This document shows positions 1 to 64,000 of a stretch of DNA of 64,000 nt, piece by piece. The stretch lies in assembly GCF_001610895.1 (NCBI RefSeq), contig NZ_CP011273.1, positions 1,426,001 to 1,490,000 on the forward strand, given 5' to 3'. Positions within the stretch are counted from its first letter, which is position 1. Every line of letters begins with the position of its first letter. The notes below the pieces were generated by a model that saw only the letters and a list, made by a program, of their open reading frames with translations, was not told the origin of the DNA and did not search any database. A program made the translations under genes and the position numbers. The stretch is from Planctomyces sp. SH-PL62. Lineage in GTDB: Bacteria > Planctomycetota > Planctomycetia > Isosphaerales > Isosphaeraceae.

Positions 1-389
1 ACCAGCTCGCGGTCGTCGTCGACGACGCCCTGATGGGGGTCGACCAGGTGATCCGCGGCGACGACCTGGTCCCCAGCACGCCCCGGCAGATCCTCCTGTA
101 CCACGCCCTGGACTGGACGCTTCCCCAGTTCGGACACGTCCCCCTGGTCCTCGGCCCCGACGGCCGACGTCTCGCCAAACGCGACGGCTCCATCAAGCTC
201 GCCACCCTCCGCGAGCAGGGAGTCGACCCCCGTCGCCTGATCGGCGAACTCGCCCATTCCTTCGGCTGGACCGACTCGCCGGTCCCTTCGCACCCCCGGG
301 ACTGGGTCGACCGCTTCGATCTGGCGGCCATCCCCCGATCCCCCTGGCTCGCCTCGCCCGACGTCTGGTCCCATCGCCCGGAGTCGTGA
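1..389 (+). CDS. gluQ: Glutamyl-Q tRNA(Asp) synthetase, C-terminal part (left edge of window)
   Basis: The frame is open from the first bases and ends at the TGA at 387-389, so the gene begins upstream of the window. The visible residues include VVVDDALMGVDQVIRGDDL followed by STPRQILL and then LVLGPDGRRLAKRDG, the order found in the glutamyl-tRNA synthetase catalytic core, with LAKRDG standing where the KMSKS-like loop lies. The product stops soon after this loop and has no anticodon-binding domain, which is the mark of GluQ-RS, the cytoplasmic paralogue that glutamylates queuosine-34 of tRNA(Asp). A truncated true GltX is the alternative but the short end argues against it. Confidence 0.85.
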   Translation, partial: QLAVVVDDALMGVDQVIRGDDLVPSTPRQILLYHALDWTLPQFGHVPLVLGPDGRRLAKRDGSIKLATLREQGVDPRRLIGELAHSFGWTDSPVPSHPRDWVDRFDLAAIPRSPWLASPDVWSHRPES

Positions 390-772
390 CCGAGACGCGA
401 AGACGTCACCCGGGAAATTGGGTTCGTTCCACGATCGGCCGGACGAAGCCATTTGACGCATGTTCTTTTCGTCATGAAATTTAGACATCGATGATCGCGT
501 CGGCGATTGGGTTCGTTCGTCCATTTTCTCTTGCGTTTTCCTGGGGCGTGGCGGCCGGTTTCGCGTCGACGGATGATTCCTGGCGCGGGAATCCCCCATC
601 AAGGACCATGTCGCGCAAGGCGGGATTGCGAAGCGGAATCCAGCGTCAGCCAGAGCATTCCCTCGCTCATCACGGGGCGACGCTCGTCGGGACTGGATCG
701 AATATTCAGGGAGCCCGCTCGTCTCCCTCTCTCGGCGGGCCGCGATCGAGGGATGTGAGAAGAGGAGGCGCC
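390..772. other. Intergenic region without a recognised gene
   Basis: These 383 bases separate gluQ from the DUF1223 gene. An open frame runs through most of it in frame with the DUF1223 gene, but its translation is rich in Arg, Ser and Gly, has no recognisable domain, and is followed by a proper signal peptide at 773, so it is read as leader DNA. The stretch 400-500 is relatively AT-rich and is the likely place for the promoter. No terminator hairpin with a T-run is evident. Confidence 0.5.
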
Positions 773-1576
773 ATGCGAGGGATCAGGATCGGAATCGGGA
801 CCGTGGCGATCGCGCTGCTAGTCCTGTGCGTCGGCGCGGCTTCGGCCCAATCGTCGAGCGAGGGGCGAGTGCGCCGCGGGGTGCTGGTGGAGCTTTACAC
901 GTCGCAGGGGTGCGATATGTGCCCCGAGGCCGAGGCGATCCTGGGCCGACTCGCCGAGGCCGACGCGGCGATCGTCCCGATCGCGTTCCACGTCGATTAC
1001 TTCGACGAGCCCTGGAAGGATCGGTTCTCCGACCCGCTCCACAGCCGTCGGCAGGCGGTCTACAACGAGGTGTACGACAAGGCCAAGCCCGCGAGCTACG
1101 GCCTGTATTACACGCCGATGCTTATGATCGACGGCGAGCAATCGGTCAACGGTCGCGACCGCCCCGCCGCCGAGGCCGCCATCCGCCGAGCCCGTAACAA
1201 GAAGCCGCTCGCAACGATCGAGGCCACGCTGAGTCTGAAGCCGGACCGTCGCTCGGGGCATGTCGAGATCGCCGTCGGTACGGAATCCCCGCGCGTCCTG
1301 GGCCGCGATCTTCTCGTCTGCGCCGTCGTCCGCGAGAACGGCGTCGTGACGAAGGTCGAGAAGGGGGAGAACGCCGGCAAGACGCTGATCGCGAGCCACC
1401 CCGCCCGCCAGACCCGCCACGACTTCGTCACGCTCAAGCCGGGCGCGAAGGCCGTCGTCGACCTCCCCCTGGAACTCGCCGCCGACGCCGACCCCGATCG
1501 AACTCGCATCGCCGTCTTCGTCCAGGACCGGAAGACGGCCGTCGTGCATCAGGCCCTCGACCTTCCCTGGCGATAG
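773..1576 (+). CDS. Secreted DUF1223 thioredoxin-fold protein
   Basis: The 267-residue product starts with a Sec signal peptide (about residues 1-25, hydrophobic VAIALLVLCVGAASA) and then shows the DUF1223 signature LVELYTSQGCDMCPEAEAIL with the CxxC pair at Cys47 and Cys50, AFHVDYFD near residue 72, and a Tyr-Thr-Pro (cis-proline type) at 113-115. The family adopts a thioredoxin-like fold and is presumed to act in periplasmic redox chemistry; its substrate is not known. The ATG at 773 is preferred over upstream in-frame starts because AGGAGG lies at 763-768 and the signal peptide begins exactly there. The gene stands alone. Confidence 0.88.
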   Translation: MRGIRIGIGTVAIALLVLCVGAASAQSSSEGRVRRGVLVELYTSQGCDMCPEAEAILGRLAEADAAIVPIAFHVDYFDEPWKDRFSDPLHSRRQAVYNEVYDKAKPASYGLYYTPMLMIDGEQSVNGRDRPAAEAAIRRARNKKPLATIEATLSLKPDRRSGHVEIAVGTESPRVLGRDLLVCAVVRENGVVTKVEKGENAGKTLIASHPARQTRHDFVTLKPGAKAVVDLPLELAADADPDRTRIAVFVQDRKTAVVHQALDLPWR

Positions 1577-1712
1577 GCCTCGATCGGCTGGCTGGAAAGC
1601 CGCCGGGAGCGATTCGAGATTCTCGGCCGAGGAAATGTAACCGATTGCGTTTCGTCGACTCTGTTAAGGAGGTGGCTCGGAATACGCTTACCTGACCCGA
1701 GGAGAGGCCAAC

Positions 1713-2153
1713 GTGGCTGCGGACAAACCCGAGAGTCTGTCGTCGATTTACTTCCCGCTCCGCCTGGCCTACGGGCTGACGCCGCTGATCGCGGGAGTGG
1801 ACAAGTTCTTCAACCTCCTGACCGATTGGTCCGGGTATCTGCCCGGCGATGCTTCGAGCGTCCTGCCGGTCTCCACGTCGACCTTCATGCACGTGGTCGG
1901 CTGCATCGAGATCGTGGCGGGCCTGGCGGTTCTGACGAAGTTCACCCGGCTGGGAGCCTACGTCGTGATGGCCTGGCTGATCCTGATCGCCGCCACGCTC
2001 GTCGTCGGCGGGCACCTGGACGTCGCCGTCCGCGATCTGGTCATGGCGGTTGGGGCCTTCGCGCTCGGGCGGGCGGCGGCTTATCGGCATGAGGCGTGGC
2101 TGCCCTTCGGGTGGGCCGCGAGGCCGACGGAATCCTACGCCCATGCTCGCTGA
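1713..2153 (+). CDS. DoxX-family membrane protein
   Basis: This 146-residue protein has four hydrophobic segments (around residues 15-35, 60-80, 83-103 and 108-128) and a DoxX-like start, RLAYGLTPLIAGVDKFFNLL. DoxX-family proteins are small four-helix inner-membrane proteins tied to thiosulfate or redox-stress chemistry in some bacteria; the substrate here is unknown. It starts with GTG at 1713 preceded by GAGGAGAGG. Its last 11 bases overlap the start of the ECF sigma factor gene, so the two are translationally coupled, which suggests that the sigma factor and this membrane protein belong to one response. Confidence 0.8.
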   Translation: MAADKPESLSSIYFPLRLAYGLTPLIAGVDKFFNLLTDWSGYLPGDASSVLPVSTSTFMHVVGCIEIVAGLAVLTKFTRLGAYVVMAWLILIAATLVVGGHLDVAVRDLVMAVGAFALGRAAAYRHEAWLPFGWAARPTESYAHAR

Positions 2154-2835
2154 ACAGGCCGACCCGCCGGATGACCGATCGGGCCTGACGGCCGAGCCGC
2201 TCGCGGACGAGGAGATCGTCCGCAGGGTCGTCGCGGGCGACACCGCAGCCTTCGAGCTGCTCATGAGGCGATACAATCAACTCCTCTTTCGAGTGGCCCG
2301 GAGCATCCTGGGAAATGATTCCGAGGCGGAGGACGTTGTGCAGGAGGCGTATCTTCACGCCTTCGAGCACCTCCCTCAATTTGAAGGGCGTTCGCGGTTC
2401 TCGACGTGGCTCACGAAGATCGCCGTCCATGAAGCGATGGGCCGGCTGCGGAAACAGCGTCGTCTGCGACTCGTCGCCCCGGCCGATGTGGGGGAGGAAG
2501 CCGTGATTTCCTACGCCGACGACCGGGACGGATTTGAGGAGGCGAGCCTCAAGGAGCTGCACCATTTGCTCGTCGCCGCGGTGGATGCCCTTCCGCAGGA
2601 ATTGCGCGTCGTCTTCACGCTGCGGATGGTGGAACGGCTGAGCACCGAGCAGACCGCCGAGTGCCTGAACCTGAGGCCGGGCAACGTCAAAGTACGGCTC
2701 TATCGCGCCCGGTCGGCCTTGCAGCGATGGATCGACCATCGCATCGGCGAGGAGTCGCGACGGCTCTACGCTTTCGACGGGGAGCGTTGCGATCGAATCG
2801 TCCGCAACGTCCTCGCAGGTCTCGGGCGAGCGTAA
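2143..2835 (+). CDS. ECF RNA polymerase sigma factor (sigma-70 family)
   Basis: The 230-residue product has region 2 at about residues 35-100, with FELLMRRYNQLLFRVARSIL and the DSEAEDVVQEAYLHAF core, and region 4 at about 145-200, with LPQELRVVFTLRMVERLSTEQTA split by the helix-turn-helix ECLNLRPGNVKVRLYRAR. It would direct RNA polymerase to a stress regulon. The ATG at 2143 is chosen over an in-frame ATG at 2050 that would overlap most of the DoxX gene tail. No anti-sigma factor gene lies next to it; the overlapping DoxX protein is the only candidate membrane partner. The short tail after region 4 (about 25 residues) has no recognised domain. Confidence 0.92.
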   Translation: MLAEQADPPDDRSGLTAEPLADEEIVRRVVAGDTAAFELLMRRYNQLLFRVARSILGNDSEAEDVVQEAYLHAFEHLPQFEGRSRFSTWLTKIAVHEAMGRLRKQRRLRLVAPADVGEEAVISYADDRDGFEEASLKELHHLLVAAVDALPQELRVVFTLRMVERLSTEQTAECLNLRPGNVKVRLYRARSALQRWIDHRIGEESRRLYAFDGERCDRIVRNVLAGLGRA

Positions 2836-3095
2836 TCCCGAACCCGCTGCGAGCGGCCGTCGACTCTCTTCAGGCATCGCCCATCTCCGGCCGGAGACGT
2901 TGAAGCGTCCTGCGCGACCACTCGGCGCAGGCGTTTGTTTCGATCTTCGCGCAGGGGGGGGCGTATCGGATCGTCATCCGCGTTTTGCAGGCGCGGCTGA
3001 CCATGAATCAGATCGCTGGAACGTGACCCGCGCGCATCGCGGTCGGGGCCGCACGGGGTGCGCGCATCGAGAATCGTCGGCGCCAGGAGGCTGAG

Positions 3096-4475
3096 ATGGC
3101 ATCGAACCGGAATCGGCGACGTTGGATCCTCTGGTGGGTCGGTCTGGCGGTCGCGGCGACCGCCGCGATGACGGCCGCATCGGAGCCCCAGGACCAGGGC
3201 CCGGAGGCCGAGTCGCGGGCCTCGTTCGGGAGATCAAGAAGGGCGGATGATCCGCGACGGCCGCCGGGCCACCATCCCGGGGACCGACACGGCCCGGGGG
3301 ACGGCCAGATCGCCGAGGGGCGACGGACGTTCCGCTATGACACGTTCGGCGACGAGGCCTTCTGGGGCGGCGCGTTGCGCTTGCACGAGACGGTCGCGAC
3401 CCTCGGCCCGGAGCAGGTCCTTGGGTTGGGCCTCAAGGTCGATTCCGAGGCCCTCACTCCGCATTTCAAGCAGAAACTCCGCCACGGCCGGGTCGACCTC
3501 GCCGATCCGGCGGTGACGCTGGACCTGCTGCGGATGAACGCCGTCGTCGGCGTGACCGGCTTCTTCTCGAACGACGGGAAGCGGCTCAGGTCGTTCGGCG
3601 TCCAGTGCGCACTCTGTCATTCCGTGGTGGACGACTCGCTGGCGCCCGGGATCGGTCGTCGGCTGGATGGTTGGGCCAACCGCGACCTCAACGTCGGCGC
3701 CATCGTGGCGGCCGCGCCCTCGGTCGAGCCATTCGCCGCCGTCCTGGGGACCGACGAGGAGACGGTGCGAACCGTCCTGAACAGCTGGGGGCCGGGCAAG
3801 TTCGACGCCCAACTGATCCTGGACGGCAAGGCGTTCCGCCCCGACGGTAAACCGGGCGCGTCCCTCATCCCGCCGGCGTTCGGCATGGCCGGGGTCGACG
3901 TCGCCACTTCGACGGCGTGGGGGACGGTCACCTACTGGAACGCCTTCGTCGCCGTGCTGGAGATGCACGGTCAGGGGAGGTTCCAGGACGACCGGATGCG
4001 CGATCCGGTCCAGTTCCCGGTCGCCGCCGCCAACGGATTCTTCGACGTCCGCAGCCGGGTCGACCGCGTCACCCCGAAGCTCGCCGAGCTTCGCGCCTAC
4101 CAGTTCTCCCTGCCCGCGCCCTCGCCTCCACGTGGAAGCTTCGACGGGCCCGCGGCGGCGCGGGGATCGGTGCTGTTCGGCGGCAGGGCCAGGTGCGCCA
4201 CCTGCCACGCCCCCCCCTCGTTCACCGACGCCGACCGACGGCTGCACACGCCCGCCGAAATCGGCATCGACGATTTCCAGTCCAATCGGTCGCCCACCTT
4301 CCGCTACCGGACGGCGCCGCTGCGGGGCCTCTGGACCCACGCCAGGGGGGGCTATTACCACGACGGTCGTTTTTCGACCCTGGAAGCAGTCGTCCGCCAT
4401 TACGACGGCCACTTCCGGCTGGGCCTCGCCCCCGGGGAGGTCGCCGACCTCGTCGAGTACCTGAAATCCCTCTAG
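3096..4475 (+). CDS. Secreted diheme cytochrome c (CcP/MauG-like)
   Basis: The 459-residue product has an N-terminal signal segment (LWWVGLAVAATAAMTAAS) and two c-type heme motifs, CALCH at 171-175 and CATCH at 367-371. The second half has RYRTAPLRGLWTHARGGYYH followed by HDGRF-type residues, as in the C-terminal domain of diheme peroxidase-like proteins. It is probably a periplasmic electron-transfer or peroxidase-type protein; the substrate is not evident. Residues about 43-70 are Arg/Pro/His-rich and have poor third-position GC, while the same DNA reads well in the other two frames in turn, so this linker may hold compensating indels. The catalytic part is in a single intact frame. Confidence 0.8.
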   Translation: MASNRNRRRWILWWVGLAVAATAAMTAASEPQDQGPEAESRASFGRSRRADDPRRPPGHHPGDRHGPGDGQIAEGRRTFRYDTFGDEAFWGGALRLHETVATLGPEQVLGLGLKVDSEALTPHFKQKLRHGRVDLADPAVTLDLLRMNAVVGVTGFFSNDGKRLRSFGVQCALCHSVVDDSLAPGIGRRLDGWANRDLNVGAIVAAAPSVEPFAAVLGTDEETVRTVLNSWGPGKFDAQLILDGKAFRPDGKPGASLIPPAFGMAGVDVATSTAWGTVTYWNAFVAVLEMHGQGRFQDDRMRDPVQFPVAAANGFFDVRSRVDRVTPKLAELRAYQFSLPAPSPPRGSFDGPAAARGSVLFGGRARCATCHAPPSFTDADRRLHTPAEIGIDDFQSNRSPTFRYRTAPLRGLWTHARGGYYHDGRFSTLEAVVRHYDGHFRLGLAPGEVADLVEYLKSL

Positions 4476-5075
4476 AGAGCCTGTCCCGGGAAGGCTGACG
4501 GATCCAACGGCCGCGATCCGTCGTGGCGGGCGAGCGATAGGGGCCGCGAATCGTCGAGCGAGGATGAGGTTTTTCGGGAACATCGCTCCGCTCCCGATCG
4601 ATTCGTCTGATTCTTCGTGGGGACGCCCACCGGAATCTGGCGGAAGCGACTCGGGGGTCGGGCTGCGATTCGGCCCGAACTCGCCGCTTCCGGAGAAGGT
4701 CGCGATGGTTCCCGACCCTCGCCGATCCGACATGGCGTGTGGGTCGAACCCGTCGGGCGTGCACCACGGAAGCGCAAGCGGCGCAATATGATGTAAATCC
4801 GGCCTATAATATTATGAATTCAAATATCTTGAAATCAATGATGAATTTTGTCGACGACCCCGTCTTGTCGACTGGAAAGCATTGTCTTAAGATTTAAGGT
4901 TATGCATCTTGGAGCACGCCGCAGTCCCAGCGGAGGTCGGCTTGGGGCCTCGCGGCGAGACGTTTTCACAGGGGCCTCCCGCGAGAGGGCTTTCTCAAGC
5001 CTTTGTGAGGGGTAGCCTTACGGCTGCGCCGTTGATTTCGATTATTCCTGGATTCCAGTCAGGGGAAAAGCGTAG
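4476..5075. other. 600-base intergenic region with an AT-rich island and a repeat end
   Basis: No gene is supported here. Directly after the cytochrome stop, 4476-4487 reads AGAGCCTGTCCC, matching one end of the inserted repeat at 40624-40873, but no partner end was found. Bases 4790-4905 are markedly AT-rich against a GC-rich background and hold TATAAT at 4805-4810 and an inverted CTTAA/TTAAG pair at 4886-4897. Bases 4910-5070 form the leader of the DUF1559 gene and contain small potential hairpins that match no riboswitch class I recognise. Confidence 0.5.
4805..4810 (+). promoter_or_regulatory. Possible -10 element in AT-rich island upstream of the DUF1559 gene
   Basis: A perfect TATAAT sits in the only strongly AT-rich stretch of the neighbourhood. 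No good TTGACA-like -35 is seen 16-18 bases upstream, and the DUF1559 start is 265 bases downstream, so a long leader would be implied. The assignment is tentative. Confidence 0.3.
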
Positions 5076-6164
5076 ATGCATTCACGTCGCGGATTCACGC
5101 TGATCGAGTTGCTCGTCGTCATTGCGATCATCGCCGTGTTGATCGCCCTGCTTTTGCCGGCCGTGCAGGCGGCGCGGGAAGCGGCCCGTCGGGCCCAGTG
5201 CACCAACAACCTCAAGCAGTTGGGTCTCGCGGCCCACAATTACGTCTCGCAGAACAACGTGTTCCCGCTCGGCGACCTGTTCCCGGCGGCCACCGCCTAC
5301 AGCGCGAACGGCGTCCGGGGGAACGGGGTCAACGAGTGGAGCTACTGCTGGACGGTGTCGATCCTCCCGCAGATCGAGCAGCAGCCGCTGTTCGACGCGT
5401 ACAACTTCAGCTTCTCGTACGCCGATCCCGGCGGCACCACGATCAACACGACGGTCTGCTTCACCCAGGTCGCGGCCTATCTCTGCCCCTCCGACGGGGC
5501 CGCATCGAGGCCGTCCCCGCCGTGGGGGGCGCTGAATTACATGGGCAACTGGGGAGGGCCGGGCGAGATCCAGACCTTCAGCGGCACGATCCTCTCCCCC
5601 TACTGGGGCGACGCAGCGAACGCGCCGACGACGAACGCGATCGGCATCCAGGCCGTGACCGACGGCACCTCGAACACCGCGCTGTTCAGCGAGCGGCTGC
5701 TGGGCCTCAACGGCGCCCCGCCGGTCTACCCCGGGAAGTCGGCCAATTCCAAGCGAGGGGCGTTCGCCGCGGGGGTGCCGGTCACGATCAACAACCCGAC
5801 CCCCGGGACGCCGACCACCCTGGCCCTCCTCGCGGCCTGCAACAGCCTCCCCGCGACGGCCGTCGGCGTCTCGAACTACAACGGCCGGCTCTGGACCGTG
5901 GGCTATCCCTGGAACTACGTGGTCAACCGCTACAACCATGTGGGGCCGCCGAACAGCCTGACCTGCTACGCCAGCAATTCGTTCGCCGGGCCCGACGGCT
6001 CCGCGCAGGACTCCCTGCCCCCCGCCAGCAACCACTCCGGCGGCGTGAACATGGCCATGGCCGACGGCTCCGTCCGGTTCATCAAGGACTCCGTGAGCCT
6101 CCCTGCGTGGTGGGCGCTCGGCACCCGGAACATGGGCGAGGTCCTCAGCGCCGACGCCTACTGA
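5076..6164 (+). CDS. DUF1559 protein with prepilin-type N-terminus
   Basis: The 362-residue protein begins with the type IV prepilin cleavage/methylation motif [19 protein letters not shown] at residues 4-22, followed by the amphipathic helix [19 protein letters not shown] typical of DUF1559 (SBP_bac_10) proteins. The C-terminal end carries the H-X9-DG signature, here [17 protein letters not shown]. Planctomycetes hold very many copies of this family; they are thought to be pseudopilin-like surface or secretion-associated proteins, though no function is proved. The ATG at 5076 follows AGGGGA. A small lipoprotein gene follows about 115 bases downstream, an arrangement common for this family. 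Confidence 0.95.
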
Positions 6165-6279
6165 TCGCGTCGGGACGATCGGCCGACGGATGCGGCCGTC
6201 CCGGCTCCCGAGGGAGTCGGGCTACGGCCGCGAGTTGAATTCGAGTGGATGGAAAGTCATGCGACCGGAGTTTGAATCG

Positions 6280-6468
6280 ATGCGACGAACGGCGTCCTGG
6301 ATCGTGGTGTTGGCTGTGTCCGTGCTGCTTTCCGGCTGCGGATCGAGCGGGATCGAGCCTGGCATGCCCAGCCAGACCGATATGAACAACATTCCGGACC
6401 CCATGGCCGGGGTCAAGACGCAGGCCCCCGCCAAGGCGAAGCCGATCACGAAGAAGGCGGCGCCCTGA
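6280..6468 (+). CDS. Small lipoprotein accompanying the DUF1559 gene
   Basis: The 62-residue product has a short lipoprotein signal peptide with lipobox LLSGC and the lipidated Cys at position 20, then a short polar tail ending in a Lys/Ala/Pro-rich stretch. It would be anchored to a membrane by its lipid. ATG 6280 is chosen because the signal peptide starts with MRRTASW and GGAG lies nine bases upstream; ATG 6259 in the same frame is the alternative and would add seven residues. Small lipoproteins of this kind regularly follow DUF1559 genes in planctomycetes, which suggests a shared transcript and perhaps a shared complex. Confidence 0.75.
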   Translation: MRRTASWIVVLAVSVLLSGCGSSGIEPGMPSQTDMNNIPDPMAGVKTQAPAKAKPITKKAAP

Positions 6469-6477
6469 GCCGCCTCG

Positions 6478-6507
6478 GTCGAGGGGGCCGTCGAGCGCCC
6501 CCTCGAC
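6478..6507. terminator. Hairpin between convergent genes
   Basis: GTCGAGGGGGC at 6478-6488 pairs perfectly with GCCCCCTCGAC at 6497-6507 across an eight-base loop. It lies between the lipoprotein gene (plus strand) and the DUF362 gene (minus strand), where a two-way terminator is expected. There is no strong T-run, so the mechanism is uncertain. Confidence 0.55.
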
Positions 6508-6527
6508 CCGATTCGATCCGATCGGCT

Positions 6528-7685
6528 TCAGGCGTTCCGCTCGCGCGGCTCCCAGCCATAGGGATGGCGGGCTTCCTGGAGAGAGAGGCCGACGACCTCG
6601 ATCTGTCTCGGATCGTTCGAGCCCAGGCCCAGCGCGGCGGCGAGGGCCAGGTGGTTGTCGCCGGGGAAGGGGCCCGTGCCCGACGCGGCCATCGGGTCGT
6701 AGCCCATCACGGCCGTAGCGACGGAGTCGGTGCAGACGGGGTTGCGGCCGGCGATCAGCAGGCCGGGTTCCTGAACCTTGAGGCCGCCGGGGACCCACGG
6801 GCCTTCGCCGCCCGAGCAGCTCTCGATCCCGTCGAGGATCACCAGGTCGATCGGCCGGATGCCGACGGCGTCGACGGTGTGGCGAGGGACGCGGAAGGTC
6901 GGCCGTCGGGGCGAGTCGGGGGCGATTTCCTGGGGAAGCCCGTCGGCCGGCCGTCCCTTGCCGTCGTGGAACATGGCGCGGCTGCTGGTGCTGTTCTCGT
7001 CCGCCTCGTTCTGGCCGTAGAGGGCGATCGGCGTGACGCCGAAGTTGTTCTTCATCCCCAGCGTGACCCCGGCCGTCGCGTGGTTTTTCAGCTTGGCCAG
7101 CGAGATATAGACGTCGCAGTCCACGTACGAGTGGTTGACGTGGTAGGCCGGGAATAGCGAACCCCCCCACGGCACCTTCACCTCGTGGTACTTCTTACCC
7201 TTGCCGAGGTTCCGGGTGTCCTCGAACTCGACGGGGGTCTTTGTCGCGGTGATGGCGTTCAGGTCCCAGCCGGCGGCGTGGAGATACGGCTCGAAGTCCT
7301 GCTTCTGGTGGGTGCTCTCCAGGAACCGGATGCGCCTCGCCCCGGCCCGATCCAGCAGCGCGGCCGTCGCCAGGACGACCGAGGGGTGGACCTGATACGT
7401 CCGATTGGCGGCCTTCCCGAGCGTATCCTCGCGGACGTTTCCGACGAGGTTCACCTTCACGGCGACCGTCTTGCCGGCCACCACCTGTCGGAGCCCGCCG
7501 ATCCGATCCATCAGCGCTTCCAGCTCCCGGAGCACGGCCGCCGGCTCGTAGCTCTTGCAGCGGCCGATTCCGACCGGGGAGCAGGGCGCGGGAGCCGCCG
7601 CCCGGAGCGGAGAGTCGAGCATCGGGATCAGCAGCGAGGCCCCGGCGAGGTTCAGGAATTCCCGGCGAGTGCGAGCGGGCTTCAT
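6528..7685 (-). CDS. DUF362 domain protein with Tat signal
   Basis: The 385-residue protein starts with a twin-arginine signal (RTRREFLNLAGASLLIPML), so it is exported folded. The body matches DUF362: VAVKVNLVGN near residue 95, VHPSVVLATAALLDRAGARRI, SLAKLKNHATAGVTLGMKNNFG and the ILDGIESCSGGEGP stretch. DUF362 members are often found with iron-sulfur domains, but no cysteine cluster is seen here. Its reaction is unknown. The start at 7685 is fixed by an AGGAGG-like site (complement of 7690-7695) and by the Tat signal; a longer frame upstream would be Arg-rich nonsense. Confidence 0.85.
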   Translation of the reverse strand: MKPARTRREFLNLAGASLLIPMLDSPLRAAAPAPCSPVGIGRCKSYEPAAVLRELEALMDRIGGLRQVVAGKTVAVKVNLVGNVREDTLGKAANRTYQVHPSVVLATAALLDRAGARRIRFLESTHQKQDFEPYLHAAGWDLNAITATKTPVEFEDTRNLGKGKKYHEVKVPWGGSLFPAYHVNHSYVDCDVYISLAKLKNHATAGVTLGMKNNFGVTPIALYGQNEADENSTSSRAMFHDGKGRPADGLPQEIAPDSPRRPTFRVPRHTVDAVGIRPIDLVILDGIESCSGGEGPWVPGGLKVQEPGLLIAGRNPVCTDSVATAVMGYDPMAASGTGPFPGDNHLALAAALGLGSNDPRQIEVVGLSLQEARHPYGWEPRERNA

Positions 7686-7915
7686 GGCGATCCTCCGTCG
7701 TCCGAGGTGAGATGTCGACGGGCCCGCCGCGCGGCGTCCACCGCCGAATCCGTACGCCCCGATGGTACCTGGCGCCGACGCCTCGCGGCAACCGCCGGCT
7801 CGGCGATCGCCGGTCGACGTCGCGCGTCGTCTCGGAGGCTGGTATCGGAGCAGGGATCGCCTTATCCTGAGGTGATCCGGGAGAAGGCCTACGACGATCC
7901 GAGGGGAGCGACGCG

Positions 7916-8413
7916 ATGGAACCACCACGAAGCGAGCCCGTCAGCCTGGCCAAGGCCCTCTCGATCAAGAACCGCCTGGCCGGGCGGCTCGTCCAGGCCC
8001 GTGCGAACGTGGAGACCTACAACAGCATCCTGGCGGGCCAGCGCGACGAGGAGGGCCGGACCTCCGTGGACGTCCGGGCCGAATATGAGCGGCTCCTGAA
8101 CCTCCAGGAGGCCCTGGTCGCGGTCAAGGCGGCCATCCAGCGGGCGAACGTCGCGATCTATGAAGACGTCCTCCGCCTCGGCGAGAAGAAATCCCTCATC
8201 CAGATGCTCAACGGCCTGAACACCAAGCACGGCGCCGAGCCGGGCTACAACGGGGCCGAATACCGATACTCCGCCACGATCACCAAGCCCGAAGTCCTGG
8301 AGATGGTGCGGAGCCTGGAAGCGGAGATCGACAAGCTCCAGGATCGGCTGAACCAGTACAACGCCTCGACCCGGGTCGAACTGCCGCAGGCGGTCCTCGA
8401 CCTGGCCGGCTAG
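7916..8413 (+). CDS. Coiled-coil protein of unknown function (possible distant DIP1984-like)
   Basis: The 165-residue product is soluble, has no signal peptide, and is mostly alpha-helical: SLAKALSIKNRLAGRLVQAR at 10-29, a second helical stretch around 55-90, and a final heptad-like helix EVLEMVRSLEAEIDKLQDRLN at about 125-145 that ends in a Thr-rich beta-like tail. The order of helices and the closing LxxRLNxxN resemble the DIP1984 family, but I cannot confirm this from sequence alone. No neighbours share its strand closely, so it seems to be a single-gene unit. Confidence 0.7.
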   Translation: MEPPRSEPVSLAKALSIKNRLAGRLVQARANVETYNSILAGQRDEEGRTSVDVRAEYERLLNLQEALVAVKAAIQRANVAIYEDVLRLGEKKSLIQMLNGLNTKHGAEPGYNGAEYRYSATITKPEVLEMVRSLEAEIDKLQDRLNQYNASTRVELPQAVLDLAG

Positions 8414-8895
8414 CGAGACACACGATCGGTCGGCCGCGGCCAAGGGGAGCGGCGGGGGAACCCGCCGTCGTGTGGCCCGCGGGCCATACACCTTTGATCA
8501 CGATGCCGATGCCGCTTTAACACTCATCGCTCATCGGGTCAAGACTCAACCCGCAAGGTTCAACACTCAAATACCTTTGCGTCGGGGTCGGCCGGTCGTG
8601 TCCCTAGCTCCCTCCGAACGCTCCCGCAGGACCCGGGGGGATCGCCTTCCACGCCTCCGTCTCCTCGGCGGCCGTTCACACGCCCAATCTCGACCGAAGG
8701 CGCTCGTCCTGAGCCGCTTCAAGGCCTAGTTCCCAACGGGTGCGACCGGCGGCGAAGCTCCGGGTCTGTTGGGCTCGCCTCCCCCGGCGCATGCGGTCGA
8801 GGATCGACCGGGGCGACCCTGGCCCGATCATCCTCATCAATCAAGGCGGTCGAGATCGCCTCGCCGAGCCTGGTCCGGCCTGGATTTTCGCCGTC
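8414..8895. other. Intergenic region without a supported gene
   Basis: The region contains a 12-base palindrome GGCCCGCGGGCC at about 8475-8486, just after the coiled-coil gene, and an AT-richer patch at 8490-8575. A plus-strand frame at 8472-8729 gives an Arg/Leu/Ser-rich translation with no domain and no ribosome binding site and is not accepted as a gene. Nothing else is recognised before the ECF41-type promoter. Confidence 0.45.
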
Positions 8896-8923
8896 TGTCA
8901 CAAAACGACGCGGTCCATTCGTC
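8896..8923 (+). promoter_or_regulatory. Predicted ECF41-type promoter
   Basis: TGTCACA at 8896-8902 is followed after 17 bases by CGTC at 8920-8923. The published ECF41 consensus is TGTCACA, a spacer of about 16, then CGTC. The site lies about 53 bases ahead of the cupin start and upstream of a gene for an ECF41-type sigma factor, as expected for an autoregulated operon. The motif is seen directly; its use by this sigma factor is inference. Confidence 0.7.
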
Positions 8924-8975
8924 CTTGATTCCAGACGACACGACACCTTCACTTCACTTCGGCGGAGGGAATGCG

Positions 8976-9398
8976 ATGACTCGTAAAAAGCTGATACTGG
9001 CATCGGCCATGATGCTGGGGACGGTCGGTCTGGCTGCGGCCCGGCATGACGAGAGCCAGGAAGCGGTCAAGCCGCTGACGGTCGTAGAGATCGCCGAGAA
9101 GCTCGACGACAAGGAGATGAACGCGACGGCGGTCGAGGTGACGCTGGAGCCCGGTCATGCGGGCGTCTCGCACCGACATCCGGGACCGGCGTTCGGGTAC
9201 GTCCTGGAAGGGGAGTACGAGTGGGCCGTCGACGACCATCCCGCCAGGATCCTCAAGGCGGGCGAGACGTTCTACGAGCCGGGCGGATGCCTGCATCGCG
9301 TGTCCAGGAATCCGGGCAAGGTCAAGATGCGCATGCTGGCGTGGGTCTTGCACCCGCGCGACGCGGCGAGTCTCGTCATCCCGGAGCACGCGGAGTAA
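8976..9398 (+). CDS. Secreted cupin-domain protein
   Basis: The 140-residue product has an N-terminal signal peptide (KKLILASAMMLGTVGLAAA) and one cupin barrel: motif 1 is HAGVSHRHPGPAFGYVLEGE with the HxH metal ligands, and motif 2 is AGETFYEPGGCLHRV. It is probably a periplasmic metal-binding protein; the substrate is unknown. ATG 8976 is five bases after GGAGGG (8965-8970) and starts the signal peptide. It is the first gene of the module that continues with an ECF41 sigma factor 28 bases downstream and a reductase, and a matching promoter lies just upstream, so it is likely part of the sigma factor's own regulon. Confidence 0.85.
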   Translation: MTRKKLILASAMMLGTVGLAAARHDESQEAVKPLTVVEIAEKLDDKEMNATAVEVTLEPGHAGVSHRHPGPAFGYVLEGEYEWAVDDHPARILKAGETFYEPGGCLHRVSRNPGKVKMRMLAWVLHPRDAASLVIPEHAE

Positions 9399-9426
9399 AC
9401 CCAGGCGCCAACCGCGCGAGGGCGGA

Positions 9427-10275
9427 ATGACCGACGACGTGATCGCCATGCGGCCTCGAATGATGTCCGTCGCCTACCGGATGCTCGGCAGCGTGGCGGA
9501 CGCCGAGGACGCCGTCCAGGACGCCTTCGTGCGGTATCAGACCGCCGGCGGCGTCTCCTCGCCGGAAGGATTTCTCATCCGCACCACCACCCGCCTTTGC
9601 ATCGACCGGCTGCGGGCGCGGCGAAGGCGGGAGTACATCGGACCCTGGGTCCCCGAGCCGGTGGCGACGGGAGAGGCCGACGAGGCTTCCGCCCTGTCCG
9701 AATCACTCACCCAGGCATTCCTGCTGCTGCTGGAGCGGCTGTCGCCCCAGGAGAGGGCGGCGTTCCTGCTGCGGACGGTGTTCGACTACGAGTACGCCCA
9801 GATCAGCGAGGTGCTGGGCAAGCCCGAGGCGACCGCCCGCCAGATCGTCAGTCGCGCCCGGCGTCGGCTCGGCCTGGACTCGACACGCAGGTTCCCCGCG
9901 TCGCCGGTGCGCGCGGAGGGGCTGGCTGAGCGGTTCCTGCAAGCCTGCCGCGCGGGGGACGTGAGGGCCGTCGAGGGGATGCTCGCGGAAGACGCCGAGG
10001 TCCATTCCGACGGTGGTGGCCGAGTCTCGGCCGCCCGGGTCGTGATCCTCGGTCGGGAACGCGCCGCCCGGTTCCTCTCGGGCGTGTTCGGAAAGAAGCG
10101 GCTTAACTGCGAGATGCTTCCGACCACGGTCAACGGCCAGCCCGGCGTGGTGTTCGTGTTCGACGGCGCCGTCGTCCAGGTGGCGTCCCTGCGCATCGAG
10201 GGCGGGGTCAGAGCGGTGTACATGACCAGCAACCCGGACAAGCTGGCCCGCTGGTCTTCGGCCCAGGTCGACTAG
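9427..10275 (+). CDS. ECF41-type sigma factor with SnoaL-like C-terminal domain
   Basis: The 282-residue product has sigma region 2 at about residues 8-75 (SVAYRMLGSVADAEDAVQDAF), region 4 at about 105-155 (LSPQERAAFLLRTVFDYEYAQISEVL with ARQIVSRARRRL), and a fused C-terminal SnoaL-like domain at about 165-280. It carries the two ECF41 tail hallmarks: a DGGGR stretch (family form DGPGG) near residue 196 and NPDKL close to the C-terminus. In this family the fused domain takes the place of an anti-sigma factor. The gene lies between a cupin and an SDR reductase, fitting the oxidoreductase/epimerase neighbourhood known for ECF41. Confidence 0.92.
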   Translation: MTDDVIAMRPRMMSVAYRMLGSVADAEDAVQDAFVRYQTAGGVSSPEGFLIRTTTRLCIDRLRARRRREYIGPWVPEPVATGEADEASALSESLTQAFLLLLERLSPQERAAFLLRTVFDYEYAQISEVLGKPEATARQIVSRARRRLGLDSTRRFPASPVRAEGLAERFLQACRAGDVRAVEGMLAEDAEVHSDGGGRVSAARVVILGRERAARFLSGVFGKKRLNCEMLPTTVNGQPGVVFVFDGAVVQVASLRIEGGVRAVYMTSNPDKLARWSSAQVD

Positions 10276-10296
10276 GTTTTTCAACAGGAGATCGGC

Positions 10297-11037
10297 ATGA
10301 AGATCGTCGTGATCGGCGGCAGCGGGCTCATCGGAAAGAAGCTGATTCCTCTTCTGCGGGAGCGCGGACACGACGCCGTGTCGGCGTCTCCTTCCTCGGG
10401 CGTCAACGCCCTGACGGGTGAGGGCCTGGGCGAGGCGTTCGCGGGCGCCCAGGTCGTCGTCGACGTTTCCAATTCTCCCTCGTTCGAGGACGGGGCGGTC
10501 CTGGCGTTCTTCGAGACCTCGGGGCGCAACATCATGGCCGCGGCACGGGCCGCCGGCGTGGGGCACCACGTCGCGTTGTCGGTCGTCGGGGCCGATCGGC
10601 TGCCGGACAGCGGTTACATGCGGGCGAAGGTCGCTCAGGAGGCCCTCATCAAGGCCTCCGCAATCCCGTACACGATCGTCCGGGCGACCCAGTTTTTCGA
10701 ATTCCTCGGCGCGATCGCCGGGTCGGACGACGGCGAGATTCGGCTCCCGACCGCGCCCATGCAGCCGCTGGCGGCCGACGACGTGGCGGCCGCGCTCGCC
10801 GGCGTCGCCGCCGAGCCGCCGCACAACGGCACGGTGGAGGTGGCGGGGCCGGAATCGCTCTCCATCGCCGACTTCGTGGGACGCTTCCTCGCCGCGAAGG
10901 GGGATGGACGGAAGGTGGTCGCGGACCCGCAAGCCCGCTATTTCGGAGCCGCCCTGGACGGCCGCGGCCTGAACCCCGAGTCGAGCCCGATCGTCGGGTC
11001 GACGCGGTTCGAGGACTGGATCGGCAGGACCCCGTGA
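10297..11037 (+). CDS. NAD(P)-binding atypical SDR / NmrA-like reductase
   Basis: The 246-residue protein starts with the dinucleotide-binding loop GGSGLIGKK at residues 7-15 after a beta strand KIVVI, and keeps the atypical-SDR features VVDVSNSPSFED, AAGVGHHVALSVVGAD and a YMRAK-type motif near residue 108 in place of classical YxxxK. It probably reduces or isomerises a small organic substrate in the cytoplasm. It follows the ECF41 sigma gene by 21 bases, with CAGGAG upstream, so it is very likely cotranscribed. Genes of this class are the typical targets of ECF41 factors. Confidence 0.87.
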   Translation: MKIVVIGGSGLIGKKLIPLLRERGHDAVSASPSSGVNALTGEGLGEAFAGAQVVVDVSNSPSFEDGAVLAFFETSGRNIMAAARAAGVGHHVALSVVGADRLPDSGYMRAKVAQEALIKASAIPYTIVRATQFFEFLGAIAGSDDGEIRLPTAPMQPLAADDVAAALAGVAAEPPHNGTVEVAGPESLSIADFVGRFLAAKGDGRKVVADPQARYFGAALDGRGLNPESSPIVGSTRFEDWIGRTP

Positions 11038-11064
11038 CATCGGGACGTCGGGCTCCGGTTCCCC

Positions 11065-12537
11065 TCAGCGCCCGGCCTCGCGGGACCGATCGTCGGGAAG
11101 AGTCGGTGGCGCCGCGGGCGTCGTCGCCTCTTCGGCGTTCCGAAGGTCGCGTCTGAGGGTCGACACGAATGGAGAGTTCGTGGCGTCCGGCCCGATGACG
11201 ACGTCGGCCCGACCCTCTGGGGCGGGCTGGAGGGCAGGGGCCAGGATCGCGAGCGTCCTAGCCCACCTGTCCGCCTCCTCACTTTCCGCGATGCTGGCCG
11301 TTTCCCACCGATTCTCCGCCGCTTTCCTGGCGATCTCTCGGAGGACGGCGACGTCATCCGTGTTATACCCCCGCCCGGCGGTCGAGAGTCCGCACAGGAA
11401 GCCGACTGTGCAGATCAAGCCTGTCGCCGCATAGGCGAATGTCGTTCTCGCCCTCCCCGCGGAAAGGGCGCGGTCGATCACGGCCCCGGCCAGGATCATG
11501 ACCGGCGGGAAGATGAACTCGAGGTAACGCGGCGCAACGGGCAGGGCGACGAACCGGCTCAGATTGGAACTGCCGAAATTGATGTACGCCCCGGGAATCA
11601 AGGCCCAAAGGATGAGCAGCATCGAACGTCTCGCCCCGAGGAACCACGGCGCGCAGGCGGCGAGGGCGAGGCAGCCGATCGAATGGATTCCGAAGTCCTG
11701 ATTCGGCAGGACGAGCATGCGCGGATAGGACTTGAGCAGCCGGTAGCGGAGATCGCGGTTGACGCTCAGGACCATCTCCGATTGCTCATGCAAGGCCATG
11801 GCATGGGGCCGAAACAGGAGATCCCCGGAGGCCGCCAGGTAGTACGCGTGCTCCAGAGCCAGGACCGACGCGCAGCCGAGGCACACGCCCAGCGCGGTCC
11901 GCCATCGACGTCCGCTCGCCGCGTCGACCACGAGGACGAGGCCGATGAACAGCGCGGGTTCCTTCGTCAAATAGCCGACGCCGCAGCAGAGGCCGGCGAC
12001 GAACCCGGGCAGCAACCGGCTCCCATGCCTCGCGCGTACATAGGCCAGCACGCCGAGCAGGACGTAGAACTCCGCCAACGTCTCCGGCACGAGGATCGTC
12101 GCGTAACGAAGCTGGATGGGAAGTGTGGCGTAGAGAAGCCCCGCGACGACTCCCGCTCGGTTTCCGAACAGGTCCGACGCGATCAACGCGAGCACGACCA
12201 CCGACCCGGCCGAAGCGAGCAACGGCAGCAAGATCGTGGTCCACTCGGCGAGGCCGAACAGGCGATAGACCAGGCCGACCGGAAGGAGCAGACCAAAACG
12301 GATCGCGTAATGGTGCGCCTCGATCGCGTAACTGGAATCGGCGATGTGCTGGGCGAAGCGAGAATATCCCAGGTCGTCCGAGCCGATCAGCCCCGTGAAG
12401 CAAGCGAGCCGAAGCAAGAGGCTGTTAATAAACAGAAGGATATATTTGGGCGAAGGATTCGGGGGCGTCACGTGCCGTCTCTCCGTTTCGTCATCCTGGC
12501 GACTCAGTTCCGCCGCCCCTGTCGCTGGGGAGTTCAT
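11065..12537 (-). CDS. GT39-like polytopic membrane glycosyltransferase
   Basis: The roughly 490-residue protein has about ten membrane segments and the early acidic luminal loop SDDLGYSRFAQHIADSS that is typical of PMT_2/ArnT-like glycosyltransferases using polyprenyl-phosphate sugars. Further landmarks are ILVPETLAEFYVLLGVLAYVRAR and GVGYLTKEPALFIGLVLVV. Donor and acceptor are unknown. The start is uncertain: ATG 12537 is taken, but an upstream ATG at 12585 is in frame and the N-terminal 25 residues are polar. The gene stands alone and faces away from the PEP-CTERM genes. Confidence 0.78.
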   Translation of the reverse strand: MNSPATGAAELSRQDDETERRHVTPPNPSPKYILLFINSLLLRLACFTGLIGSDDLGYSRFAQHIADSSYAIEAHHYAIRFGLLLPVGLVYRLFGLAEWTTILLPLLASAGSVVVLALIASDLFGNRAGVVAGLLYATLPIQLRYATILVPETLAEFYVLLGVLAYVRARHGSRLLPGFVAGLCCGVGYLTKEPALFIGLVLVVDAASGRRWRTALGVCLGCASVLALEHAYYLAASGDLLFRPHAMALHEQSEMVLSVNRDLRYRLLKSYPRMLVLPNQDFGIHSIGCLALAACAPWFLGARRSMLLILWALIPGAYINFGSSNLSRFVALPVAPRYLEFIFPPVMILAGAVIDRALSAGRARTTFAYAATGLICTVGFLCGLSTAGRGYNTDDVAVLREIARKAAENRWETASIAESEEADRWARTLAILAPALQPAPEGRADVVIGPDATNSPFVSTLRRDLRNAEEATTPAAPPTLPDDRSREAGR

Positions 12538-12883
12538 GAGCCGGTCGACTCGAAATCCGCCGCATTGGAAACGAATCGAAAGCACGATTCAAGACAAATC
12601 CGCCCTGGGCCTTCCCGCCGCTTCGCCCGTCTCCTCGACTTATCGCCGATGGGCCGTAAATGTTGCGCCGAGCGGGCGAGACGATGCATGAAGGCCTCAT
12701 GCGGCCGCCGGAATCCCGGCTTGGGTGGCTTCTGAGCCTCATCGCTTGAAGCCCGGGGGCGGCGGGTGTTCGATGGGACTGCAATCATGCAGTGCCAGGT
12801 GAGGCGGCTCGCCGTCCGGCGACCGAAGCGGACGGCGTGCAGAGAGCCGCCTCACGAGTGAACCCGTCGGATTCGGAGTCTCC
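12538..12883. other. Divergent intergenic region
   Basis: The region lies between two divergent genes and should hold both promoters. Its main feature is the large hairpin at 12799-12855 listed separately. GGAG at 12875-12878 serves the downstream PEP-CTERM gene. No small gene is supported; the short frames here have no ribosome binding site or recognisable product. Confidence 0.5.
12799..12855 (+). promoter_or_regulatory. Long two-part hairpin in the leader of the first PEP-CTERM gene
   Basis: GTGAGGCGGCTC (12799-12810) pairs perfectly with GAGCCGCCTCAC (12844-12855), and directly inside it GCCGTCCG (12811-12818) pairs with CGGACGGC (12829-12836). This gives a 20-base-pair stem with a one-sided seven-base bulge and a ten-base loop, 28 bases before the start codon. 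No T-run follows, so it is not a standard terminator. It may be a leader RNA structure or a protein-binding site. Confidence 0.5.
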
Positions 12884-13923
12884 ATGTCGAAGCTTGTGAA
12901 GTCCGTATCGATCCTTCTCCTCCTGGGAACCATTGCGACGCCGACGACGGCGAGGGCCGACCTTCTGACGACCTGGAACCTGATCGCCACCGGCGATCTC
13001 TACGCGGCGAACGACGCCCAGGGGGCGTCCGCGTCGGTGGAAATCTGTATGTGCAGAACACGTTCGAAGCTGCGGCCAATGTGGGCGTCGCGACCGGCCC
13101 CGCCCTGGTGGTCGGCGGCGGCGTCATCACCGCGCAGCAGAACGCCTCGACCGTGAAGGTGAACAAGGGGAGCGCCGTGATCGGCGGGACGGTCAACGGC
13201 GGCGCCACGAACCCCAACCAGAACAACCAGTCGATCGTCGTGTCCCAGGCGCCCGGCGGCACGGTCACGTTCGACTCCGGCGTGAGCGGCGTCGGCGCGG
13301 CGGACTACGCCGAGCTCAAGGCCGACTCGGCGGCCTTCCGGGCGATGGCGTCGACCGGCGGGGCGGTCGTGATCCCGTCGCCCGTCGGCCAGGACGGCCT
13401 GGCCGCGTTCACCCTGACCGGGGCGAACTTCGACGCGAACGGGAACGCCGTGTTCGACATCGACGGCGAGTCGCTCTTCGAGAACACGAAGGTGCAGCAA
13501 ATCTCCCTCTATCTGAACGGGCACAGCCTGGCCAAGGGCGAATCGGTCGTCTTCAACGTCAGCGGCGTGAACTTCGATTTCGCCAGGTCCTACAATTTCA
13601 CGGACGGGTTCGTCGGCTCGGTCGCGAACATCATCTGGAACTTCTACGAAGCGACGAGCATCAACCTGAACAACAGCAACTTTCGCGGCGCCATGCTCGC
13701 GCCCGACGCCATCCTGACGAACATCAACACGATCGACGGATCGGTCTTCGTCAAGGAGCTCGGCACCCGGTACGGAAACGGCATGCGGGCGGAAATCCAC
13801 ACCCCGCTCTACCTGGGCTACGTCCCCCCGCCGTCCGCGGTCCCCGAGCCGTCGAGCCTGGCGATGGCGGGCCTGGCCGCTCTCGGCGCCGCCGCCTGGC
13901 GACTCCGTCGACGGTCGGTTTGA
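12884..13923 (+). pseudogene. Choice-of-anchor A / PEP-CTERM protein, broken by a one-base frameshift
   Basis: The first frame (12884 on) gives a signal peptide and ADLLTTWNLIATGDLYAAND, then fails after AQGA. The protein resumes in another frame from about 13027 as VRVGGNLYVQNTF and runs to 13923, through the choice-of-anchor A core (FNVSGVNFDFARS, NIIWNFYEATSINL, LAPDAILTN, IDGSVFV) to a C-terminal VPEPSS, a membrane helix and RRR, the PEP-CTERM sorting tail. The intact neighbour at 14176 reads straight through the same point, where it has GCC against GC here, so one base is missing near 13026. It is either a recent pseudogene, a sequencing error in a G-run, or, less likely, a programmed shift. 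Confidence 0.85.
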
Positions 13924-13955
13924 CCGCCGCGATCCAGGACTCCGACGCCCCACAG

Positions 13956-13980
13956 CCCCCGCGATCTCGCGGGGGTTTTT
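13956..13980 (+). terminator. Rho-independent terminator after the first PEP-CTERM gene
   Basis: CCCCCGCG and CGCGGGGG form a tight stem around ATCT and are followed at once by five T at 13976-13980. The position, 33 bases after the stop, makes it the transcription end of the first copy and separates it from the second. Confidence 0.88.
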
Positions 13981-14175
13981 ATGCGCCTCACGCTCATCAT
14001 CCCGGCGACCGCCGCCGACTTCCTGGAACGCCCGGATGATTCGTTTCTCCTCGTCCGCAATCGCGACCTACTGGTTGATAGAGACGACGCCGTCGCAGGG
14101 AGTGGATCGACCGCTCCCCTCCAGTTCGGAAGGGACCATCCTGATCGACGGCCGTCGCGCACCACGAGCAACGCC

Positions 14176-15207
14176 ATGACGAAGCAGACGAAGTGCGGGC
14201 TGGTTTTCTTCCTGACGTGCCTGGCCTCGACGGCCATGCCGGCGCGGGCGGACCTGCTGACCAACTGGAATCTGGTGACGACCGGCGATCTCTATGCAAG
14301 CTCCAACGTCCAGGGGGCCGTGCGCGTGGGGGGGAACCTCTACGTCCAGAACTCCTTCGAGGTCGCCGCGAAGCAAGGCTCGCCCGAATCGTCGAATCCC
14401 TCGCTGATGGTCGGCGGCGACGTCAAGACCAGCGGCAAGAACCCTGAAACCATCAAGATCCTCAAGGGGGACGGCCTCATCGGGGGCGCGATCAACGGGG
14501 CGACCGACGGCAAGGCCCGGATCGTGTCGGCCCGCGACGGCGCGAGCGTCAAGTTCGACTCCTCCGCATCCCAGATCAAGGCCGCCGACGCCAAGGAACT
14601 GCTCGCCGATTCCCAGGCTTTTCAGGCCATGAAGGGGGGCGAGCAGTCCATCTTCATCTCGACGAAGCAGGTCGACACCGCCCGATTCCAGGTTCTGTCG
14701 GTGGATTCCCTCGGGAACGCGGTCTTCGACGTCGACGGCGAGCGACTGTTCGAGAACAACAAGGTCCGCGGCTTCTCGCTCGACCTCAACGGCCACAAGT
14801 TCGGCGAAGGCCAGTCCATCGTCTTCAACGTCGGCGGCGTGGATCTGGACTTCCGCAACGGCCTGAACTTCGACGGCGCGTTCCGCGGCGCGGTCGCGAA
14901 CATCATCTGGAATTTCTACGAAGCCAGGGAGGTCGACCTCAACAGGAACAACTTCGCCGGCAGCCTGCTCGCCCCGAACGCCCTGCTGACCAACGCCAAT
15001 TCCATCGACGGGTCGGTCTTCGTCAATTCGTTCGGCACCCGCCACGGCGACGGAATGCTCGCCGGCGTCCGGGTCCCGATGTACGCGGGATACGATCCCT
15101 CGACCGTCCCGATCGCGACGACGCCCGAGCCGTCGAGCCTGGCGATGGCAGGGCTCGCCATCCTCTGCGGGGCCGTCTGGCGGTCTCGTCGCCGGATGTC
15201 GAGCTGA
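14176..15207 (+). CDS. Choice-of-anchor A family PEP-CTERM protein (intact tandem copy)
   Basis: The 343-residue product has a signal peptide to about residue 28 (ending PARADLL), the choice-of-anchor A domain with GNLYVQNSF, FNVGGVDLDF, NIIWNFYEAREVDL, LAPNALLTN and IDGSVFVNSF, and a C-terminal sorting tail of PEPSS, a hydrophobic helix (LAMAGLAILCGAVW) and RSRRR. Such proteins are exported and handed to an exosortase for surface attachment; no exosortase gene is in the window. ATG 14176 starts the signal peptide; an upstream in-frame extension to 13981 would cross a terminator. It is a tandem paralogue of the frameshifted gene at 12884 and shares its whole domain plan. Confidence 0.9.
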   Translation: MTKQTKCGLVFFLTCLASTAMPARADLLTNWNLVTTGDLYASSNVQGAVRVGGNLYVQNSFEVAAKQGSPESSNPSLMVGGDVKTSGKNPETIKILKGDGLIGGAINGATDGKARIVSARDGASVKFDSSASQIKAADAKELLADSQAFQAMKGGEQSIFISTKQVDTARFQVLSVDSLGNAVFDVDGERLFENNKVRGFSLDLNGHKFGEGQSIVFNVGGVDLDFRNGLNFDGAFRGAVANIIWNFYEAREVDLNRNNFAGSLLAPNALLTNANSIDGSVFVNSFGTRHGDGMLAGVRVPMYAGYDPSTVPIATTPEPSSLAMAGLAILCGAVWRSRRRMSS

Positions 15208-15552
15208 ACGGACGCGGGCGACCCGCCCCGCCCTCGCCGCCCCGCGCCGCGAGGGTTTTTCCGCGCTCCCGAGCTTCCGAGGAGGAATCGTGGCAGCCCC
15301 TTGGCTGAACGCGTTCGTCGATGTATTCTGAAAAGACTGGACGGGAGCCGCGTCAGGGCCCGAAACCCCTTTCTGGATCGAGCGGGGGCGGAGTCGTCCG
15401 CATCCCCGCCGCTGGCGCCTTTCTCGCACAAGGGCTGATCACTGTCCTCCAGAGCGTCGGCCCCGCCGCAGGCGGCCGGGAGCGGCCTGGGGGCGCGTCG
15501 GCGGATCGTCCTTCACCGACGTCCCGAGCTACGGTTTCACCGGGAGACGACC
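15208..15552. other. Intergenic region before the octaheme cytochrome gene
   Basis: It opens with the terminator at 15231-15260. The remaining 290 bases show no gene, no clear sigma-70 promoter and no recognised repeat. GGGAG at 15541-15545 is the likely ribosome binding site of the cytochrome gene. Confidence 0.45.
15231..15260 (+). terminator. Terminator after the second PEP-CTERM gene
   Basis: CCCTCG at 15231-15236 pairs with CGAGGG at 15250-15255 over a GC-rich loop and is followed by five T at 15256-15260. Confidence 0.75.
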
Positions 15553-17007
15553 ATGTCGTTCCGCGGATTGTTCATCGCCGTCCTCCTCAGCACGGCCATG
15601 ATCGTATCGGCGTTTATGCTTCAGTCCCGTCGTCCGCGACACGAGGTCGCCCGACCGACGGCCGACCTCGTCAAGGCCACCGGAAAGTGCGCCGACTGCC
15701 ACCGCAAGGAGACGTCGGCCGTCGTGCACGAGTACGAGATGAGCCTCCACAGCAAGGCGGGGATCAACTGCCTGGACTGCCACCAGCCGACCAAGGGCCA
15801 GGAGCCCTACGATCATAAAGGCTTCACGATCACCAAGAAGTTGACCTCGGCCAACTGCCAGGGGTGCCATCCCAAGCAGTTCGACGAATATCTGCGAAGT
15901 CGGCACGCCGCCCCCGCCTGGGCCGCCGTCTCCGGGACGGCCGACTTCACGCCCGAGCAGATCGCCTTCAGCGAGGCCATCCACAAGGGAGCCGTCGAGC
16001 GTCCGGCGCACCCGCTGACCGCCATCGAGGGGAAGGCCGCCGTCAACAAAGGCTGCCAGCAGTGCCACGACATCGGCCGGCCCAACCCCGACGGCTCGAT
16101 CGGCTCGTGCACCGCCTGCCACGCCCGCCACGTCGCGTCGGTGGAGCTGGCCCGCCTCCCCGAGACCTGCGGCCAGTGCCACATGGGGCCGGACCACTCC
16201 CAACTGGAGATCTACCACGAGTCCAAGCACGGCGTCCTCTTCAACGCTCAGCGGGGGAAGATGAACCTGGCCGCCCGGCCGGAGAAGCTCGACACCGCCG
16301 ACATGCCCGTCCCCACCTGCGCCACCTGCCACATGAGCGGACTTGAGGGGGAGAAGTTCACGCACGACGTGACCGAGCGGCTGTCCTACTTCCTGTTCGC
16401 CCCCGTCTCCGATCGCCGTCCCAAATACGAGGAAGGGCGTCGGAACATGAAGGCCATCTGCCTCAAGTGCCACACGAATCCCAAGATCCTCCAGTTCTAC
16501 GGCGAGGCCGAGGGGGTCGTGCGCTCAACCAACAAGCTGGTCAAGGAGTCCGACGACATCATGGCCGGCCTCCGCAAGGAAGGCCTGCTCACCGCCGAGC
16601 CGTTCGACGAGCCGATCGAGTACCTCCACTTCGACCTGTGGCATTACGGCGGACGGACCGCCAAGCACGGGGCGTACATGGGAGGGGCCGACTTCGTCCA
16701 GTGGCACGGCTATTACGAGATCGTCAGCAAGCTGACCGAGCTGAAGAAGTCCGCCGAGGACATCCGCGTCGCGGCGGGCAAGGGCGAGGCTACCCCCAAG
16801 CCCGAGTCGACCCCGGTGGAACCGGCGAAGGCCGCCCCCGAGACGAAGCCCGAATCGCGGAGCCCGGCCCCGGGCCCCGAGGCGAAGCCGGTCGAGTCCC
16901 CCAAGGGGGACGACCTGCCGGAGGACGTGTTCAAGCCGGAAGACAAGCCGGCCTCCACCCCTGACAAGCCGGGAGGCGAGGCCGATGCTCCGGCAGCTTC
17001 GAAGTAA
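15553..17007 (+). CDS. Octaheme c-type cytochrome, hydroxylamine-oxidoreductase-like
   Basis: The 484-residue product has an N-terminal membrane or signal helix (residues 6-22) and exactly eight CxxCH heme motifs, with cysteines at 46, 73, 102, 168, 186, 206, 256 and 303. After the last heme comes HGAYMGGADFVQWHGYYE at 372-389, a stretch of the type found in the HAO family of multiheme proteins. The tail (about 405-484) is Pro/Glu/Lys-rich and disordered. The protein would act outside the cytoplasmic membrane in electron transfer or in oxidation or reduction of small nitrogen compounds. Whether the P460 cross-linking tyrosine exists (Tyr375, 387 or 388 are candidates) needs alignment. The next gene overlaps it by 23 bases. 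Confidence 0.82.
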   Translation: MSFRGLFIAVLLSTAMIVSAFMLQSRRPRHEVARPTADLVKATGKCADCHRKETSAVVHEYEMSLHSKAGINCLDCHQPTKGQEPYDHKGFTITKKLTSANCQGCHPKQFDEYLRSRHAAPAWAAVSGTADFTPEQIAFSEAIHKGAVERPAHPLTAIEGKAAVNKGCQQCHDIGRPNPDGSIGSCTACHARHVASVELARLPETCGQCHMGPDHSQLEIYHESKHGVLFNAQRGKMNLAARPEKLDTADMPVPTCATCHMSGLEGEKFTHDVTERLSYFLFAPVSDRRPKYEEGRRNMKAICLKCHTNPKILQFYGEAEGVVRSTNKLVKESDDIMAGLRKEGLLTAEPFDEPIEYLHFDLWHYGGRTAKHGAYMGGADFVQWHGYYEIVSKLTELKKSAEDIRVAAGKGEATPKPESTPVEPAKAAPETKPESRSPAPGPEAKPVESPKGDDLPEDVFKPEDKPASTPDKPGGEADAPAASK

Positions 17008-17857
17008 AGGGTGGCCCAGCCGCCCGTTGTTCTGGACGGAGCTGTTCGCGATCGGCAACATCGGGTTCCTGGCCGTCGACGTGGCCGTCGCCCATGCGAT
17101 GAACGCGTTCGAGCATCCGGCCGAGTACATCCCGGTGGCCTTCTCGCTGGCCTCCGCGCCGCTGCTCCTGCTCGCCATGTTGATCGGCGGGCCGGAGCCG
17201 GCGACGCGGGCGCGGCCCGCGCCGGGCGTCTCCCGAGGACGGTCGGCCCTCGCCCGGGGGATCGGCCTGCTCGTCGGCTGGGGATCGCTGGTGGTGGGGA
17301 TCGCGGGCCTGATCCTCCACCTCAGGGGCGACTTCTTCAGCGAGATGACGCTCAAGAACCTCGTCTACACCGCCCCGTTCGCCGCGCCGTTGGCCTATGC
17401 GGGCCTGGGATTTCTGGTCCTGCTCAATCGGATGGTCGACGCTCGATCGCCGGAATGGGCCGGTTGGGTCGTCGTCCTGGCGGCCGGCGGCTGGATGGGG
17501 AATTTCGTCCTCAGCCTGGCCGACCACGCGCAGAACGGCTTCTTCCGGCCGAGTGAGTGGGCCGGCGTCGTCTCGGCGGCGATCGCGTTCGGATTCCTGG
17601 TCGCCGTGCTGGTGGTCCCCCGCAACGGCCCCCTGCGCTGGATGACGGCCGGGGTGATGGGGTTGCAGATGCTCGTGGGGCTGATCGGCTTCTATCTCCA
17701 CGTCGAGGCGAACCTCGCGCGGCCGTCGGCGTCTCTCTGGGAGTCGTTCCTGTACGGCGCCCCGGCGTTCGCCCCGCTGTTGTTCGCGGACCTGGCGATC
17801 CTCGGTCTTTTGGGCCTCTGGGGCCTGGCGGCGAATCCCGAGGCACCGGCGGATTGA
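16985..17857 (+). CDS. Polytopic membrane partner of the octaheme cytochrome
   Basis: The 290-residue protein has about seven hydrophobic segments (near residues 20-40, 50-68, 92-112, 128-148, 160-178, 195-212, 222-240 and 260-282, some weak). It lacks heme motifs but has membrane-placed histidines (VAHAMNAFEH, LSLADHAQN, GFYLHVEAN) that could bind b-type heme or quinone. I do not recognise the family. It overlaps the cytochrome gene by 23 bases in a different frame, so it is translationally coupled and most likely forms a membrane complex linking the octaheme protein to the quinone pool; this is inference from context. Confidence 0.8.
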   Translation: MLRQLRSKGWPSRPLFWTELFAIGNIGFLAVDVAVAHAMNAFEHPAEYIPVAFSLASAPLLLLAMLIGGPEPATRARPAPGVSRGRSALARGIGLLVGWGSLVVGIAGLILHLRGDFFSEMTLKNLVYTAPFAAPLAYAGLGFLVLLNRMVDARSPEWAGWVVVLAAGGWMGNFVLSLADHAQNGFFRPSEWAGVVSAAIAFGFLVAVLVVPRNGPLRWMTAGVMGLQMLVGLIGFYLHVEANLARPSASLWESFLYGAPAFAPLLFADLAILGLLGLWGLAANPEAPAD

Positions 17858-17964
17858 GCGCCTCCGCCCTCCGTTTCGCGCCCGCCGCCGTTGCAGGATC
17901 GCGGCGAAGCGCGATAATGGAGGTCCCGAGAATCCCGCCGGCCTCGAGATCGTGAGCGAGCACC

Positions 17965-19332
17965 TTGAGCGTCAGAATCCGCCGAATCGACTGCGCCCGC
18001 GACGACGCCCGGGAGGCGATCGCCTCCCTTCGCCGCGAGCTGAGCCCGAAGGGGAACGTCGTCAGCCCGGAAGGGCGGGCGCGGACCCTCGCCGTCTTCG
18101 GCGAGCCCCTCTCCCCACCCCAGGTCGTCGAGCGGATCTGCGACCACGTCGCGACCCGGGGCCTGGAGGCCGTCCTCGACTACACGCGCAAGCTGGACGG
18201 GGTCGAACTCCAGCCCGGCGGCGTGCGCGTCTCCCAGGCCGAGCTGGACGAGGCGCACCGCGACGCCGATCCGGATTATCTCGCGACGATCGCCCGGATC
18301 CGCGAGAACGTCCTGACCTACCAGCGGGCGATTCTCAGCCACGACGTGCATCTCGAACCGAAGCCCGGCGTGAAGCTCGGCCTGCGGTACACGCCGCTGC
18401 GTCGCGTGGGCGTCTGCATCCCCGGCGGGGCGGCGGCGTATCCCTCGACGCTCCTCATGACCGTCGTCCCGGCGCAGGCCGCAGGGGTGGCCGAGATTGC
18501 CGTCGTCGTCCCCCCCACCCGGTTCGGCGGCTACAACCCCGAGTTGCTGGCCGCCTGCCGCGAACTGGGCGTGACCGAGGTCCACCGGATCGGCGGCGCG
18601 CAGGCCGTCGCCGCGCTGGCCTACGGCGTCGAGGGGATCGCGGCCGTCGACAAGATCGTCGGCCCCGGCAACCTGTTCGTCGCGTTGGCGAAGAAGCAGG
18701 TCTACGGCGAGGTCGACATCGACAGCATCGCCGGCCCCAGCGAACTCGTCCTCATCGCCGACGAGTCGGCTCACCCGGATTACATCGCCGCCGACCTGAT
18801 CAGCCAGGCCGAGCACTCCCCGGGCGCGAGCATCCTCTTGACCTGGACGCCGGGCCTCGCGGATCGCGTCCAGGCCTCGCTCGACCGCCAACTCGCCGTC
18901 CTCAGTCGCGGCGACCTGGCCCGCGTGAGCCTGGAGCGATTCGGGGCCCTGATCGAATGCCGCGACGAAGGAGACGCCGTCGCGCTCTCGAACCAGTTCG
19001 CGCCGGAACACCTGCACGTCTCGACGGCCGACCCCGAGCGCCTGCTGCCAGCCTTGACGATCGCGGGCGCGATCTTCCTGGGCCACGAGACGCCGGTCGC
19101 GTTGGGCGACTACGCGGCCGGGCCTTCCCACGTCCTCCCCACGAGCGGCACCGCGCGATGGGCGTCGGGGCTCTCGGCCAATGATTTCCTGCGGCGTACC
19201 AGCCTGATCGGGGTCGATCGGGCGGGCCTCGCCGCCCTGGCGCCCGACGTCCGAAGGCTGGCCGACGTCGAAGGACTGACCGCGCACCGCTTCAGCGTCG
19301 ACGTCCGCCTGGACCGCGCCGACCCGGCCTGA
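17965..19332 (+). CDS. hisD: Histidinol dehydrogenase
   Basis: The 455-residue protein matches HisD over its full length: LGLRYTPLRRVGVCIPGG, PSTLLMTVVPAQAAG, IGGAQAVAALAYG, DKIVGPGNLFVALAKK, and the metal and active-site block SIAGPSELVLIADE followed by LISQAEHSP. It oxidises L-histidinol to L-histidine in two NAD-dependent steps, the last part of histidine synthesis. The start is a TTG at 17965; a GTG in another frame just upstream was rejected. It is the first gene of a run with a GNAT gene, hisC and hisB, with gaps of 23-80 bases, which reads as one operon. Confidence 0.96.
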   Translation: MSVRIRRIDCARDDAREAIASLRRELSPKGNVVSPEGRARTLAVFGEPLSPPQVVERICDHVATRGLEAVLDYTRKLDGVELQPGGVRVSQAELDEAHRDADPDYLATIARIRENVLTYQRAILSHDVHLEPKPGVKLGLRYTPLRRVGVCIPGGAAAYPSTLLMTVVPAQAAGVAEIAVVVPPTRFGGYNPELLAACRELGVTEVHRIGGAQAVAALAYGVEGIAAVDKIVGPGNLFVALAKKQVYGEVDIDSIAGPSELVLIADESAHPDYIAADLISQAEHSPGASILLTWTPGLADRVQASLDRQLAVLSRGDLARVSLERFGALIECRDEGDAVALSNQFAPEHLHVSTADPERLLPALTIAGAIFLGHETPVALGDYAAGPSHVLPTSGTARWASGLSANDFLRRTSLIGVDRAGLAALAPDVRRLADVEGLTAHRFSVDVRLDRADPA

Positions 19333-19410
19333 CGTCCTCCGGCCAGGACGCCCCACCCGGAATCCCGCCGCCGCCGCACCGCCGCCCCCGGCCCGAAGGA
19401 GCCGACGACC

Positions 19411-19935
19411 GTGAGCCAGCTTGCACCCACACCCCGGCCGACGCCCTCGTTCACGATCCGTCCCGCCGTCCCGGGCGACTCCCAGACGATCGCGGACCTG
19501 ATCCGCGAACTGGCGATCTACGAGAAACTCGGCCAGTCCGCCAGGGCGACGGCCGAGGATTTCCACAGGAACCTGTTCGGCCCTCGCCCCTTCGCCGAGG
19601 TCCTGATGGCCGAGGTGGAAGGCGGGGCGGTCGGGCTGGCCCTGTTCTTCCACACGTTCTCGACCTTCCGAGGCCAGCCCGGCCTCTACCTGGAAGACAT
19701 CTTCGTGCAGCCCGAGCACCGAGGCCGGGGGATCGGCAAGTCCCTGCTGAGGTCGCTGGCGAAGATCGCGCGCGAGCGTGGCTGCGGCCGGCTGGAATGG
19801 GCCGTCCTCAACTGGAACGACCCGGCGATCGGCTTCTATCGCTCCCTCGGCGCGGTGCCGCTGGACGAGTGGACCACCTACCGGATCGCCGACGAAGCGC
19901 TCGACCGACTGGCCGAAGCCGCCCCCGAAGCCTGA
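19411..19935 (+). CDS. GNAT-family acetyltransferase (diamine acetyltransferase-like)
   Basis: The 174-residue protein has the GNAT fold: TIRPAVPGDSQTIADLIREL at the N-terminus, ALFFHTFSTFRGQPGLYLED as the strand-4 region, then the acetyl-CoA loop VQPEHRGRGIGKSLL (about residues 100-114) and LEWAVLNWNDPAIGFYRSLG. The FHTFSTF and GLYLEDIFV pieces are typical of the spermidine/spermine and thialysine acetyltransferase branch. It starts with GTG after GAAGGAG. It sits between hisD and hisC on the same strand with short gaps, so it is probably cotranscribed with histidine genes although it has no known place in the pathway. Confidence 0.88.
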   Translation: MSQLAPTPRPTPSFTIRPAVPGDSQTIADLIRELAIYEKLGQSARATAEDFHRNLFGPRPFAEVLMAEVEGGAVGLALFFHTFSTFRGQPGLYLEDIFVQPEHRGRGIGKSLLRSLAKIARERGCGRLEWAVLNWNDPAIGFYRSLGAVPLDEWTTYRIADEALDRLAEAAPEA

Positions 19936-19958
19936 ACGCGACCAAGGAGCCCCTGAAG

Positions 19959-21020
19959 GTGGAAAGTCCCGCGGAGCCTCGTCGTTACGTCCTGCCCCAC
20001 ATCGCCCGGATGGAGGGCTACGTCCCCGGCGAGCAGCCCCAGGGGGGCGCGTTCATCAAGCTCAACACCAATGAGAACCCCTATCCGCCGTCGCCCCTCG
20101 CCAAGCAGGCCCTGATCGACGCCGTCACCGACCGCCTCCGCCTTTATCCCGACCCGACCGGCCTGGCCTTCCGCAAGACGGCCGCCACGCTCCACGGGGT
20201 CGAGCCCGACATGATCCTCGCCGGCAACGGATCGGACGACGCCCTGACGATCCTCACCCGGGCGTTCGTCGGGCCGGGGGACCTGGCGGCCTATCCGACG
20301 CCTAGCTACCTGCTCTACTCCACCCTCATCAGCCTGCAAGACGGCCGGGCGCACGTCGTCCCGTTCACCGAGGATTGGCGGCTGGACTTCGACGGCTTCC
20401 TGAAACCGGGGGTGAAGCTCGTCTACCTGGCGAACCCCAACAGCCCGTCCGGGACCGCGATCCCTCCCTCCGAGGTCGCCGCGCTGGCGAGCCGGCTGGA
20501 CTGCCCGCTGGTCGTCGACGAGGCCTACGGCGACTTCGCCCGCGAGAACTGCATCGGCCTGTTGAAAGACCACCCCAACGTCATCGTGACCCGATCGTTC
20601 AGCAAGGGGTACAGCCTGGCGGGGCTCCGCCTGGGCTACCTCATCGCCGACCCTTCGATCATCGCCGAGCTGAACAAGGTCAAGGACTCGTACAACTGCG
20701 ACGCGCTGAGCCTCGCCGCCGGCAAGGCCGCGCTCGAGGACCAGGCGTATCTGCGCGAGACCCGCTCGAAGATCCTCGCCACCCGCGACCGCCTGACCTC
20801 GGCGCTGCGGGGGATGGGACGGGACGTGACCGACAGCCAGACGAACTTCGTCTGGACGACTGGCGGGCCGTCGGCCGAGTCGACGTTCCAGGAGTTGAAG
20901 GGGCGGAACATCTTCGTCCGCCTGATGCGCTATCCCGGCTACCCCGCCGGGCTTCGGATCAGCGTGGGGACCGACGCCGAGATCGACCGCCTGCTGGAAG
21001 TCCTCCGCGATCTCACCTGA
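19959..21020 (+). CDS. hisC: Histidinol-phosphate aminotransferase
   Basis: The 353-residue protein shows the class I/II aminotransferase pattern of His[14 protein letters not shown] near the N-terminus, [34 protein letters not shown], and the PLP lysine in [15 protein letters not shown] (Lys216). It transfers an amino group from glutamate to imidazole acetol phosphate. The GTG at 19959 is chosen because AAGGAG lies nine bases upstream and the protein then begins at the usual HisC N-terminus; the longer open frame overlaps the GNAT gene. It follows that gene by 23 bases. Confidence 0.95.
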
Positions 21021-21094
21021 CCGGCGGCCCGGCGATCGGCTACAATCGCCCAGGTCTGCTTGATCCCGATCCCTCCAGGCCGAGACCGACACCC

Positions 21095-21691
21095 GTGAGC
21101 GAATCCCCGCGCGTCGCCGAGATCGCACGCAAGACCCGCGAGACCGACATCCGCCTGTCCCTGAACCTCGACGGTCAGGGCCGCGCCGAGCTTTCCACGG
21201 GCGTCGGCTTCCTCGATCACATGCTGGAGTCGTTCGCACGTCACGCGCTGGTGGACCTCTCCGTGACGTGTCAGGGCGACACTCACATCGACGACCACCA
21301 CTCGACCGAGGACATCGGCATCTGCCTGGGCCAGGCCCTCGATCAGGCGCTGGGCGACAAGGCCGGCGTCAGCCGTTACGGCCACTGCATCCTGCCGATG
21401 GACGAGACGCTCGTCACCTGCGCGGTCGACCTGGGGGGCCGTCCCTACTGGGTCTGGAACGCGCCGATGCCCACCCCCAAAATCGGGACGTTCGACACCG
21501 AACTGGTGGCCGATTTCTGGCACGCGGTGGCGACCCACGGCCGGATGAACCTGCACGTCCTGCTCCATTACGGCCGCAATTCGCACCACATCTCGGAGGC
21601 GATCTTCAAGGCCGCCGCCCGAGCGATCCGCGACGCCGCCGAGCGCGACCCGCGCACCAACGAGGTCCCCTCGACCAAGGGCACGATCTGA
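21095..21691 (+). CDS. hisB: Imidazoleglycerol-phosphate dehydratase
   Basis: The 198-residue protein is a monofunctional HisB of normal length. It carries the metal-binding motifs [13 protein letters not shown], the [17 protein letters not shown] block, and the second copy [17 protein letters not shown]. It dehydrates imidazoleglycerol phosphate in histidine synthesis and normally forms a manganese-bound 24-mer. The GTG start at 21095 is placed where the family begins ([14 protein letters not shown]). It is the last histidine gene of this cluster; hisG, hisA, hisF, hisH and hisI are not in the window. Confidence 0.96.
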
Positions 21692-21734
21692 CGACGGACG
21701 AACGGAATCGGAACGACGCACCGGAGGCCCCCCC

Positions 21735-22805
21735 TTGAGCACGGTCGACACGCTGGAATCGGCGGCGGAACAACCGAAGAAATCGTACGTCGGGACGTTC
21801 GTGAACCTGGGCCTGATCGCCCTGGCGTTCGCGCTCCTGGCCCTGGTGGTCCACCAGAACCGGGCCAAGATCCTGGAGGTCTTCTCGCGCAAGCTCGACC
21901 TCCGGCTCCTCCTGGTCGGGATCGTCGTCTTCCAGTTCAGCGTGATGCTGACGTTCATCCGGTGGTACGCCCTGGTGCGGGTGATCGAGCCTCGATTCAC
22001 CCTCCGCTCGACGTTCCTGCTCGGCTTCATCGGCTACGTCTTCAATCTGGTCATCCCGGGGGCGGTGGGGGGCGACCTGATCAAGGCGGCGTATCTGGTT
22101 CGGATGCACATCCGCAAGACGCAGGCGGTCGCCTCGATGGTCATCGACCGGATCCTGGGGCTCATGGGGCTGTTCGTGCTGGCGTCGATCGCCGGCGCGG
22201 CGGCCTGGGGCCTGGCGACGCCCGAGGTCCGGCGGCTGATCCTGGCGGCCTGGATCGCGACGGGCGTCGGATTCCTCCTGCTGGGGGCCATCTTCGGGAA
22301 GGTCTTCTCGCGGCTCTTCCCCGGCTCGATTGGCCCCCGCCACGGCAAGCTGGGGACCGTGGTCTCCGAGCTCGACGCCATGTCGACGACCTACCGCTCC
22401 CGGCTCGGCGTCGTGGCGCTGGCCCTGGGGCTGTCGACGGTCGGGCACTCGCTCAACGTCTTCGCGTTCTACCTGATGGGCCGGATGCTCTTCCCGGATA
22501 TGGTCACGACCCTGGGTCAGCACTTCTTGATGGGGCCGCTTACGCTCTTCACGATGGCCGTCCCGCTCCCCTTCGGCGCGCTTGGGCTGAGCGAGGGGGT
22601 CGCCGATCAGCTTTTGAAGCTGGTGGGACATCCCAGCGGCGCGCTGGCGATGATGGCCTTCCGCGTCTTGATGTACGCCTGCGGCCTGACCGGCGCGATC
22701 GTCTATCTGGCCAACCTGAAGGAAGTCCGCGGGCTGACGACCGCGGCGCAGGAGATCGAGCACGAGCTGATCGAAGGGGACCTGGAGGACGAGGCGGCGG
22801 CCTGA
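21735..22805 (+). CDS. LPG synthase/UPF0104-like membrane protein
   Basis: The 356-residue protein has about eight membrane helices and the features of the lysylphosphatidylglycerol synthase transmembrane family (DUF/UPF0104): FIRWYALVRVIE, the loop GFIGYVFNLVIPGAVGGDL, ASMVIDRILGLMGLF, and LPFGALGLSEGVADQLLKL near the end. Only the membrane (flippase-type) part is present; there is no aminoacyl-transfer domain. It may move a lipid-linked molecule across the membrane, but the substrate is unknown. It begins with TTG at 21735 after CGGAGG, 43 bases after hisB, so it could be read with the histidine genes. Confidence 0.85.
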   Translation: MSTVDTLESAAEQPKKSYVGTFVNLGLIALAFALLALVVHQNRAKILEVFSRKLDLRLLLVGIVVFQFSVMLTFIRWYALVRVIEPRFTLRSTFLLGFIGYVFNLVIPGAVGGDLIKAAYLVRMHIRKTQAVASMVIDRILGLMGLFVLASIAGAAAWGLATPEVRRLILAAWIATGVGFLLLGAIFGKVFSRLFPGSIGPRHGKLGTVVSELDAMSTTYRSRLGVVALALGLSTVGHSLNVFAFYLMGRMLFPDMVTTLGQHFLMGPLTLFTMAVPLPFGALGLSEGVADQLLKLVGHPSGALAMMAFRVLMYACGLTGAIVYLANLKEVRGLTTAAQEIEHELIEGDLEDEAAA

Positions 22806-22959
22806 GCCCCCTGCGAATCGAACCGGCGTGGGGACCGAACTCCGACCGCGCCCAGGTCCCAGGCTTTACCGACACGGCTCGTTGGCGTAGTCTCGTCTCC
22901 TTCGACCGGCTGCCCGCCGGGAGCGACGACGCGATCGATTCGGAAGGCAGGCTCGACGC

Positions 22960-24471
22960 ATGCAATGGTTCTCCAGCCCCTGGTTCCGCCGGAAGCCGGC
23001 CTCCCTCCTGATCCTCGAACTCGACGGCGACGACGGCGGCCGCTTGCACCGCAAGCTGGGCCCGCTCTCGCTGATCGCGCTGGGCGTCGGCGCCACGATC
23101 GGGTCCGGGCTCTACGTCTCGACGGGCATCGTCGCCCGAGACGTGGCGGGGCCGTCGATCATGCTCTCGTTCCTGATCGCCGCGATCGGGTGCGGGTTCG
23201 CGGCGCTCTGCTATTCGGAGCTGGCGAGCATGGTCCCGGTGGCCGGCAGCGCCTACACCTACGCTTATGCGACGATGGGCGAGCTGCTGGCCTGGATCAT
23301 CGGCTGGGACCTGATCCTGGAATACGCGGTCGGCTCCTGTTTCGTGGCCAACGGCTGGTCGGGCTACTTCGACTCCATGCTCCGGAACCTCTTCGGCGTC
23401 CAGCTTGATCCGAGGCTCCTGCGCTCCCCGTGGGACTTCGCCGACGACGGCTTCTTCCTGAATCGGGTGACCCTGCCGGGGGGCGTCGAGGCGATCGCCT
23501 GGTTCAACCTGCCCGCCGTCCTGATCACCGCGATCCTCACGATCGTCCTGGTCGTCGGCATCCGCGAGAGCGCCGGGCTGAATGCGGCGATGGTCCTCCT
23601 GAACATCGGCGTGATCATGACCCTCATCGGCGCGGGGGCGGCTTACGTCGACCCCAAGAACTGGACCCCGTTCCTGCACGAAGACCACGGCTGGCGGGGG
23701 GTCGCGATGGGGGCGGCGAAGATCTTCATCGCCTACATCGGCTTCGACTCGATATCGACGCACGCCGAGGAGGCGCGCAACCCGCGTCGGGACATGCCCA
23801 TCGGCATCCTCGGCGCCCTGGTCGTCTGCACGACCCTCTACGTGGCCACGGCCGCCGTGCTGACGGGGATGATCCCCTATCTCCAGCTCGACGTGACCGC
23901 GCCGCTGGCCGCCGCACTTCAGGCGAAGGGCCTGACGTTCGCGGGGACGTTGATCACCCTGGGGATCCTGGCGGGCATGACCAGCTCGCTCCTCGTCGGC
24001 AACCTGAGCCAGTCTCGCGTGCTGCTGGCGATGGCTCGCGACGGCCTGCTGCCGATCAAGTTCTTCGGGGCCGTGCATCGACGCTTCGGGACTCCCTGGA
24101 AATCGACCCTGCTCGTCGGCTTTGCGGTGGCCCTGGGCGGGGCCTTCGCCCCGCTGAACCTCCTGGCCGAACTGGTCAGCATTGGCACCCTCTTCGCCTT
24201 CGTGGTCGTCTCGGCCTCCGTTTGGATCCTCAGGATCACCGACCCGGACCTTCCGCGCGCGTTCCGCACCCCGTTCGTCCCCTTCGTCTCGACGATGGGC
24301 GTGCTCGTCAACGGCGGCCTGATGTTTTGGCTGGGCAAGGACAACTGGATCCGGCTCCTGGCCTGGCTGGCCATCGGACTGGTCGTCTACCTGACATACA
24401 GCCGGCGCCACTCGCTGCTGAACCGGACGCCCGAGGCCGTCGCGTCATCCCCGTCTCCTCCTCCCGCCTGA
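22960..24471 (+). CDS. Amino acid permease (APC superfamily, cationic amino-acid type)
   Basis: The 503-residue protein has about 12-14 membrane helices and the APC signature in helix 1, LGVGATIGSGLYVSTGIVAR, followed by CYSELASMVPVAGSAYTYAYATMGE and WIIGWDLILEYAVG. The long helix pattern and the C-terminal pair of extra helices match the bacterial CAT-like branch, which imports cationic or other amino acids by proton symport or exchange. The true substrate cannot be read from sequence. ATG 22960 follows GGAAGG. It stands as a separate unit after the UPF0104-like gene. Confidence 0.9.
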   Translation: MQWFSSPWFRRKPASLLILELDGDDGGRLHRKLGPLSLIALGVGATIGSGLYVSTGIVARDVAGPSIMLSFLIAAIGCGFAALCYSELASMVPVAGSAYTYAYATMGELLAWIIGWDLILEYAVGSCFVANGWSGYFDSMLRNLFGVQLDPRLLRSPWDFADDGFFLNRVTLPGGVEAIAWFNLPAVLITAILTIVLVVGIRESAGLNAAMVLLNIGVIMTLIGAGAAYVDPKNWTPFLHEDHGWRGVAMGAAKIFIAYIGFDSISTHAEEARNPRRDMPIGILGALVVCTTLYVATAAVLTGMIPYLQLDVTAPLAAALQAKGLTFAGTLITLGILAGMTSSLLVGNLSQSRVLLAMARDGLLPIKFFGAVHRRFGTPWKSTLLVGFAVALGGAFAPLNLLAELVSIGTLFAFVVVSASVWILRITDPDLPRAFRTPFVPFVSTMGVLVNGGLMFWLGKDNWIRLLAWLAIGLVVYLTYSRRHSLLNRTPEAVASSPSPPPA

Positions 24472-24526
24472 TCGCTCCTACAATGGGAGGGAGACCTTCC
24501 ACCACGGAGCGCGAGGGCCCGGCGCC

Positions 24527-27500
24527 ATGCTTCCGCTTGCTTCGCCTCGATCCATCCCCGCCGCGATCCCGCGCGTGGTACTCGCCCTGGCGTTGGCCCT
24601 CGGCTCGGCGCCGCCGCTCCGCGCCGAGGAGGCGGTCCGGGCCGACCCCGCGATCGCCTCGGGCGCGACCTGGACGCAGGCGCTCGGCGAGATCCGAGCG
24701 GATCGACGCTACGAGCTGGTCGTCTCCCTCGCCGCCCCGTCGGACGACGATCGCCTGGCCGTCGAGCTGGCCGTCGGCGACGGCCCCTCGCTCCGCAAGG
24801 ACCTGCACGCCGGCGATCCCGACGTCTACCTGCCCTACCGCCCGCCGCACGACGGCCCCGCCACGCTCCGCCTGACCCGGCCGCAGGCGTCGTCCCGCGA
24901 GCCGCTCCGGGTCCACGTCTCCTGGCGCGGCGATGACTCGTCCGACGACGACCGCGCGGCCCTGGAAGCCGAGCCCAACGACGATCGGCGATCCGCAAAC
25001 CGCCTCGTCCTCGGCCGCGATCTCTACGGCTCGGCCGACGACGTGGACTATCTGGAGAACCTCCAGGAAGGGACGTCGGGACTCGACTGGTTCCGCTTCG
25101 AGGTCGATTCCGACCGGCCCGCGCTCGTGACGTTCACGCTCGACCTGATCGACCGCGACGTCTCGGCGGACCTTCGCGTCTTCACCGTCGAGGCCGGCGA
25201 ACCGACGGCCCATGCGAGCGGCGAGGACCCGATGGAGATCATCCACGACCGCGAGCGCGAACGTTATTCGAAGAATCTCGTCAGGACGTTGGAGAGGGGC
25301 GTCTACTACCTCCGGGTGAACGCGAACCACCCGGCGTACATCCTGCGGACCCGCGTCTCCGCCGTCCCGCCTTTTGACGAGCCTGCGAAGGCCGTCGAGG
25401 CGGGCCTGCATTATCTGCTGAACGCCGGCGACGCCTGGTTGGCGCAGGTGCCCCGCGAGGGGAACCGATTCGTCCGCGCGGCGAACCTCCACGAGACGAG
25501 CCTCCGCTGCACCGGTTGCCACGCCACCAGCTTTCCCGCCGACGCGGCCCTCGCGACCCATCGCGCGGGCTACTCGATCCAGGCCCGTGACGGCCTCCAA
25601 TACCTGATGGATCGCATCGCCGATTCGCCGACGCCCCTCGACGGCGGCGATCTCTTCTGGCAGCGCTACATCGCGACGCCGCTCCAGGCCCAGGGAGAGC
25701 AGGGGGGCCTCCTCGCGGATTACGAACGAGAGGTGACCGGCGAACAGACCGCTGCGCTCGAACGCTTCGGCCCGTTCCTCCTGGCCGCGTGGGCCTCGGG
25801 CACGACTCTCCCCGAGGACGAGCGAAACGTGATCCCCGCCGAGAGCAAGTTCAGCCTCGCCTGGCGGGACCACAAGGTTTTGACCGAACTCGCGCGTCGA
25901 ACCGGCCGCGAAGACTACGCCCAGGCCGCCGCGCACATCGCCGAGCTGACGAACAGTCGGCAGGCCGATCGGCAGGTCGAGACGCTCCAGGACCGCATCC
26001 ACCGGCTCGTCGCCTGGAGCCGCTTGGACAGAGAAGCGAACGCGAACAAGATCCGTCGCGAGACCGGCGCGCTCCTCGCTCTTCAGAACGAGGACGGCGG
26101 CTGGCACGAGTCCGACGCCGAGCCCGGCCCGAGCTCCGTCTACGCGACCGGGCAACTCGTCGACGCGCTCCTCGAAACGGGAATCACCCCCGAGCACCCG
26201 GCGATCGCCCGCGCCCTGAAATACCTACTCGCGACCCAGCAGGGGTTCGGCGGCTGGTTCCAGGCCGACACGCATGAGAACTTCCGAACCCCGATGCGCG
26301 AGACCCGGTACGCCGTGACGGCCCTCGCCCGCGCCTTCCCGCGTCCCGACGCTCCGAGGACCTCGTGGGGAAACCGCGACGACGGCCCGGCGAGGCTCTC
26401 ACGCCCGGATTCGCTGGCCCACACGCTCGACGACCTTGAAAACGTCTGGGAGGTCCCCGAGGCCGACGCGCCGCAGTTCGTCGCGGCCATCGTTTTGCTG
26501 CTCGACCATCCTTCTCCCCTGGCGCGGGCGTCGGCCGCAGCCTGTCTCGGTCGACTCGGCCGCGACGAGGGCGTCACGCCGCTGGCGAAGGCGCTCGGCG
26601 ATCCGTCGAAAATGGTCCGTCTCGCCTCGGCGACGGCCCTGCGCCGCCTCGGACTCGACGATCGGGGGCCTGCGATCGACGCGATCGCCGGGGCGCTGGA
26701 TTCCCCCGATCCCCGAGTCCGACGCGGCGTGGTGCGCGTCTTCGCCTATCAATCCCGAGGGCTGGCCGCGCGTGACGAACTGGCGGGCCGCCTCCTCGCT
26801 CGGGCCGGTGACGCCGACCTCCTGACCCGTTTCGAGGCGGTCCGGGCCCTCCGCCGCCTGTTCTACGACACGTCCGACGCCTCGCTCCGCGCGCGGATCA
26901 TCGAGACGTTCCTCGCACGACTGGCCGCCGAGGGCGTTCCGATCATGCGGAAGAATTTGAGTGAGAATCTCTACATCATCCTTGACGAGAATCTGGGCGG
27001 AAACATCAGTCTTCGCCGCAACCTCGCGGCGCTTCCGGAGGACCTGCGCGCGCGGGCGATGGAAGGCCGCATGGCGATTGAGCGAGACGTCCTCCTCAAT
27101 CCGATCCTGGCCGCCCTGCGGGAGGGAAGCGACCTTCAGCGTTCCGGCGTGCTTCAGGGGTTCGACGGCTCGTTCTTCAAGGGGAGGACGTATGCGCGGC
27201 AGCCCGAGAACGCCGTGGACGTCGGCAACGACCGCGAGTTCGGGTTCCTCTACGAAGTCCCGCTGGAGACTCTGGACCCCACGTTCGCGGCCCTGATCGA
27301 CGCCACGCGGAGCGGTGCCGGCCGCCGCCAGGCGCTCCAGCTCGCGAGCTTCTTCAAGGTCCCCGGCCGCACCCGCGATGCGACGATCCAGGCCGCCGTC
27401 CTCCGGGCCCTCCAAGCCCCGGACGCCGAGACGCGCGCCGAGGCCCTGCGGATCGTCGGCGACGAGATCAGCTTCAACGGCGCGGAGGACGACCCGGCCC

Positions 27501-28684
27501 GCGTCCTCGAAATCGCTCGGCTGATCGCCGACCGCCCCGAAACACGCCCCGCCCTGATCGCCGCGATCGGCCGCAACCCGGCCCTCTCGCGACGCGCCGA
27601 GATCGTCGCGGCGACCGCCGCCCTTGCGAGCCTCCCCGACTCCGCGGCCGACCTGCTGCCGATCCTGGATCGGCTCGGTCTGGCCGACGATAACGTTTTC
27701 GCCGCGATCGGCCGGGGATGGGACGGATACGACGTCTCCCGGAAGTCCGAGGCGATCCGCGTGCTGCTCCGTCGCCGTGAGGCGCGCGGCGACGCCGCGC
27801 CGCCCCGGCCGCTCCTCGACCTGCTCCGCAAGGCGTCGGCCGACTCTTCCGAGGCGATCCGTGAGCAAGCGTTCTCCGCGCTGATCGAGCAGGCGTCCGA
27901 GAACGGGGCCGGCGCCTTCCCGCCCCTCCTGCTGGCCCTGGCCGACGCCTCTCCGAAGATCCGCCGACTCGGCCTGGCGGCGACGGCGAGCAGGGCGTCG
28001 TTCTGGGACCGCGGGGACGCGATGGAACGCCTGGCCTCGCTCCTCGTCGACCCCGACGCCGGCGTGCGGTCGGACGCGCTCGACGCCGTGAAATATCATC
28101 GCCTCCTGATCCGTCACCCCGCCCTGGCCCCTCGCGTCAGGGCCCTCGCAGGAGAGGAGGCGCTGGCCGGTCGGGTCGACGCCTTGCTCCGGGCCTCGGG
28201 CTTCGACCCGGCGGCCGTCGCGCCCGACGTCGCCGCCGACCGGCCGACGATCCTGAGCCTGGAAGCCTTCCGCCGGGACGTGAACCCGTGGTTCGGCAAG
28301 CCCGGCGGCGACGGCCACTCCTGCGTCGACTGCCACGCGAGCCACGCGATCCTGAGGCTCGCCGAGCCTCGCGACGGAGGGCCGCCGACCGACGAGGACG
28401 TCGCCACGAACTTCGCCTCCGCGCTGAAGGTGGTGAACCTCGCCCGCCCCGAGTCCAGCCCGCTCCTCCGCAAGCCGAGGAGCCCGCAAGGCCGGAAGGA
28501 CGATGACGCGGCCGTCCCCGAAGGCCCGACCCACGTCGGCGGGACCCGATGGGAGAGCGACGACCACCCCGCCTATCGCGCGATCCTCAAGTGGATCCGC
28601 GCGGCCGAGGCGCAGACCCAGGACGTGCCGCCGTTCACCCCCGCCGAGATCGAGGACCTCTCCGTCGCGCCTCCCGCCCCTTGA
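24527..28684 (+). CDS. Large secreted HEAT-repeat protein with two c-heme motifs and a prenyltransferase-like repeat domain
   Basis: The 1385-residue product has a signal peptide (to about residue 33), a beta-rich N-terminal part (40-280), a helical alpha/alpha-barrel-like repeat region with GGWHESD and GGWFQADTH motifs (about 285-610) of the squalene-cyclase/prenyltransferase type, a CTGCH heme motif at about 328, HEAT-like repeats (about 650-1190; for example VTPLAKALGDPSKMVRLASA) and a final cytochrome-like segment with CVDCH at about 1266. Such mosaic proteins are typical of planctomycetes and are probably periplasmic. The function is unknown; two hemes suggest redox chemistry. All parts are in one intact frame. 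Confidence 0.82.
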   Translation: MLPLASPRSIPAAIPRVVLALALALGSAPPLRAEEAVRADPAIASGATWTQALGEIRADRRYELVVSLAAPSDDDRLAVELAVGDGPSLRKDLHAGDPDVYLPYRPPHDGPATLRLTRPQASSREPLRVHVSWRGDDSSDDDRAALEAEPNDDRRSANRLVLGRDLYGSADDVDYLENLQEGTSGLDWFRFEVDSDRPALVTFTLDLIDRDVSADLRVFTVEAGEPTAHASGEDPMEIIHDRERERYSKNLVRTLERGVYYLRVNANHPAYILRTRVSAVPPFDEPAKAVEAGLHYLLNAGDAWLAQVPREGNRFVRAANLHETSLRCTGCHATSFPADAALATHRAGYSIQARDGLQYLMDRIADSPTPLDGGDLFWQRYIATPLQAQGEQGGLLADYEREVTGEQTAALERFGPFLLAAWASGTTLPEDERNVIPAESKFSLAWRDHKVLTELARRTGREDYAQAAAHIAELTNSRQADRQVETLQDRIHRLVAWSRLDREANANKIRRETGALLALQNEDGGWHESDAEPGPSSVYATGQLVDALLETGITPEHPAIARALKYLLATQQGFGGWFQADTHENFRTPMRETRYAVTALARAFPRPDAPRTSWGNRDDGPARLSRPDSLAHTLDDLENVWEVPEADAPQFVAAIVLLLDHPSPLARASAAACLGRLGRDEGVTPLAKALGDPSKMVRLASATALRRLGLDDRGPAIDAIAGALDSPDPRVRRGVVRVFAYQSRGLAARDELAGRLLARAGDADLLTRFEAVRALRRLFYDTSDASLRARIIETFLARLAAEGVPIMRKNLSENLYIILDENLGGNISLRRNLAALPEDLRARAMEGRMAIERDVLLNPILAALREGSDLQRSGVLQGFDGSFFKGRTYARQPENAVDVGNDREFGFLYEVPLETLDPTFAALIDATRSGAGRRQALQLASFFKVPGRTRDATIQAAVLRALQAPDAETRAEALRIVGDEISFNGAEDDPARVLEIARLIADRPETRPALIAAIGRNPALSRRAEIVAATAALASLPDSAADLLPILDRLGLADDNVFAAIGRGWDGYDVSRKSEAIRVLLRRREARGDAAPPRPLLDLLRKASADSSEAIREQAFSALIEQASENGAGAFPPLLLALADASPKIRRLGLAATASRASFWDRGDAMERLASLLVDPDAGVRSDALDAVKYHRLLIRHPALAPRVRALAGEEALAGRVDALLRASGFDPAAVAPDVAADRPTILSLEAFRRDVNPWFGKPGGDGHSCVDCHASHAILRLAEPRDGGPPTDEDVATNFASALKVVNLARPESSPLLRKPRSPQGRKDDDAAVPEGPTHVGGTRWESDDHPAYRAILKWIRAAEAQTQDVPPFTPAEIEDLSVAPPAP

Positions 28685-28735
28685 CTCCTCGACGAATCCG
28701 TCCGATTTTATTCGCAAGACTTCGGGAAGTTTCGG

Positions 28736-28764
28736 TTGACGACAGTAGCTCTGCATCTTAAAGT
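28736..28764 (+). promoter_or_regulatory. Sigma-70-like promoter ahead of the tandem membrane genes
   Basis: TTGACG at 28736-28741, a 17-base spacer and TAAAGT at 28759-28764 form a good housekeeping-type promoter in a locally AT-rich gap. The first gene starts 57 bases further on. Confidence 0.5.
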
Positions 28765-28820
28765 GCCAACGCTTTGTCCTGCAAAGTCGGGGTGGGTCGA
28801 CCGAATCAAGGGGGGCGTGC

Positions 28821-29627
28821 ATGATGGCGATCGTCGAGGTCGGGGGTGAGAATCGTTCGGGATGGCTCCAGGGATTCCGCGAGCTGGATCTGATTTTGCG
28901 CGGGGATCGGACCCGTCCGTCGGCGCTCCGGGAGGGGGCGGTGCCGATCTCCCCGGTGCGGCTGTCGCGGGTGATCGTCCTCCTCTGCCTGGCGCACGGG
29001 CTCTGCATGGGGACGTTCGCGATGTTCTCGAAGAACGGCCCCGCGCTGGATCAGGTCCTCGCGACCATGGTGAAGGTGCCGTTGCTCTTCTACCTGACGC
29101 TGTTCGTGACGCTGCCGTCGCTTTACGTGTTCAATGCGCTGGTGGGCTCGCGACTCACGTTCTCGTCGGTGGTCCGGGTGTTGACGGCGACCCTGGGGGT
29201 GAACGTGGCGGTGCTGGCCTCGCTGGGGCCGATCGTGGCGTTCTTCTCGGCCTGCACGACGAGCTATCCGTTCATGGTCCTGTTCAACGTGGTGGTCTTC
29301 GCCGTCGCGGGGTTCCTCGCCCAGATGTACCTGCTCCAGACCCTCCAGCGGCTGAGCATCGCGCAGGTCCTGGAGGATGCGACCCGCGTCGAGCCGGTGG
29401 ACGAGGCCCCGGCGGCGATCCGGCCGCTGTCGGACGAGTTCCTGGGTCGGCACGTGAAGACGATCTTCCGGCTCTGGCTGGTGCTGTTCGGGCTGGTCGG
29501 GGCCCAGATGGGCTGGGTGCTGCGGCCGTTCATCGGCAACCCGAACATCCCGTTCACCTGGTTCCGTCCGCGTCAGTCGAACTTCTTCGAGGCCGTCCTC
29601 CACACGCTGGGTTCCCTCTTCTCCTGA
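28821..29627 (+). CDS. Polytopic membrane protein, first of a tandem pair
   Basis: The 268-residue product has six likely membrane helices (about 48-66, 80-105, 115-140, 145-165 and 210-235 are clearest) and a conserved end, GAQMGWVLRPFIGNPNIPF followed by WFRPRQSNFFEAV. The same end, in the form GVQMGWILRPFIGDP, occurs in the next gene, so the two are paralogues. I do not recognise a characterised family; annotations of similar cyanobacterial proteins are uninformative. The first ATG of an ATG-ATG pair is used, after AAGGGGGG. A promoter is predicted at 28736-28764. Confidence 0.8.
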   Translation: MMAIVEVGGENRSGWLQGFRELDLILRGDRTRPSALREGAVPISPVRLSRVIVLLCLAHGLCMGTFAMFSKNGPALDQVLATMVKVPLLFYLTLFVTLPSLYVFNALVGSRLTFSSVVRVLTATLGVNVAVLASLGPIVAFFSACTTSYPFMVLFNVVVFAVAGFLAQMYLLQTLQRLSIAQVLEDATRVEPVDEAPAAIRPLSDEFLGRHVKTIFRLWLVLFGLVGAQMGWVLRPFIGNPNIPFTWFRPRQSNFFEAVLHTLGSLFS

Positions 29628-29663
29628 GTCGATGACGACCCGATGGAATCGAGGGCCCGACCG

Positions 29664-30353
29664 ATGAGTTCCACCCTGCTGTCTCGGGCGGACGTCGTGC
29701 TGCGCGAAGGGACGCCTCGCGTGCCGGGGAATCCCCCCGTCTCGGCCGTCTCGTGGCGGTCGCGGCTGGCGATCCTGGTCGCCTTCGGCGTGGTCTACGG
29801 CGCGGTCATGGGGTCGTACGGCGAGCCGCTGGCGGGTCGGCCCTTGCAGATGCTGTACTCGGCGCTCAAGGTCCCGCTCTTGCTCACGGCCACGTTCGCG
29901 ATCGGCCTGCCGACGTTCTTCGTCCTGAACACCCTGTTCGGGCTGCGGGACGACTTCCCGCGCGTGGTCGCCGCGCTGTCGTCGACGCAGGCGGGCCTGA
30001 CGGTGATCCTGGCCTCGCTCGCGCCCGTCACGGCGTTCGTGTACGCCTCGGGGATCGGCTACCATCCCGCGATCCTGCTGAACGGCCTGATGTTCGCCAC
30101 CGCGAGCTTCGGGGCGCAGGTGATCCTGCGGCGGGCCTACCGCGAGCTGATCGCTCGGAACCCCCTGCACGGGCTGATGCTCCGGGCCTGGCTGGTCCTC
30201 TACGTCTTCGTCGGCGTCCAGATGGGCTGGATCCTCCGTCCGTTCATCGGCGATCCCAGGCAGCCGACCCAGTTCTTTCGCGAGGAAGGCCTGAGCAACG
30301 CCTACATGGTCGTGATCGAAATGATCTGGGGCGTCCTCCTCAGAGCGAGCTGA
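29664..30353 (+). CDS. Polytopic membrane protein, second of a tandem pair
   Basis: This 229-residue product is a shorter paralogue of the preceding protein: helices fall at matching places (SRLAILVAFGVVYGAVMGSY, LKVPLLLTATFAIGLPTFFV, a VILASLAPVTAFVYA segment) and the end GVQMGWILRPFIGDPRQP with FFREEGLSNAY repeats the partner's motif. ATG 29664 is preferred because GAGGG lies eight bases upstream; ATG 29643 in frame would add seven residues. The 36-base gap and common promoter suggest the two proteins are made together and may form a heteromeric membrane complex. Function unknown. Confidence 0.78.
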   Translation: MSSTLLSRADVVLREGTPRVPGNPPVSAVSWRSRLAILVAFGVVYGAVMGSYGEPLAGRPLQMLYSALKVPLLLTATFAIGLPTFFVLNTLFGLRDDFPRVVAALSSTQAGLTVILASLAPVTAFVYASGIGYHPAILLNGLMFATASFGAQVILRRAYRELIARNPLHGLMLRAWLVLYVFVGVQMGWILRPFIGDPRQPTQFFREEGLSNAYMVVIEMIWGVLLRAS

Positions 30354-30473
30354 GGAGTCTCGACGAAAGTACCTCTTCTCTGGAGGTTTACCGCCGACTC
30401 CGACAGTTCTTCGCAGGCATCCTCCTGGGAACTGTGACTTGGATCCGGTCATGAGCCGATGCTGAGACTTCCT

Positions 30474-30968
30474 TCAATCGATCGCCATGACGATCAAAGC
30501 CACCTCGCCCGCGACGCGTGAAATCGCCACCAGCTCGCGGAATTCCTCCAGAATGCCCGCTAGTTCGTGCTCGGCGTTCTCGACGGGGCGTAGCTGGTAG
30601 CATGCCGCACCATGAAGTCGGGGCAGGACCAACGATTCGATCTCTTGGAGCAGCTCGGGGGCGGGCGGCGACTGATACAGGTTGCTGAACTCGTCTACAA
30701 CGGCTCGAGCCGCCGTGGGGCTTATGCTCTCGAAGTCGCCGGGCGTGATCTCGGCGACCCGATACGGCCCATGGATCGTCTCGGAGCGGCTCAGGTGCGG
30801 GTCGTCTGAGATGTACGTGTCCCGGTAATGGGGGCTATTGAGGAGCGAGTCGAGGACCGACTCTCCTTCCCCCACGCCGTCCCAGGCGAAGCGTTTGACG
30901 TCGATCCAGCGAAACGAATCGTCGTAGAATCGCACCAGCGCGTGCTCGGGTTCATTCAGAACGATCAC
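30474..30968 (-). CDS. Orphan cytoplasmic protein of unknown function
   Basis: The 164-residue product has no signal peptide or membrane helix. It begins VIVLNEPEHALVRFYDDSFR and has an alpha-helical acidic C-terminal half. I recognise no family. The GTG at 30968 is chosen because GAGAGGGGG lies about nine bases upstream and the longer frame above it is Arg-rich. Its codons are less GC-biased at third positions than the neighbouring genes, a hint of later arrival. It lies back-to-back with a broken gene at 30980-31320; a small acidic protein beside a degraded partner is reminiscent of immunity-type genes, but that is only a guess. Confidence 0.55.
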   Translation of the reverse strand: MIVLNEPEHALVRFYDDSFRWIDVKRFAWDGVGEGESVLDSLLNSPHYRDTYISDDPHLSRSETIHGPYRVAEITPGDFESISPTAARAVVDEFSNLYQSPPAPELLQEIESLVLPRLHGAACYQLRPVENAEHELAGILEEFRELVAISRVAGEVALIVMAID

Positions 30969-30979
30969 CGGCCCCGTCC

Positions 30980-31320
30980 CCCTCTCCGTACGACAGAACC
31001 GCCTTGAGATCCTTCCGGATCGACCCTCCGGGCGTCGACCTCCGCGATCGATACGACCACAAGATGCGCCGGGACGTGCTCGCCCGCGACCTCGACGACC
31101 AGATGAGCGTCGAGGCCGCCCGCGCCTCGCTGGACGAGCCACCACGTGGGTTGGACCAACCGGCGGCTGGGGTTTCTGGAGAAGGATCGCTACAAGTGGA
31201 GGCGTCGCCGGATGCTGGTCCGGTTCGTGATCCCGGCTTCGGAGATCCGACGGACGACGTCAAAGCGGCATGAAATCAAGTCTTCGGACTGTCAGGTTCG
31301 GTGAGAGCCATCGTCATCTT
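30980..31320 (+). pseudogene. Frameshifted remnant of an unrecognised gene
   Basis: From about 30980 to 31140 one frame has strongly GC-rich third positions and reads YDRTALRSFRIDPPGVDL then RDRYDHKMRRDVLARDLDDQ. From about 31140 to 31260 a different frame takes over with equally good codon bias and reads HHVGWTNRRLGFLEKDRYKW followed by RRRRMLVRFVIPASEIRR. The switch equals one extra base (or two lost) between about 31120 and 31145. The joined text looks like one real, Arg-rich protein, so this is called a broken gene. I do not recognise the family and the true start is not visible. Confidence 0.45.
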
Positions 31321-31359
31321 GGCGAGCTCTCTCTAATAAGAGGAGACGCCCCGGGCCGG

Positions 31360-33639
<2,280 letters not shown>

Positions 33640-33782
33640 GTTTCGATCCCGACTCCAGCGCCTTGCGATTCACGATCCTCGACCGGTAGGCGATCGAACG
33701 AACCCCGATTCGTGGATATTATGACGTGGATCGAGCGTCCGAGGAACAGGTCCGCAGTCCGGCTGAGCGGAGGGGAGAGAGG

Positions 33783-34691
33783 ATGACGATCGCATGGCGG
33801 GGCGTCTTCGCCGCGGCGACGACGCAGTTTCATTCCGATCAGTCGCTGAATTTGAAGGGGACCCTGGCCCACGTCGACCGGATGATCGACGACGGGCTCC
33901 ACGGCCTGATCATGCTGGGGACGGTCGGCGAGAATTGCTCGCTGGAGTACCCGGAGAAGCTGGAAGTGCTCCGGGCGACCGTCGATCACGTCGATGGGCG
34001 CCTGCCCGTCCTCACGGGGGTCTCCGAGTATACGACGAAGCTCGCGAGCCGGTACGCGACCGACGCCAAGGAGATCGGCGTCGACGGCCTGATGCTCCTG
34101 CCGCCGATGGTTTACAAGACCGCTCCGGAGGAGACGATCGCCCATTTTCAAAGGGTCGCGGCCGCCACCGACCTGCCGATCATGGCGTATAACAATCCGC
34201 CGACCTACGGGGTCGATATCACGCCGTCGATGTTCCAGGAGCTGGCCGAGACGCCGACGATCGTCGCCATCAAGGAATCCTCCGGAGACGTGCGCCGGAT
34301 CACGGATCTGAAGAACGCCTGCGGCGACCGCTACACGCTATTCGCCGGCATCGACGACCTGGTGCTGGAGAGCCTGATGCTGGGGGCGACCGGCTGGGTC
34401 TCGGGCCTGGTCAACGCGTTCCCGGCCGAGAATCGGCTGCTCTGGGACCTGGCCGAAGCGGGCCGATGGGACGAGGCGGTCGCGGTCTACCGCTGGTACA
34501 TGCCCCTGCTGCACCTGGACACCGACCCCAAGCTCATCCAGTACATCAAGCTCGCCGTGCAGGAATGCGGCTACGGGCTGGAAACCGTCCGCGAGCCTCG
34601 GCTGCCGCTCACGGGTGAGGAGCGGGAACGGGTCCTGGCGATCATCCGCAAAGGGATCGCCGATCGCCCCAGGAAGTCCGCCACGGCCTGA
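33783..34691 (+). CDS. Dihydrodipicolinate-synthase-family enzyme, probable 1-pyrroline-4-hydroxy-2-carboxylate deaminase
   Basis: The 302-residue protein is a DHDPS-type TIM barrel: GTVGENCSLEYPEK (the phosphate-type loop), AYNNPPTYGVDI with the catalytic tyrosine, and the Schiff-base lysine Lys164 in VAIKESSGD. True DapA would sit in a lysine context; here the next two genes are a hydroxyproline epimerase and an FAD oxidase, so the best call is the deaminase that turns 1-pyrroline-4-hydroxy-2-carboxylate into alpha-ketoglutarate semialdehyde. ATG 33783 follows GGGGAGAGG; TATTAT at 33717-33722 may be the -10 of its promoter. A dehydrogenase for the final step is not nearby. Confidence 0.85.
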   Translation: MTIAWRGVFAAATTQFHSDQSLNLKGTLAHVDRMIDDGLHGLIMLGTVGENCSLEYPEKLEVLRATVDHVDGRLPVLTGVSEYTTKLASRYATDAKEIGVDGLMLLPPMVYKTAPEETIAHFQRVAAATDLPIMAYNNPPTYGVDITPSMFQELAETPTIVAIKESSGDVRRITDLKNACGDRYTLFAGIDDLVLESLMLGATGWVSGLVNAFPAENRLLWDLAEAGRWDEAVAVYRWYMPLLHLDTDPKLIQYIKLAVQECGYGLETVREPRLPLTGEERERVLAIIRKGIADRPRKSATA

Positions 34692-34719
34692 CGCGAGAAG
34701 ATAAAGCCGGCCGTCATCA

Positions 34720-34988
34720 CGTCCTTCCCCCCTCGCGGGGGAAGGTGGCCCGTAGGGCCGGATGAGGGGCTGACGAGCACGAAAACCGAAGGCGCTTCAA
34801 GCGGCCGGACTGCGAACCCCGACGGCTCCCCGGCTCGTCACCCCCTCATCTGACCCCTGCGGGGTCTGTCTTCCCCCGCGAGGGGGGAAGACCGTGATGG
34901 AGCACGAGAACCGTCGGCGTAAACTCGGACCGGACTGCGAACTCCGACGGCACCCATGCTGGTCTCCCCCCGCGAGGGGGGAAGGCCG
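34720..34988. repeat. Dispersed REP-like repeat with internal duplication
   Basis: The unit from 34720 to 34894 opens with a C-run/G-run hairpin and GAAGGTGGCCCG then AGGGCCGGATGAGGGG, and closes with CCCCTCATCTGACC and a second hairpin of CCCCC against GGGGG. It aligns along about 170 bases with 40661-40836. A further part, 34895-34988, repeats the GAGCACGA..ACCG and CCGGACTGCGAAC sections and a third C/G hairpin. GAAGGTGGCCC-type intergenic repeats are widespread in bacteria. It interrupts the hydroxyproline operon between the deaminase and epimerase genes. Confidence 0.8.
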
Positions 34989-35059
34989 TCGTGACGAAAG
35001 ACTCCAGACTCCGTGACGGTCAGGAAAACAGGGGACGGTGGTCCATGCCCGAGGTCGCG

Positions 35060-36001
35060 ATGCGTCGAATCCAGGTGATCGATTCCCACACCGGCGGCGA
35101 GCCGACCCGCGTGGTCGTCGCCGGCGGGCCCGACCTCGGCCGGGGTAGGATGGCCGATCGGCTGGCCCTCTTTCGCGAGCGATACGACGACTTCCGTTCC
35201 TGCGTGGTGAACGAGCCGCGCGGGTCGGACGTCGTCGTCGGCGCCCTGCTTTGCGAGCCGACGAAGCCCGAATCGGCCGCCGGGGTGATCTACTTCAACA
35301 ACGTCGGCTTCATCGGCATGTGCGGCCACGGCACCATCGGCCTGGGGACGACCCTCGCCCACCTGGGCCGGATCGGGCCGGGCGTGCATCGCGTCGAGAC
35401 CCCGGTCGGCGACGTGACGATGGAGCTGGAAGCTGACGGCTCGGTCGCCGTCGAGAACGTCGTCAGCCGACGCGCGCGGAAGGGGGTCGAGGTCGACGTG
35501 CCGGGCCTGGGCCGCGTCACGGGCGACGTCGCGTGGGGGGGCAACTGGTTCTTCCTCGTCGAGGATCACGGCGAGCGGATCGACGTGGGGAACGTCGAGC
35601 GCCTGACGGACATCTCCTGGCGCATCCGGCAGGCGCTGGAGGCGCAGGGAGTGCGGGGGGACGACGGCGGCGAGATCGACCACGTCGAGTTGTTCGGGCC
35701 CCCTTCGAGTCCATCGGCCGCCGACGCCCGCAACTTCGTGCTGTGCCCCGGTAAGGCGTACGACCGATCGCCCTGCGGGACCGGCACGAGCGCCAAGCTG
35801 GCCTGTCTCGTGGCCGACGGCAAGCTCGCCGAGGGTCGCGTGTGGCGGCAGGAGAGCGTCGTAGGGAGCGTCTTCGAAGGCTCCGCGCGGATCGTCGAGG
35901 GGGGCGTGCGACCCCGGATTCGCGGCACGGCCTACGTCACGGCCGAGTCGACCTTGCTGGTCGATTCCCGCGATCCTTTCGCTTCGGGGATCCGACGATG
36001 A
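35060..36001 (+). CDS. 4-hydroxyproline 2-epimerase (proline racemase family)
   Basis: The 313-residue protein starts with the family hallmark [14 protein letters not shown] and has both catalytic cysteines, Cys88 in [11 protein letters not shown] and Cys239 in SPCGTGTSA. Two cysteines mark racemases and epimerases; the related trans-3-hydroxyproline dehydratases have threonine in the first place. With its neighbours it should interconvert trans-4-hydroxy-L-proline and cis-4-hydroxy-D-proline. ATG 35060 is preferred (GAGG five bases before; usual MRRIQVI start), with ATG 35045 possible. The stop overlaps the next start as ATGA, a sign of tight translational coupling. Confidence 0.92.
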
Positions 36002-37242
36002 GCCGGCACGTGGCGATCATCGGCGGCGGGGTCGTGGGGACCTCGTGCGCGTATTACTTGAAACAGTCCGGCTGGGACGTCACGGTCATCGACCGCGGGA
36101 CGATCGGCGGCGGCAGTTCGGCGGCGAACTGCGGCTACGTCTGCCCGAGCCACGTCCTCCCGCTCACCGAGCCGGGCGCGGTCGCCGAGGGCCTGGCCTC
36201 CCTCTTCCACAAGAACGCGGCGTTCAGGATCAAACCCCGACTCGACCCAGCCCTCTGGTCGTGGCTCTACCACTTCGCCCGCCGCTGCAACGAGCGCGAC
36301 ATGCTGGCGGCGGCTCACGGCATCCAGCCCCTCCTGGATTCGTCGAGGACCCTGTACGACGCCCTGATACGCGACGAGCGGCTCGATTGCGGTTGGCGCG
36401 AACGCGGCCTGCTCTTCGTCTACAAGGATCGCCGGAAGTTCGAAGCCTACGCCGCGACGGACGCGCGGCTCGCCGGGGAGTTCCACCGCCCGGCCGTGCG
36501 CTACGACGGCGAGGCCGTTCTCGACCTGGAGCCCGCGCTCCGGCCGGGCCTCGCCGGCGGCTGGCATTACCCCGACGACGCCCACCTACGACCGGACGCG
36601 CTGATGAAGGCGTGGCGGGCGAACGTCGAGGCCTCGGGCGGGGTCTTTCGCGAGTACTGCGCGTTCGAGGGCTTCGTCCGCCGCAGCGGCGAAGCCTCGG
36701 CGGTGCGGACGAATCAGGGCGAGATCGCGGCCGACGCCTTCGTCCTGGCCGCCGGGGCGTGGAGTCCGGCGCTCGGCGACGGCCTGGGCTGCAACATCCC
36801 GATCCAGCCCGGAAAGGGCTACAGCCTGACCATGCCCCGGCCCTCGATCTGCCCGGAGGTGCCGATGATCTTCCCGGAAACCCACGTGGCCGTCACCCCG
36901 TTCGAGGACGCCTACCGCCTGGGCTCGACGATGGAGTTCGCCGGTTATGACGAATCCATCGCCCCCGAACGGCTCCAGATCCTTCGCGACGGCACCGCGC
37001 CGTTCCTCTGCGAGCCGGAGGCCGAGCCGATCCTCCAGACCTGGTTCGGCTGGCGGCCGATGACCTACGACGGCCTCCCCATCATCGACCGCGCCCCGGC
37101 GATCGGGAACGTGATGATCGCCGCGGGCCACAACATGCTCGGCCTCTCCATGGCCACCGGCACCGGGAAGCTCGTCGCCGAGCTGCTCGACGGCCGCCCT
37201 CCTCACCTTGACCCGCAACCCTATCGGGCGACCCGGTTCTGA
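35998..37242 (+). CDS. FAD-dependent D-amino-acid oxidase, probable hydroxy-D-proline oxidase
   Basis: The 414-residue protein has the FAD-binding start [17 protein letters not shown], the DAO-type core with [20 protein letters not shown], and the closing block [17 protein letters not shown] followed by [20 protein letters not shown]. It belongs with DadA-like dehydrogenases/oxidases. Sharing four bases with the epimerase gene and next to a DHDPS-type deaminase, it should oxidise cis-4-hydroxy-D-proline to 1-pyrroline-4-hydroxy-2-carboxylate. The enzyme lacks a long membrane tail, so it is probably cytoplasmic or peripheral. Confidence 0.9.
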
Positions 37243-37266
37243 ACCCGGGGCCGCCCGCCTCCCCGC

Positions 37267-38049
37267 TCAGACCGATGGCTTCCGGCCGACGAACACGGCG
37301 ATGGGGAAGGTGAATCGGATCGCGCCGTCGACGAGGCGAGCGTTGACGCCAAGCTGGTCGACGCCCACGTCGTCGCGAAAGACCTCGCGGATCGATTCGC
37401 GAGCCTCGGCCGGCGATTCCGTGGCCGCGAGCAGCTCATCCAGCTTCACGTCGAGGCCGTAGAAGCGGGGTTCGGACGGCTCCAGCCCGGCCTTCGCGAA
37501 CAGCGTTTCAAACTCCCCGAGGCCGACCGCCCGGACGTGCGAGGGGTCGCGGATCTTCTCGACTCGATCGTAGGCCTCCCCTTGCTCGGCGTCGCGGGAG
37601 TAGACGTCGACCACGACGACCCGACCGCCGGGGCGACAGACCCTCGCCATCTCGACGAGCGCCCTCGCGGGTTCCAGCAGGTGATGGAAGGCGTAGCGCG
37701 AGAAGACCAGCGAGAAGCTCGCGGGCTCGAACGGAAGGCTCGCGATGTCGCCGACGCGCCAGTCCAGGTTCGTCAGCCCCCTGGCCGCCTGGAGCCCGCG
37801 CGCCTGCTCGATCATGCCGGGAGTCAGGTCGAGGCCGGTCACGCGGCTCGCGTGCTCCGCGAAGTCGCACGCCACCAGGCCGGGCCCGCAGGCGACGTCC
37901 AGGACTTCGTCCGTCGGCGCCAGCTCGGCGGCCTCGCGGACCAGCCGCATCGCCTCCGCGTCGGAATGAGGCGCGTACCGAGCGAAGGGCTCGGCCTGGG
38001 CGGTGAACTGCTCCACGATCAATTGCTTCTGCCGTTCGGAATCGCTCAA
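37267..38049 (-). CDS. Class I SAM-dependent methyltransferase
   Basis: The 260-residue protein is a Methyltransf_11-type enzyme: motif I is DEVLDVACGPGLVACDFAEH, then VTGLDLTPGMIEQAR, DIASLPFEPASFSLVFSRY and FHHLLEPARALVEMARVCRPG. It resembles UbiE/Coq5-like and small-molecule methyltransferases, with an unknown acceptor. TTG at 38049 is the chosen start because AGGAGA lies five bases upstream; the longer frame would add a Pro/Arg-rich stretch. It is close to and on the same strand as the YbaK-like gene, 121 bases away, but the spacing is too loose to be sure of an operon. Confidence 0.88.
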   Translation of the reverse strand: MSDSERQKQLIVEQFTAQAEPFARYAPHSDAEAMRLVREAAELAPTDEVLDVACGPGLVACDFAEHASRVTGLDLTPGMIEQARGLQAARGLTNLDWRVGDIASLPFEPASFSLVFSRYAFHHLLEPARALVEMARVCRPGGRVVVVDVYSRDAEQGEAYDRVEKIRDPSHVRAVGLGEFETLFAKAGLEPSEPRFYGLDVKLDELLAATESPAEARESIREVFRDDVGVDQLGVNARLVDGAIRFTFPIAVFVGRKPSV

Positions 38050-38170
38050 CGTTATCTCCTGGCTCGATCGGGACGGGCCGCCCCCGCGAACGGGAGGCCC
38101 TGGGGCGGCTGACCTTCGTCCTTCGGAGGGAGGGGCGACCGTCGAGGTTCGGACGAACATCCCGCCCCGC

Positions 38171-38659
38171 TCAGCCCGTCCTGGGCTTGGCGATCGCCGC
38201 GACCCGGGCGGCGACGGCCCGGATATAGTCGCCGGGGGCCAGCAGGACCTGCACGCCCCGCACCCCGGCCGAGACCGAAATCAGGTCGAACAACTCGGCC
38301 GTCTCCTCCAGATAGACGGGGTACGCCTTCTTGCATCCCATCGCGGTGACGCCGCCCCGGATGTAGCCGGTCAGCGGCTCGACCTCCTTCAAGGGGACGG
38401 TGTCGATCTTCTTGTCGCCCGTCGCCTTCGCAAGCGCCTTGAGGTCCAGCTCGCAATCGGCCGGGACGACGGCGAGGCAGACGCCGTGCTTGTCGCCCCG
38501 CGCGACCAGCGTCTTGAAGACCTGCTCGGGGGGGAGGCCGATCTTCCTCGCGACCGATTCCGCCACCAGGTCCTCGGGGTCCACCTCGTAATCCCGGAGT
38601 TCATAAGGCGCCCCCAGCCGATCGAGCAGCCGCACGGCGTTGGTCTTCGCGATCGCCAC
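38171..38659 (-). CDS. ybaK: Cys-tRNA(Pro)/aminoacyl-tRNA deacylase, YbaK/EbsC family
   Basis: The 162-residue protein has the YbaK layout: [20 protein letters not shown], the catalytic-lysine stretch [24 protein letters not shown], the [14 protein letters not shown] loop and [20 protein letters not shown]. It hydrolyses mischarged Cys-tRNA(Pro) in the cytoplasm and so protects translation. The GTG at 38659 is used because AAGGAGG stands six bases upstream; the longer frame adds 26 residues with no family match. Confidence 0.93.
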
Positions 38660-38832
38660 CCCATCCTCCTTCGACGAACCGGAACCCCCGTCGATCCCAA
38701 GGCTTGTGAGCTTACCGACGGAGCCCCCGCGATCCAACCGCGCGTTCTTACGAAGTGTGTGGCACGTCGCGTCGTCCGATGCCCATCTACGGGGAGGATG
38801 GGGAAACGTCGGAAAGCTCAGGAGACTGGATA

Positions 38833-39105
38833 ATGGGAACCGTCCTTGCTTACGCCCTGGTCATCGCCCTGATCCTCCCCTTGAGCGTGCTCCTCGCGAC
38901 GTCCGAAGAGGGCCGCTCGACCTCGACCTATCGCGCCCCGGCGGCGGTGGCCCTGGCCCTGGGCGCGGTCTTCTTCGCGCTCGGCTACATCCACCCCGCC
39001 GACGCCTCCGGGGCCTGGCTCTTCCGGGCCTTCTACGGGTCCCTCTGCGTGATCACCGTAGCCGCCGCGAACCTGCTCGTCTGCCTCGAACGATCCCACG
39101 CGTGA
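38833..39105 (+). CDS. Small membrane protein of unknown function
   Basis: The 90-residue product has three hydrophobic segments (about 4-22, 37-52 and 62-82) and little else; no signal peptide cleavage site is evident. ATG 38833 is chosen because AGGAGA (38820-38825) stands seven bases upstream, while the longer frame has no binding site. No family is recognised. It is divergent from the YbaK gene and followed by a strong terminator hairpin, so it is its own transcript. Confidence 0.65.
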
Positions 39106-39126
39106 ACGGAGTCGGCGTCGGAACGG

Positions 39127-39160
39127 CGGGGCCTGGGGGTCAGGACGACCCCCGGCCCCG
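39127..39160. terminator. Hairpin between convergent genes
   Basis: CGGGGCC-T-GGGGGTC (39127-39141) pairs with GACCCCCGGCCCCG (39147-39160) with one bulged T, a 14-pair stem. A T-rich stretch TTCTCGTTTC follows. It ends the small membrane gene and probably also the minus-strand gene from the right. Confidence 0.7.
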
Positions 39161-39202
39161 TTCTCGTTTCCCGACGTGGCCGGCGCCCTCTGCGAGCCGT
39201 CC

Positions 39203-40372
39203 TTACACGAGTCCCGGCGCGTGCGGGGCCGGGGCCTTGGGCGTCCGGGCGATGGCCCTGGGCGGGATCTCCTTCAGTTCTCGGAGGCCGTCGAGGGTCC
39301 ACCTCCAGAGGCCGTACTGGACGTAATCCAGCCAGGCGTCGGTGGCGGCGAGGGACGCGACGACCTCGGCGGGGATCGCGTCGTTGAGCTTCTTCCTGAC
39401 GCCGGAGTCGGTCAGGAGGTAGAGCCCGTCCTCGAGGAATCCGAGGAAGGCGCCTTGCTGGCCGATCGCGAGCATCACGGCGTTGCGGTCGTCGAGCTTC
39501 GCGAAGCCCGCCCCTTCGGACCAGCGCCAGACCCCGCCCCAGCCGAAGTCGATGGTCACGTCGCCCGACCGGGCGGCGATCGCCTCGGCGTCGTACGCGC
39601 TCAGCTTCTCCCAGGGACGCGCGGGCTCGAACAGCCGGCGCAGCCAGAGGCCGGCGGCGCCGAAATCCAGGTAGAACGAGCCGCCGACGCCCGAAACCGA
39701 CTGCGGCCTCAGCGGCGATACGGCCCGATAGCCCGCGGACGGGTCCCAGCTTTTCAGGCCGGAATCGGGGAAGTCGACGAGGAGCGCGGCGTCGGAGGCG
39801 AAGAGCCGCGCCGGATCCTCGGCGTCGAGCTTCGCCCACCCGGCGGTCTGCTCCCAACTCCAGAGGCCGCGAGCCCCGTAGTCCAGGAAGAGGACGCCGC
39901 CGGCGAAGGCCATCGATTCGGGACCGACGTCGTTGAGCTTCCACCAGCCCCGGACCTCGTCCCAGCCCCAAACGCCGTGGGGACCGTAACCGACGTACGC
40001 GCCGCGGTCGGGAGTCGCGACGATCACCTCGGGGTTCGCGGCGTTGATCCGCCGCCAGCCTGAGACGTCGTCGTAGGTCCAGGTGCCGTCGGCGTCGTAG
40101 TCGAAGAACGTCAGGTCGCGCGGATCCGACCGCGCGAACGAGTGCGCCGACTCGTCGTTTCCCAGGCCGATCCGCGCGGAAACGGCACCCTGCGAGGCCG
40201 ACTCCGCCCAGTCGACCCTCGCGAGCGAACCGGCCGGGGCGCTCCGCATCACGCCCGACACCTCGCGGATCGGCCCGGCCGGGAGAGGAGCCATCAGGAG
40301 TCGGGATTCCAGGAGCTGAGGAGCGAACGTCCAGGGGCGGACGCGTCGCGATCGACTCGAAGCAGGACGCAT
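39203..40372 (-). CDS. Trp-rich eight-repeat protein, possible beta-propeller
   Basis: The 389-residue protein starts with an Arg-rich tail and LLESRLLM, the N-terminal motif type found on planctomycete surface proteins. Residues about 88-375 consist of eight repeats of 36-39 residues, each with a hydrophobic strand (for example VLFLDYGARGLWSWEQ), a turn with G-[VL]-W-x-W, then GWxKLxxxDP. The period and the GxW motifs fit beta-propeller blades or a similar beta-repeat fold. No catalytic residues are evident; a binding or structural role outside the cell is likely. The family is not one I can name. Confidence 0.75.
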   Translation of the reverse strand: MRPASSRSRRVRPWTFAPQLLESRLLMAPLPAGPIREVSGVMRSAPAGSLARVDWAESASQGAVSARIGLGNDESAHSFARSDPRDLTFFDYDADGTWTYDDVSGWRRINAANPEVIVATPDRGAYVGYGPHGVWGWDEVRGWWKLNDVGPESMAFAGGVLFLDYGARGLWSWEQTAGWAKLDAEDPARLFASDAALLVDFPDSGLKSWDPSAGYRAVSPLRPQSVSGVGGSFYLDFGAAGLWLRRLFEPARPWEKLSAYDAEAIAARSGDVTIDFGWGGVWRWSEGAGFAKLDDRNAVMLAIGQQGAFLGFLEDGLYLLTDSGVRKKLNDAIPAEVVASLAATDAWLDYVQYGLWRWTLDGLRELKEIPPRAIARTPKAPAPHAPGLV

Positions 40373-40504
40373 GGCGGTCTCCGCGAGGTGGATCGAGGGC
40401 AGCCGGCCGGCTCGAAGCCCGAGCGTCGCGGCGGTGCCCTCCTATTCGAGCGGACGCGATCCCCCGACCGCCAGCATCGAGTTCAAGAATCAGGGGGATT
40501 CCCC

Positions 40505-40943
40505 GAGACTCCTCGCTCAACTCCACGGAGTTCCGGCGGAGGACCTTCGGGAGCCACGAACCCGTGGACAGGCCGGGGATGCGGACGACGGCTCGGGACC
40601 GGCCCGACGCCGATCCACGGGTTCAGAGTCTGTCCCGGAAGTGTGCCGCGGTCCGATCGACGTCCTTCCCCCCCGGCGGGAGAAGGTGGCCCGCAGGGCC
40701 GGATGAGGGGGGGGCGAGCACGGAAGCCGTGGGCGTTCTCGAAAGCCCGTCCTGCGAATCCCGACGCTCGACTTGCTCGTCCCCCCCCTCATCTGACGCC
40801 TTCGGCGTCTGTCCTCCCCCGCCGGGGGGGAAGACCGTTCCAGCTCGCCTTTCCCCCCTATGGAACAGGCTCTCAGAGAACCCGTGGCCCCCCGATCGCC
40901 GACTCCCGGCCCCTTGAGGTGGTGGTGATAAGTGAGGAGTGTC
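40505..40943. repeat. MITE-like element with inverted ends, interrupted by a second repeat
   Basis: The left end GAGACTCCTCGCTC (40505-40518) is the imperfect inverse of AAGTGAGGAGTGTC (40930-40943). Between them, 40525-40623 and 40874-40943 match the 199-base element at 54277-54475 in order, including CGGCTCGGGACCGGCCCGACGC and CCTTGAGGTGGTGGTGATAAG. The matching halves are split by about 250 bases of foreign repeat. No coding capacity is seen, so it would be a non-autonomous element moved by an enzyme encoded elsewhere. Confidence 0.78.
40624..40873. repeat. Repeat inserted inside the MITE-like element
   Basis: The ends are AGAGTCTGTCCC (40625-40636) and, inverted, GGAACAGGCTCT (40862-40873): 10 of 12 positions agree. 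CAGAG stands at both borders, consistent with a short target duplication. The interior 40661-40836 is the GAAGGTGGCCCG/GGATGAGGGG repeat also present at 34720-34894. The matching element at 54277-54475 has no such insert, which shows the order of events. Confidence 0.75.
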
Positions 40944-41098
40944 GATTCCCCGGGAAGTTTTCGGCGCGAGGCTCGTCCCCCCTCACCCGTCGATCGCATC
41001 AAGAATTTCTGATTGGCTTGTCCGCCGAAAGTGGCGTAGGATGGCGGAGTCTCAAGGTCGCCGATATCCCGCCCTCTCCACGGGAAAGGACGAAAACG

Positions 41099-42667
41099 AT
41101 GAGCACGGTGCGAACGCGTCGGGAGTTCTTCGGTAACGTCGGTCGCGGCATGTTGGTGGCGAGCGTCGGGCTCGGCACGGCGTTCGACATGGGGTTGACG
41201 CCCGCATGGGCCGACGACGGCGGGGAGAGGCGGATCTCCTTCGGAGGGCTGGAACCGCTCGTGGCCTTGATGCAGGAGACGTCCGCCGACCGCATCGTGC
41301 CGACGCTCGTCGAGAAGCTTCGCGGCGGGACCGATCTGAAGCAGCTTGTAGCCGCCGCCGCGCTGGCCAACGCGCGGACCTTCGGCGGCGAGGACTACAT
41401 CGGCTTCCACACCCTGATGGCGCTCGCGCCCGCCTTGCACATGGCGGGCGAGCTGCCGGAAGGCCGCCGCGCGCTGCCCGTCCTCAAGGTCCTGCATCGC
41501 AATACGAACCGCATTCAGGAGCACGGCGGCCCCTCGTCCGAAGTGCTTCAGACCGTCCAGCCGAGCGTCCTCTCGGCCGGCCAGGAGCCGGGCGAGACCC
41601 TCCGAGACGCCGTGCGCCGCAGGGACCTCGACGGGGCCGAGCGCACCTTCGCCGCGATCGCCGCGGGCTCGCCGGACGAGGCGTTCAACAGCCTGCTCGT
41701 CGCCGTCGAGGACAACACCGAGGTCCACCGCGTCGTCCTGCCGTATCGCGCCTGGGAGCTGCTGGACGTCGTGGGCAAGGACCAGGCCCACACAATGCTG
41801 CGGCAGTCGGTCCGCTACTGCGTCAAGAGCGAGCGGACGCAGAATCACGGGGCGGTCAATGACGAGGTCCGCACCCTCCTGCCGCGGCTGTTCGACCAGC
41901 ACCACCTGCCCCGGACGTCGCCGGGGACGAAGCGGCCCGGCGACGAGTGGGTCGCGTCGATGTGCCGGACGCTTTTCGATGCGAGCCCGGCGTCGGCCGC
42001 CGATGCGGTGGCCGCGGCGCTGGCCGAGGGGATCGATCCGGGCGACGTCGGCGAGGCGATCGCCCTGGCCGCGAATCAGCTCGTCCTCCGCGACGCCGGT
42101 CGTCCCGAGCGTTACGCCTCGCCGGGCAAGCCTCCGGGGAGCGTCCACGGCGATTCGATCGGCGTCCATGCGAGCGACGCGGTGAACGCCTGGCGGAACA
42201 TGGCTCGGGTCGCGAACCCTCGCAACTCGGCCGCCTGCCTGATCCTCGCCGCATACGAGGTCGCCCGCGATCGCCAGGGACGCGACGCCGACTTCCACAA
42301 GTGGTCCCCCCGGCCGCTCGCCGAATACGTCGACGGCGTCACGACGGAGGATTCGAAGCGCCTGCTGGCCGAGACGGAATCGGCGATCCGGGCGAATCAG
42401 CAGGAGATCGCCTCGGCGATGGTGCACCGCTACGGCACGCTCGGCCACGACCCCGCGCCGGTCTTCGCGCTGATGCTCAAGTACGCCGTGAGCGAGGACG
42501 GTGCGCTGCACGCCGAGAAGTACTACAACACCGTCCGCGAGGAATTCGCCTCGACGCGCCCGGCCTTCCGCTGGCGGCAGCTCGTCGCCCTGGCACGCGT
42601 GACCGCCAGCGAGTGCGGCCGCCCCGCGCCGGGCGTCGCCCAGGCCGAGGAACTGCTCAAGGCCTGA
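41099..42667 (+). CDS. Tat-exported protein of unknown function (522 residues)
   Basis: The protein has a twin-arginine signal, TRREFFGNVGRGMLVASVGLG, ending near AWADD at residue 40. The body is alpha-helical and includes VAAAALANARTFGGEDYIGFHTLMALAPALHMAGELPE, HRNTNRIQEHGG and HKWSPRPLAEYVDG, with several conserved-looking His residues (HT, HRN, DQHH, HGD, HAS). I recognise no named family; Tat export suggests that it folds, perhaps with a metal, before export. ATG 41099 follows GGAAAGGA. TTGGCT and TAGGAT 18 bases apart (41013-41042) may be its promoter. Confidence 0.75.
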   Translation: MSTVRTRREFFGNVGRGMLVASVGLGTAFDMGLTPAWADDGGERRISFGGLEPLVALMQETSADRIVPTLVEKLRGGTDLKQLVAAAALANARTFGGEDYIGFHTLMALAPALHMAGELPEGRRALPVLKVLHRNTNRIQEHGGPSSEVLQTVQPSVLSAGQEPGETLRDAVRRRDLDGAERTFAAIAAGSPDEAFNSLLVAVEDNTEVHRVVLPYRAWELLDVVGKDQAHTMLRQSVRYCVKSERTQNHGAVNDEVRTLLPRLFDQHHLPRTSPGTKRPGDEWVASMCRTLFDASPASAADAVAAALAEGIDPGDVGEAIALAANQLVLRDAGRPERYASPGKPPGSVHGDSIGVHASDAVNAWRNMARVANPRNSAACLILAAYEVARDRQGRDADFHKWSPRPLAEYVDGVTTEDSKRLLAETESAIRANQQEIASAMVHRYGTLGHDPAPVFALMLKYAVSEDGALHAEKYYNTVREEFASTRPAFRWRQLVALARVTASECGRPAPGVAQAEELLKA

Positions 42668-42683
42668 TTTCTCCGCCCTCGAA

Positions 42684-42717
42684 GCCGTTGGAGGGCGGGC
42701 CCAGGCCCTCCAACGGC
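42684..42717. terminator. Perfect 13-pair hairpin between convergent genes
   Basis: GCCGTTGGAGGGC (42684-42696) pairs without mismatch with GCCCTCCAACGGC (42705-42717) across an eight-base loop. It lies between the stops of the Tat protein gene and the dehydratase gene and can serve both strands. No T-run. Confidence 0.7.
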
Positions 42718-42733
42718 CGCGTTCCGCCGCGAC

Positions 42734-43747
42734 TTACAGCGGATCCACGTCGATCCAGGCCGCGAAGGAGGACTGGTCGACGTTTCGACCGCTCACCACG
42801 ACGACCAGATCGCCTCGCCCCCCCAGGTCGATCCCCCCGGTCAACAAGGGGAGCAGGGCGATGGCCCCGGAAGGCTCGGTGCGCAGGCCGTGGTGATCGT
42901 ACAGCCAGCGCATCGCCTGGCGGACCGCCTCGTCCGGGAACGCCAGCGATTGCGGGACGAGGCGCTGAAGGATCGGCCAGTTATGCTCGCCGACGTCGTA
43001 CGAAAGCAGTCCGTCGCAGATGCTGGCCGGGCGCTCGAGCCGGACCCGCTTCCCCTCCGCGAGCGAACGGCGGAAGTCGTCGGCCTGATCGGGCTCGACG
43101 CCGACGATTTGGGCGTCGGGGTAGGCGTCGGCGATCCCCAGGGCGTGCCCGGCCATCAGCCCGCCCCCGCTGACGGGGCAGAAGAAGTGGGAGAGTTCAC
43201 GCCCCTCACGCTTCAAGGAATGGACGATCTCCAGGGCTCCCACGCCGTTCCCTGCGATCACGTGGGGGTCGTCGTACGGAGACGCCTGGACGGCCCCCTC
43301 GACCTCGGAGATCTCGCGGGTCAGGCGATCCCGATCGCCCGTCAGGTGGTCGCGCGCGATGTCGTAGGTCCGGATCTCGGCCCCGAACGAGCGCGTGAGC
43401 TCGAATTTCACCCGGGGGGCGGTCTCCGGCATCACCACGATGACCTTTCGGCCGTAGCGCATCCCCGCGAAGGCGATCCCCGACGCGAAGTTGCCGGAGG
43501 AGTGGGCGGCGACGGGGCGATCTCCGAGTTCCTCCGCGTGGGCGTCCATCCAGTTCAACGCGCCCAGGAGCTTGAACGAGCCGCAGGGGGTCCAGCCGTA
43601 ATCCTTCAACCACACCCGGCGCGATTCCGGCAGCCCGAGCTTCCGTTCCAGGGCGTAAGAGCGGATCAGCGGGACCGGCGACAGATGCCGTCGGATGACC
43701 GTTTCCGCGGCGTGCAGGTCGGCGACGGTCGTCAGGCGAACGGGCAT
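42734..43747 (-). CDS. PLP-dependent threonine/serine dehydratase-like enzyme
   Basis: The 337-residue protein is a fold-type II PLP enzyme: PLP lysine Lys59 in PCGSFKLLGALNWM, SSGNFASGIAFAG as the asparagine loop, and the phosphate loop SGGGLMAGHALG. LSPVPLIRSYALERKLGLP near the start is the substrate-end motif. There is no ACT-type regulatory domain, so it resembles catabolic threonine dehydratase, serine racemase or related lyases. Which substrate it uses cannot be read. It is a single gene, with the convergent Tat gene downstream. Confidence 0.87.
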   Translation of the reverse strand: MPVRLTTVADLHAAETVIRRHLSPVPLIRSYALERKLGLPESRRVWLKDYGWTPCGSFKLLGALNWMDAHAEELGDRPVAAHSSGNFASGIAFAGMRYGRKVIVVMPETAPRVKFELTRSFGAEIRTYDIARDHLTGDRDRLTREISEVEGAVQASPYDDPHVIAGNGVGALEIVHSLKREGRELSHFFCPVSGGGLMAGHALGIADAYPDAQIVGVEPDQADDFRRSLAEGKRVRLERPASICDGLLSYDVGEHNWPILQRLVPQSLAFPDEAVRQAMRWLYDHHGLRTEPSGAIALLPLLTGGIDLGGRGDLVVVVSGRNVDQSSFAAWIDVDPL

Positions 43748-44172
43748 GGCGGAGGCTTCCTTCCGGCTATCCCCACGGCCGCATCGATGCGGGAAGGGGC
43801 GGGGCCCCGAGCGACCCGCGCGGCGGCAGGCTCGATCGGGATTCGTGGTCGTTCCGAAATCGGGGCGGCACGAGATGCCGTCAGGCTCTCAACGCCCCGA
43901 AAAACGCATTGGAAGCGGATCGCCGCCCCATGTCCACGGAAAAATGACCCGGTGCGGGAGCCCGACGCGCGGACGGTCCTGGATTCGAGGCCCCCGGCGT
44001 TTCGTCGGCCCGAGAGCCTGATTCGAGAGCTTCCCAATCGGAGGCGCCTGCCCGGTTGAAGATCACGTGCCGGAGGGATACTCTGACTGGGTCCCCATCT
44101 CGGAACCGGGCCCTAGGAGCAAACCGCTCGCCCGTTCCGGGCCCCAACGACAGGTCATGTGGGCCGATTCCC
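43748..44172. other. Divergent intergenic region without a recognised gene
   Basis: This stretch separates the dehydratase gene from the TPM/PspA operon and must hold promoters for both. A frame open from 44056 joins the TPM gene, but its product has no signal and the proper signal peptide begins at 44173. I see no -35/-10 pair good enough to name, no terminator and no repeat. Confidence 0.45.
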
Positions 44173-47061
44173 ATGGGCTCGATCGCTCCGACGACTCGCC
44201 GGCTGCTCTACCTCTCCTGGGCCCTGCTCGGGCCGTCGATGACGGGGGTCGGCCTCGCCGAGGACGCGACGCCGTTCCCGCACTTCAACGGCGATCACCT
44301 CTACGTCTCGGGGGTCCCCGACCGCTACGACCCGGTGCAGCGGACGATCCGGGATCTGGAGGCCCGGGCGCCGCAGAAGTACTACGTCGCCGTGGTCAAG
44401 TCGGCCGGGGAGGGCGACCGCGCCACTCGGACTTACGCCGAGCGGCTTCGCGACGAATGGCGCGAGCAGGCGGCGGCCCAGGGGCTTCCTCTGGACTTCG
44501 AACGCTCGCTGATCGTGGTGGCGGCGCTGGACAACCGCCAGGTCGTGACCCTGCCGGGGCCGACGCTCGTCGATCGATTCGGGCTGAGGGGTGAGACGAT
44601 CGACGCGCGGATCGTCCAACCGAAGTTCGTCCCGCTCGCTCGCCAGGGAGACTATCCGGGGGCGCTCGCCGCCCTCCTGACCGGCGTGGACGAGTTCGTC
44701 GCCGCGCGAGCGACCGCGGCTTCGCCGACGGCGATCCCCCCCGCCGTCGTCCCGCTCCGAAAGGAGGTCGCGACGACGACGGCCCCCGCCGCGCCCGTCC
44801 CGGCGAGCGCGCCGGCGGGGCGCGACGCGGCCTGGGCGGTCGTCGGCTCGATCGTCGCGATCGGCCTCATCGTCGCGGGTTTGGTCTGGCTGGGGAGGCG
44901 TCGGGCCAGGGGGGCGTTCCGCGCCAAGTTCAAGAATTACAAGGAGAAGGCCGTCGCGATGATGGATCGGCTCGACGGCCTCAAGGCCCGGATCAAGTCG
45001 CTCCCCGTCGAGGACCCGGACTTCACCGAGCCGATGACCGGCGACACGCTGGCCCTCTATGAGAAGGTGCAGGAAGACCTCCGCCGCCTCTGGGACCGCT
45101 GGCTGGAGGTGATGGACGTCGTCGATCAGGCGGAAAAACACGCCGCGCGGGGGTCGTCGGCGCTGGCCAAGGCCGACGGGCTGGTCTCCGATGGGAAGGT
45201 TTTCGAGGAAGTCGAGCGGGGCGCCCAGGAATGCGCCGGGGTGATGGACCGTCTCAACGCCGCCCACGAGGAAGCTCGCGCGGCGGTCCAGGCGGTCGCC
45301 GAGGCCCAGGTCCGCACCGAGGAGGGAGTGGCGACCGTCCGCGCCGCCGGCCTGCCGACAGCCCCATATCAGCCCGAGATCCAGCGGATCGCCGAGCAGT
45401 CCGCGCGGGCCGGCGTCATCCTCGTCCCCGACCCCCTGGGGGCCCGATCCATCCTCGACCAGGCCCGGGAAGCGGCCGAGGCGCTCGTCGGGCGAGCCGC
45501 CGACGTGAAGGCTCGTCTGGAGGACGGGAAGCAGGTCCAGGCGGGGATCGCCGGGCTCCGCGACGAGGTGGCCGAACATCGCCGCAAGGGCCTGGGGCTG
45601 GCCGAGGAAGGGGGCGATCCCGACCCGTCCACGGCCCAGGCCGAGCAGGCGCTGGCCCGGATGCAGGCGGCGCTCGAGGCCGGCGACCCGACCCTGGCGG
45701 CCACCGAACTGACGGCGGCGCGGGGGCTGTTCGACCAGGCGCGGGGCGTGCTCGACGCCGTGCTCAAGGCCAGGGCGGCCTGCGAGCGCGGGCTCCCCGA
45801 AACTCGCCGCGAGACCCAGCGGCTGCGCGAGGCGGTGAGCCAGTACGCGGCTTTCGAGCAGGAGCTTCGCCGCGACTTCGCCCCGGGTTCCTGGCAGGGC
45901 GTGGCGGGTCATCTCCCCCAGGCCCGCACGCTCCTGGAGACGTTCGATCGCAAGGCCGACGAGGTGGAGCAGGCCGCCGATCCCAAGGTCCAGAACTATC
46001 TCCTCGGCGCCCGCCTCCTGGCCCGGTTGAACCAGGAGCAGAAGGCCGTGTTCCAACTGATGAACGGCGTCGGCGAACAGCTCGCGGGACTCAAGGCGGT
46101 CCGCGAGGAGGCGAAGAACCTCGCCCAGGAGATCGAGGCGCGGGACCGGGAGGTCGGCCGGTTCTTCGCGCAGTACGACCACGTCGTCGGCTCGCAGGCG
46201 AGGGAGAGCCTGGCGCATGCCTCCCGCGCCAGGGAGGAGGCGATCCGGGCGACCTCGACGCACCAGCCGGATTGGCCCTCGGCCCGACAGGCCCTGGCCG
46301 AGGCCCGCGAGGAATATGGGATCGCCCGTTCCCAGGCGCAGTCCGACCTGGACGTCTACCAGGTCCTGACCAACGAGTACGACGAGGCGCGAAACCACGC
46401 CTCGCGGGTGGAGGCGTTCCTCGCCGGGCATGGCGAGGACCGGCCCGCCGCCAACCAGCACTTCCGTCGCGCCGAGGAGATTTTGAACCTCGTCGGCAGC
46501 GACAGCACCCGCGTGGGCAACGAATGGCCCAGGCTGCTGGACCAGGTCCGGGGCGCACGCCGCGACCTGGACTACTCCGAGCGGCTTGCGCAGGAGGACC
46601 TCCGCCTGGCGCGCCGGGCCGAGTCCGAGATCGCCGAGGCCGCACGGACGCTCCGCGAAGGCCGCACCTACCTCTCGATGGGGGTGGCGCTGGACACCTC
46701 GCCGGCCGAGGCGCTGCTGACCCGGGCCCAGGGGCTCTACCACTCCCAGAATTACGAGCAGGCGATCGAGGCGGCCGGGGCGTCGCTCCAGCAGGTCCGC
46801 CAGGCCCACCAGACGGCCGTGCAGCAGGCCTACGCGAGGCAGATGCAGGTCGAGGCCGAGCAGCGACGCCGGGCGGTGGCGTTGCAAAGTTTCGGCATGG
46901 GAGCTGCAGGAGGAGCGGCGGGGGCGTTCGTCGCGAACGCCGCCTCCGCCGGCGAGCCGCCGCGCCCGCTGGCGGCGGGGCGCGAGGCGGGAGGCGACGC
47001 CCCGCAGTCGGAGGCTTCCTCAAGCTCCTGGTCGACCGAAGCCAGCGAATCCTCCTGGTGA
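44173..47061 (+). CDS. TPM-domain, coiled-coil membrane protein of a PspA/AAA+ operon
   Basis: The 962-residue protein has a signal peptide (to about residue 30), a TPM domain at about 35-180 (YVSGVPDRYDPVQRTI, RSLIVVAALDNRQVVTLPG, FGLRGETIDA), an Ala/Pro linker, one membrane helix at about 218-240 (WAVVGSIVAIGLIVAGLVWLG), and then some 650 residues of Ala/Glu/Gln-rich coiled coil, ending with a Ser-rich SSSSW tail. The TPM domain would be outside and the coiled coil in the cytoplasm. It is the first of four genes that continue with a PspA homologue, an AAA+ ATPase and a small protein. ATG 44173 is picked for its signal peptide. Confidence 0.85.
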   Translation: MGSIAPTTRRLLYLSWALLGPSMTGVGLAEDATPFPHFNGDHLYVSGVPDRYDPVQRTIRDLEARAPQKYYVAVVKSAGEGDRATRTYAERLRDEWREQAAAQGLPLDFERSLIVVAALDNRQVVTLPGPTLVDRFGLRGETIDARIVQPKFVPLARQGDYPGALAALLTGVDEFVAARATAASPTAIPPAVVPLRKEVATTTAPAAPVPASAPAGRDAAWAVVGSIVAIGLIVAGLVWLGRRRARGAFRAKFKNYKEKAVAMMDRLDGLKARIKSLPVEDPDFTEPMTGDTLALYEKVQEDLRRLWDRWLEVMDVVDQAEKHAARGSSALAKADGLVSDGKVFEEVERGAQECAGVMDRLNAAHEEARAAVQAVAEAQVRTEEGVATVRAAGLPTAPYQPEIQRIAEQSARAGVILVPDPLGARSILDQAREAAEALVGRAADVKARLEDGKQVQAGIAGLRDEVAEHRRKGLGLAEEGGDPDPSTAQAEQALARMQAALEAGDPTLAATELTAARGLFDQARGVLDAVLKARAACERGLPETRRETQRLREAVSQYAAFEQELRRDFAPGSWQGVAGHLPQARTLLETFDRKADEVEQAADPKVQNYLLGARLLARLNQEQKAVFQLMNGVGEQLAGLKAVREEAKNLAQEIEARDREVGRFFAQYDHVVGSQARESLAHASRAREEAIRATSTHQPDWPSARQALAEAREEYGIARSQAQSDLDVYQVLTNEYDEARNHASRVEAFLAGHGEDRPAANQHFRRAEEILNLVGSDSTRVGNEWPRLLDQVRGARRDLDYSERLAQEDLRLARRAESEIAEAARTLREGRTYLSMGVALDTSPAEALLTRAQGLYHSQNYEQAIEAAGASLQQVRQAHQTAVQQAYARQMQVEAEQRRRAVALQSFGMGAAGGAAGAFVANAASAGEPPRPLAAGREAGGDAPQSEASSSSWSTEASESSW

Positions 47062-47175
47062 CCGCGCCCGCGGTCGAATCCGGCGGCGATCCGCCGAAGA
47101 ATCGAGACGCTCGACCGAAGAGGATGCGAGACGGACAGGTTCCCCACCACTCCCTGACGAAGCACGGGTGACGCC

Positions 47176-47943
47176 ATGATCCTCGGAAAGCTCTGGAACG
47201 CCATCGCCGCCCAGTTCAACAAGCTCGCCAACGCCGTCCGGGGCTACGACCCCATCGCCGAGATGCAGCTCGAATACGACCGCTCGGTGGAGCAGCTCAA
47301 GGAAGGTCGCGAGGGCCTGGCCCAGTACCGGGCGCTGGTGGAGCGGGTGCAGCGGCAGGTCGACAATCAGTCGAAGGTGGTCGCCACGCTGGAGGCCAAG
47401 GTCAAGGCGTTCCTCAACGCCGGCGACCGCGACGGGGCGGCGAAGTTCGCGCTCGACCTCCGACGCGCCAAGGAGGATATGGCCGAGAACGAGAAGCAGC
47501 TCAACCTCCACGAGCAGGCGTACCAGAACAATCTCCTGAAGATCAAACACGCGGTCGAGAAGCTGGAGTCGGTGAAGCACAAGATCACCAAGTATGACGC
47601 CGACCTCAAGATGAGCCGTGCCGAGGCCGAGCTGTCGCAGATCGCCACCCAGTTCAACTTCAACGTCACCACCGATTTCGGCCAGGCCGAGCAGATCATC
47701 CAGGACCAGATCGACAAGAACCGAGGCCGGGTCCGCGTGGCCGCCGACCTCTCGGGCGAGGGGGTGGAGGACATCAAGCGCGAGATGACGATCGAGAAGA
47801 CCCTGGCCGAGGACGCGCTCCGGGAGTTCGAGAAGGAGAAGGGCCTGGCGACCCCCGAGACCGTGGGCGCCGGCCCGGCCGACAAGCAGCTCGGCCCCGC
47901 GACCCGGACCAAGCAGCTCGAGCCGCTCCCCGACCTCCCCTGA
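47176..47943 (+). CDS. pspA: PspA/IM30-family membrane-stress protein
   Basis: The 255-residue protein is a long coiled coil with the PspA N-terminus (LGKLWNAIAAQFNKLANAV), which would fold as an amphipathic membrane-binding helix, and the family core from about residue 40 (LVERVQRQVDNQSKVVATLE) to 170. The C-terminal 50 residues are Pro-rich and acidic, longer than in E. coli PspA. ESCRT-III-like PspA proteins coat and stabilise the inner membrane under stress. It lies 114 bases after the TPM gene and 60 before the AAA+ gene, which fits a role as the coat that the ATPase remodels. Confidence 0.88.
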   Translation: MILGKLWNAIAAQFNKLANAVRGYDPIAEMQLEYDRSVEQLKEGREGLAQYRALVERVQRQVDNQSKVVATLEAKVKAFLNAGDRDGAAKFALDLRRAKEDMAENEKQLNLHEQAYQNNLLKIKHAVEKLESVKHKITKYDADLKMSRAEAELSQIATQFNFNVTTDFGQAEQIIQDQIDKNRGRVRVAADLSGEGVEDIKREMTIEKTLAEDALREFEKEKGLATPETVGAGPADKQLGPATRTKQLEPLPDLP

Positions 47944-48003
47944 TCCCGATCCCGGCGGCCGTCGCGAGGAGAGATCCAGGCTCCTTCATTGAGGCGTGAT
48001 TTC

Positions 48004-49809
48004 GTGAGCATCGACCCCTCCACCGTGGAGACCGTCGCCCCGGCCCTGCTCGACGGGAAGGCCGCGACGATCGTCCCGGCCTGGTTCCCCGGCTGGGCCC
48101 GCGAGTTCGCCGAGCAGTTCTACGCCGGGGCGAGCTGCCTGTTCGTCCTCCACGGCAACGTCCACGACCTCGTCCCGCAGTCGGGCGAGGCGCCGATCTC
48201 CTACGGGACCGTGGCCGACTTCCTGACGTCCCAGCTCTTCGGGAACTGGGACGTCGTCCTGCGGCACGACCTCAGCCACGGCCTCCAGGTCTTCGCCGGC
48301 AGCGACGGCGACCGGCTGCGGAAGATGGTCGGGCGGCTTTCCGAGCGGATCGGCGAGCCCAAATCCTGGCCCCGCGACCCGGACGCGATCCTGGACCTCG
48401 TCGATCGGCTGATCCAGTCCAACCTCATGGAGACCGACCCCGCCAAGCGGCTCAGCCTGGCGATCGTCTTCGACCACGCGCAGTATCTCGCGCCTTCGAG
48501 CGAGCTGGCCCAGCTCGCGGGGCCGTTGGGCTCACGGCTGGTGCGGCTCCTCTCGTGGGCGCAGAACCCGTACATCAAGCGGAACAACATGGCGTTCTGC
48601 CTGATGTCCGACCAGCTCGCCGAGGTGAACGAGCGGTTGGTGGGGAGCCCGCACGTCTCGGCGCTGAACGTGCCGATGCCCGACGTCGCCCAGCGGCGGG
48701 CCTTCGCCGAGTGGTTCGACGGCCGGGACGGCAAGCTCGGCAACCTCACCGACTTCACCCCCGCGCAGCTCGCCGACCTGACCAGCGGGCTGAACCTCGT
48801 CAGCCTGGAGCGGCTGCTCGTCCTGGCCGAGCAGGCCCACGCCAAGCTCGACGCCCAGAGCCTCAAGAAGCTCAAGAAGGGGCTCATCGAACGCCAGGCC
48901 CGCGGGCTCGTCGAGTTCGTCGAGCCCGCCCAGACGATGGACGACTTCGTCGGCAACGAGGGGGTCAAGGAGCGGCTCATCGAGGATGCGAAGCTGCTGG
49001 CCAAGGGCCGGCTCGACGCCGCACCGATGGGGTACCTGATCTGCGGCCCGGTGGGGACGGGGAAGACGTATCTCGCGGAGTGCTTCGCGGGCTCGGTCGG
49101 CGTCCCCTGCGTCAAGCTCCGCAACTTCCGGTCGAAGTACGTCGGCGAGACCGAGGGGAACCTCGAACAGCTCCTTTCGGTGCTCCGCGCCATGGGGCCG
49201 GTCGTCGTGGTGATCGACGAGGCCGACGCGGCGCTCGGAACCCGGGAGGGAGGGGGGGACTCCGGCACGTCGAGCCGGGTCTTCTCGATGATCGCCGCCC
49301 AGATGGGCGACACCCGCTATCGCGGCAAGCTCATCTGGATGCTGCTGACCAGCCGGCCCGACCTCCTGCCGATCGACCTGAAACGCCAGGGGAGGGCGGA
49401 GGTCCACCTGCCGCTGTTCAACCCCCCCGACGACGACGAGGTCCGCGCGATGTTCCTCGCGATGGCCCGCAAGAACAAGTTCCGCCTCGAGCCCTCGCTG
49501 CTCCCCGAGGGGCTGGCGAAACGCGGGTACAGCGGGGCCGACATCGAGAGCATCGTCCTGTCGGCCAAGCGGCTCGCGCTGACCCAGAATCGCGAGCAGG
49601 CGACCGCCGAGGACCTGACGCACGCGCTCGACGACTTCGTCCCCTCGGCCCAGGGGCTGGAGAAGGAGAAGCAGGAGCTGGCCGCGGTCCTCGAATGCAC
49701 CTCCAGGTCGTTCCTCCCGGACGAGTGGCGGGAGCGACTCAAGCAGCCCGACGCCCGAGCCAAACTCCAGGAACGGATGGCGGCCATCCGGCGCGTCATC
49801 GAAGAATAA
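48004..49809 (+). CDS. AAA+ ATPase with degenerate N-terminal ATPase-like domain
   Basis: The 601-residue protein has a C-terminal classical AAA+ domain with Walker A GPVGTGKT (about residues 348-355) and Walker B VVVVIDEAD (about 400-408), a sensor-like LTSRPDLLPIDLKRQGRAE with arginine-finger-type RQGR, and a lid domain. The N-terminal 290 residues have HGNVHDLV and a Walker-B-like IVFDHAQYLAP but no Walker A, so they look like a dead AAA domain, as in Ycf46-like proteins. GTG 48004 is chosen for GAGG nine bases before; TTG 47989 in frame is possible. Next to PspA, it may disassemble or load the PspA coat. Confidence 0.88.
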   Translation: MSIDPSTVETVAPALLDGKAATIVPAWFPGWAREFAEQFYAGASCLFVLHGNVHDLVPQSGEAPISYGTVADFLTSQLFGNWDVVLRHDLSHGLQVFAGSDGDRLRKMVGRLSERIGEPKSWPRDPDAILDLVDRLIQSNLMETDPAKRLSLAIVFDHAQYLAPSSELAQLAGPLGSRLVRLLSWAQNPYIKRNNMAFCLMSDQLAEVNERLVGSPHVSALNVPMPDVAQRRAFAEWFDGRDGKLGNLTDFTPAQLADLTSGLNLVSLERLLVLAEQAHAKLDAQSLKKLKKGLIERQARGLVEFVEPAQTMDDFVGNEGVKERLIEDAKLLAKGRLDAAPMGYLICGPVGTGKTYLAECFAGSVGVPCVKLRNFRSKYVGETEGNLEQLLSVLRAMGPVVVVIDEADAALGTREGGGDSGTSSRVFSMIAAQMGDTRYRGKLIWMLLTSRPDLLPIDLKRQGRAEVHLPLFNPPDDDEVRAMFLAMARKNKFRLEPSLLPEGLAKRGYSGADIESIVLSAKRLALTQNREQATAEDLTHALDDFVPSAQGLEKEKQELAAVLECTSRSFLPDEWRERLKQPDARAKLQERMAAIRRVIEE

Positions 49810-49828
49810 CCGAACGGAGAGAGACGTC

Positions 49829-50134
49829 ATGTCGCACGCGAAGAAGCATCGCACCCCCTGGCTCGACGACGAGGGCGATTCGCCGATGGTCCACGAGTAC
49901 GCCGCCCAGCTCGGCGGCTTCATGGACGCCATGGCCGACGGCAAGGTCGACAAGCACGAGCTCGAAGCCCAGGAGGCCCGCGTCGTCGCCCTCATGAAGG
50001 CGATCGAGCCCGAGCTCGACCCCGCGCTGCACGAGCAGGTCACGCGCCTGCTCTGCGAGCTTTCCGCCTATAACATCATGCACACCTTCCACAAGCTGCT
50101 CGAAGCGACTCCCAAGACGAAGTTCCGGGGCTGA
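49829..50134 (+). CDS. Small acidic protein, last gene of the PspA/AAA+ operon
   Basis: The 101-residue product is soluble and helical, with a short polar start (KKHRTPWLDDEGDSPMV) and an amphipathic pair of helices ending in MHTFHKLLEATPKTKF. It has no membrane segment or known motif. GGAGAGA lies eight bases before ATG 49829. It follows the AAA+ gene by 19 bases, so it is part of the same transcript; an adaptor or regulator of the ATPase is a fair guess but nothing in the sequence proves it. Confidence 0.72.
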   Translation: MSHAKKHRTPWLDDEGDSPMVHEYAAQLGGFMDAMADGKVDKHELEAQEARVVALMKAIEPELDPALHEQVTRLLCELSAYNIMHTFHKLLEATPKTKFRG

Positions 50135-50182
50135 GCCTCGGGGCTTCCGGTCGAGCCGCGACCCACGAGGGACCGGCTCGGC

Positions 50183-52156
50183 TCACTCCCAGCGCTCGTC
50201 GAAGAACCCTTCCGCTACCACCTCCTCCTGGGGGCCGATGCGGAAGACGGCGAAATCGGCGAGATGCGGGAAGAGCAGGGCGTTCGTCCCCCGGAACTCG
50301 CGGTCTCCGAAGGTGTGGCCGCCGTTGACGACCACGTAACGGAGCGGGTTGCGGGGATTGGCCTGGATCAGGACGGGGGCGTGGTCGGCGGCGGGGTGGG
50401 ACTCGCCCCGGAGCTTCAACTCCGTCGCGTTCCAGGAGAGGCCGATCTCGGGCGCGAGGGCCTTGATCCAGGCGTTGGACCCGACATCGCCGAACAGGAT
50501 CACGTTGTGGGTCTTGAAGTCCCCCTCGGTGACGTCCACGTCATCCTTGATGGGCAAGGCCCCGCGCATCCAGCGCCCCCACTCCTCGGCGAACCGCGAG
50601 AGCCGGGCCTCGGCCCAGGCGTGGACCAGGGCGTTTGCGGGCTCGCCGGTCCCCCGAACGCAGAGAAACGGCCCGGTGAAGGCGTCGTCGATCGGCCCCT
50701 GGACGCCGGGGTGCTTCTCGCGGCCTGCGTTCGCCTCGATTGCGCCCGCCTGCGCGGCGTCGAGCGGCTCCCAGCCGTCGGCCCCCTTGCGGAACAGGAC
50801 GTCGGGGGACTCGCCGGCCGCATCCCGGAGCGGGAAATCCCGACCGTCCAGGCTTATCGTCGCGGCGGCGCGACGAGCCGCGGCGAGGACGACGACGTTC
50901 GCCGTCCGCACGGTCGCCCGATCGTCGATCAGGTCCGCGTCGAGCGTCGCGCGGGCGTAATGCTCGCCCAGCCGACGGATCTTGAGCCATCCGACCTGGG
51001 GATACTTGAGGGTGTAGGTGACGAACCGAATCCGGGAGGGGAGCGGGTCGACGCCCTTCGCGGCCCGATCGTCATGGAACGCCTTGAGGAGCTTCGCGCT
51101 CTCCTTGTCGACGGCGTGGCCCATCCCCTTTCCGACGATCCGCCGGAAGTCGACCCCCTCGGCGGTCGTCACCAAACCTTCCGTCTTCATGTCGATCCCC
51201 TGGGCCTGGAGGGCTTCGAGGATGTTCAGCGACGCCTGCGCCTGGGGATCGATCTCACCGCCATAGCCGGCGATCGGGACGTTGAAGGCGTTGCGGGCGT
51301 AATCGACCGCGTCGTAGATCGTCAGGAGCTTGCGCGTCGCCTCGGAGGGATCGCCGAGCCTGGCGTAGCGGATCGTCTCGGTGAAGCCCGCGCCCGCTTC
51401 CACGGAGGACCAGCGGCCGGGATGGTGGAGCCCCAGGTGCCAGGCGCCCGCGCCTCCCATGGAGAACCCCCGGAGGACGACCCGGCGGTCGTCGACCCGG
51501 TAGTTCCGGCGGACCGCGTCGACGGCCTCGAAGACGTCGGCCTCGCCGGCCCAGCGATACGCGTTGTTGCCGCGACCGTAGACGTGGAGGACGAGCCCGG
51601 CCTGGTCGGCCGGGGCGGGCTTGCCGTCGTGGGCGTCGAAGAACCGAACCTCGCTGAGCCGGGCGTCGCGCCCGTGGAGCACCACGTCCAGCCGGAACGG
51701 CCCCTCGCCGGCCGTCTTCGGCGGGACGATGACCGCATAGGGCTGCACCGAGCCGTCGACCCGCGACCGATAGCCCCGGACCACGCCCCCCTCTCCGTCG
51801 GACCAGGGGACCCGCCCCGCGCCGAGCGCCTCGGCCCGCTCGAGGCCCCGGCCGAGGACCTTCAGGGCGCGGGCCACGTCGCGAGCGTCGAAAAAGTCGT
51901 CGAACCGCAGCGCCCAGTCCGCCGCCTTGTGGGCGATCACGACGTCGGCCAGGGCGTCGTCCCCTCGCTCGCCATTTCGACCCGCGAGACCTTCCACGGC
52001 CCGACCCAGCTCCGCGGTCTTGTCCGCGATCGCCGCGCGCTCCGCCGCGGTCGGCCGATACGGACCCCCTTGTTTCGGAGTCTGCCAGGCCGAGGCCGTC
52101 CCCGAAAGAATCAGGATCGACGTCCAGACCGCCACGATCTCCGTCCGTCTCATCAC
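50183..52156 (-). CDS. Secreted alpha/beta-hydrolase (esterase/PHB-depolymerase-like)
   Basis: The 657-residue product has a signal peptide (to about residue 24), a helical N-terminal part, and an alpha/beta-hydrolase core in which the nucleophile serine lies in GFSMGGAGAWHLGLHHPG, following a RDARLSEVRFFDAHDG and YGRGNNAYRWAGEADVFEA block. A final beta-rich domain of about 280 residues (VILFGDVGSNAWIKALAPEI near 590) completes it. It is larger than simple esterases and fits planctomycete prolyl-oligopeptidase-like secreted hydrolases. Its substrate, probably an ester or polymer, is unknown. The second Met of MM is also possible as start. Confidence 0.82.
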   Translation of the reverse strand: MMRRTEIVAVWTSILILSGTASAWQTPKQGGPYRPTAAERAAIADKTAELGRAVEGLAGRNGERGDDALADVVIAHKAADWALRFDDFFDARDVARALKVLGRGLERAEALGAGRVPWSDGEGGVVRGYRSRVDGSVQPYAVIVPPKTAGEGPFRLDVVLHGRDARLSEVRFFDAHDGKPAPADQAGLVLHVYGRGNNAYRWAGEADVFEAVDAVRRNYRVDDRRVVLRGFSMGGAGAWHLGLHHPGRWSSVEAGAGFTETIRYARLGDPSEATRKLLTIYDAVDYARNAFNVPIAGYGGEIDPQAQASLNILEALQAQGIDMKTEGLVTTAEGVDFRRIVGKGMGHAVDKESAKLLKAFHDDRAAKGVDPLPSRIRFVTYTLKYPQVGWLKIRRLGEHYARATLDADLIDDRATVRTANVVVLAAARRAAATISLDGRDFPLRDAAGESPDVLFRKGADGWEPLDAAQAGAIEANAGREKHPGVQGPIDDAFTGPFLCVRGTGEPANALVHAWAEARLSRFAEEWGRWMRGALPIKDDVDVTEGDFKTHNVILFGDVGSNAWIKALAPEIGLSWNATELKLRGESHPAADHAPVLIQANPRNPLRYVVVNGGHTFGDREFRGTNALLFPHLADFAVFRIGPQEEVVAEGFFDERWE

Positions 52157-52724
52157 GGTCGCTCACCTCGCCTGAAACGACTACTCGACAGGAAGTCCCG
52201 GCCCGAATGGCCCGCCGATTCTACCCCGGCAGGATCGGGAAATCCTGCGGTCTGTCGCCGATCCCGTCGCCCCGCCTGCCTCCCGCCGATGGCTTCGATT
52301 GGGTTCGTTCCGGCCAGCGAGACGCCACGTAGATTTGACGCAAAATATTAATCTAAATAAGCTTGCGAACATGATTCATCGCTCGAAGATTGGCTTTGTT
52401 CGGCGGTTCTGATGAGGAATCGAGAGAGGGATGCGCCGGCGACTCGCATCGGAAAATCGTTCGATCGAGACTTTCTCCACACTTTGATCATGGATCAGGA
52501 AAGCACGTCGCGGACGACATCCGATCCGGCCCGGCTCGACCGGCCGTGGGGCGGCGTCCCCGGCTGAGGGGGCCGCGCCACCCGGGCTCGCCGGCTTTGA
52601 CAGGGGGGGTGGGGACCGGCAGAATATGGATGGTCCGCCAGGAGAGCGTCGACGAACAAGCTCTCGTCGCGAAAGGTCGCGGCGTGTTCCAGGGCCGGCG
52701 CGGGGGGATCGGAGGGGCATCACG
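52157..52724. other. Intergenic region with an AT-rich patch
   Basis: Bases 52330-52380 are AT-rich. They contain TTGACG (52335-52340) with TAAGCT 17 bases on, a weak sigma-70 promoter for the cupin gene (52725) with a long leader. A TTG-started frame at 52390-52728 gives a Gly/Arg-rich product without ribosome binding site, and the rest of the region has no repeat or terminator that I can support. Confidence 0.45.
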
Positions 52725-53051
52725 ATGAGCGCCGCGTATCTTCATATCGCCGACCTGTGCCGCGAGGCCCAGCCGCCCGAGAACGGCATCCTGAGCCGGA
52801 CCATCTATCAGGATGATCGGATCAAGGCGGTCCTGTTCGGCTTCGCCGCCGGCCAGGAGCTTTCCGAGCACACGGCTTCGACGCCCGCGACGCTCCAGTT
52901 CCTCTCGGGCGAGGCGACCTTGCTCCTGGGCGAGGACGAGAAGCCGGCTGGGCCCGGGACGTTCGTGCAGATGGGCGCCGGCCTCAAGCACGCCATCCAC
53001 GCGAAGACGCCGACCGTCATGTTGCTCTTGCTGCACAAGGATAAGGCCTGA
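52725..53051 (+). CDS. Small cupin-domain protein
   Basis: The 108-residue protein is a single cupin barrel with AAGQELSEHTASTPATLQFLSGE as motif 1 and GPGTFVQMGAGLKHAIHAKTP as motif 2. The usual second histidine of motif 1 is replaced by threonine, so the metal site may be altered. It has no signal peptide and is cytoplasmic. ATG 52725 stands eight bases after GGAGGGG. Proteins of this kind often serve as sensors or act on small aromatics; the role is unknown. Confidence 0.85.
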   Translation: MSAAYLHIADLCREAQPPENGILSRTIYQDDRIKAVLFGFAAGQELSEHTASTPATLQFLSGEATLLLGEDEKPAGPGTFVQMGAGLKHAIHAKTPTVMLLLLHKDKA

Positions 53052-53258
53052 CATCCCGGTGCCGTCTCGGCCCCTTGACGACCGTCTCGGCCTCCCTACC
53101 ATGTCTGCAAGGTCGGACGGCCTGGATGGCCCGCGACGGGCCGCGTCCCGGCTCGAAGCCGTGGGGGCCGAGGGGTCGGAACGGGACCGCGCCGACGGTC
53201 GGCCGGATCGCCTCGCTTCCCCCCCCGGAGTTCGACCGTCCTTCGGGAGGTGCCGGCG

Positions 53259-54179
53259 ATGCGACTCCGCATGCGATGTCTGGTCCTGGCGATGGCCGCC
53301 GCGCTGGCCCCCTCGGCCGCGGTCTACGCGGACGACGAGCCGGTCGAAGGGGACCTGAAGGCCTTCCAGGGGACCTGGAACCCGGCATCGGACGGCGGCG
53401 AGGACCGAACCTACGTCTTCGAGGGGAACACCCTGAAGATCCAGGCTTCCTCGCGCTCATATACGATGGAGATCACCCTCGATCCCACCGCCAAGCCCGA
53501 GAAGACGGTGGATTTCCGGATCATCAAGGGGCCCGACGACGCCAGGGGGAAGACGTCGCGGGGGATTTACAAGCTCGATCCGGACGGCTCCCTGGTCCTC
53601 TGCTTCCGTCCTCGGGGTGAACGCCCCACCAAGTTCGAACAGGTGGGCTTCGAGCAGTTCCTGACGGTCCTGAAGCGAAAGGCCGAGACGGACGAGGCGG
53701 CCCTCGACGCCCCGCTCCCCGAGGGCTGGCCCGGCGTCACCCGGCCCGGCGAGATCGAGGTCAAGCACTACCCGGCCTACCGCTGCGCCGTGAACCGGGC
53801 CAAGGAGGCCCGCATGGGCGGCATGGGCGGGCTGTTCTGGCCGCTCTTCCTCCACATCACCCAGAAGAAGATCGCCATGACCGCGCCGGTGGTCATGAAC
53901 TATGAGCCCAGGATGGCCGCCGACGCCGAGGCCGTGGGCGACGTCTCGATGGAGTTCCTCTATCGACGGCCGGACCAGGGCGAGAGCGGCCAGGGATTCG
54001 GCCCGGTCGAGGTCGAGGACCGGCCGGCGACGACCGTCGTCAGCCTCGGCCTTCAGGGGAGGACGGGCGAGGCCCGCTTCCGCGAGTCGATCCCCAGGCT
54101 TCGCGCCTGGCTCGATGAGCACAAGGCGGAGTGGACCGAGGCCGGCCCGCCGAGGATGCTCGGCTATCACGCCCGATGA
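53259..54179 (+). CDS. Secreted TIGR03067 domain fused to a SOUL heme-binding domain
   Basis: The 306-residue protein has a signal peptide (ending near VYADDE), then a TIGR03067 domain (about residues 32-130: LKAFQGTWNPASDG, YVFEGNTLKI, DPTAKPEKTVDFRIIKGP, KLDPDGSLVLCFRPRGERPTKFE), a linker, and a SOUL domain (about 160-306) with EIEVKHYPAYRCAV, QKKIAMTAPVVMNYEP and MLGYHAR. TIGR03067 is a planctomycete-rich domain of unknown function; SOUL proteins bind heme. The two in one chain suggest a secreted heme-binding or heme-protecting protein. ATG 53259 follows GGGAGG by eight bases. Confidence 0.87.
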   Translation: MRLRMRCLVLAMAAALAPSAAVYADDEPVEGDLKAFQGTWNPASDGGEDRTYVFEGNTLKIQASSRSYTMEITLDPTAKPEKTVDFRIIKGPDDARGKTSRGIYKLDPDGSLVLCFRPRGERPTKFEQVGFEQFLTVLKRKAETDEAALDAPLPEGWPGVTRPGEIEVKHYPAYRCAVNRAKEARMGGMGGLFWPLFLHITQKKIAMTAPVVMNYEPRMAADAEAVGDVSMEFLYRRPDQGESGQGFGPVEVEDRPATTVVSLGLQGRTGEARFRESIPRLRAWLDEHKAEWTEAGPPRMLGYHAR

Positions 54180-54276
54180 CCCCCGACGCCCGCCAGCGTT
54201 TCGAAGTCCAGATCCCCATCCGGCCCGCCGCGGAAGCCAGGTGACCGCGCCGATGCGACCGGTGCCGCGTTTTTTC

Positions 54277-54475
54277 GAGACTCCTCACTTCACTCCACAG
54301 AGTTCTGGCGGAAGACATTGGGGTGCCACGGGTTCCGCGAACCCGTGGACCGGCCGGGGATGCGGGCGACGGCTCGGGACCGGCCCGACGCCGATCCACG
54401 GGTTGGGAGAACCCGTGGCACCCCGATCGCCGTCGCCCGACCCCCTTGAGGTGGTGGTGTTAAGTGAGGAGTGTC
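54277..54475. repeat. MITE-like element with 14-base inverted ends
   Basis: GAGACTCCTCACTT (54277-54290) and the inverse of AAGTGAGGAGTGTC (54462-54475) agree at 13 of 14 positions; the similarity continues inwards for about eight more bases. The 199-base element has no coding frame of its own. It is the uninterrupted copy of the element at 40505-40943 and carries internal CACGGGTT and AACCCGTG complements that can fold into a hairpin. Confidence 0.78.
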
Positions 54476-54758
54476 CTTTTTTCCGGCCGTCACGGACTGG
54501 GGAAGGCCGTCCCGACGTCCATCCGCCCTCGCGGGGGAACGTCGTTCTCGTCGAAGCTCCTTGGAATCCGTGGCGTCCGGATTTTCTGCAGAACCTCGTA
54601 TCGGGTTCGGCGGCCCACGGGAGCACAGCCGGCGGATTTGCGTTGCGAGAAGTCATCCAGTCCGGCCCCCGACGATCTATCGCCAGACTCGGTCCCTTGT
54701 CTATCTTCATGGGGGCGTCGGCGAGTGAGCGATCGTTCATCTGGGCGGAGGACGGGGC
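54476..54758. other. Leader region of the Kup gene
   Basis: Nothing beyond the repeat on its left is recognised. The GTG start at 54759 has only a weak ribosome binding site (GGACGGGG). No kdp- or kup-type riboswitch fold that I can name is present. Confidence 0.4.
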
Positions 54759-56966
54759 GTGGCGTCGGTTGCGAAACAAGGTGCCGATCATTCTCATGGG
54801 GGCGCGAGCGGTCTGTTCACGCGGATGCGCGAGGCGACGGGGACGGTGTACGGGGACATCGGCACGTCGGTCCTCTACACGCTCATGGAGATCACCCGAG
54901 AGACGGTGGCCCTGAAGCACCACGTCCACGGCGAGGAGCTGACGAAACTGCTCGCGTCCGGGGGCGACCTGCTCTCGCGGCAGGACATCCTGGGCGGGCT
55001 CAGCCTCGTCTTCTGGGCGCTCATCTTCGTGACGGTCAAGTACGACCTGATCATCATGAAGGCCGACAACCACGGCGAGGGGGGGACGTTCGCCCTCTGG
55101 GCGCTGCTGAAGGGGAGCACGTCGAAGATCTTCGGGCTCACGCTGATCGGCTATCTGGTCGTCGCCGCGGCCGGACTCCTCGCGGCCGACGGCGTGATCA
55201 CGCCGCCGATCAGCATGCTCGGCGCCTATGAGCCGCTCGGCGAATCGCTGGCGGTCGCGGCGACCATCCTCAGCCTGTTCATCCTGTTCAAGCCCCAGTG
55301 GCGCGGGACCAGCCAGGTGGGGGGGCTTTTCGGCTGGTTCATGATGCTCGTCTGGTTCCCCTGGATCGCGATCAAGGGCGTCCCCTGGATCCTCAAGCAC
55401 CCGGACGTCTTCCTGGCGTTGGACCCGTCGTACGCCGTCCGGTTCCTGGCCGACTTCCCCGGCGTCGGCCTCTTCGTGATCCTGGGCGTCGTGGTCCTGG
55501 CGATCACGGGGGGCGAGGCCAAGTACGCCGACATCGGCCACTTCGCGCGGCGGGGCGAGACCTACGTCGGGGAGGGGCAGAGCCTCGACCCCAAGGACTC
55601 GGGCCGACGCCCGGTGATGGGATCGTGGCTGGCGCTGGTGCTTCCCTGCCTGCTGCTGAACTACGCCGGGCAGGCGTCCTATCTGCTGGCGCGGGGGGTC
55701 CCGCCGCGGGCGAACACGTTCTACGCCCTCACGCCGAAGACCGGCGACGGGGACGTGGACTTCGCGATCCTGATCGTGGACATGGTGATCTCGGGCATCG
55801 CGGCGTTCATCGCCTCGCAGGCGTTGATCACCGGCATGTTCTCGATCGTCAAGCAGGCGATCGCGCTGGGGTTCTGCCCCCGGTTCGCGGTGAAGTTCAC
55901 GAGCCGGGAGGCGGAAGGGCAGGTCTACATCCCCGCGATCAACTGGGCGATGTTCATCGGCTGCGTGACGATCACGCTCGTCTTCCGCACGGCGGGCAAC
56001 CTGGCGGCGGCTTATGGGATCGCGGTCACCGGGACGATGGGGATCACGACGCTCACGTTCGGCTACGTCGCGCACTACCGATGGGGATGGGGGGTGGGCA
56101 AGGCGGTCCTCGTGTGCGCGCCGATCCTGGCGGTGGACCTCCTGTTCTTCGCCAGCAACCTGCTGAAGTTCACGCACGGCGGCTACTACCCCGTAGCCAT
56201 CGCCGCCGTCCTGGTGACGATCATGATGACCTGGCAATGGGGGCGGGGACAGCTCGCCGGGGCGTTCTACGCCTTCGGCGTGCAGGGGGGCAAGAAGATG
56301 GGCTGGCTGGTGGCCCTCCGCGAGAAGGTCGACGAGATCCAGCTCTCGATCCAGGAGAACCTCCCGCTCGCCAGGACCCTCGTGCAGGGGAGGCGGCGGC
56401 TGGTGGAGACCGACCGCGCGTTCGTCTTCCTCTGCTCCCGCCCGATCCGCGACCTCGACGAATACGTCCCGGTCTCGTTGCGGGTCTTCCTCAAGAAGTA
56501 CGGGGTGCTCCCGGCCCACATCACGCTCTTCCACGTGAGGCAGCTCACGGTGGCCGAGGCGGAGAAGGGGAGCGCGCGGTTCGAGGTGTTCGACCTGGGC
56601 CGCAACATCGTCTCCATCACCGCGACCTACGGCTACATGGAGCAGCCCGACATCCGCGGCGCGCTCCGCGAGCTCCAGCTCCGGGGCGAGATCAACATCC
56701 CCTCGGATCGCTGGATCATCGAATCCGGCGAGGAAGAGATCATCACCAGCGACGACCTGCCGCGCCTGACCTGGGTGCGGATCCTCCTCTTCCGGTTCAT
56801 CCTCCGCCTCTCCACCCCGGCGCACAAGTTCCTGGGCCTGGGCTACGACGCGGGCGTGTCGAAGGAGATCATCCCGGTCGTCTTCAGCCGCGAAGGCGTG
56901 AAGGTCGCGCTGCCCGAGCTGGAGATCAATGATCCCGAAGCCCCGCCCCACCTCGTCGCCGGTTGA
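54759..56966 (+). CDS. kup: Kup-family potassium uptake transporter
   Basis: The 735-residue protein matches the K+ transporter family over its length: [15 protein letters not shown] in the first helix, [82 protein letters not shown] and [15 protein letters not shown]. About 12 membrane helices are followed by a C-terminal cytoplasmic domain of some 250 residues. It imports K+ by proton symport. It is about 100 residues longer than E. coli Kup, mostly in loops and the tail. The GTG at 54759 is used; the gene stands alone. Confidence 0.96.
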
Positions 56967-57118
56967 GCGGGTCCCGCCTCGTCCCGGCGCCGAGGCCGCC
57001 GCACGACCTGTCGAGAGACGGTCGCACGAGACGGACCCGCCGCGTATCATGGGCCTCTTGCGGCGCGGCGACGGCGGCGGCCGGGATGGGAAAGGCTTCG
57101 GGTGGGGGAGGGGAGTCG

Positions 57119-58816
57119 ATGAGATATCACTTCGGGGGATCGCTCGCGGCTGCGGCGTTCGCGTTTTCGATCTCGGTCGCCGGCGCGGCCGACGATCGGC
57201 TCAAGCCCGCGCTGGAGGCGATCCAGCCGGACGCGATCCTGGAGCGGATCCGAGTGCTGGCCTCGGACGAATTCGAGGGCCGGGGGCCGGGGACCGCTGG
57301 GGAAGAGAAGACCGCCGCCTATCTGATCGACCAGTTCAAGGCGATGGGCCTGGAGCCGGGGAATCCCGACGGCTCGTATGAACAGGCGGTGCCGCTCGTC
57401 GGCTTCCAGGCGACCGAGGTCCTGGGCGCGTTCCACGCGCCGAGCGGAGACCTGACGCTGGAGTTCCCCAGGACGTTCGTCGCGGTCTCGCGACGGCTCG
57501 CCCCCGAGGTCAAGGTGGAGAACTCGGACGCCGTCTTCGTCGGCTACGGCGTCGTCGCGCCGGAGTACGGCTGGGACGACTTCAAGGGGGTCGACGTCCG
57601 GGGCAAGACCCTGATCATGCTGGTGAACGACCCGGCCGTCCCCGACCCCGCGAACCCCGCCGAACTCGACCCGGCGATGTTCAAGGGGAAGGCGATGACG
57701 TACTACGGGCGCTGGACGTACAAGTACGAGATCGCCGCCGAGAAGGGCGCCGCCGCCGCCATCCTGATCCACGAGGAAGGCCCCGCGGGCTATCCTTTCG
57801 CCGTCGTCCAGGGGAGCTGGAGTCGCGAGAACTTCGGGATCGACGAGCCCGCCAGGGAGGGCGCGTCGCCCCGCCCGGCCGTGGAAGGCTGGATCGACGT
57901 CGACACCGCCGGCAAGCTGATGAAGGCCTGCGGGCAGGACCTCGCCGCGCTCAAGAAGGCCGCCCTCGACCGGTCGTTCCAGCCGGTCCCGCTCGACGCC
58001 AAGGCCGAGTTCTCCATCAAGACCGAGCTTCGCAAGGTGCAGTCGCGGAACCTCGTCGCCAAGGTGGAAGGGGCCGACCCGACCGTCAACGACGAGTACG
58101 TCGTCTACACCGCCCACTGGGATCACCTGGGGCGTGACGCCAAGGCCGAGGGGGACCAGATCTACAACGGCGCGATCGACAACGCCTCGGGCGTGGCGAC
58201 CGTGCTGGAGATCGCCCGAGGGTACACGAAGCTCGCCCCGCCGACCCGGCGGTCGGCCCTCTTCCTGTTCGTCACGGCCGAGGAGAAGGGCCTGCTCGGC
58301 TCCAAGTATTACGCGAGCCACCCGCTCTACCCGCTCGAGAAGACGCTGGCGAACATCAACATCGACGTGGTCAACGCCTGGGGCCCCACGAAGGATCTCG
58401 TCAGCATCGGCATGGGTCAGTCCGACCTGGATGACCTGATGACCGAGACCGCCAAGGCGAAGGATCGTACGGTGATGCCCGACGCCGAGCCGGAGAAGGG
58501 GTCGTACTACCGCTCCGACCACTTCGAGTTCGCCAAGCAGGGGGTTCCCGCGCTCTCCCCCGGCGGGGGCCGCGACTTCATCGGCAAGCCTCCCGGGTAC
58601 GGCAAGCAGAAGCAGGACGAATACACCCAGAACGACTACCACAAGCCCAGCGACCAGATCAAACCGGACTGGGACCTCTCCGGGGCGGTCGAGGACGCGC
58701 GGCTGATTCTGGAAGTCGGCGTCCGCGTCGGCGACGGCGACCGCTGGCCTGAATGGAAGGCCGACAGCGAGTTCAAGGCCCGTCGCGAGGCCATGCTCAA
58801 GGCGATCAAGCCCTGA
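57119..58816 (+). CDS. Secreted M28-family metallopeptidase
   Basis: The 565-residue product has a signal peptide (ending VAGAADD), a PA-like insert around residues 130-280 ([19 protein letters not shown]), and an M28 catalytic domain whose metal ligands are visible in order: YTAHWDHLG (His), [17 protein letters not shown] (Asp), [12 protein letters not shown] (Glu pair), INIDVVN (Asp) and YRSDHFEF (His). It should be a zinc aminopeptidase acting on peptides outside the cytoplasm. ATG 57119 is used for its signal peptide and GGGGAG site. Its stop TGA (58814-58816) shares its A with the start of the next gene. Confidence 0.92.
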
Positions 58817-60687
58817 TGGACGGTTCCAACACGCGACGAGTCGCCGCGGGATGCGGCCTCCTGGCCTCGATCCTGATCGCGGCCTGGGCCGACTGGTCGT
58901 TCGGCTGGATCACTCCGGCGTTCGACTTCGTCGCGCACCAGTTCTATGAAGTCCCCATGCTGGCGCGCGTGCGGCGCCCCTCGCAGCTCGTGCTGGTGCG
59001 CTATCACCTGGGGATCGGGGCGACGCTGGCGGCCTTCTGGCTGATCGCCTCGCCCCGGTTGAGCCGCGAGGCGAGACTGGCGCTGGCGATCTTCCTCGTC
59101 GGCTATACGATCCGCGCCGGGGCCTGGATCTGCGGCGGGAACGTGCCGCTGGTACCGGGCGACAGCAGCCACTACCTGGAAGTGGCGACCTCGGTCCACC
59201 GCGGCGAAGGGCCGGTCAAGCACTACGTCGAAAGCTTCTTCAACGATTACCCCCGCATCCGGGCCAATCAAGGGGTGCTCGACGACTGGTCGACGCCGCT
59301 CGACGCCTACGTCCGCGCGGCCGTCTATCGCCTGGTGGGGGTGACGCCGGGGGAGTCGCTCGACGCGACCATCGCGGTCGGCAAGGCGACGAGCTTCGTC
59401 ATCAACCTGCTGGCGTTCCCGGCGCTCTACGGGCTGTCCCGGCGCCGATACGGGGCGAGAGTCGCCCTCACCTCGATCGCGGTCCTCGCCGTCCTGCCGG
59501 TGCACGCGATCTACGCGGGGTTCGTGCTCCGGGAGAGCCTCGTCGCGCTCACGGCGATCCTGGCGGTCTGGACGATCGTCGAGGCCTGGAACGCGGCGCA
59601 AGGGCGTACGGCCCTGGCGTGGACCTTCGCCGCGGGCCTCTGCGGCGGGCTGGCGATCCTCGCCCGGAACACCGGACTGGCGCTCGCGGCGGCCTCAGGG
59701 CTCAACGCCCTGTTGAGGCTCCGTCGCCGGCCGCTGCTGATCCTCCTCTGGGTGGGGCTCGTCGCGCTGGTGATCGCCCCCTGGGCCCTCGCCACGCTGA
59801 ACGAGTACGGCCGGCCGTTCTACTCGTACACGAACCTGTTCGAGTACAACTTCTCGTGGACGGTGCACCACTACGAGCAGGGGAACACGCGGCCCTCGCA
59901 GTTCTACACCTGGGCCAACGCCCCCGAGATCGTGCGGGTGAAGATCAAGGCGCTCCTCATCATCGGCGTCTACTCGACGATGATCGTGGGCCTGCCGTTC
60001 GCCGCCGCGTACGTCTACCGAATCCGACGTTCGAGGGCGGGCGAGCCGGGACGGGACGTGGACGTACTCTCGCTGACGATCTTCGCGGTGTTCGTCGCGG
60101 CGACCGTCAAGAGCATCGCCGACGTGACCCAGGTCGCGCAGCTCGGCCGCTACTACCTGCCGGTCTACCTCGTGATGATCCCGACGGCCGCCGCCGGCCT
60201 CGTCCGCTCAGTCGACCGATGGAGCATCAACCGCCGCGCGGTCACCTGGATGGGCGCGACGTACGTCGCCCTCCTCTGGGCCGATCCGACCTGGGCCTAC
60301 GACGCCTCGTGGTTTACCAGGCCCTACCAGCTCCACTGGCCCGCGCTCCGGGAAGCCGGCGACTGGATCCGGGAGCATCCCGAGTCCGTCCCGCGCGACG
60401 CCCGCGTCATGACGTGGTTCCCCTGGGAGATGCGGATCGCGTCCGACCGTCCCACGGTCCTCATGCCCCGGAATTACAGCGCGGCGAGGATCGAGGAGGT
60501 CGCGCGCCAGTACGGCGTCACGCACATCCTCTGGGGATCGTTCGAGCCTCCCGAACACGTCGACCCGGAGACCTGGGGACCGTACCTCGACCAGGTGCGG
60601 ACGACGCTGGGGCTGACCCAGGCGAAGGAGCTGTTCCGGTCGTCGCGAGGCTCGCTGTACCCCGTCCGCCTGTTCCGCGTCCGTTAG
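58816..60687 (+). CDS. GT39-type polytopic glycosyltransferase
   Basis: The 623-residue protein has about eleven membrane helices and a long loop in the first part with PGDSSHYLEVATSVHRGEG, the D-S/H region where PMT_2-type enzymes bind polyprenyl-phosphate sugars. Later helices are followed by a luminal C-terminal domain (after about 480) with ADPTWAYDASWFTRPYQ. The TGATG junction couples it to the peptidase gene upstream. Together with the next gene it forms a pair of related membrane transferases, likely for glycosylating lipid or protein at the outer face of the membrane; substrates unknown. Confidence 0.82.
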   Translation: MDGSNTRRVAAGCGLLASILIAAWADWSFGWITPAFDFVAHQFYEVPMLARVRRPSQLVLVRYHLGIGATLAAFWLIASPRLSREARLALAIFLVGYTIRAGAWICGGNVPLVPGDSSHYLEVATSVHRGEGPVKHYVESFFNDYPRIRANQGVLDDWSTPLDAYVRAAVYRLVGVTPGESLDATIAVGKATSFVINLLAFPALYGLSRRRYGARVALTSIAVLAVLPVHAIYAGFVLRESLVALTAILAVWTIVEAWNAAQGRTALAWTFAAGLCGGLAILARNTGLALAAASGLNALLRLRRRPLLILLWVGLVALVIAPWALATLNEYGRPFYSYTNLFEYNFSWTVHHYEQGNTRPSQFYTWANAPEIVRVKIKALLIIGVYSTMIVGLPFAAAYVYRIRRSRAGEPGRDVDVLSLTIFAVFVAATVKSIADVTQVAQLGRYYLPVYLVMIPTAAAGLVRSVDRWSINRRAVTWMGATYVALLWADPTWAYDASWFTRPYQLHWPALREAGDWIREHPESVPRDARVMTWFPWEMRIASDRPTVLMPRNYSAARIEEVARQYGVTHILWGSFEPPEHVDPETWGPYLDQVRTTLGLTQAKELFRSSRGSLYPVRLFRVR

Positions 60688-60700
60688 GAACCTCCGCGCG

Positions 60701-62353
60701 ATGCGCAAGTCGATCCTCATCCTGCTCGCGATCCTCGCCTTCGACGCCTGGTATCGCGCGCACACGTTCGGCCCGACGATCGCCGAGGCGACCGGGCTGC
60801 GGCTCTGGCCCGCGGCGGTCGGGCCCTCGGAGCCGCTGGACTGCGACGAGGCGATCTACGCGCACATGGGCCGGCGCATCCTGGCGGGGGACGTGCTCTA
60901 TCGCGACCTGACCGAGAACAAGCCGCCGCTGGGCTACTGGCTCTACGCCACGCCCATCGCGCTGTTCGGCTACAACGAGACGGCGATCCGCCTGTTCCCG
61001 ATCCCCTACATCCTGGCGACGATCGCGATCGTCTGGTGGATCGGCGTCCGGCTCTCCGGGCCGCTCGCCGGGGGCCTTGCCGCGTTCCTGTTCGCGATCC
61101 TGAGCACCGACCCCTACCTGTTCGGGAACGGGTCGAACCTCGAACATCTGATGAATTTCTTCGCGGTCGCCTCGCTCGGGCTGATGATCCTGGGCTGGGA
61201 GCGCGGGAAGCTCTGGCCGATCGCGGCGGCGGGCGCGGCGCTGGGAGGGGCGACGCTGGTCAAGCAGGTGGCGGTGCTGCCGTTCGGCGTCTACCTCGCG
61301 GCGCTGGCGTTTCGGCCCTCGCCGGGGGCGTCGCGGTTCAGGTCGATCGCCGCGATGGGGCTTGGGCTGGGCCTGGCGCTCGCGGCGGCGGCGGCGATAT
61401 TGTTCGCGCAAGGGGCGGGGGTCTCGGCCTATGACGACATCGTCCGGTTCGGCCGGGCGATGGCGACCGACCTGCCGCCGGAGCCGGGCGCGCCGTCGGG
61501 ATGGGTCCGCTGGCTGACCGGGAACGCCGACCCCAAGGGGGAGCTTCCCTGGCCGTTCGGGAAAACCGACTACCTCGTGTGGTGGGCTCGCGGGAGCTGG
61601 CCCGCCTGGCTTGCGCTGGCGCCTTGCCTGGCGCACGTCGCGTTCGCCCCGACCACGAGCGCGACCCGTCGGCTGCTGGCGGCCTGGACGGCCGCGACGA
61701 TGGCCGAGGTCGTCCTCCCCGGCATGTACTGGCCGCATTACTACCTGCTCGCGACCCCCGGCCTGGCCCTCGCCCTGGCGATCACCGGCGCGGATTGCCT
61801 GGCGGGGGTGCGGCGGAAAATCCGGCCCTCGGACCTCGCGGGCGCGACCGTCGTCGTCCTCGCCACGTTCGGGACCCTGACCCTCCAGGTCCGCGACTAC
61901 CTGCTCTGCCCGCCGCAAGAGCTGACGACCCGCTACAAGGGGGGCGGGCAGTGGGTGGTGCTCCGCGAGCTGGGCGAGGAGTTGCGGCTTCGCAAGTCGG
62001 TCTTCCAGGACCCGACGCTCTTCGTCTGGGGATGGCAGAGCCCCTTGTTCTTCTACGGCCGGCTCGACCACGCCAGTCGGCACATGTTCACGGACAACCT
62101 CCTGCGCGACTACGCGGATCGGCCGCACCCGCTGATCACGCCTCGCGTGGAAGAGATCCTGGCCGACCTCAAGGCGAAGCCCCCGGCCCTGATCTTCGCC
62201 GGGTATCCGCCGTTCCCCAGGCTCCGGGCGTTCCTGCTCGAAAACTACCTGCCGTCGCGACTGGTCCCCAGCGGCAACGGCCTGGGCCTCTGGGTGGCTA
62301 AGGACCGCTACGCGGCGTTCGAGAACTTCCAGGGCCCCGGGCCTGCGCGATGA
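60701..62353 (+). CDS. GT39/PMT_2-type polytopic glycosyltransferase
   Basis: The 550-residue protein has about ten membrane helices and a strong PMT_2 signature: LDCDEAIYAHMGRRILAGDV, then LYRDLTENKPPLGYWLYA, and FAILSTDPYLFGNGSNLEH. These match ArnT/dolichyl-mannosyltransferase-like enzymes, in which the acidic DE pair binds the acceptor. It starts 13 bases after the previous gene, as part of the same operon. Its last 56 bases overlap the end of the convergent GT4 gene. Sugar and acceptor are not known. Confidence 0.88.
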   Translation: MRKSILILLAILAFDAWYRAHTFGPTIAEATGLRLWPAAVGPSEPLDCDEAIYAHMGRRILAGDVLYRDLTENKPPLGYWLYATPIALFGYNETAIRLFPIPYILATIAIVWWIGVRLSGPLAGGLAAFLFAILSTDPYLFGNGSNLEHLMNFFAVASLGLMILGWERGKLWPIAAAGAALGGATLVKQVAVLPFGVYLAALAFRPSPGASRFRSIAAMGLGLGLALAAAAAILFAQGAGVSAYDDIVRFGRAMATDLPPEPGAPSGWVRWLTGNADPKGELPWPFGKTDYLVWWARGSWPAWLALAPCLAHVAFAPTTSATRRLLAAWTAATMAEVVLPGMYWPHYYLLATPGLALALAITGADCLAGVRRKIRPSDLAGATVVVLATFGTLTLQVRDYLLCPPQELTTRYKGGGQWVVLRELGEELRLRKSVFQDPTLFVWGWQSPLFFYGRLDHASRHMFTDNLLRDYADRPHPLITPRVEEILADLKAKPPALIFAGYPPFPRLRAFLLENYLPSRLVPSGNGLGLWVAKDRYAAFENFQGPGPAR

Positions 62354-63464
62354 CGCCGACGTAACGCTCGCGGAGGTCGTCCATGATCGCGTTCCAGGTC
62401 TGCGACTCCGCGTACGCCCGCGCCGCTTTCGCGAGGCGGCGGCGCGTCTCGGCCTGATCAACGAGCTGGAGCAGGGCGACGGCGAAGTCGTCGGGGGGAG
62501 CGTCGGGGGCGACGAGCCGTCCGGTCTCGCCGTCGCGGACGATCTCGCCCACGCCCCCCGCGCGGAGCGCGACGACGGGGAGGCCGGACGCCATCGCTTC
62601 GAGGACCACGTTGCCGAAGGTCTCGGTCGTGCTCGTGAACGCGAACACGTCGCCGGCGGCGTAGTGGTCGGCCAGGTCGTCCCCCACGCGATAGCCCACG
62701 AACCTCGCCGCGTCGCCCATCCGCGCCTCCAGGTCCTCGCGCGAGGGGCCGTCGCCGACGAACAGGATGCGGACTCCGGGGCGTCGGGCCGCGACGATCG
62801 CCAGGGCGTCGGCCAGATAGTCGACGTTCTTCTCCGGGGCGATCCGACTGACGTAGGTCAGGACGACGTCGTCGGGCTTCCATCCGAGGCCCTCGCGCAC
62901 GGCGAGTCGGCCGGGGCGGTCGGGGCGGAAGAACGAGGCGTCGACGCCTCGGGGCCACAGGGCGAGCCGCTCGAAGCCCCGGCGCTCGAGCTGGGCGATG
63001 GTCGTCCGCGAGGGGACGTAGGTCGCGCGGGTCCGGTTGTGGAACCAGCGGAGGTAGCGCCAGATCAGCGAGCGGGACCAGCCGACGCCGTAGTGGGCGC
63101 TGTACTGGTCGAAGTTGGTGTGGAAGCTGGACACGATCGGGATCGTCCGACGTTCGGCGTGGCGGAGGACGCTGTGGCCCAGGAACGCCTCGGTCGCGAC
63201 GTGGATCACGTCCGGTCCGAAGGCGTCGATTGCGCGATGGACCCGTCCGAACGGGGGGAGGGGGAGTCGCAGTTCCCTGTAGAAGGGGAGGCTGATGGAT
63301 CGGACCCGGCAGGCGTCGGGCCGGTCGGGGCGGTCGCCGTAGTCGGGATAGACGAGTTGCACGGCGTCGCCGCGCTCGCCGAGGCGGCGGACCAGTTCGC
63401 CGAGGGTGCGCGAGACGCCGTTGACCTGGGGAGGGAAGGTCTCGGTGACGAGGGTCACGCGCAT
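62298..63464 (-). CDS. GT4 (family 1) glycosyltransferase
   Basis: The 388-residue protein is a GT-B glycosyltransferase: TLVTETFPPQVNGVSRTLGEL at the start, SSFHTNFDQYSAHYG, VSRIAPEKNVDYLADAL, ILFVGDGPSREDLEA, and the C-terminal E-x7-E motif in ETFGNVVLEAMASGLPVVA. It resembles the GDP-mannose-dependent alpha-mannosyltransferase branch (PimB/MgtA-like) and would work at the cytoplasmic membrane face on lipid-linked acceptors. It converges with the two GT39 genes, with a 56-base tail overlap, so the three genes form a cell-surface glycan neighbourhood. Confidence 0.92.
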   Translation of the reverse strand: MRVTLVTETFPPQVNGVSRTLGELVRRLGERGDAVQLVYPDYGDRPDRPDACRVRSISLPFYRELRLPLPPFGRVHRAIDAFGPDVIHVATEAFLGHSVLRHAERRTIPIVSSFHTNFDQYSAHYGVGWSRSLIWRYLRWFHNRTRATYVPSRTTIAQLERRGFERLALWPRGVDASFFRPDRPGRLAVREGLGWKPDDVVLTYVSRIAPEKNVDYLADALAIVAARRPGVRILFVGDGPSREDLEARMGDAARFVGYRVGDDLADHYAAGDVFAFTSTTETFGNVVLEAMASGLPVVALRAGGVGEIVRDGETGRLVAPDAPPDDFAVALLQLVDQAETRRRLAKAARAYAESQTWNAIMDDLRERYVGVIAQARGPGSSRTPRSGP

Positions 63465-63539
63465 GGTCGCTCTCGTCTCGCCGCCGGGAAGGGACGGCCG
63501 GGGGGCGGATTCGACGCCCCCCGGCGCGGCCCGTTCGGC

Positions 63540-64000
63540 TCACATCTTGGAGATGACCGCCGTGGCGAACTCGCTGCACTTCACCTGCTTGGCGCCGTCC
63601 ATCAGGCGGGCGAAGTCATAGGTGACGGTCTTCTGATCGATCGCGCCGTCCATCCCCTTGATGATCAGGTCGGCGGCCTCGGTCCAGCCCATGTAGCGGA
63701 ACATCATCTCGCCGGAGAGGATGACCGAGCCGGGGTTGACCTGGTCGAGGTCGGCGTACTTGGGGGCCGTGCCGTGGGTGGCCTCGAAGACGGCGTGGCC
63801 GGTGAGGTAGTTGATGTTGCCGCCCGGCGCGATGCCGATGCCGCCGACCTGCGCGGCCAGGGCGTCCGACAGGTAGTCGCCGTTGAGGTTCATCGTGGCG
63901 ATGACCTCGAAGTCGGTCGGGCGGGTCAGGATCTGCTGGAGGGTGATGTCGGCGATGGCGTCCTTGATCAGGACCTTGCCGGAGTCGAAGGCGGCCTTCT
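63540..64000 (-). CDS. icd: NADP-dependent isocitrate dehydrogenase, C-terminal part (right edge of window)
   Basis: The stop is at 63540-63542 and the frame runs off the right end of the window. The visible 153 residues contain [36 protein letters not shown], and [33 protein letters not shown]. These match bacterial isocitrate dehydrogenase, in which the HGTAPKYA stretch contacts the NADP adenosine phosphate. It catalyses the oxidative decarboxylation of isocitrate in the citric acid cycle. Isopropylmalate dehydrogenase is excluded by the long tail and by the [10 protein letters not shown] motif. Confidence 0.93.

Follow-up and report, generated by a model that had tools for sequence, protein, structure and literature searches.

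The window analysed here is a stretch of 64,000 nucleotides from Planctomyces sp. SH-PL62 (contig NZ_CP011273.1, positions 1,426,001 to 1,490,000). At positions 44173-50134 of the window, on the + strand, four genes encode in order a TPM-domain protein, a PspA homologue, an AAA+ ATPase and a 101-aa protein that we call P4. The intergenic gaps are 114 bases (TPM-PspA), 60 bases (PspA-AAA) and 19 bases (AAA-P4). We re-derived the open reading frame positions and all of them agree with the four-gene set and gaps proposed earlier from a sequence-only reading of this DNA. The AAA gene also has an in-frame TTG at 47989, upstream of its GTG start. The genes and their features are:

44173..47061, + strand: protein with TPM domain, TM helix and EzrA-like coiled coil, putative membrane anchor/sensor; 962 aa, ATG start
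44335..44694, + strand: TPM domain, predicted outside the cytoplasm; residues 55-174; Pfam 18.5 bits, below the cut-off of 22.1
44836..44892, + strand: transmembrane helix; residues 222-240; from hydropathy
45031..46164, + strand: EzrA-like coiled-coil stretch; residues 287-664; below the Pfam cut-off
47176..47943, + strand: PspA/IM30 protein of the divergent AAA-associated clade; 255 aa, ATG start
47884..47898, + strand: tail motif copy 1, KQLGP, proposed AAA docking tag; PspA residues 237-241
47911..47925, + strand: tail motif copy 2, KQLEP; PspA residues 246-250; the form left in loci L033, L034 and L244
48004..49809, + strand: tandem AAA+ ATPase; 601 aa, GTG start
48085..48903, + strand: AAA module 1, with an HGNxxD-type sequence in place of Walker A; about residues 28-300
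49045..49068, + strand: Walker A of module 2, GPVGTGKT; residues 348-355
49135..49146, + strand: pore-loop-like KYVG, role by analogy; residues 378-381
49204..49227, + strand: Walker B of module 2, VVVIDEAD; residues 401-408
49829..50134, + strand: P4, helical, proposed AAA/PspA cofactor; 101 aa, ATG start

The AAA+ protein matches the AAA family (PF00004) with 82.4 bits against a cut-off of 21.2. The claim that it combines intact Walker A and B motifs with a dead N-terminal ATPase domain was borne out, with both motifs in module 2 and no Walker A in module 1. Among 80 homologues, Walker A is present in module 2 of all 80 and in module 1 of none, and a loose pore-loop-like pattern occurs in module 2 of 77. 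The predicted structure (pLDDT 87) has two AAA modules, and structure comparison matched it to Rix7, p97 and Pex1/Pex6 across both of them. Module 2 matched Vps4, p97 D2, spastin, FIGL1 and FtsH, all within about 1 Z unit, and because these scores are nearly equal, the fold alone does not make this protein a Vps4. On the basis of the model, the protein is a tandem classical, p97/Rix7-like ATPase and not a member of an unrelated family. A canonical Vps4 has one AAA module, whereas both the model and Cdc48-type alignments give two here, and the CdvC model NF041006 scored 49.9 bits against a cut-off of 650. No MIT domain was among the Pfam matches listed; what stands at the N-terminus is a degenerate AAA module. 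Models of the anti-phage defence protein IetA also matched (best 1.7e-15). This match is confined to module 2, a result that any classical AAA would be expected to give, and a defence role was set aside.

The first protein had been read as carrying a TPM domain, one membrane helix and a long coiled coil. The window protein itself is sub-threshold for TPM, but 9 of 10 anchor homologues match the domain at E<=0.01 (best 1.4e-7), in agreement with that assignment. Hydropathy gave a single strong TM segment. A signal peptide was judged by eye only. The coiled-coil part resembles EzrA (PF06160) at 35 bits, below the cut-off of 39.6, and EzrA was matched in 7 of the 10 homologues (best 2.2e-10). What did not hold is the place of this protein in the core of the gene set. 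The TPM anchor was found at 5 of the best 80 related AAA loci and is a lineage-specific add-on outside the PspA-AAA-P4 core. In Bacillus subtilis, two-hybrid tests show YdjH binding to PspA, and PspA membrane foci need YdjH (PMC8581546), which provides a precedent for a TPM protein as a PspA anchor. The window likewise places a TPM protein with a coiled coil beside PspA, with the TPM score sub-threshold and the coiled coil matching EzrA.

To place the operon among related bacteria we used 59 relatives, the genome of the window included. Fifteen of them have both the TPM anchor and this PspA, and the others have neither; AAA is present in 14 of the 15 and P4 in 13. The order TPM-PspA-AAA-P4 is intact at eight loci including the window, and three more are complete up to contig breaks. 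Conservation of the whole four-gene set extends over the genus and part of the family. Homologues that match over the full proteins preserve this order in other genomes, so the arrangement is not a product of chance. The operon is broken up in four genomes (G010, G016, G017 and G036); in G016 it is split over three contigs and the co-occurrence still holds. Across 392 genomes of the phylum, strong P4 matches and AAA N-terminal matches below 1e-90 single out the same 12 genomes. Among the best 80 related AAA loci, PspA is present at 69 and P4 follows AAA within 418 bp at 64; there is no P4 match at 13 loci despite at least 500 bp of room. One genome (G117) has AAA and P4 without any PspA match and another (G024) has P4 alone. 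The set of PspA, AAA and P4 is also found in Acidobacteriota and Myxococcota, and it is the core of the system. Distances among the three proteins correlate at r 0.76-0.85 over 57 loci, values that are uncorrected for kinship and carry no species-tree control. A binding-protein/OmpA transport cassette takes the place of the TPM anchor at 53 of the 80 loci. Neither lies within the sequence around the locus at 22, and PspA and AAA persist in most of these.

P4 was described as acidic, and a count by eye of 17 D/E vs 12 K/R fits this. Its AlphaFold model has three helices with a pLDDT of only 74. Searches with 22 members gave nothing better than E 0.0069 in Pfam, and NCBIfam gave nothing better than 0.019. 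Foldseek, run on the model of pLDDT 74, returned two matches, neither significant, and none in a second look; these fold searches settle neither the novelty nor a known identity of the fold. In locus L314, AAA and P4 matches lie within one open frame. Between them is a run of N, which indicates an assembly gap and not a fusion. Outside the supplements of Ravi 2024, our literature searches pointed to no paper on either P4 or the PspA tail motif described below.

The second gene product is a PspA homologue as proposed, matching PspA_IM30 (PF04012) over residues 1-206 with 37.6 bits (cut-off 33.9). In PspAs linked to this AAA, the otherwise variable tail closes with a short conserved tag, K-x-(L/M)-G-P, and in the window this tag is duplicated as KQLGP and KQLEP. 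The tail type of the tag-bearing PspA is KQLGPATRTKQLEPLPDLP. We compared 135 PspA rows, made up of 110 from the first examinations (2 open-ended ones dropped) and 25 more, which included 1 open-ended and 1 in a genome with AAA. Outside Planctomycetota, the strict tag was present in 15 of 15 PspAs with AAA on the same contig. Within Planctomycetota, 26 of 35 AAA-linked PspAs carry it and 9 do not, and in genomes without AAA it occurs in 1 of 69 complete PspAs. PspAs of L033, L034 and L244 have the KxLEP type only and miss the strict tag. A loose form of the motif, [KR]-x-[LIM]-G, was found at 68 of 69 PspA-bearing loci vs 4.6 expected from shuffled tails, and variability at its K, hydrophobic and G positions is far lower than in the flanking residues. 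The loose pattern also matches classical tails ending in LKRELG (11 of 25) and, in other phyla, 8 of 21 classical PspAs, which leaves the strict form with P as the sole discriminator. In Gemmatimonadota, classical PspAs have KxLG without P. Because the AAA-associated PspAs are largely one divergent clade, the tail motif and AAA are not independent by descent. Two genomes, G033 (98% complete) and G183 (82%), have a motif-bearing PspA without any AAA match. The KxLGP-type tail tag on AAA-linked PspAs is new here. By analogy with the MIM motifs that dock Vps4, we propose that it docks the AAA.

We estimate a probability of roughly 55% that the operon encodes an ATP-driven machine for remodelling a PspA membrane coat, similar to ESCRT-III/Vps4, with a motor recruited by the tag and P4 as a cofactor. 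The gene set, its co-occurrence, the dead and live AAA modules and the conservation of the tail motif are the established part of this reading. In it, PspA would polymerise on the cytoplasmic membrane, at its inner face, and the TPM-TM-coiled-coil protein would anchor PspA there and link it to the compartment beyond the membrane. The AAA+ protein would form a stacked double ring, presumably a hexamer, with the dead first module as a scaffold and probable docking site. The flexible tail of PspA would recruit this motor through its terminal tag, and the active second module would draw PspA subunits through its pore, so that the coat may be thinned, disassembled or recycled by the pulling. P4 may assist the PspA-AAA pair as a small helical cofactor, with a role like that of Vta1 for Vps4. 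A PspA with measured ATPase activity of its own has been described (PMC11746142), which indicates that a motor is not always required.

A different explanation, which we consider unlikely, makes PspA a recruitment platform only, one that brings the AAA+ protein to the stressed membrane. There the AAA+ protein would act as a chaperone of membrane complexes, either the TPM anchor or parts of transporters elsewhere. It would account for a membrane partner that varies between TPM (5/80) and the binding-protein/OmpA cassette (53/80) while AAA and PspA stay constant, and chaperone-like roles have been proposed for AAA+, TPM and band-7 partners of PspA (Ravi 2024, PMC11237479). However, PspA and AAA remain at most of the 22 loci that have no cassette or TPM nearby, and the conserved tag sits on PspA, although a tag for recruitment would look alike. 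It is improbable that PspA instead regulates the AAA, with free PspA keeping the ATPase off until stress at the membrane pulls PspA away from it. Such inhibition of PspF by PspA is established in Escherichia coli (cited in PMC8281802 and PMC11746142), and the tail motif and co-occurrence suit inhibition as well as substrate recruitment. By contrast with PspF, this AAA is tandem and p97-like and not an NtrC-type activator, a DNA-binding domain was unmatched in Pfam, NCBIfam and fold searches, and E. coli PspA binds PspF by its N-terminal coiled coil (PspA1-144, according to a cited title) and not by its tail. A shared envelope-stress regulon, in which the four proteins are co-expressed without forming one machine, would suit the patchy presence (15/59 relatives) and the four broken operons, yet it is similarly improbable given that genome-level co-occurrence survives gene scattering (G016) and that AAA, PspA and P4 are together across at least three phyla.

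Returning to the remodelling machine, a broader possibility that we put forward tentatively is that several phyla have a true functional counterpart of ESCRT-III/Vps4, with a KxLGP-type code, a dead docking ring, P4 as a new cofactor and interchangeable membrane inputs (the TPM-EzrA-like anchor or the binding-protein/OmpA transporter). Planctomycetota are known for elaborate inner membranes. The three-protein set in this phylum, Acidobacteriota and Myxococcota bears on whether bacterial ESCRT-III has a dedicated Vps4-like motor, a question that a defined set with a mutable five-residue tail tag makes directly testable. Liu et al. (2021, PMC8281802) posed as unclear whether PspF has a Vps4-like role or whether Vipp1 has an equivalent ATPase, and a 2024 survey confined systems of vps4 and ESCRT-III to archaea and eukaryotes (PMC10936438).

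Of known systems, the one reported by Ravi 2024 (mSystems, PMC11237479) shares with the window a PspA whose neighbour has two AAA domains, of which the N-terminal one is inactive, and a link to ESCRT-III/Vps4 was proposed there. This pairing is therefore not new, and neither is PspA beside TPM, which is in print in the same paper. The Vps4 analogy of the sequence-only reading gains a concrete candidate in the tail motif. The longer operons of Ravi 2024, with an ABC ATPase, a permease and a PBPB-OmpA protein, are seen in relatives, but none of these three is among the genes flanking the four-gene set of the window. In the passages of that paper compared with the window, there is no P4, no PspA tail motif and no TPM protein in the operon of that AAA. 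The pspA-ydjGHI operon of B. subtilis also has a membrane TPM protein (YdjH) with a coiled-coil/low-complexity part beside PspA (PMC8581546, PMC11237479). Unlike the window set, the four genes named there have no AAA+ or P4, and they include the SPFH protein YdjI and YdjG, neither of which is among the window's four. The likeness to EzrA is limited to the sub-threshold coiled-coil match, which in the window is preceded by a TPM domain on the outside and a single TM helix and does not imply a division function. With p97/Cdc48, Rix7 and Pex1/Pex6 the AAA+ protein shares two stacked modules that both align in the model, at about 17-21% identity, but its first module lacks Walker A, it has no Cdc48-type N domain and it lies beside PspA. 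As in the ESCRT-III/Vps4 systems of archaea and eukaryotes, a protein of the ESCRT-III superfamily adjoins a classical AAA+ ATPase (PMC10936438, PMC8281802). Vps4 combines a MIT domain with a single AAA module; the window protein has a dead AAA module at the N-terminal place instead. The short recruitment motif in the ESCRT-III tail has a proposed counterpart in the conserved KxLGP of PspA, a candidate drawn from sequence.

The sequence-only reading proposed a set of four genes at 44173-50134 on the forward strand, and the window sequence bears this out, with intergenic gaps of 114, 60, and 19 bases:

44173-47061, forward strand: TPM-TM-coiled-coil protein (the anchor), 962 aa, first gene
47176-47943, forward strand: PspA, 255 aa, second gene, Pfam score above cut-off
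48004-49809, forward strand: tandem AAA+ ATPase (AAA), 601 aa, third gene
49829-50134, forward strand: P4, 101 aa, fourth gene

The TPM score of this anchor is below the Pfam cut-off and 9 of 10 homologues match TPM at E ≤0.01; its coiled coil is EzrA-like, also with a score below cut-off. The genome contains a single PspA by PF04012, and a search of it for a second tandem AAA returned only two module-2 matches in the FtsH range. By eye, the flanking genes, both on the opposite strand, encode a threonine dehydratase-like enzyme (42734-43747) and an esterase-like protein (50183-52156); among five loci from the same genus, two (L023, L024) have homologues of the latter close to the set.

The same reading described the AAA as having a dead N-terminal domain and an intact Walker A/B, and this was upheld. 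Among the best 80 of 528 relatives, which were kept from a scan of named genomes, module 2 has Walker A and B in 80/80 and module 1 has a Walker A in 0/80, with a pore-loop-like pattern in 77/80 and a KRxGR pattern in 79/80. Exactly one Walker A occurs in 36/36 members of alignment A6. Alignments of the predicted structure (pLDDT 87) span both modules for Rix7 (Z 23.6, 463 residues, rmsd 6.2), p97, and Pex1/Pex6. Module 2 aligns with Vps4 (Z 22.5, 250 residues, rmsd 3.0) and also with p97 D2, spastin, and FtsH.

We sampled 59 genomes (its own, five of the genus, and the rest from the family and class). Window-type PspA is present in 15 of these and the TPM/TM part of the anchor matches in the same 15; a 16th genome, G033, has a distant PspA (35% identity). 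Full-length AAA occurs in 14 of the 15 (absent from G017) and P4 in 13 (absent from G010 and G036). The idea that the four genes stay together held in part. The order TPM-PspA-AAA-P4 is intact in eight loci, window included. G009, G011, and G032 agree with it as far as contig breaks allow, but G010, G016, G017, and G036 are rearranged. The G011 anchor match is on another contig, but an anchor end sits at the contig edge before PspA. In G009 the match is confined to the TM-proximal part of an ORF without a TPM domain, and therefore the outside domain can be lost; this gene, before PspA (L031, 7875-10283), keeps the TM helix and coiled coil. A lone P4 homologue (E 2.5e-36) lies at C2:4229022-4229300 of G024, a 99% complete genome in which searches found neither window-type PspA nor tandem AAA.

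Across 392 genomes of the phylum, 12 have strong P4 matches (E<1e-25). The AAA N-terminal profile matches 66 genomes, and matches below 1e-90 occur in exactly those 12. AAA and P4 adjoin in 12/12, with PspA directly upstream in 10 and approximately 4 kb upstream in G312; a search of G117 for PspA gave no match. In the remaining 54 genomes the tandem AAA is more distantly related (type II) and at times adjoins a divergent PspA; none of them has a strong P4 match. Four weak P4 matches near 1e-5 all come from one genus. In this group (L081-L084 and L097, four genomes) a P4-like stretch covers profile positions 30-76 (E approximately 1e-5 to 1e-4) within reading frames 190-230 aa long; in L097, the one locus read, AAA was not seen nearby. 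Planctomycete loci L145, L146, and L148 contain tandem AAAs of a third kind, which are more distant (27-29% identity), and no PspA match was found beside them.

By record title, the best 80 of 528 relatives comprise Planctomycetota (56), Myxococcota (8), Acidobacteriota (6), Gemmatimonadota (5), Deltaproteobacteria (2), Gammaproteobacteria (1), and unassigned (2). PspA is present in 69 of these 80 loci and P4 in 64, at most 418 bp after AAA. P4 was found in 50/56 Planctomycetota, 6/6 Acidobacteriota, 6/8 Myxococcota, and 2/2 unassigned loci of the best 80, and in 0/5 Gemmatimonadota, 0/2 Deltaproteobacteria, and 0/1 Gammaproteobacteria; 13 of the 80 loci have at least 500 bp of room after AAA and no P4.

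Beyond its helical core the PspA tail is variable apart from K-x-(L/M/I)-G-(P). Alignment of 68 type I tails gives entropies of 0.11 (K), 0.52 (hydrophobic), and 0.00 bits (G), with 1.4-3.2 bits at the nine positions just before the motif; positions -10 and -8, where the PET element ends, are conserved too (0.19 and 0.30 bits). For 24 type II tails the values are 0.41, 1.16, and 0.00, with 2.2-2.9 at preceding positions. A loose pattern, [KR]-x-[LIM]-G, which also fires on classical PspA tails, occurs in 68/69 type I loci with PspA among the best 80 of 528 (shuffled tails expect 4.6); the sole exception, L244, retains KALEP, and the window tail contains KQLGP as well as KQLEP. The strict motif, K-x-(L/M)-G-P, occurs in 26/35 AAA-linked PspAs of the phylum set, 8/17 divergent PspAs with AAA elsewhere in the genome or on another contig, 0/10 classical PspAs of AAA genomes, and 1/69 complete PspAs from genomes without AAA. 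In 23 genomes from other phyla (one unassigned), it occurs in 15/15 PspAs on the AAA contig and in none of the listed tail sequences of their 21 classical PspAs, 8 of which match the loose pattern. Instances of motif loss are G017, where AAA is absent and the tail lacks the motif, G016, where AAA is on another contig and the tail is cut, and the second PspAs of G011 and G028 described below. However, G033 and G183 keep the motif although an AAA match is absent, which counts against the link. Classical PspAs of four Gemmatimonadota loci (L332, L333, L334, L336) end in K-x-L-G-x-G-like sequences that closely resemble the AAA-linked motif; perhaps both PspAs there serve the same AAA.

The membrane partner varies. 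Among the best 80 of 528 loci, the TPM anchor occurs in five, all without a cassette match, whereas a binding-protein/OmpA gene of a transport cassette (identified via Pfam in L037, L089, and L094) occurs in 53, 44 of these with a permease too; 22 of the 80 have neither in the locus DNA examined. A second, divergent PspA lies beside a binding-protein/OmpA gene in G011 (L037, 6971-7714) and G028 (L038, 8137-8829), with no AAA match found nearby and no KxLGP tail. At the end of the anchor (47032-47058) lies a conserved Ser-rich stretch whose last residue is W; W953 is invariant and W962 nearly invariant, and this end is possibly another short binding motif.

PspA is an ESCRT-III-superfamily coat. 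Because in at least three phyla PspA is linked with a p97-like motor whose second ring is intact, and because PspA carries a short tag in its free tail, a Vps4-like division of labour between AAA and PspA is the best explanation, at a probability of roughly 0.55; we infer every binding and activity step in it. P4 is kept with PspA where AAA is gone (G017) and with AAA where PspA is gone (G117), so its distribution fits a cofactor that would touch both.

In the parts of the literature covered by our searches, we found no description of P4, of the tail motif and its distribution, of a TPM anchor accompanying the AAA set, or of the exchange of this anchor for the transport cassette. This gene set makes an open question testable. 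YdjH is an experimental precedent for the anchor (PMC8581546). The PspA/tandem-AAA and PspA/TPM pairs are already published (Ravi 2024, PMC11237479), and the cassette of related AAA loci matches the one described there.
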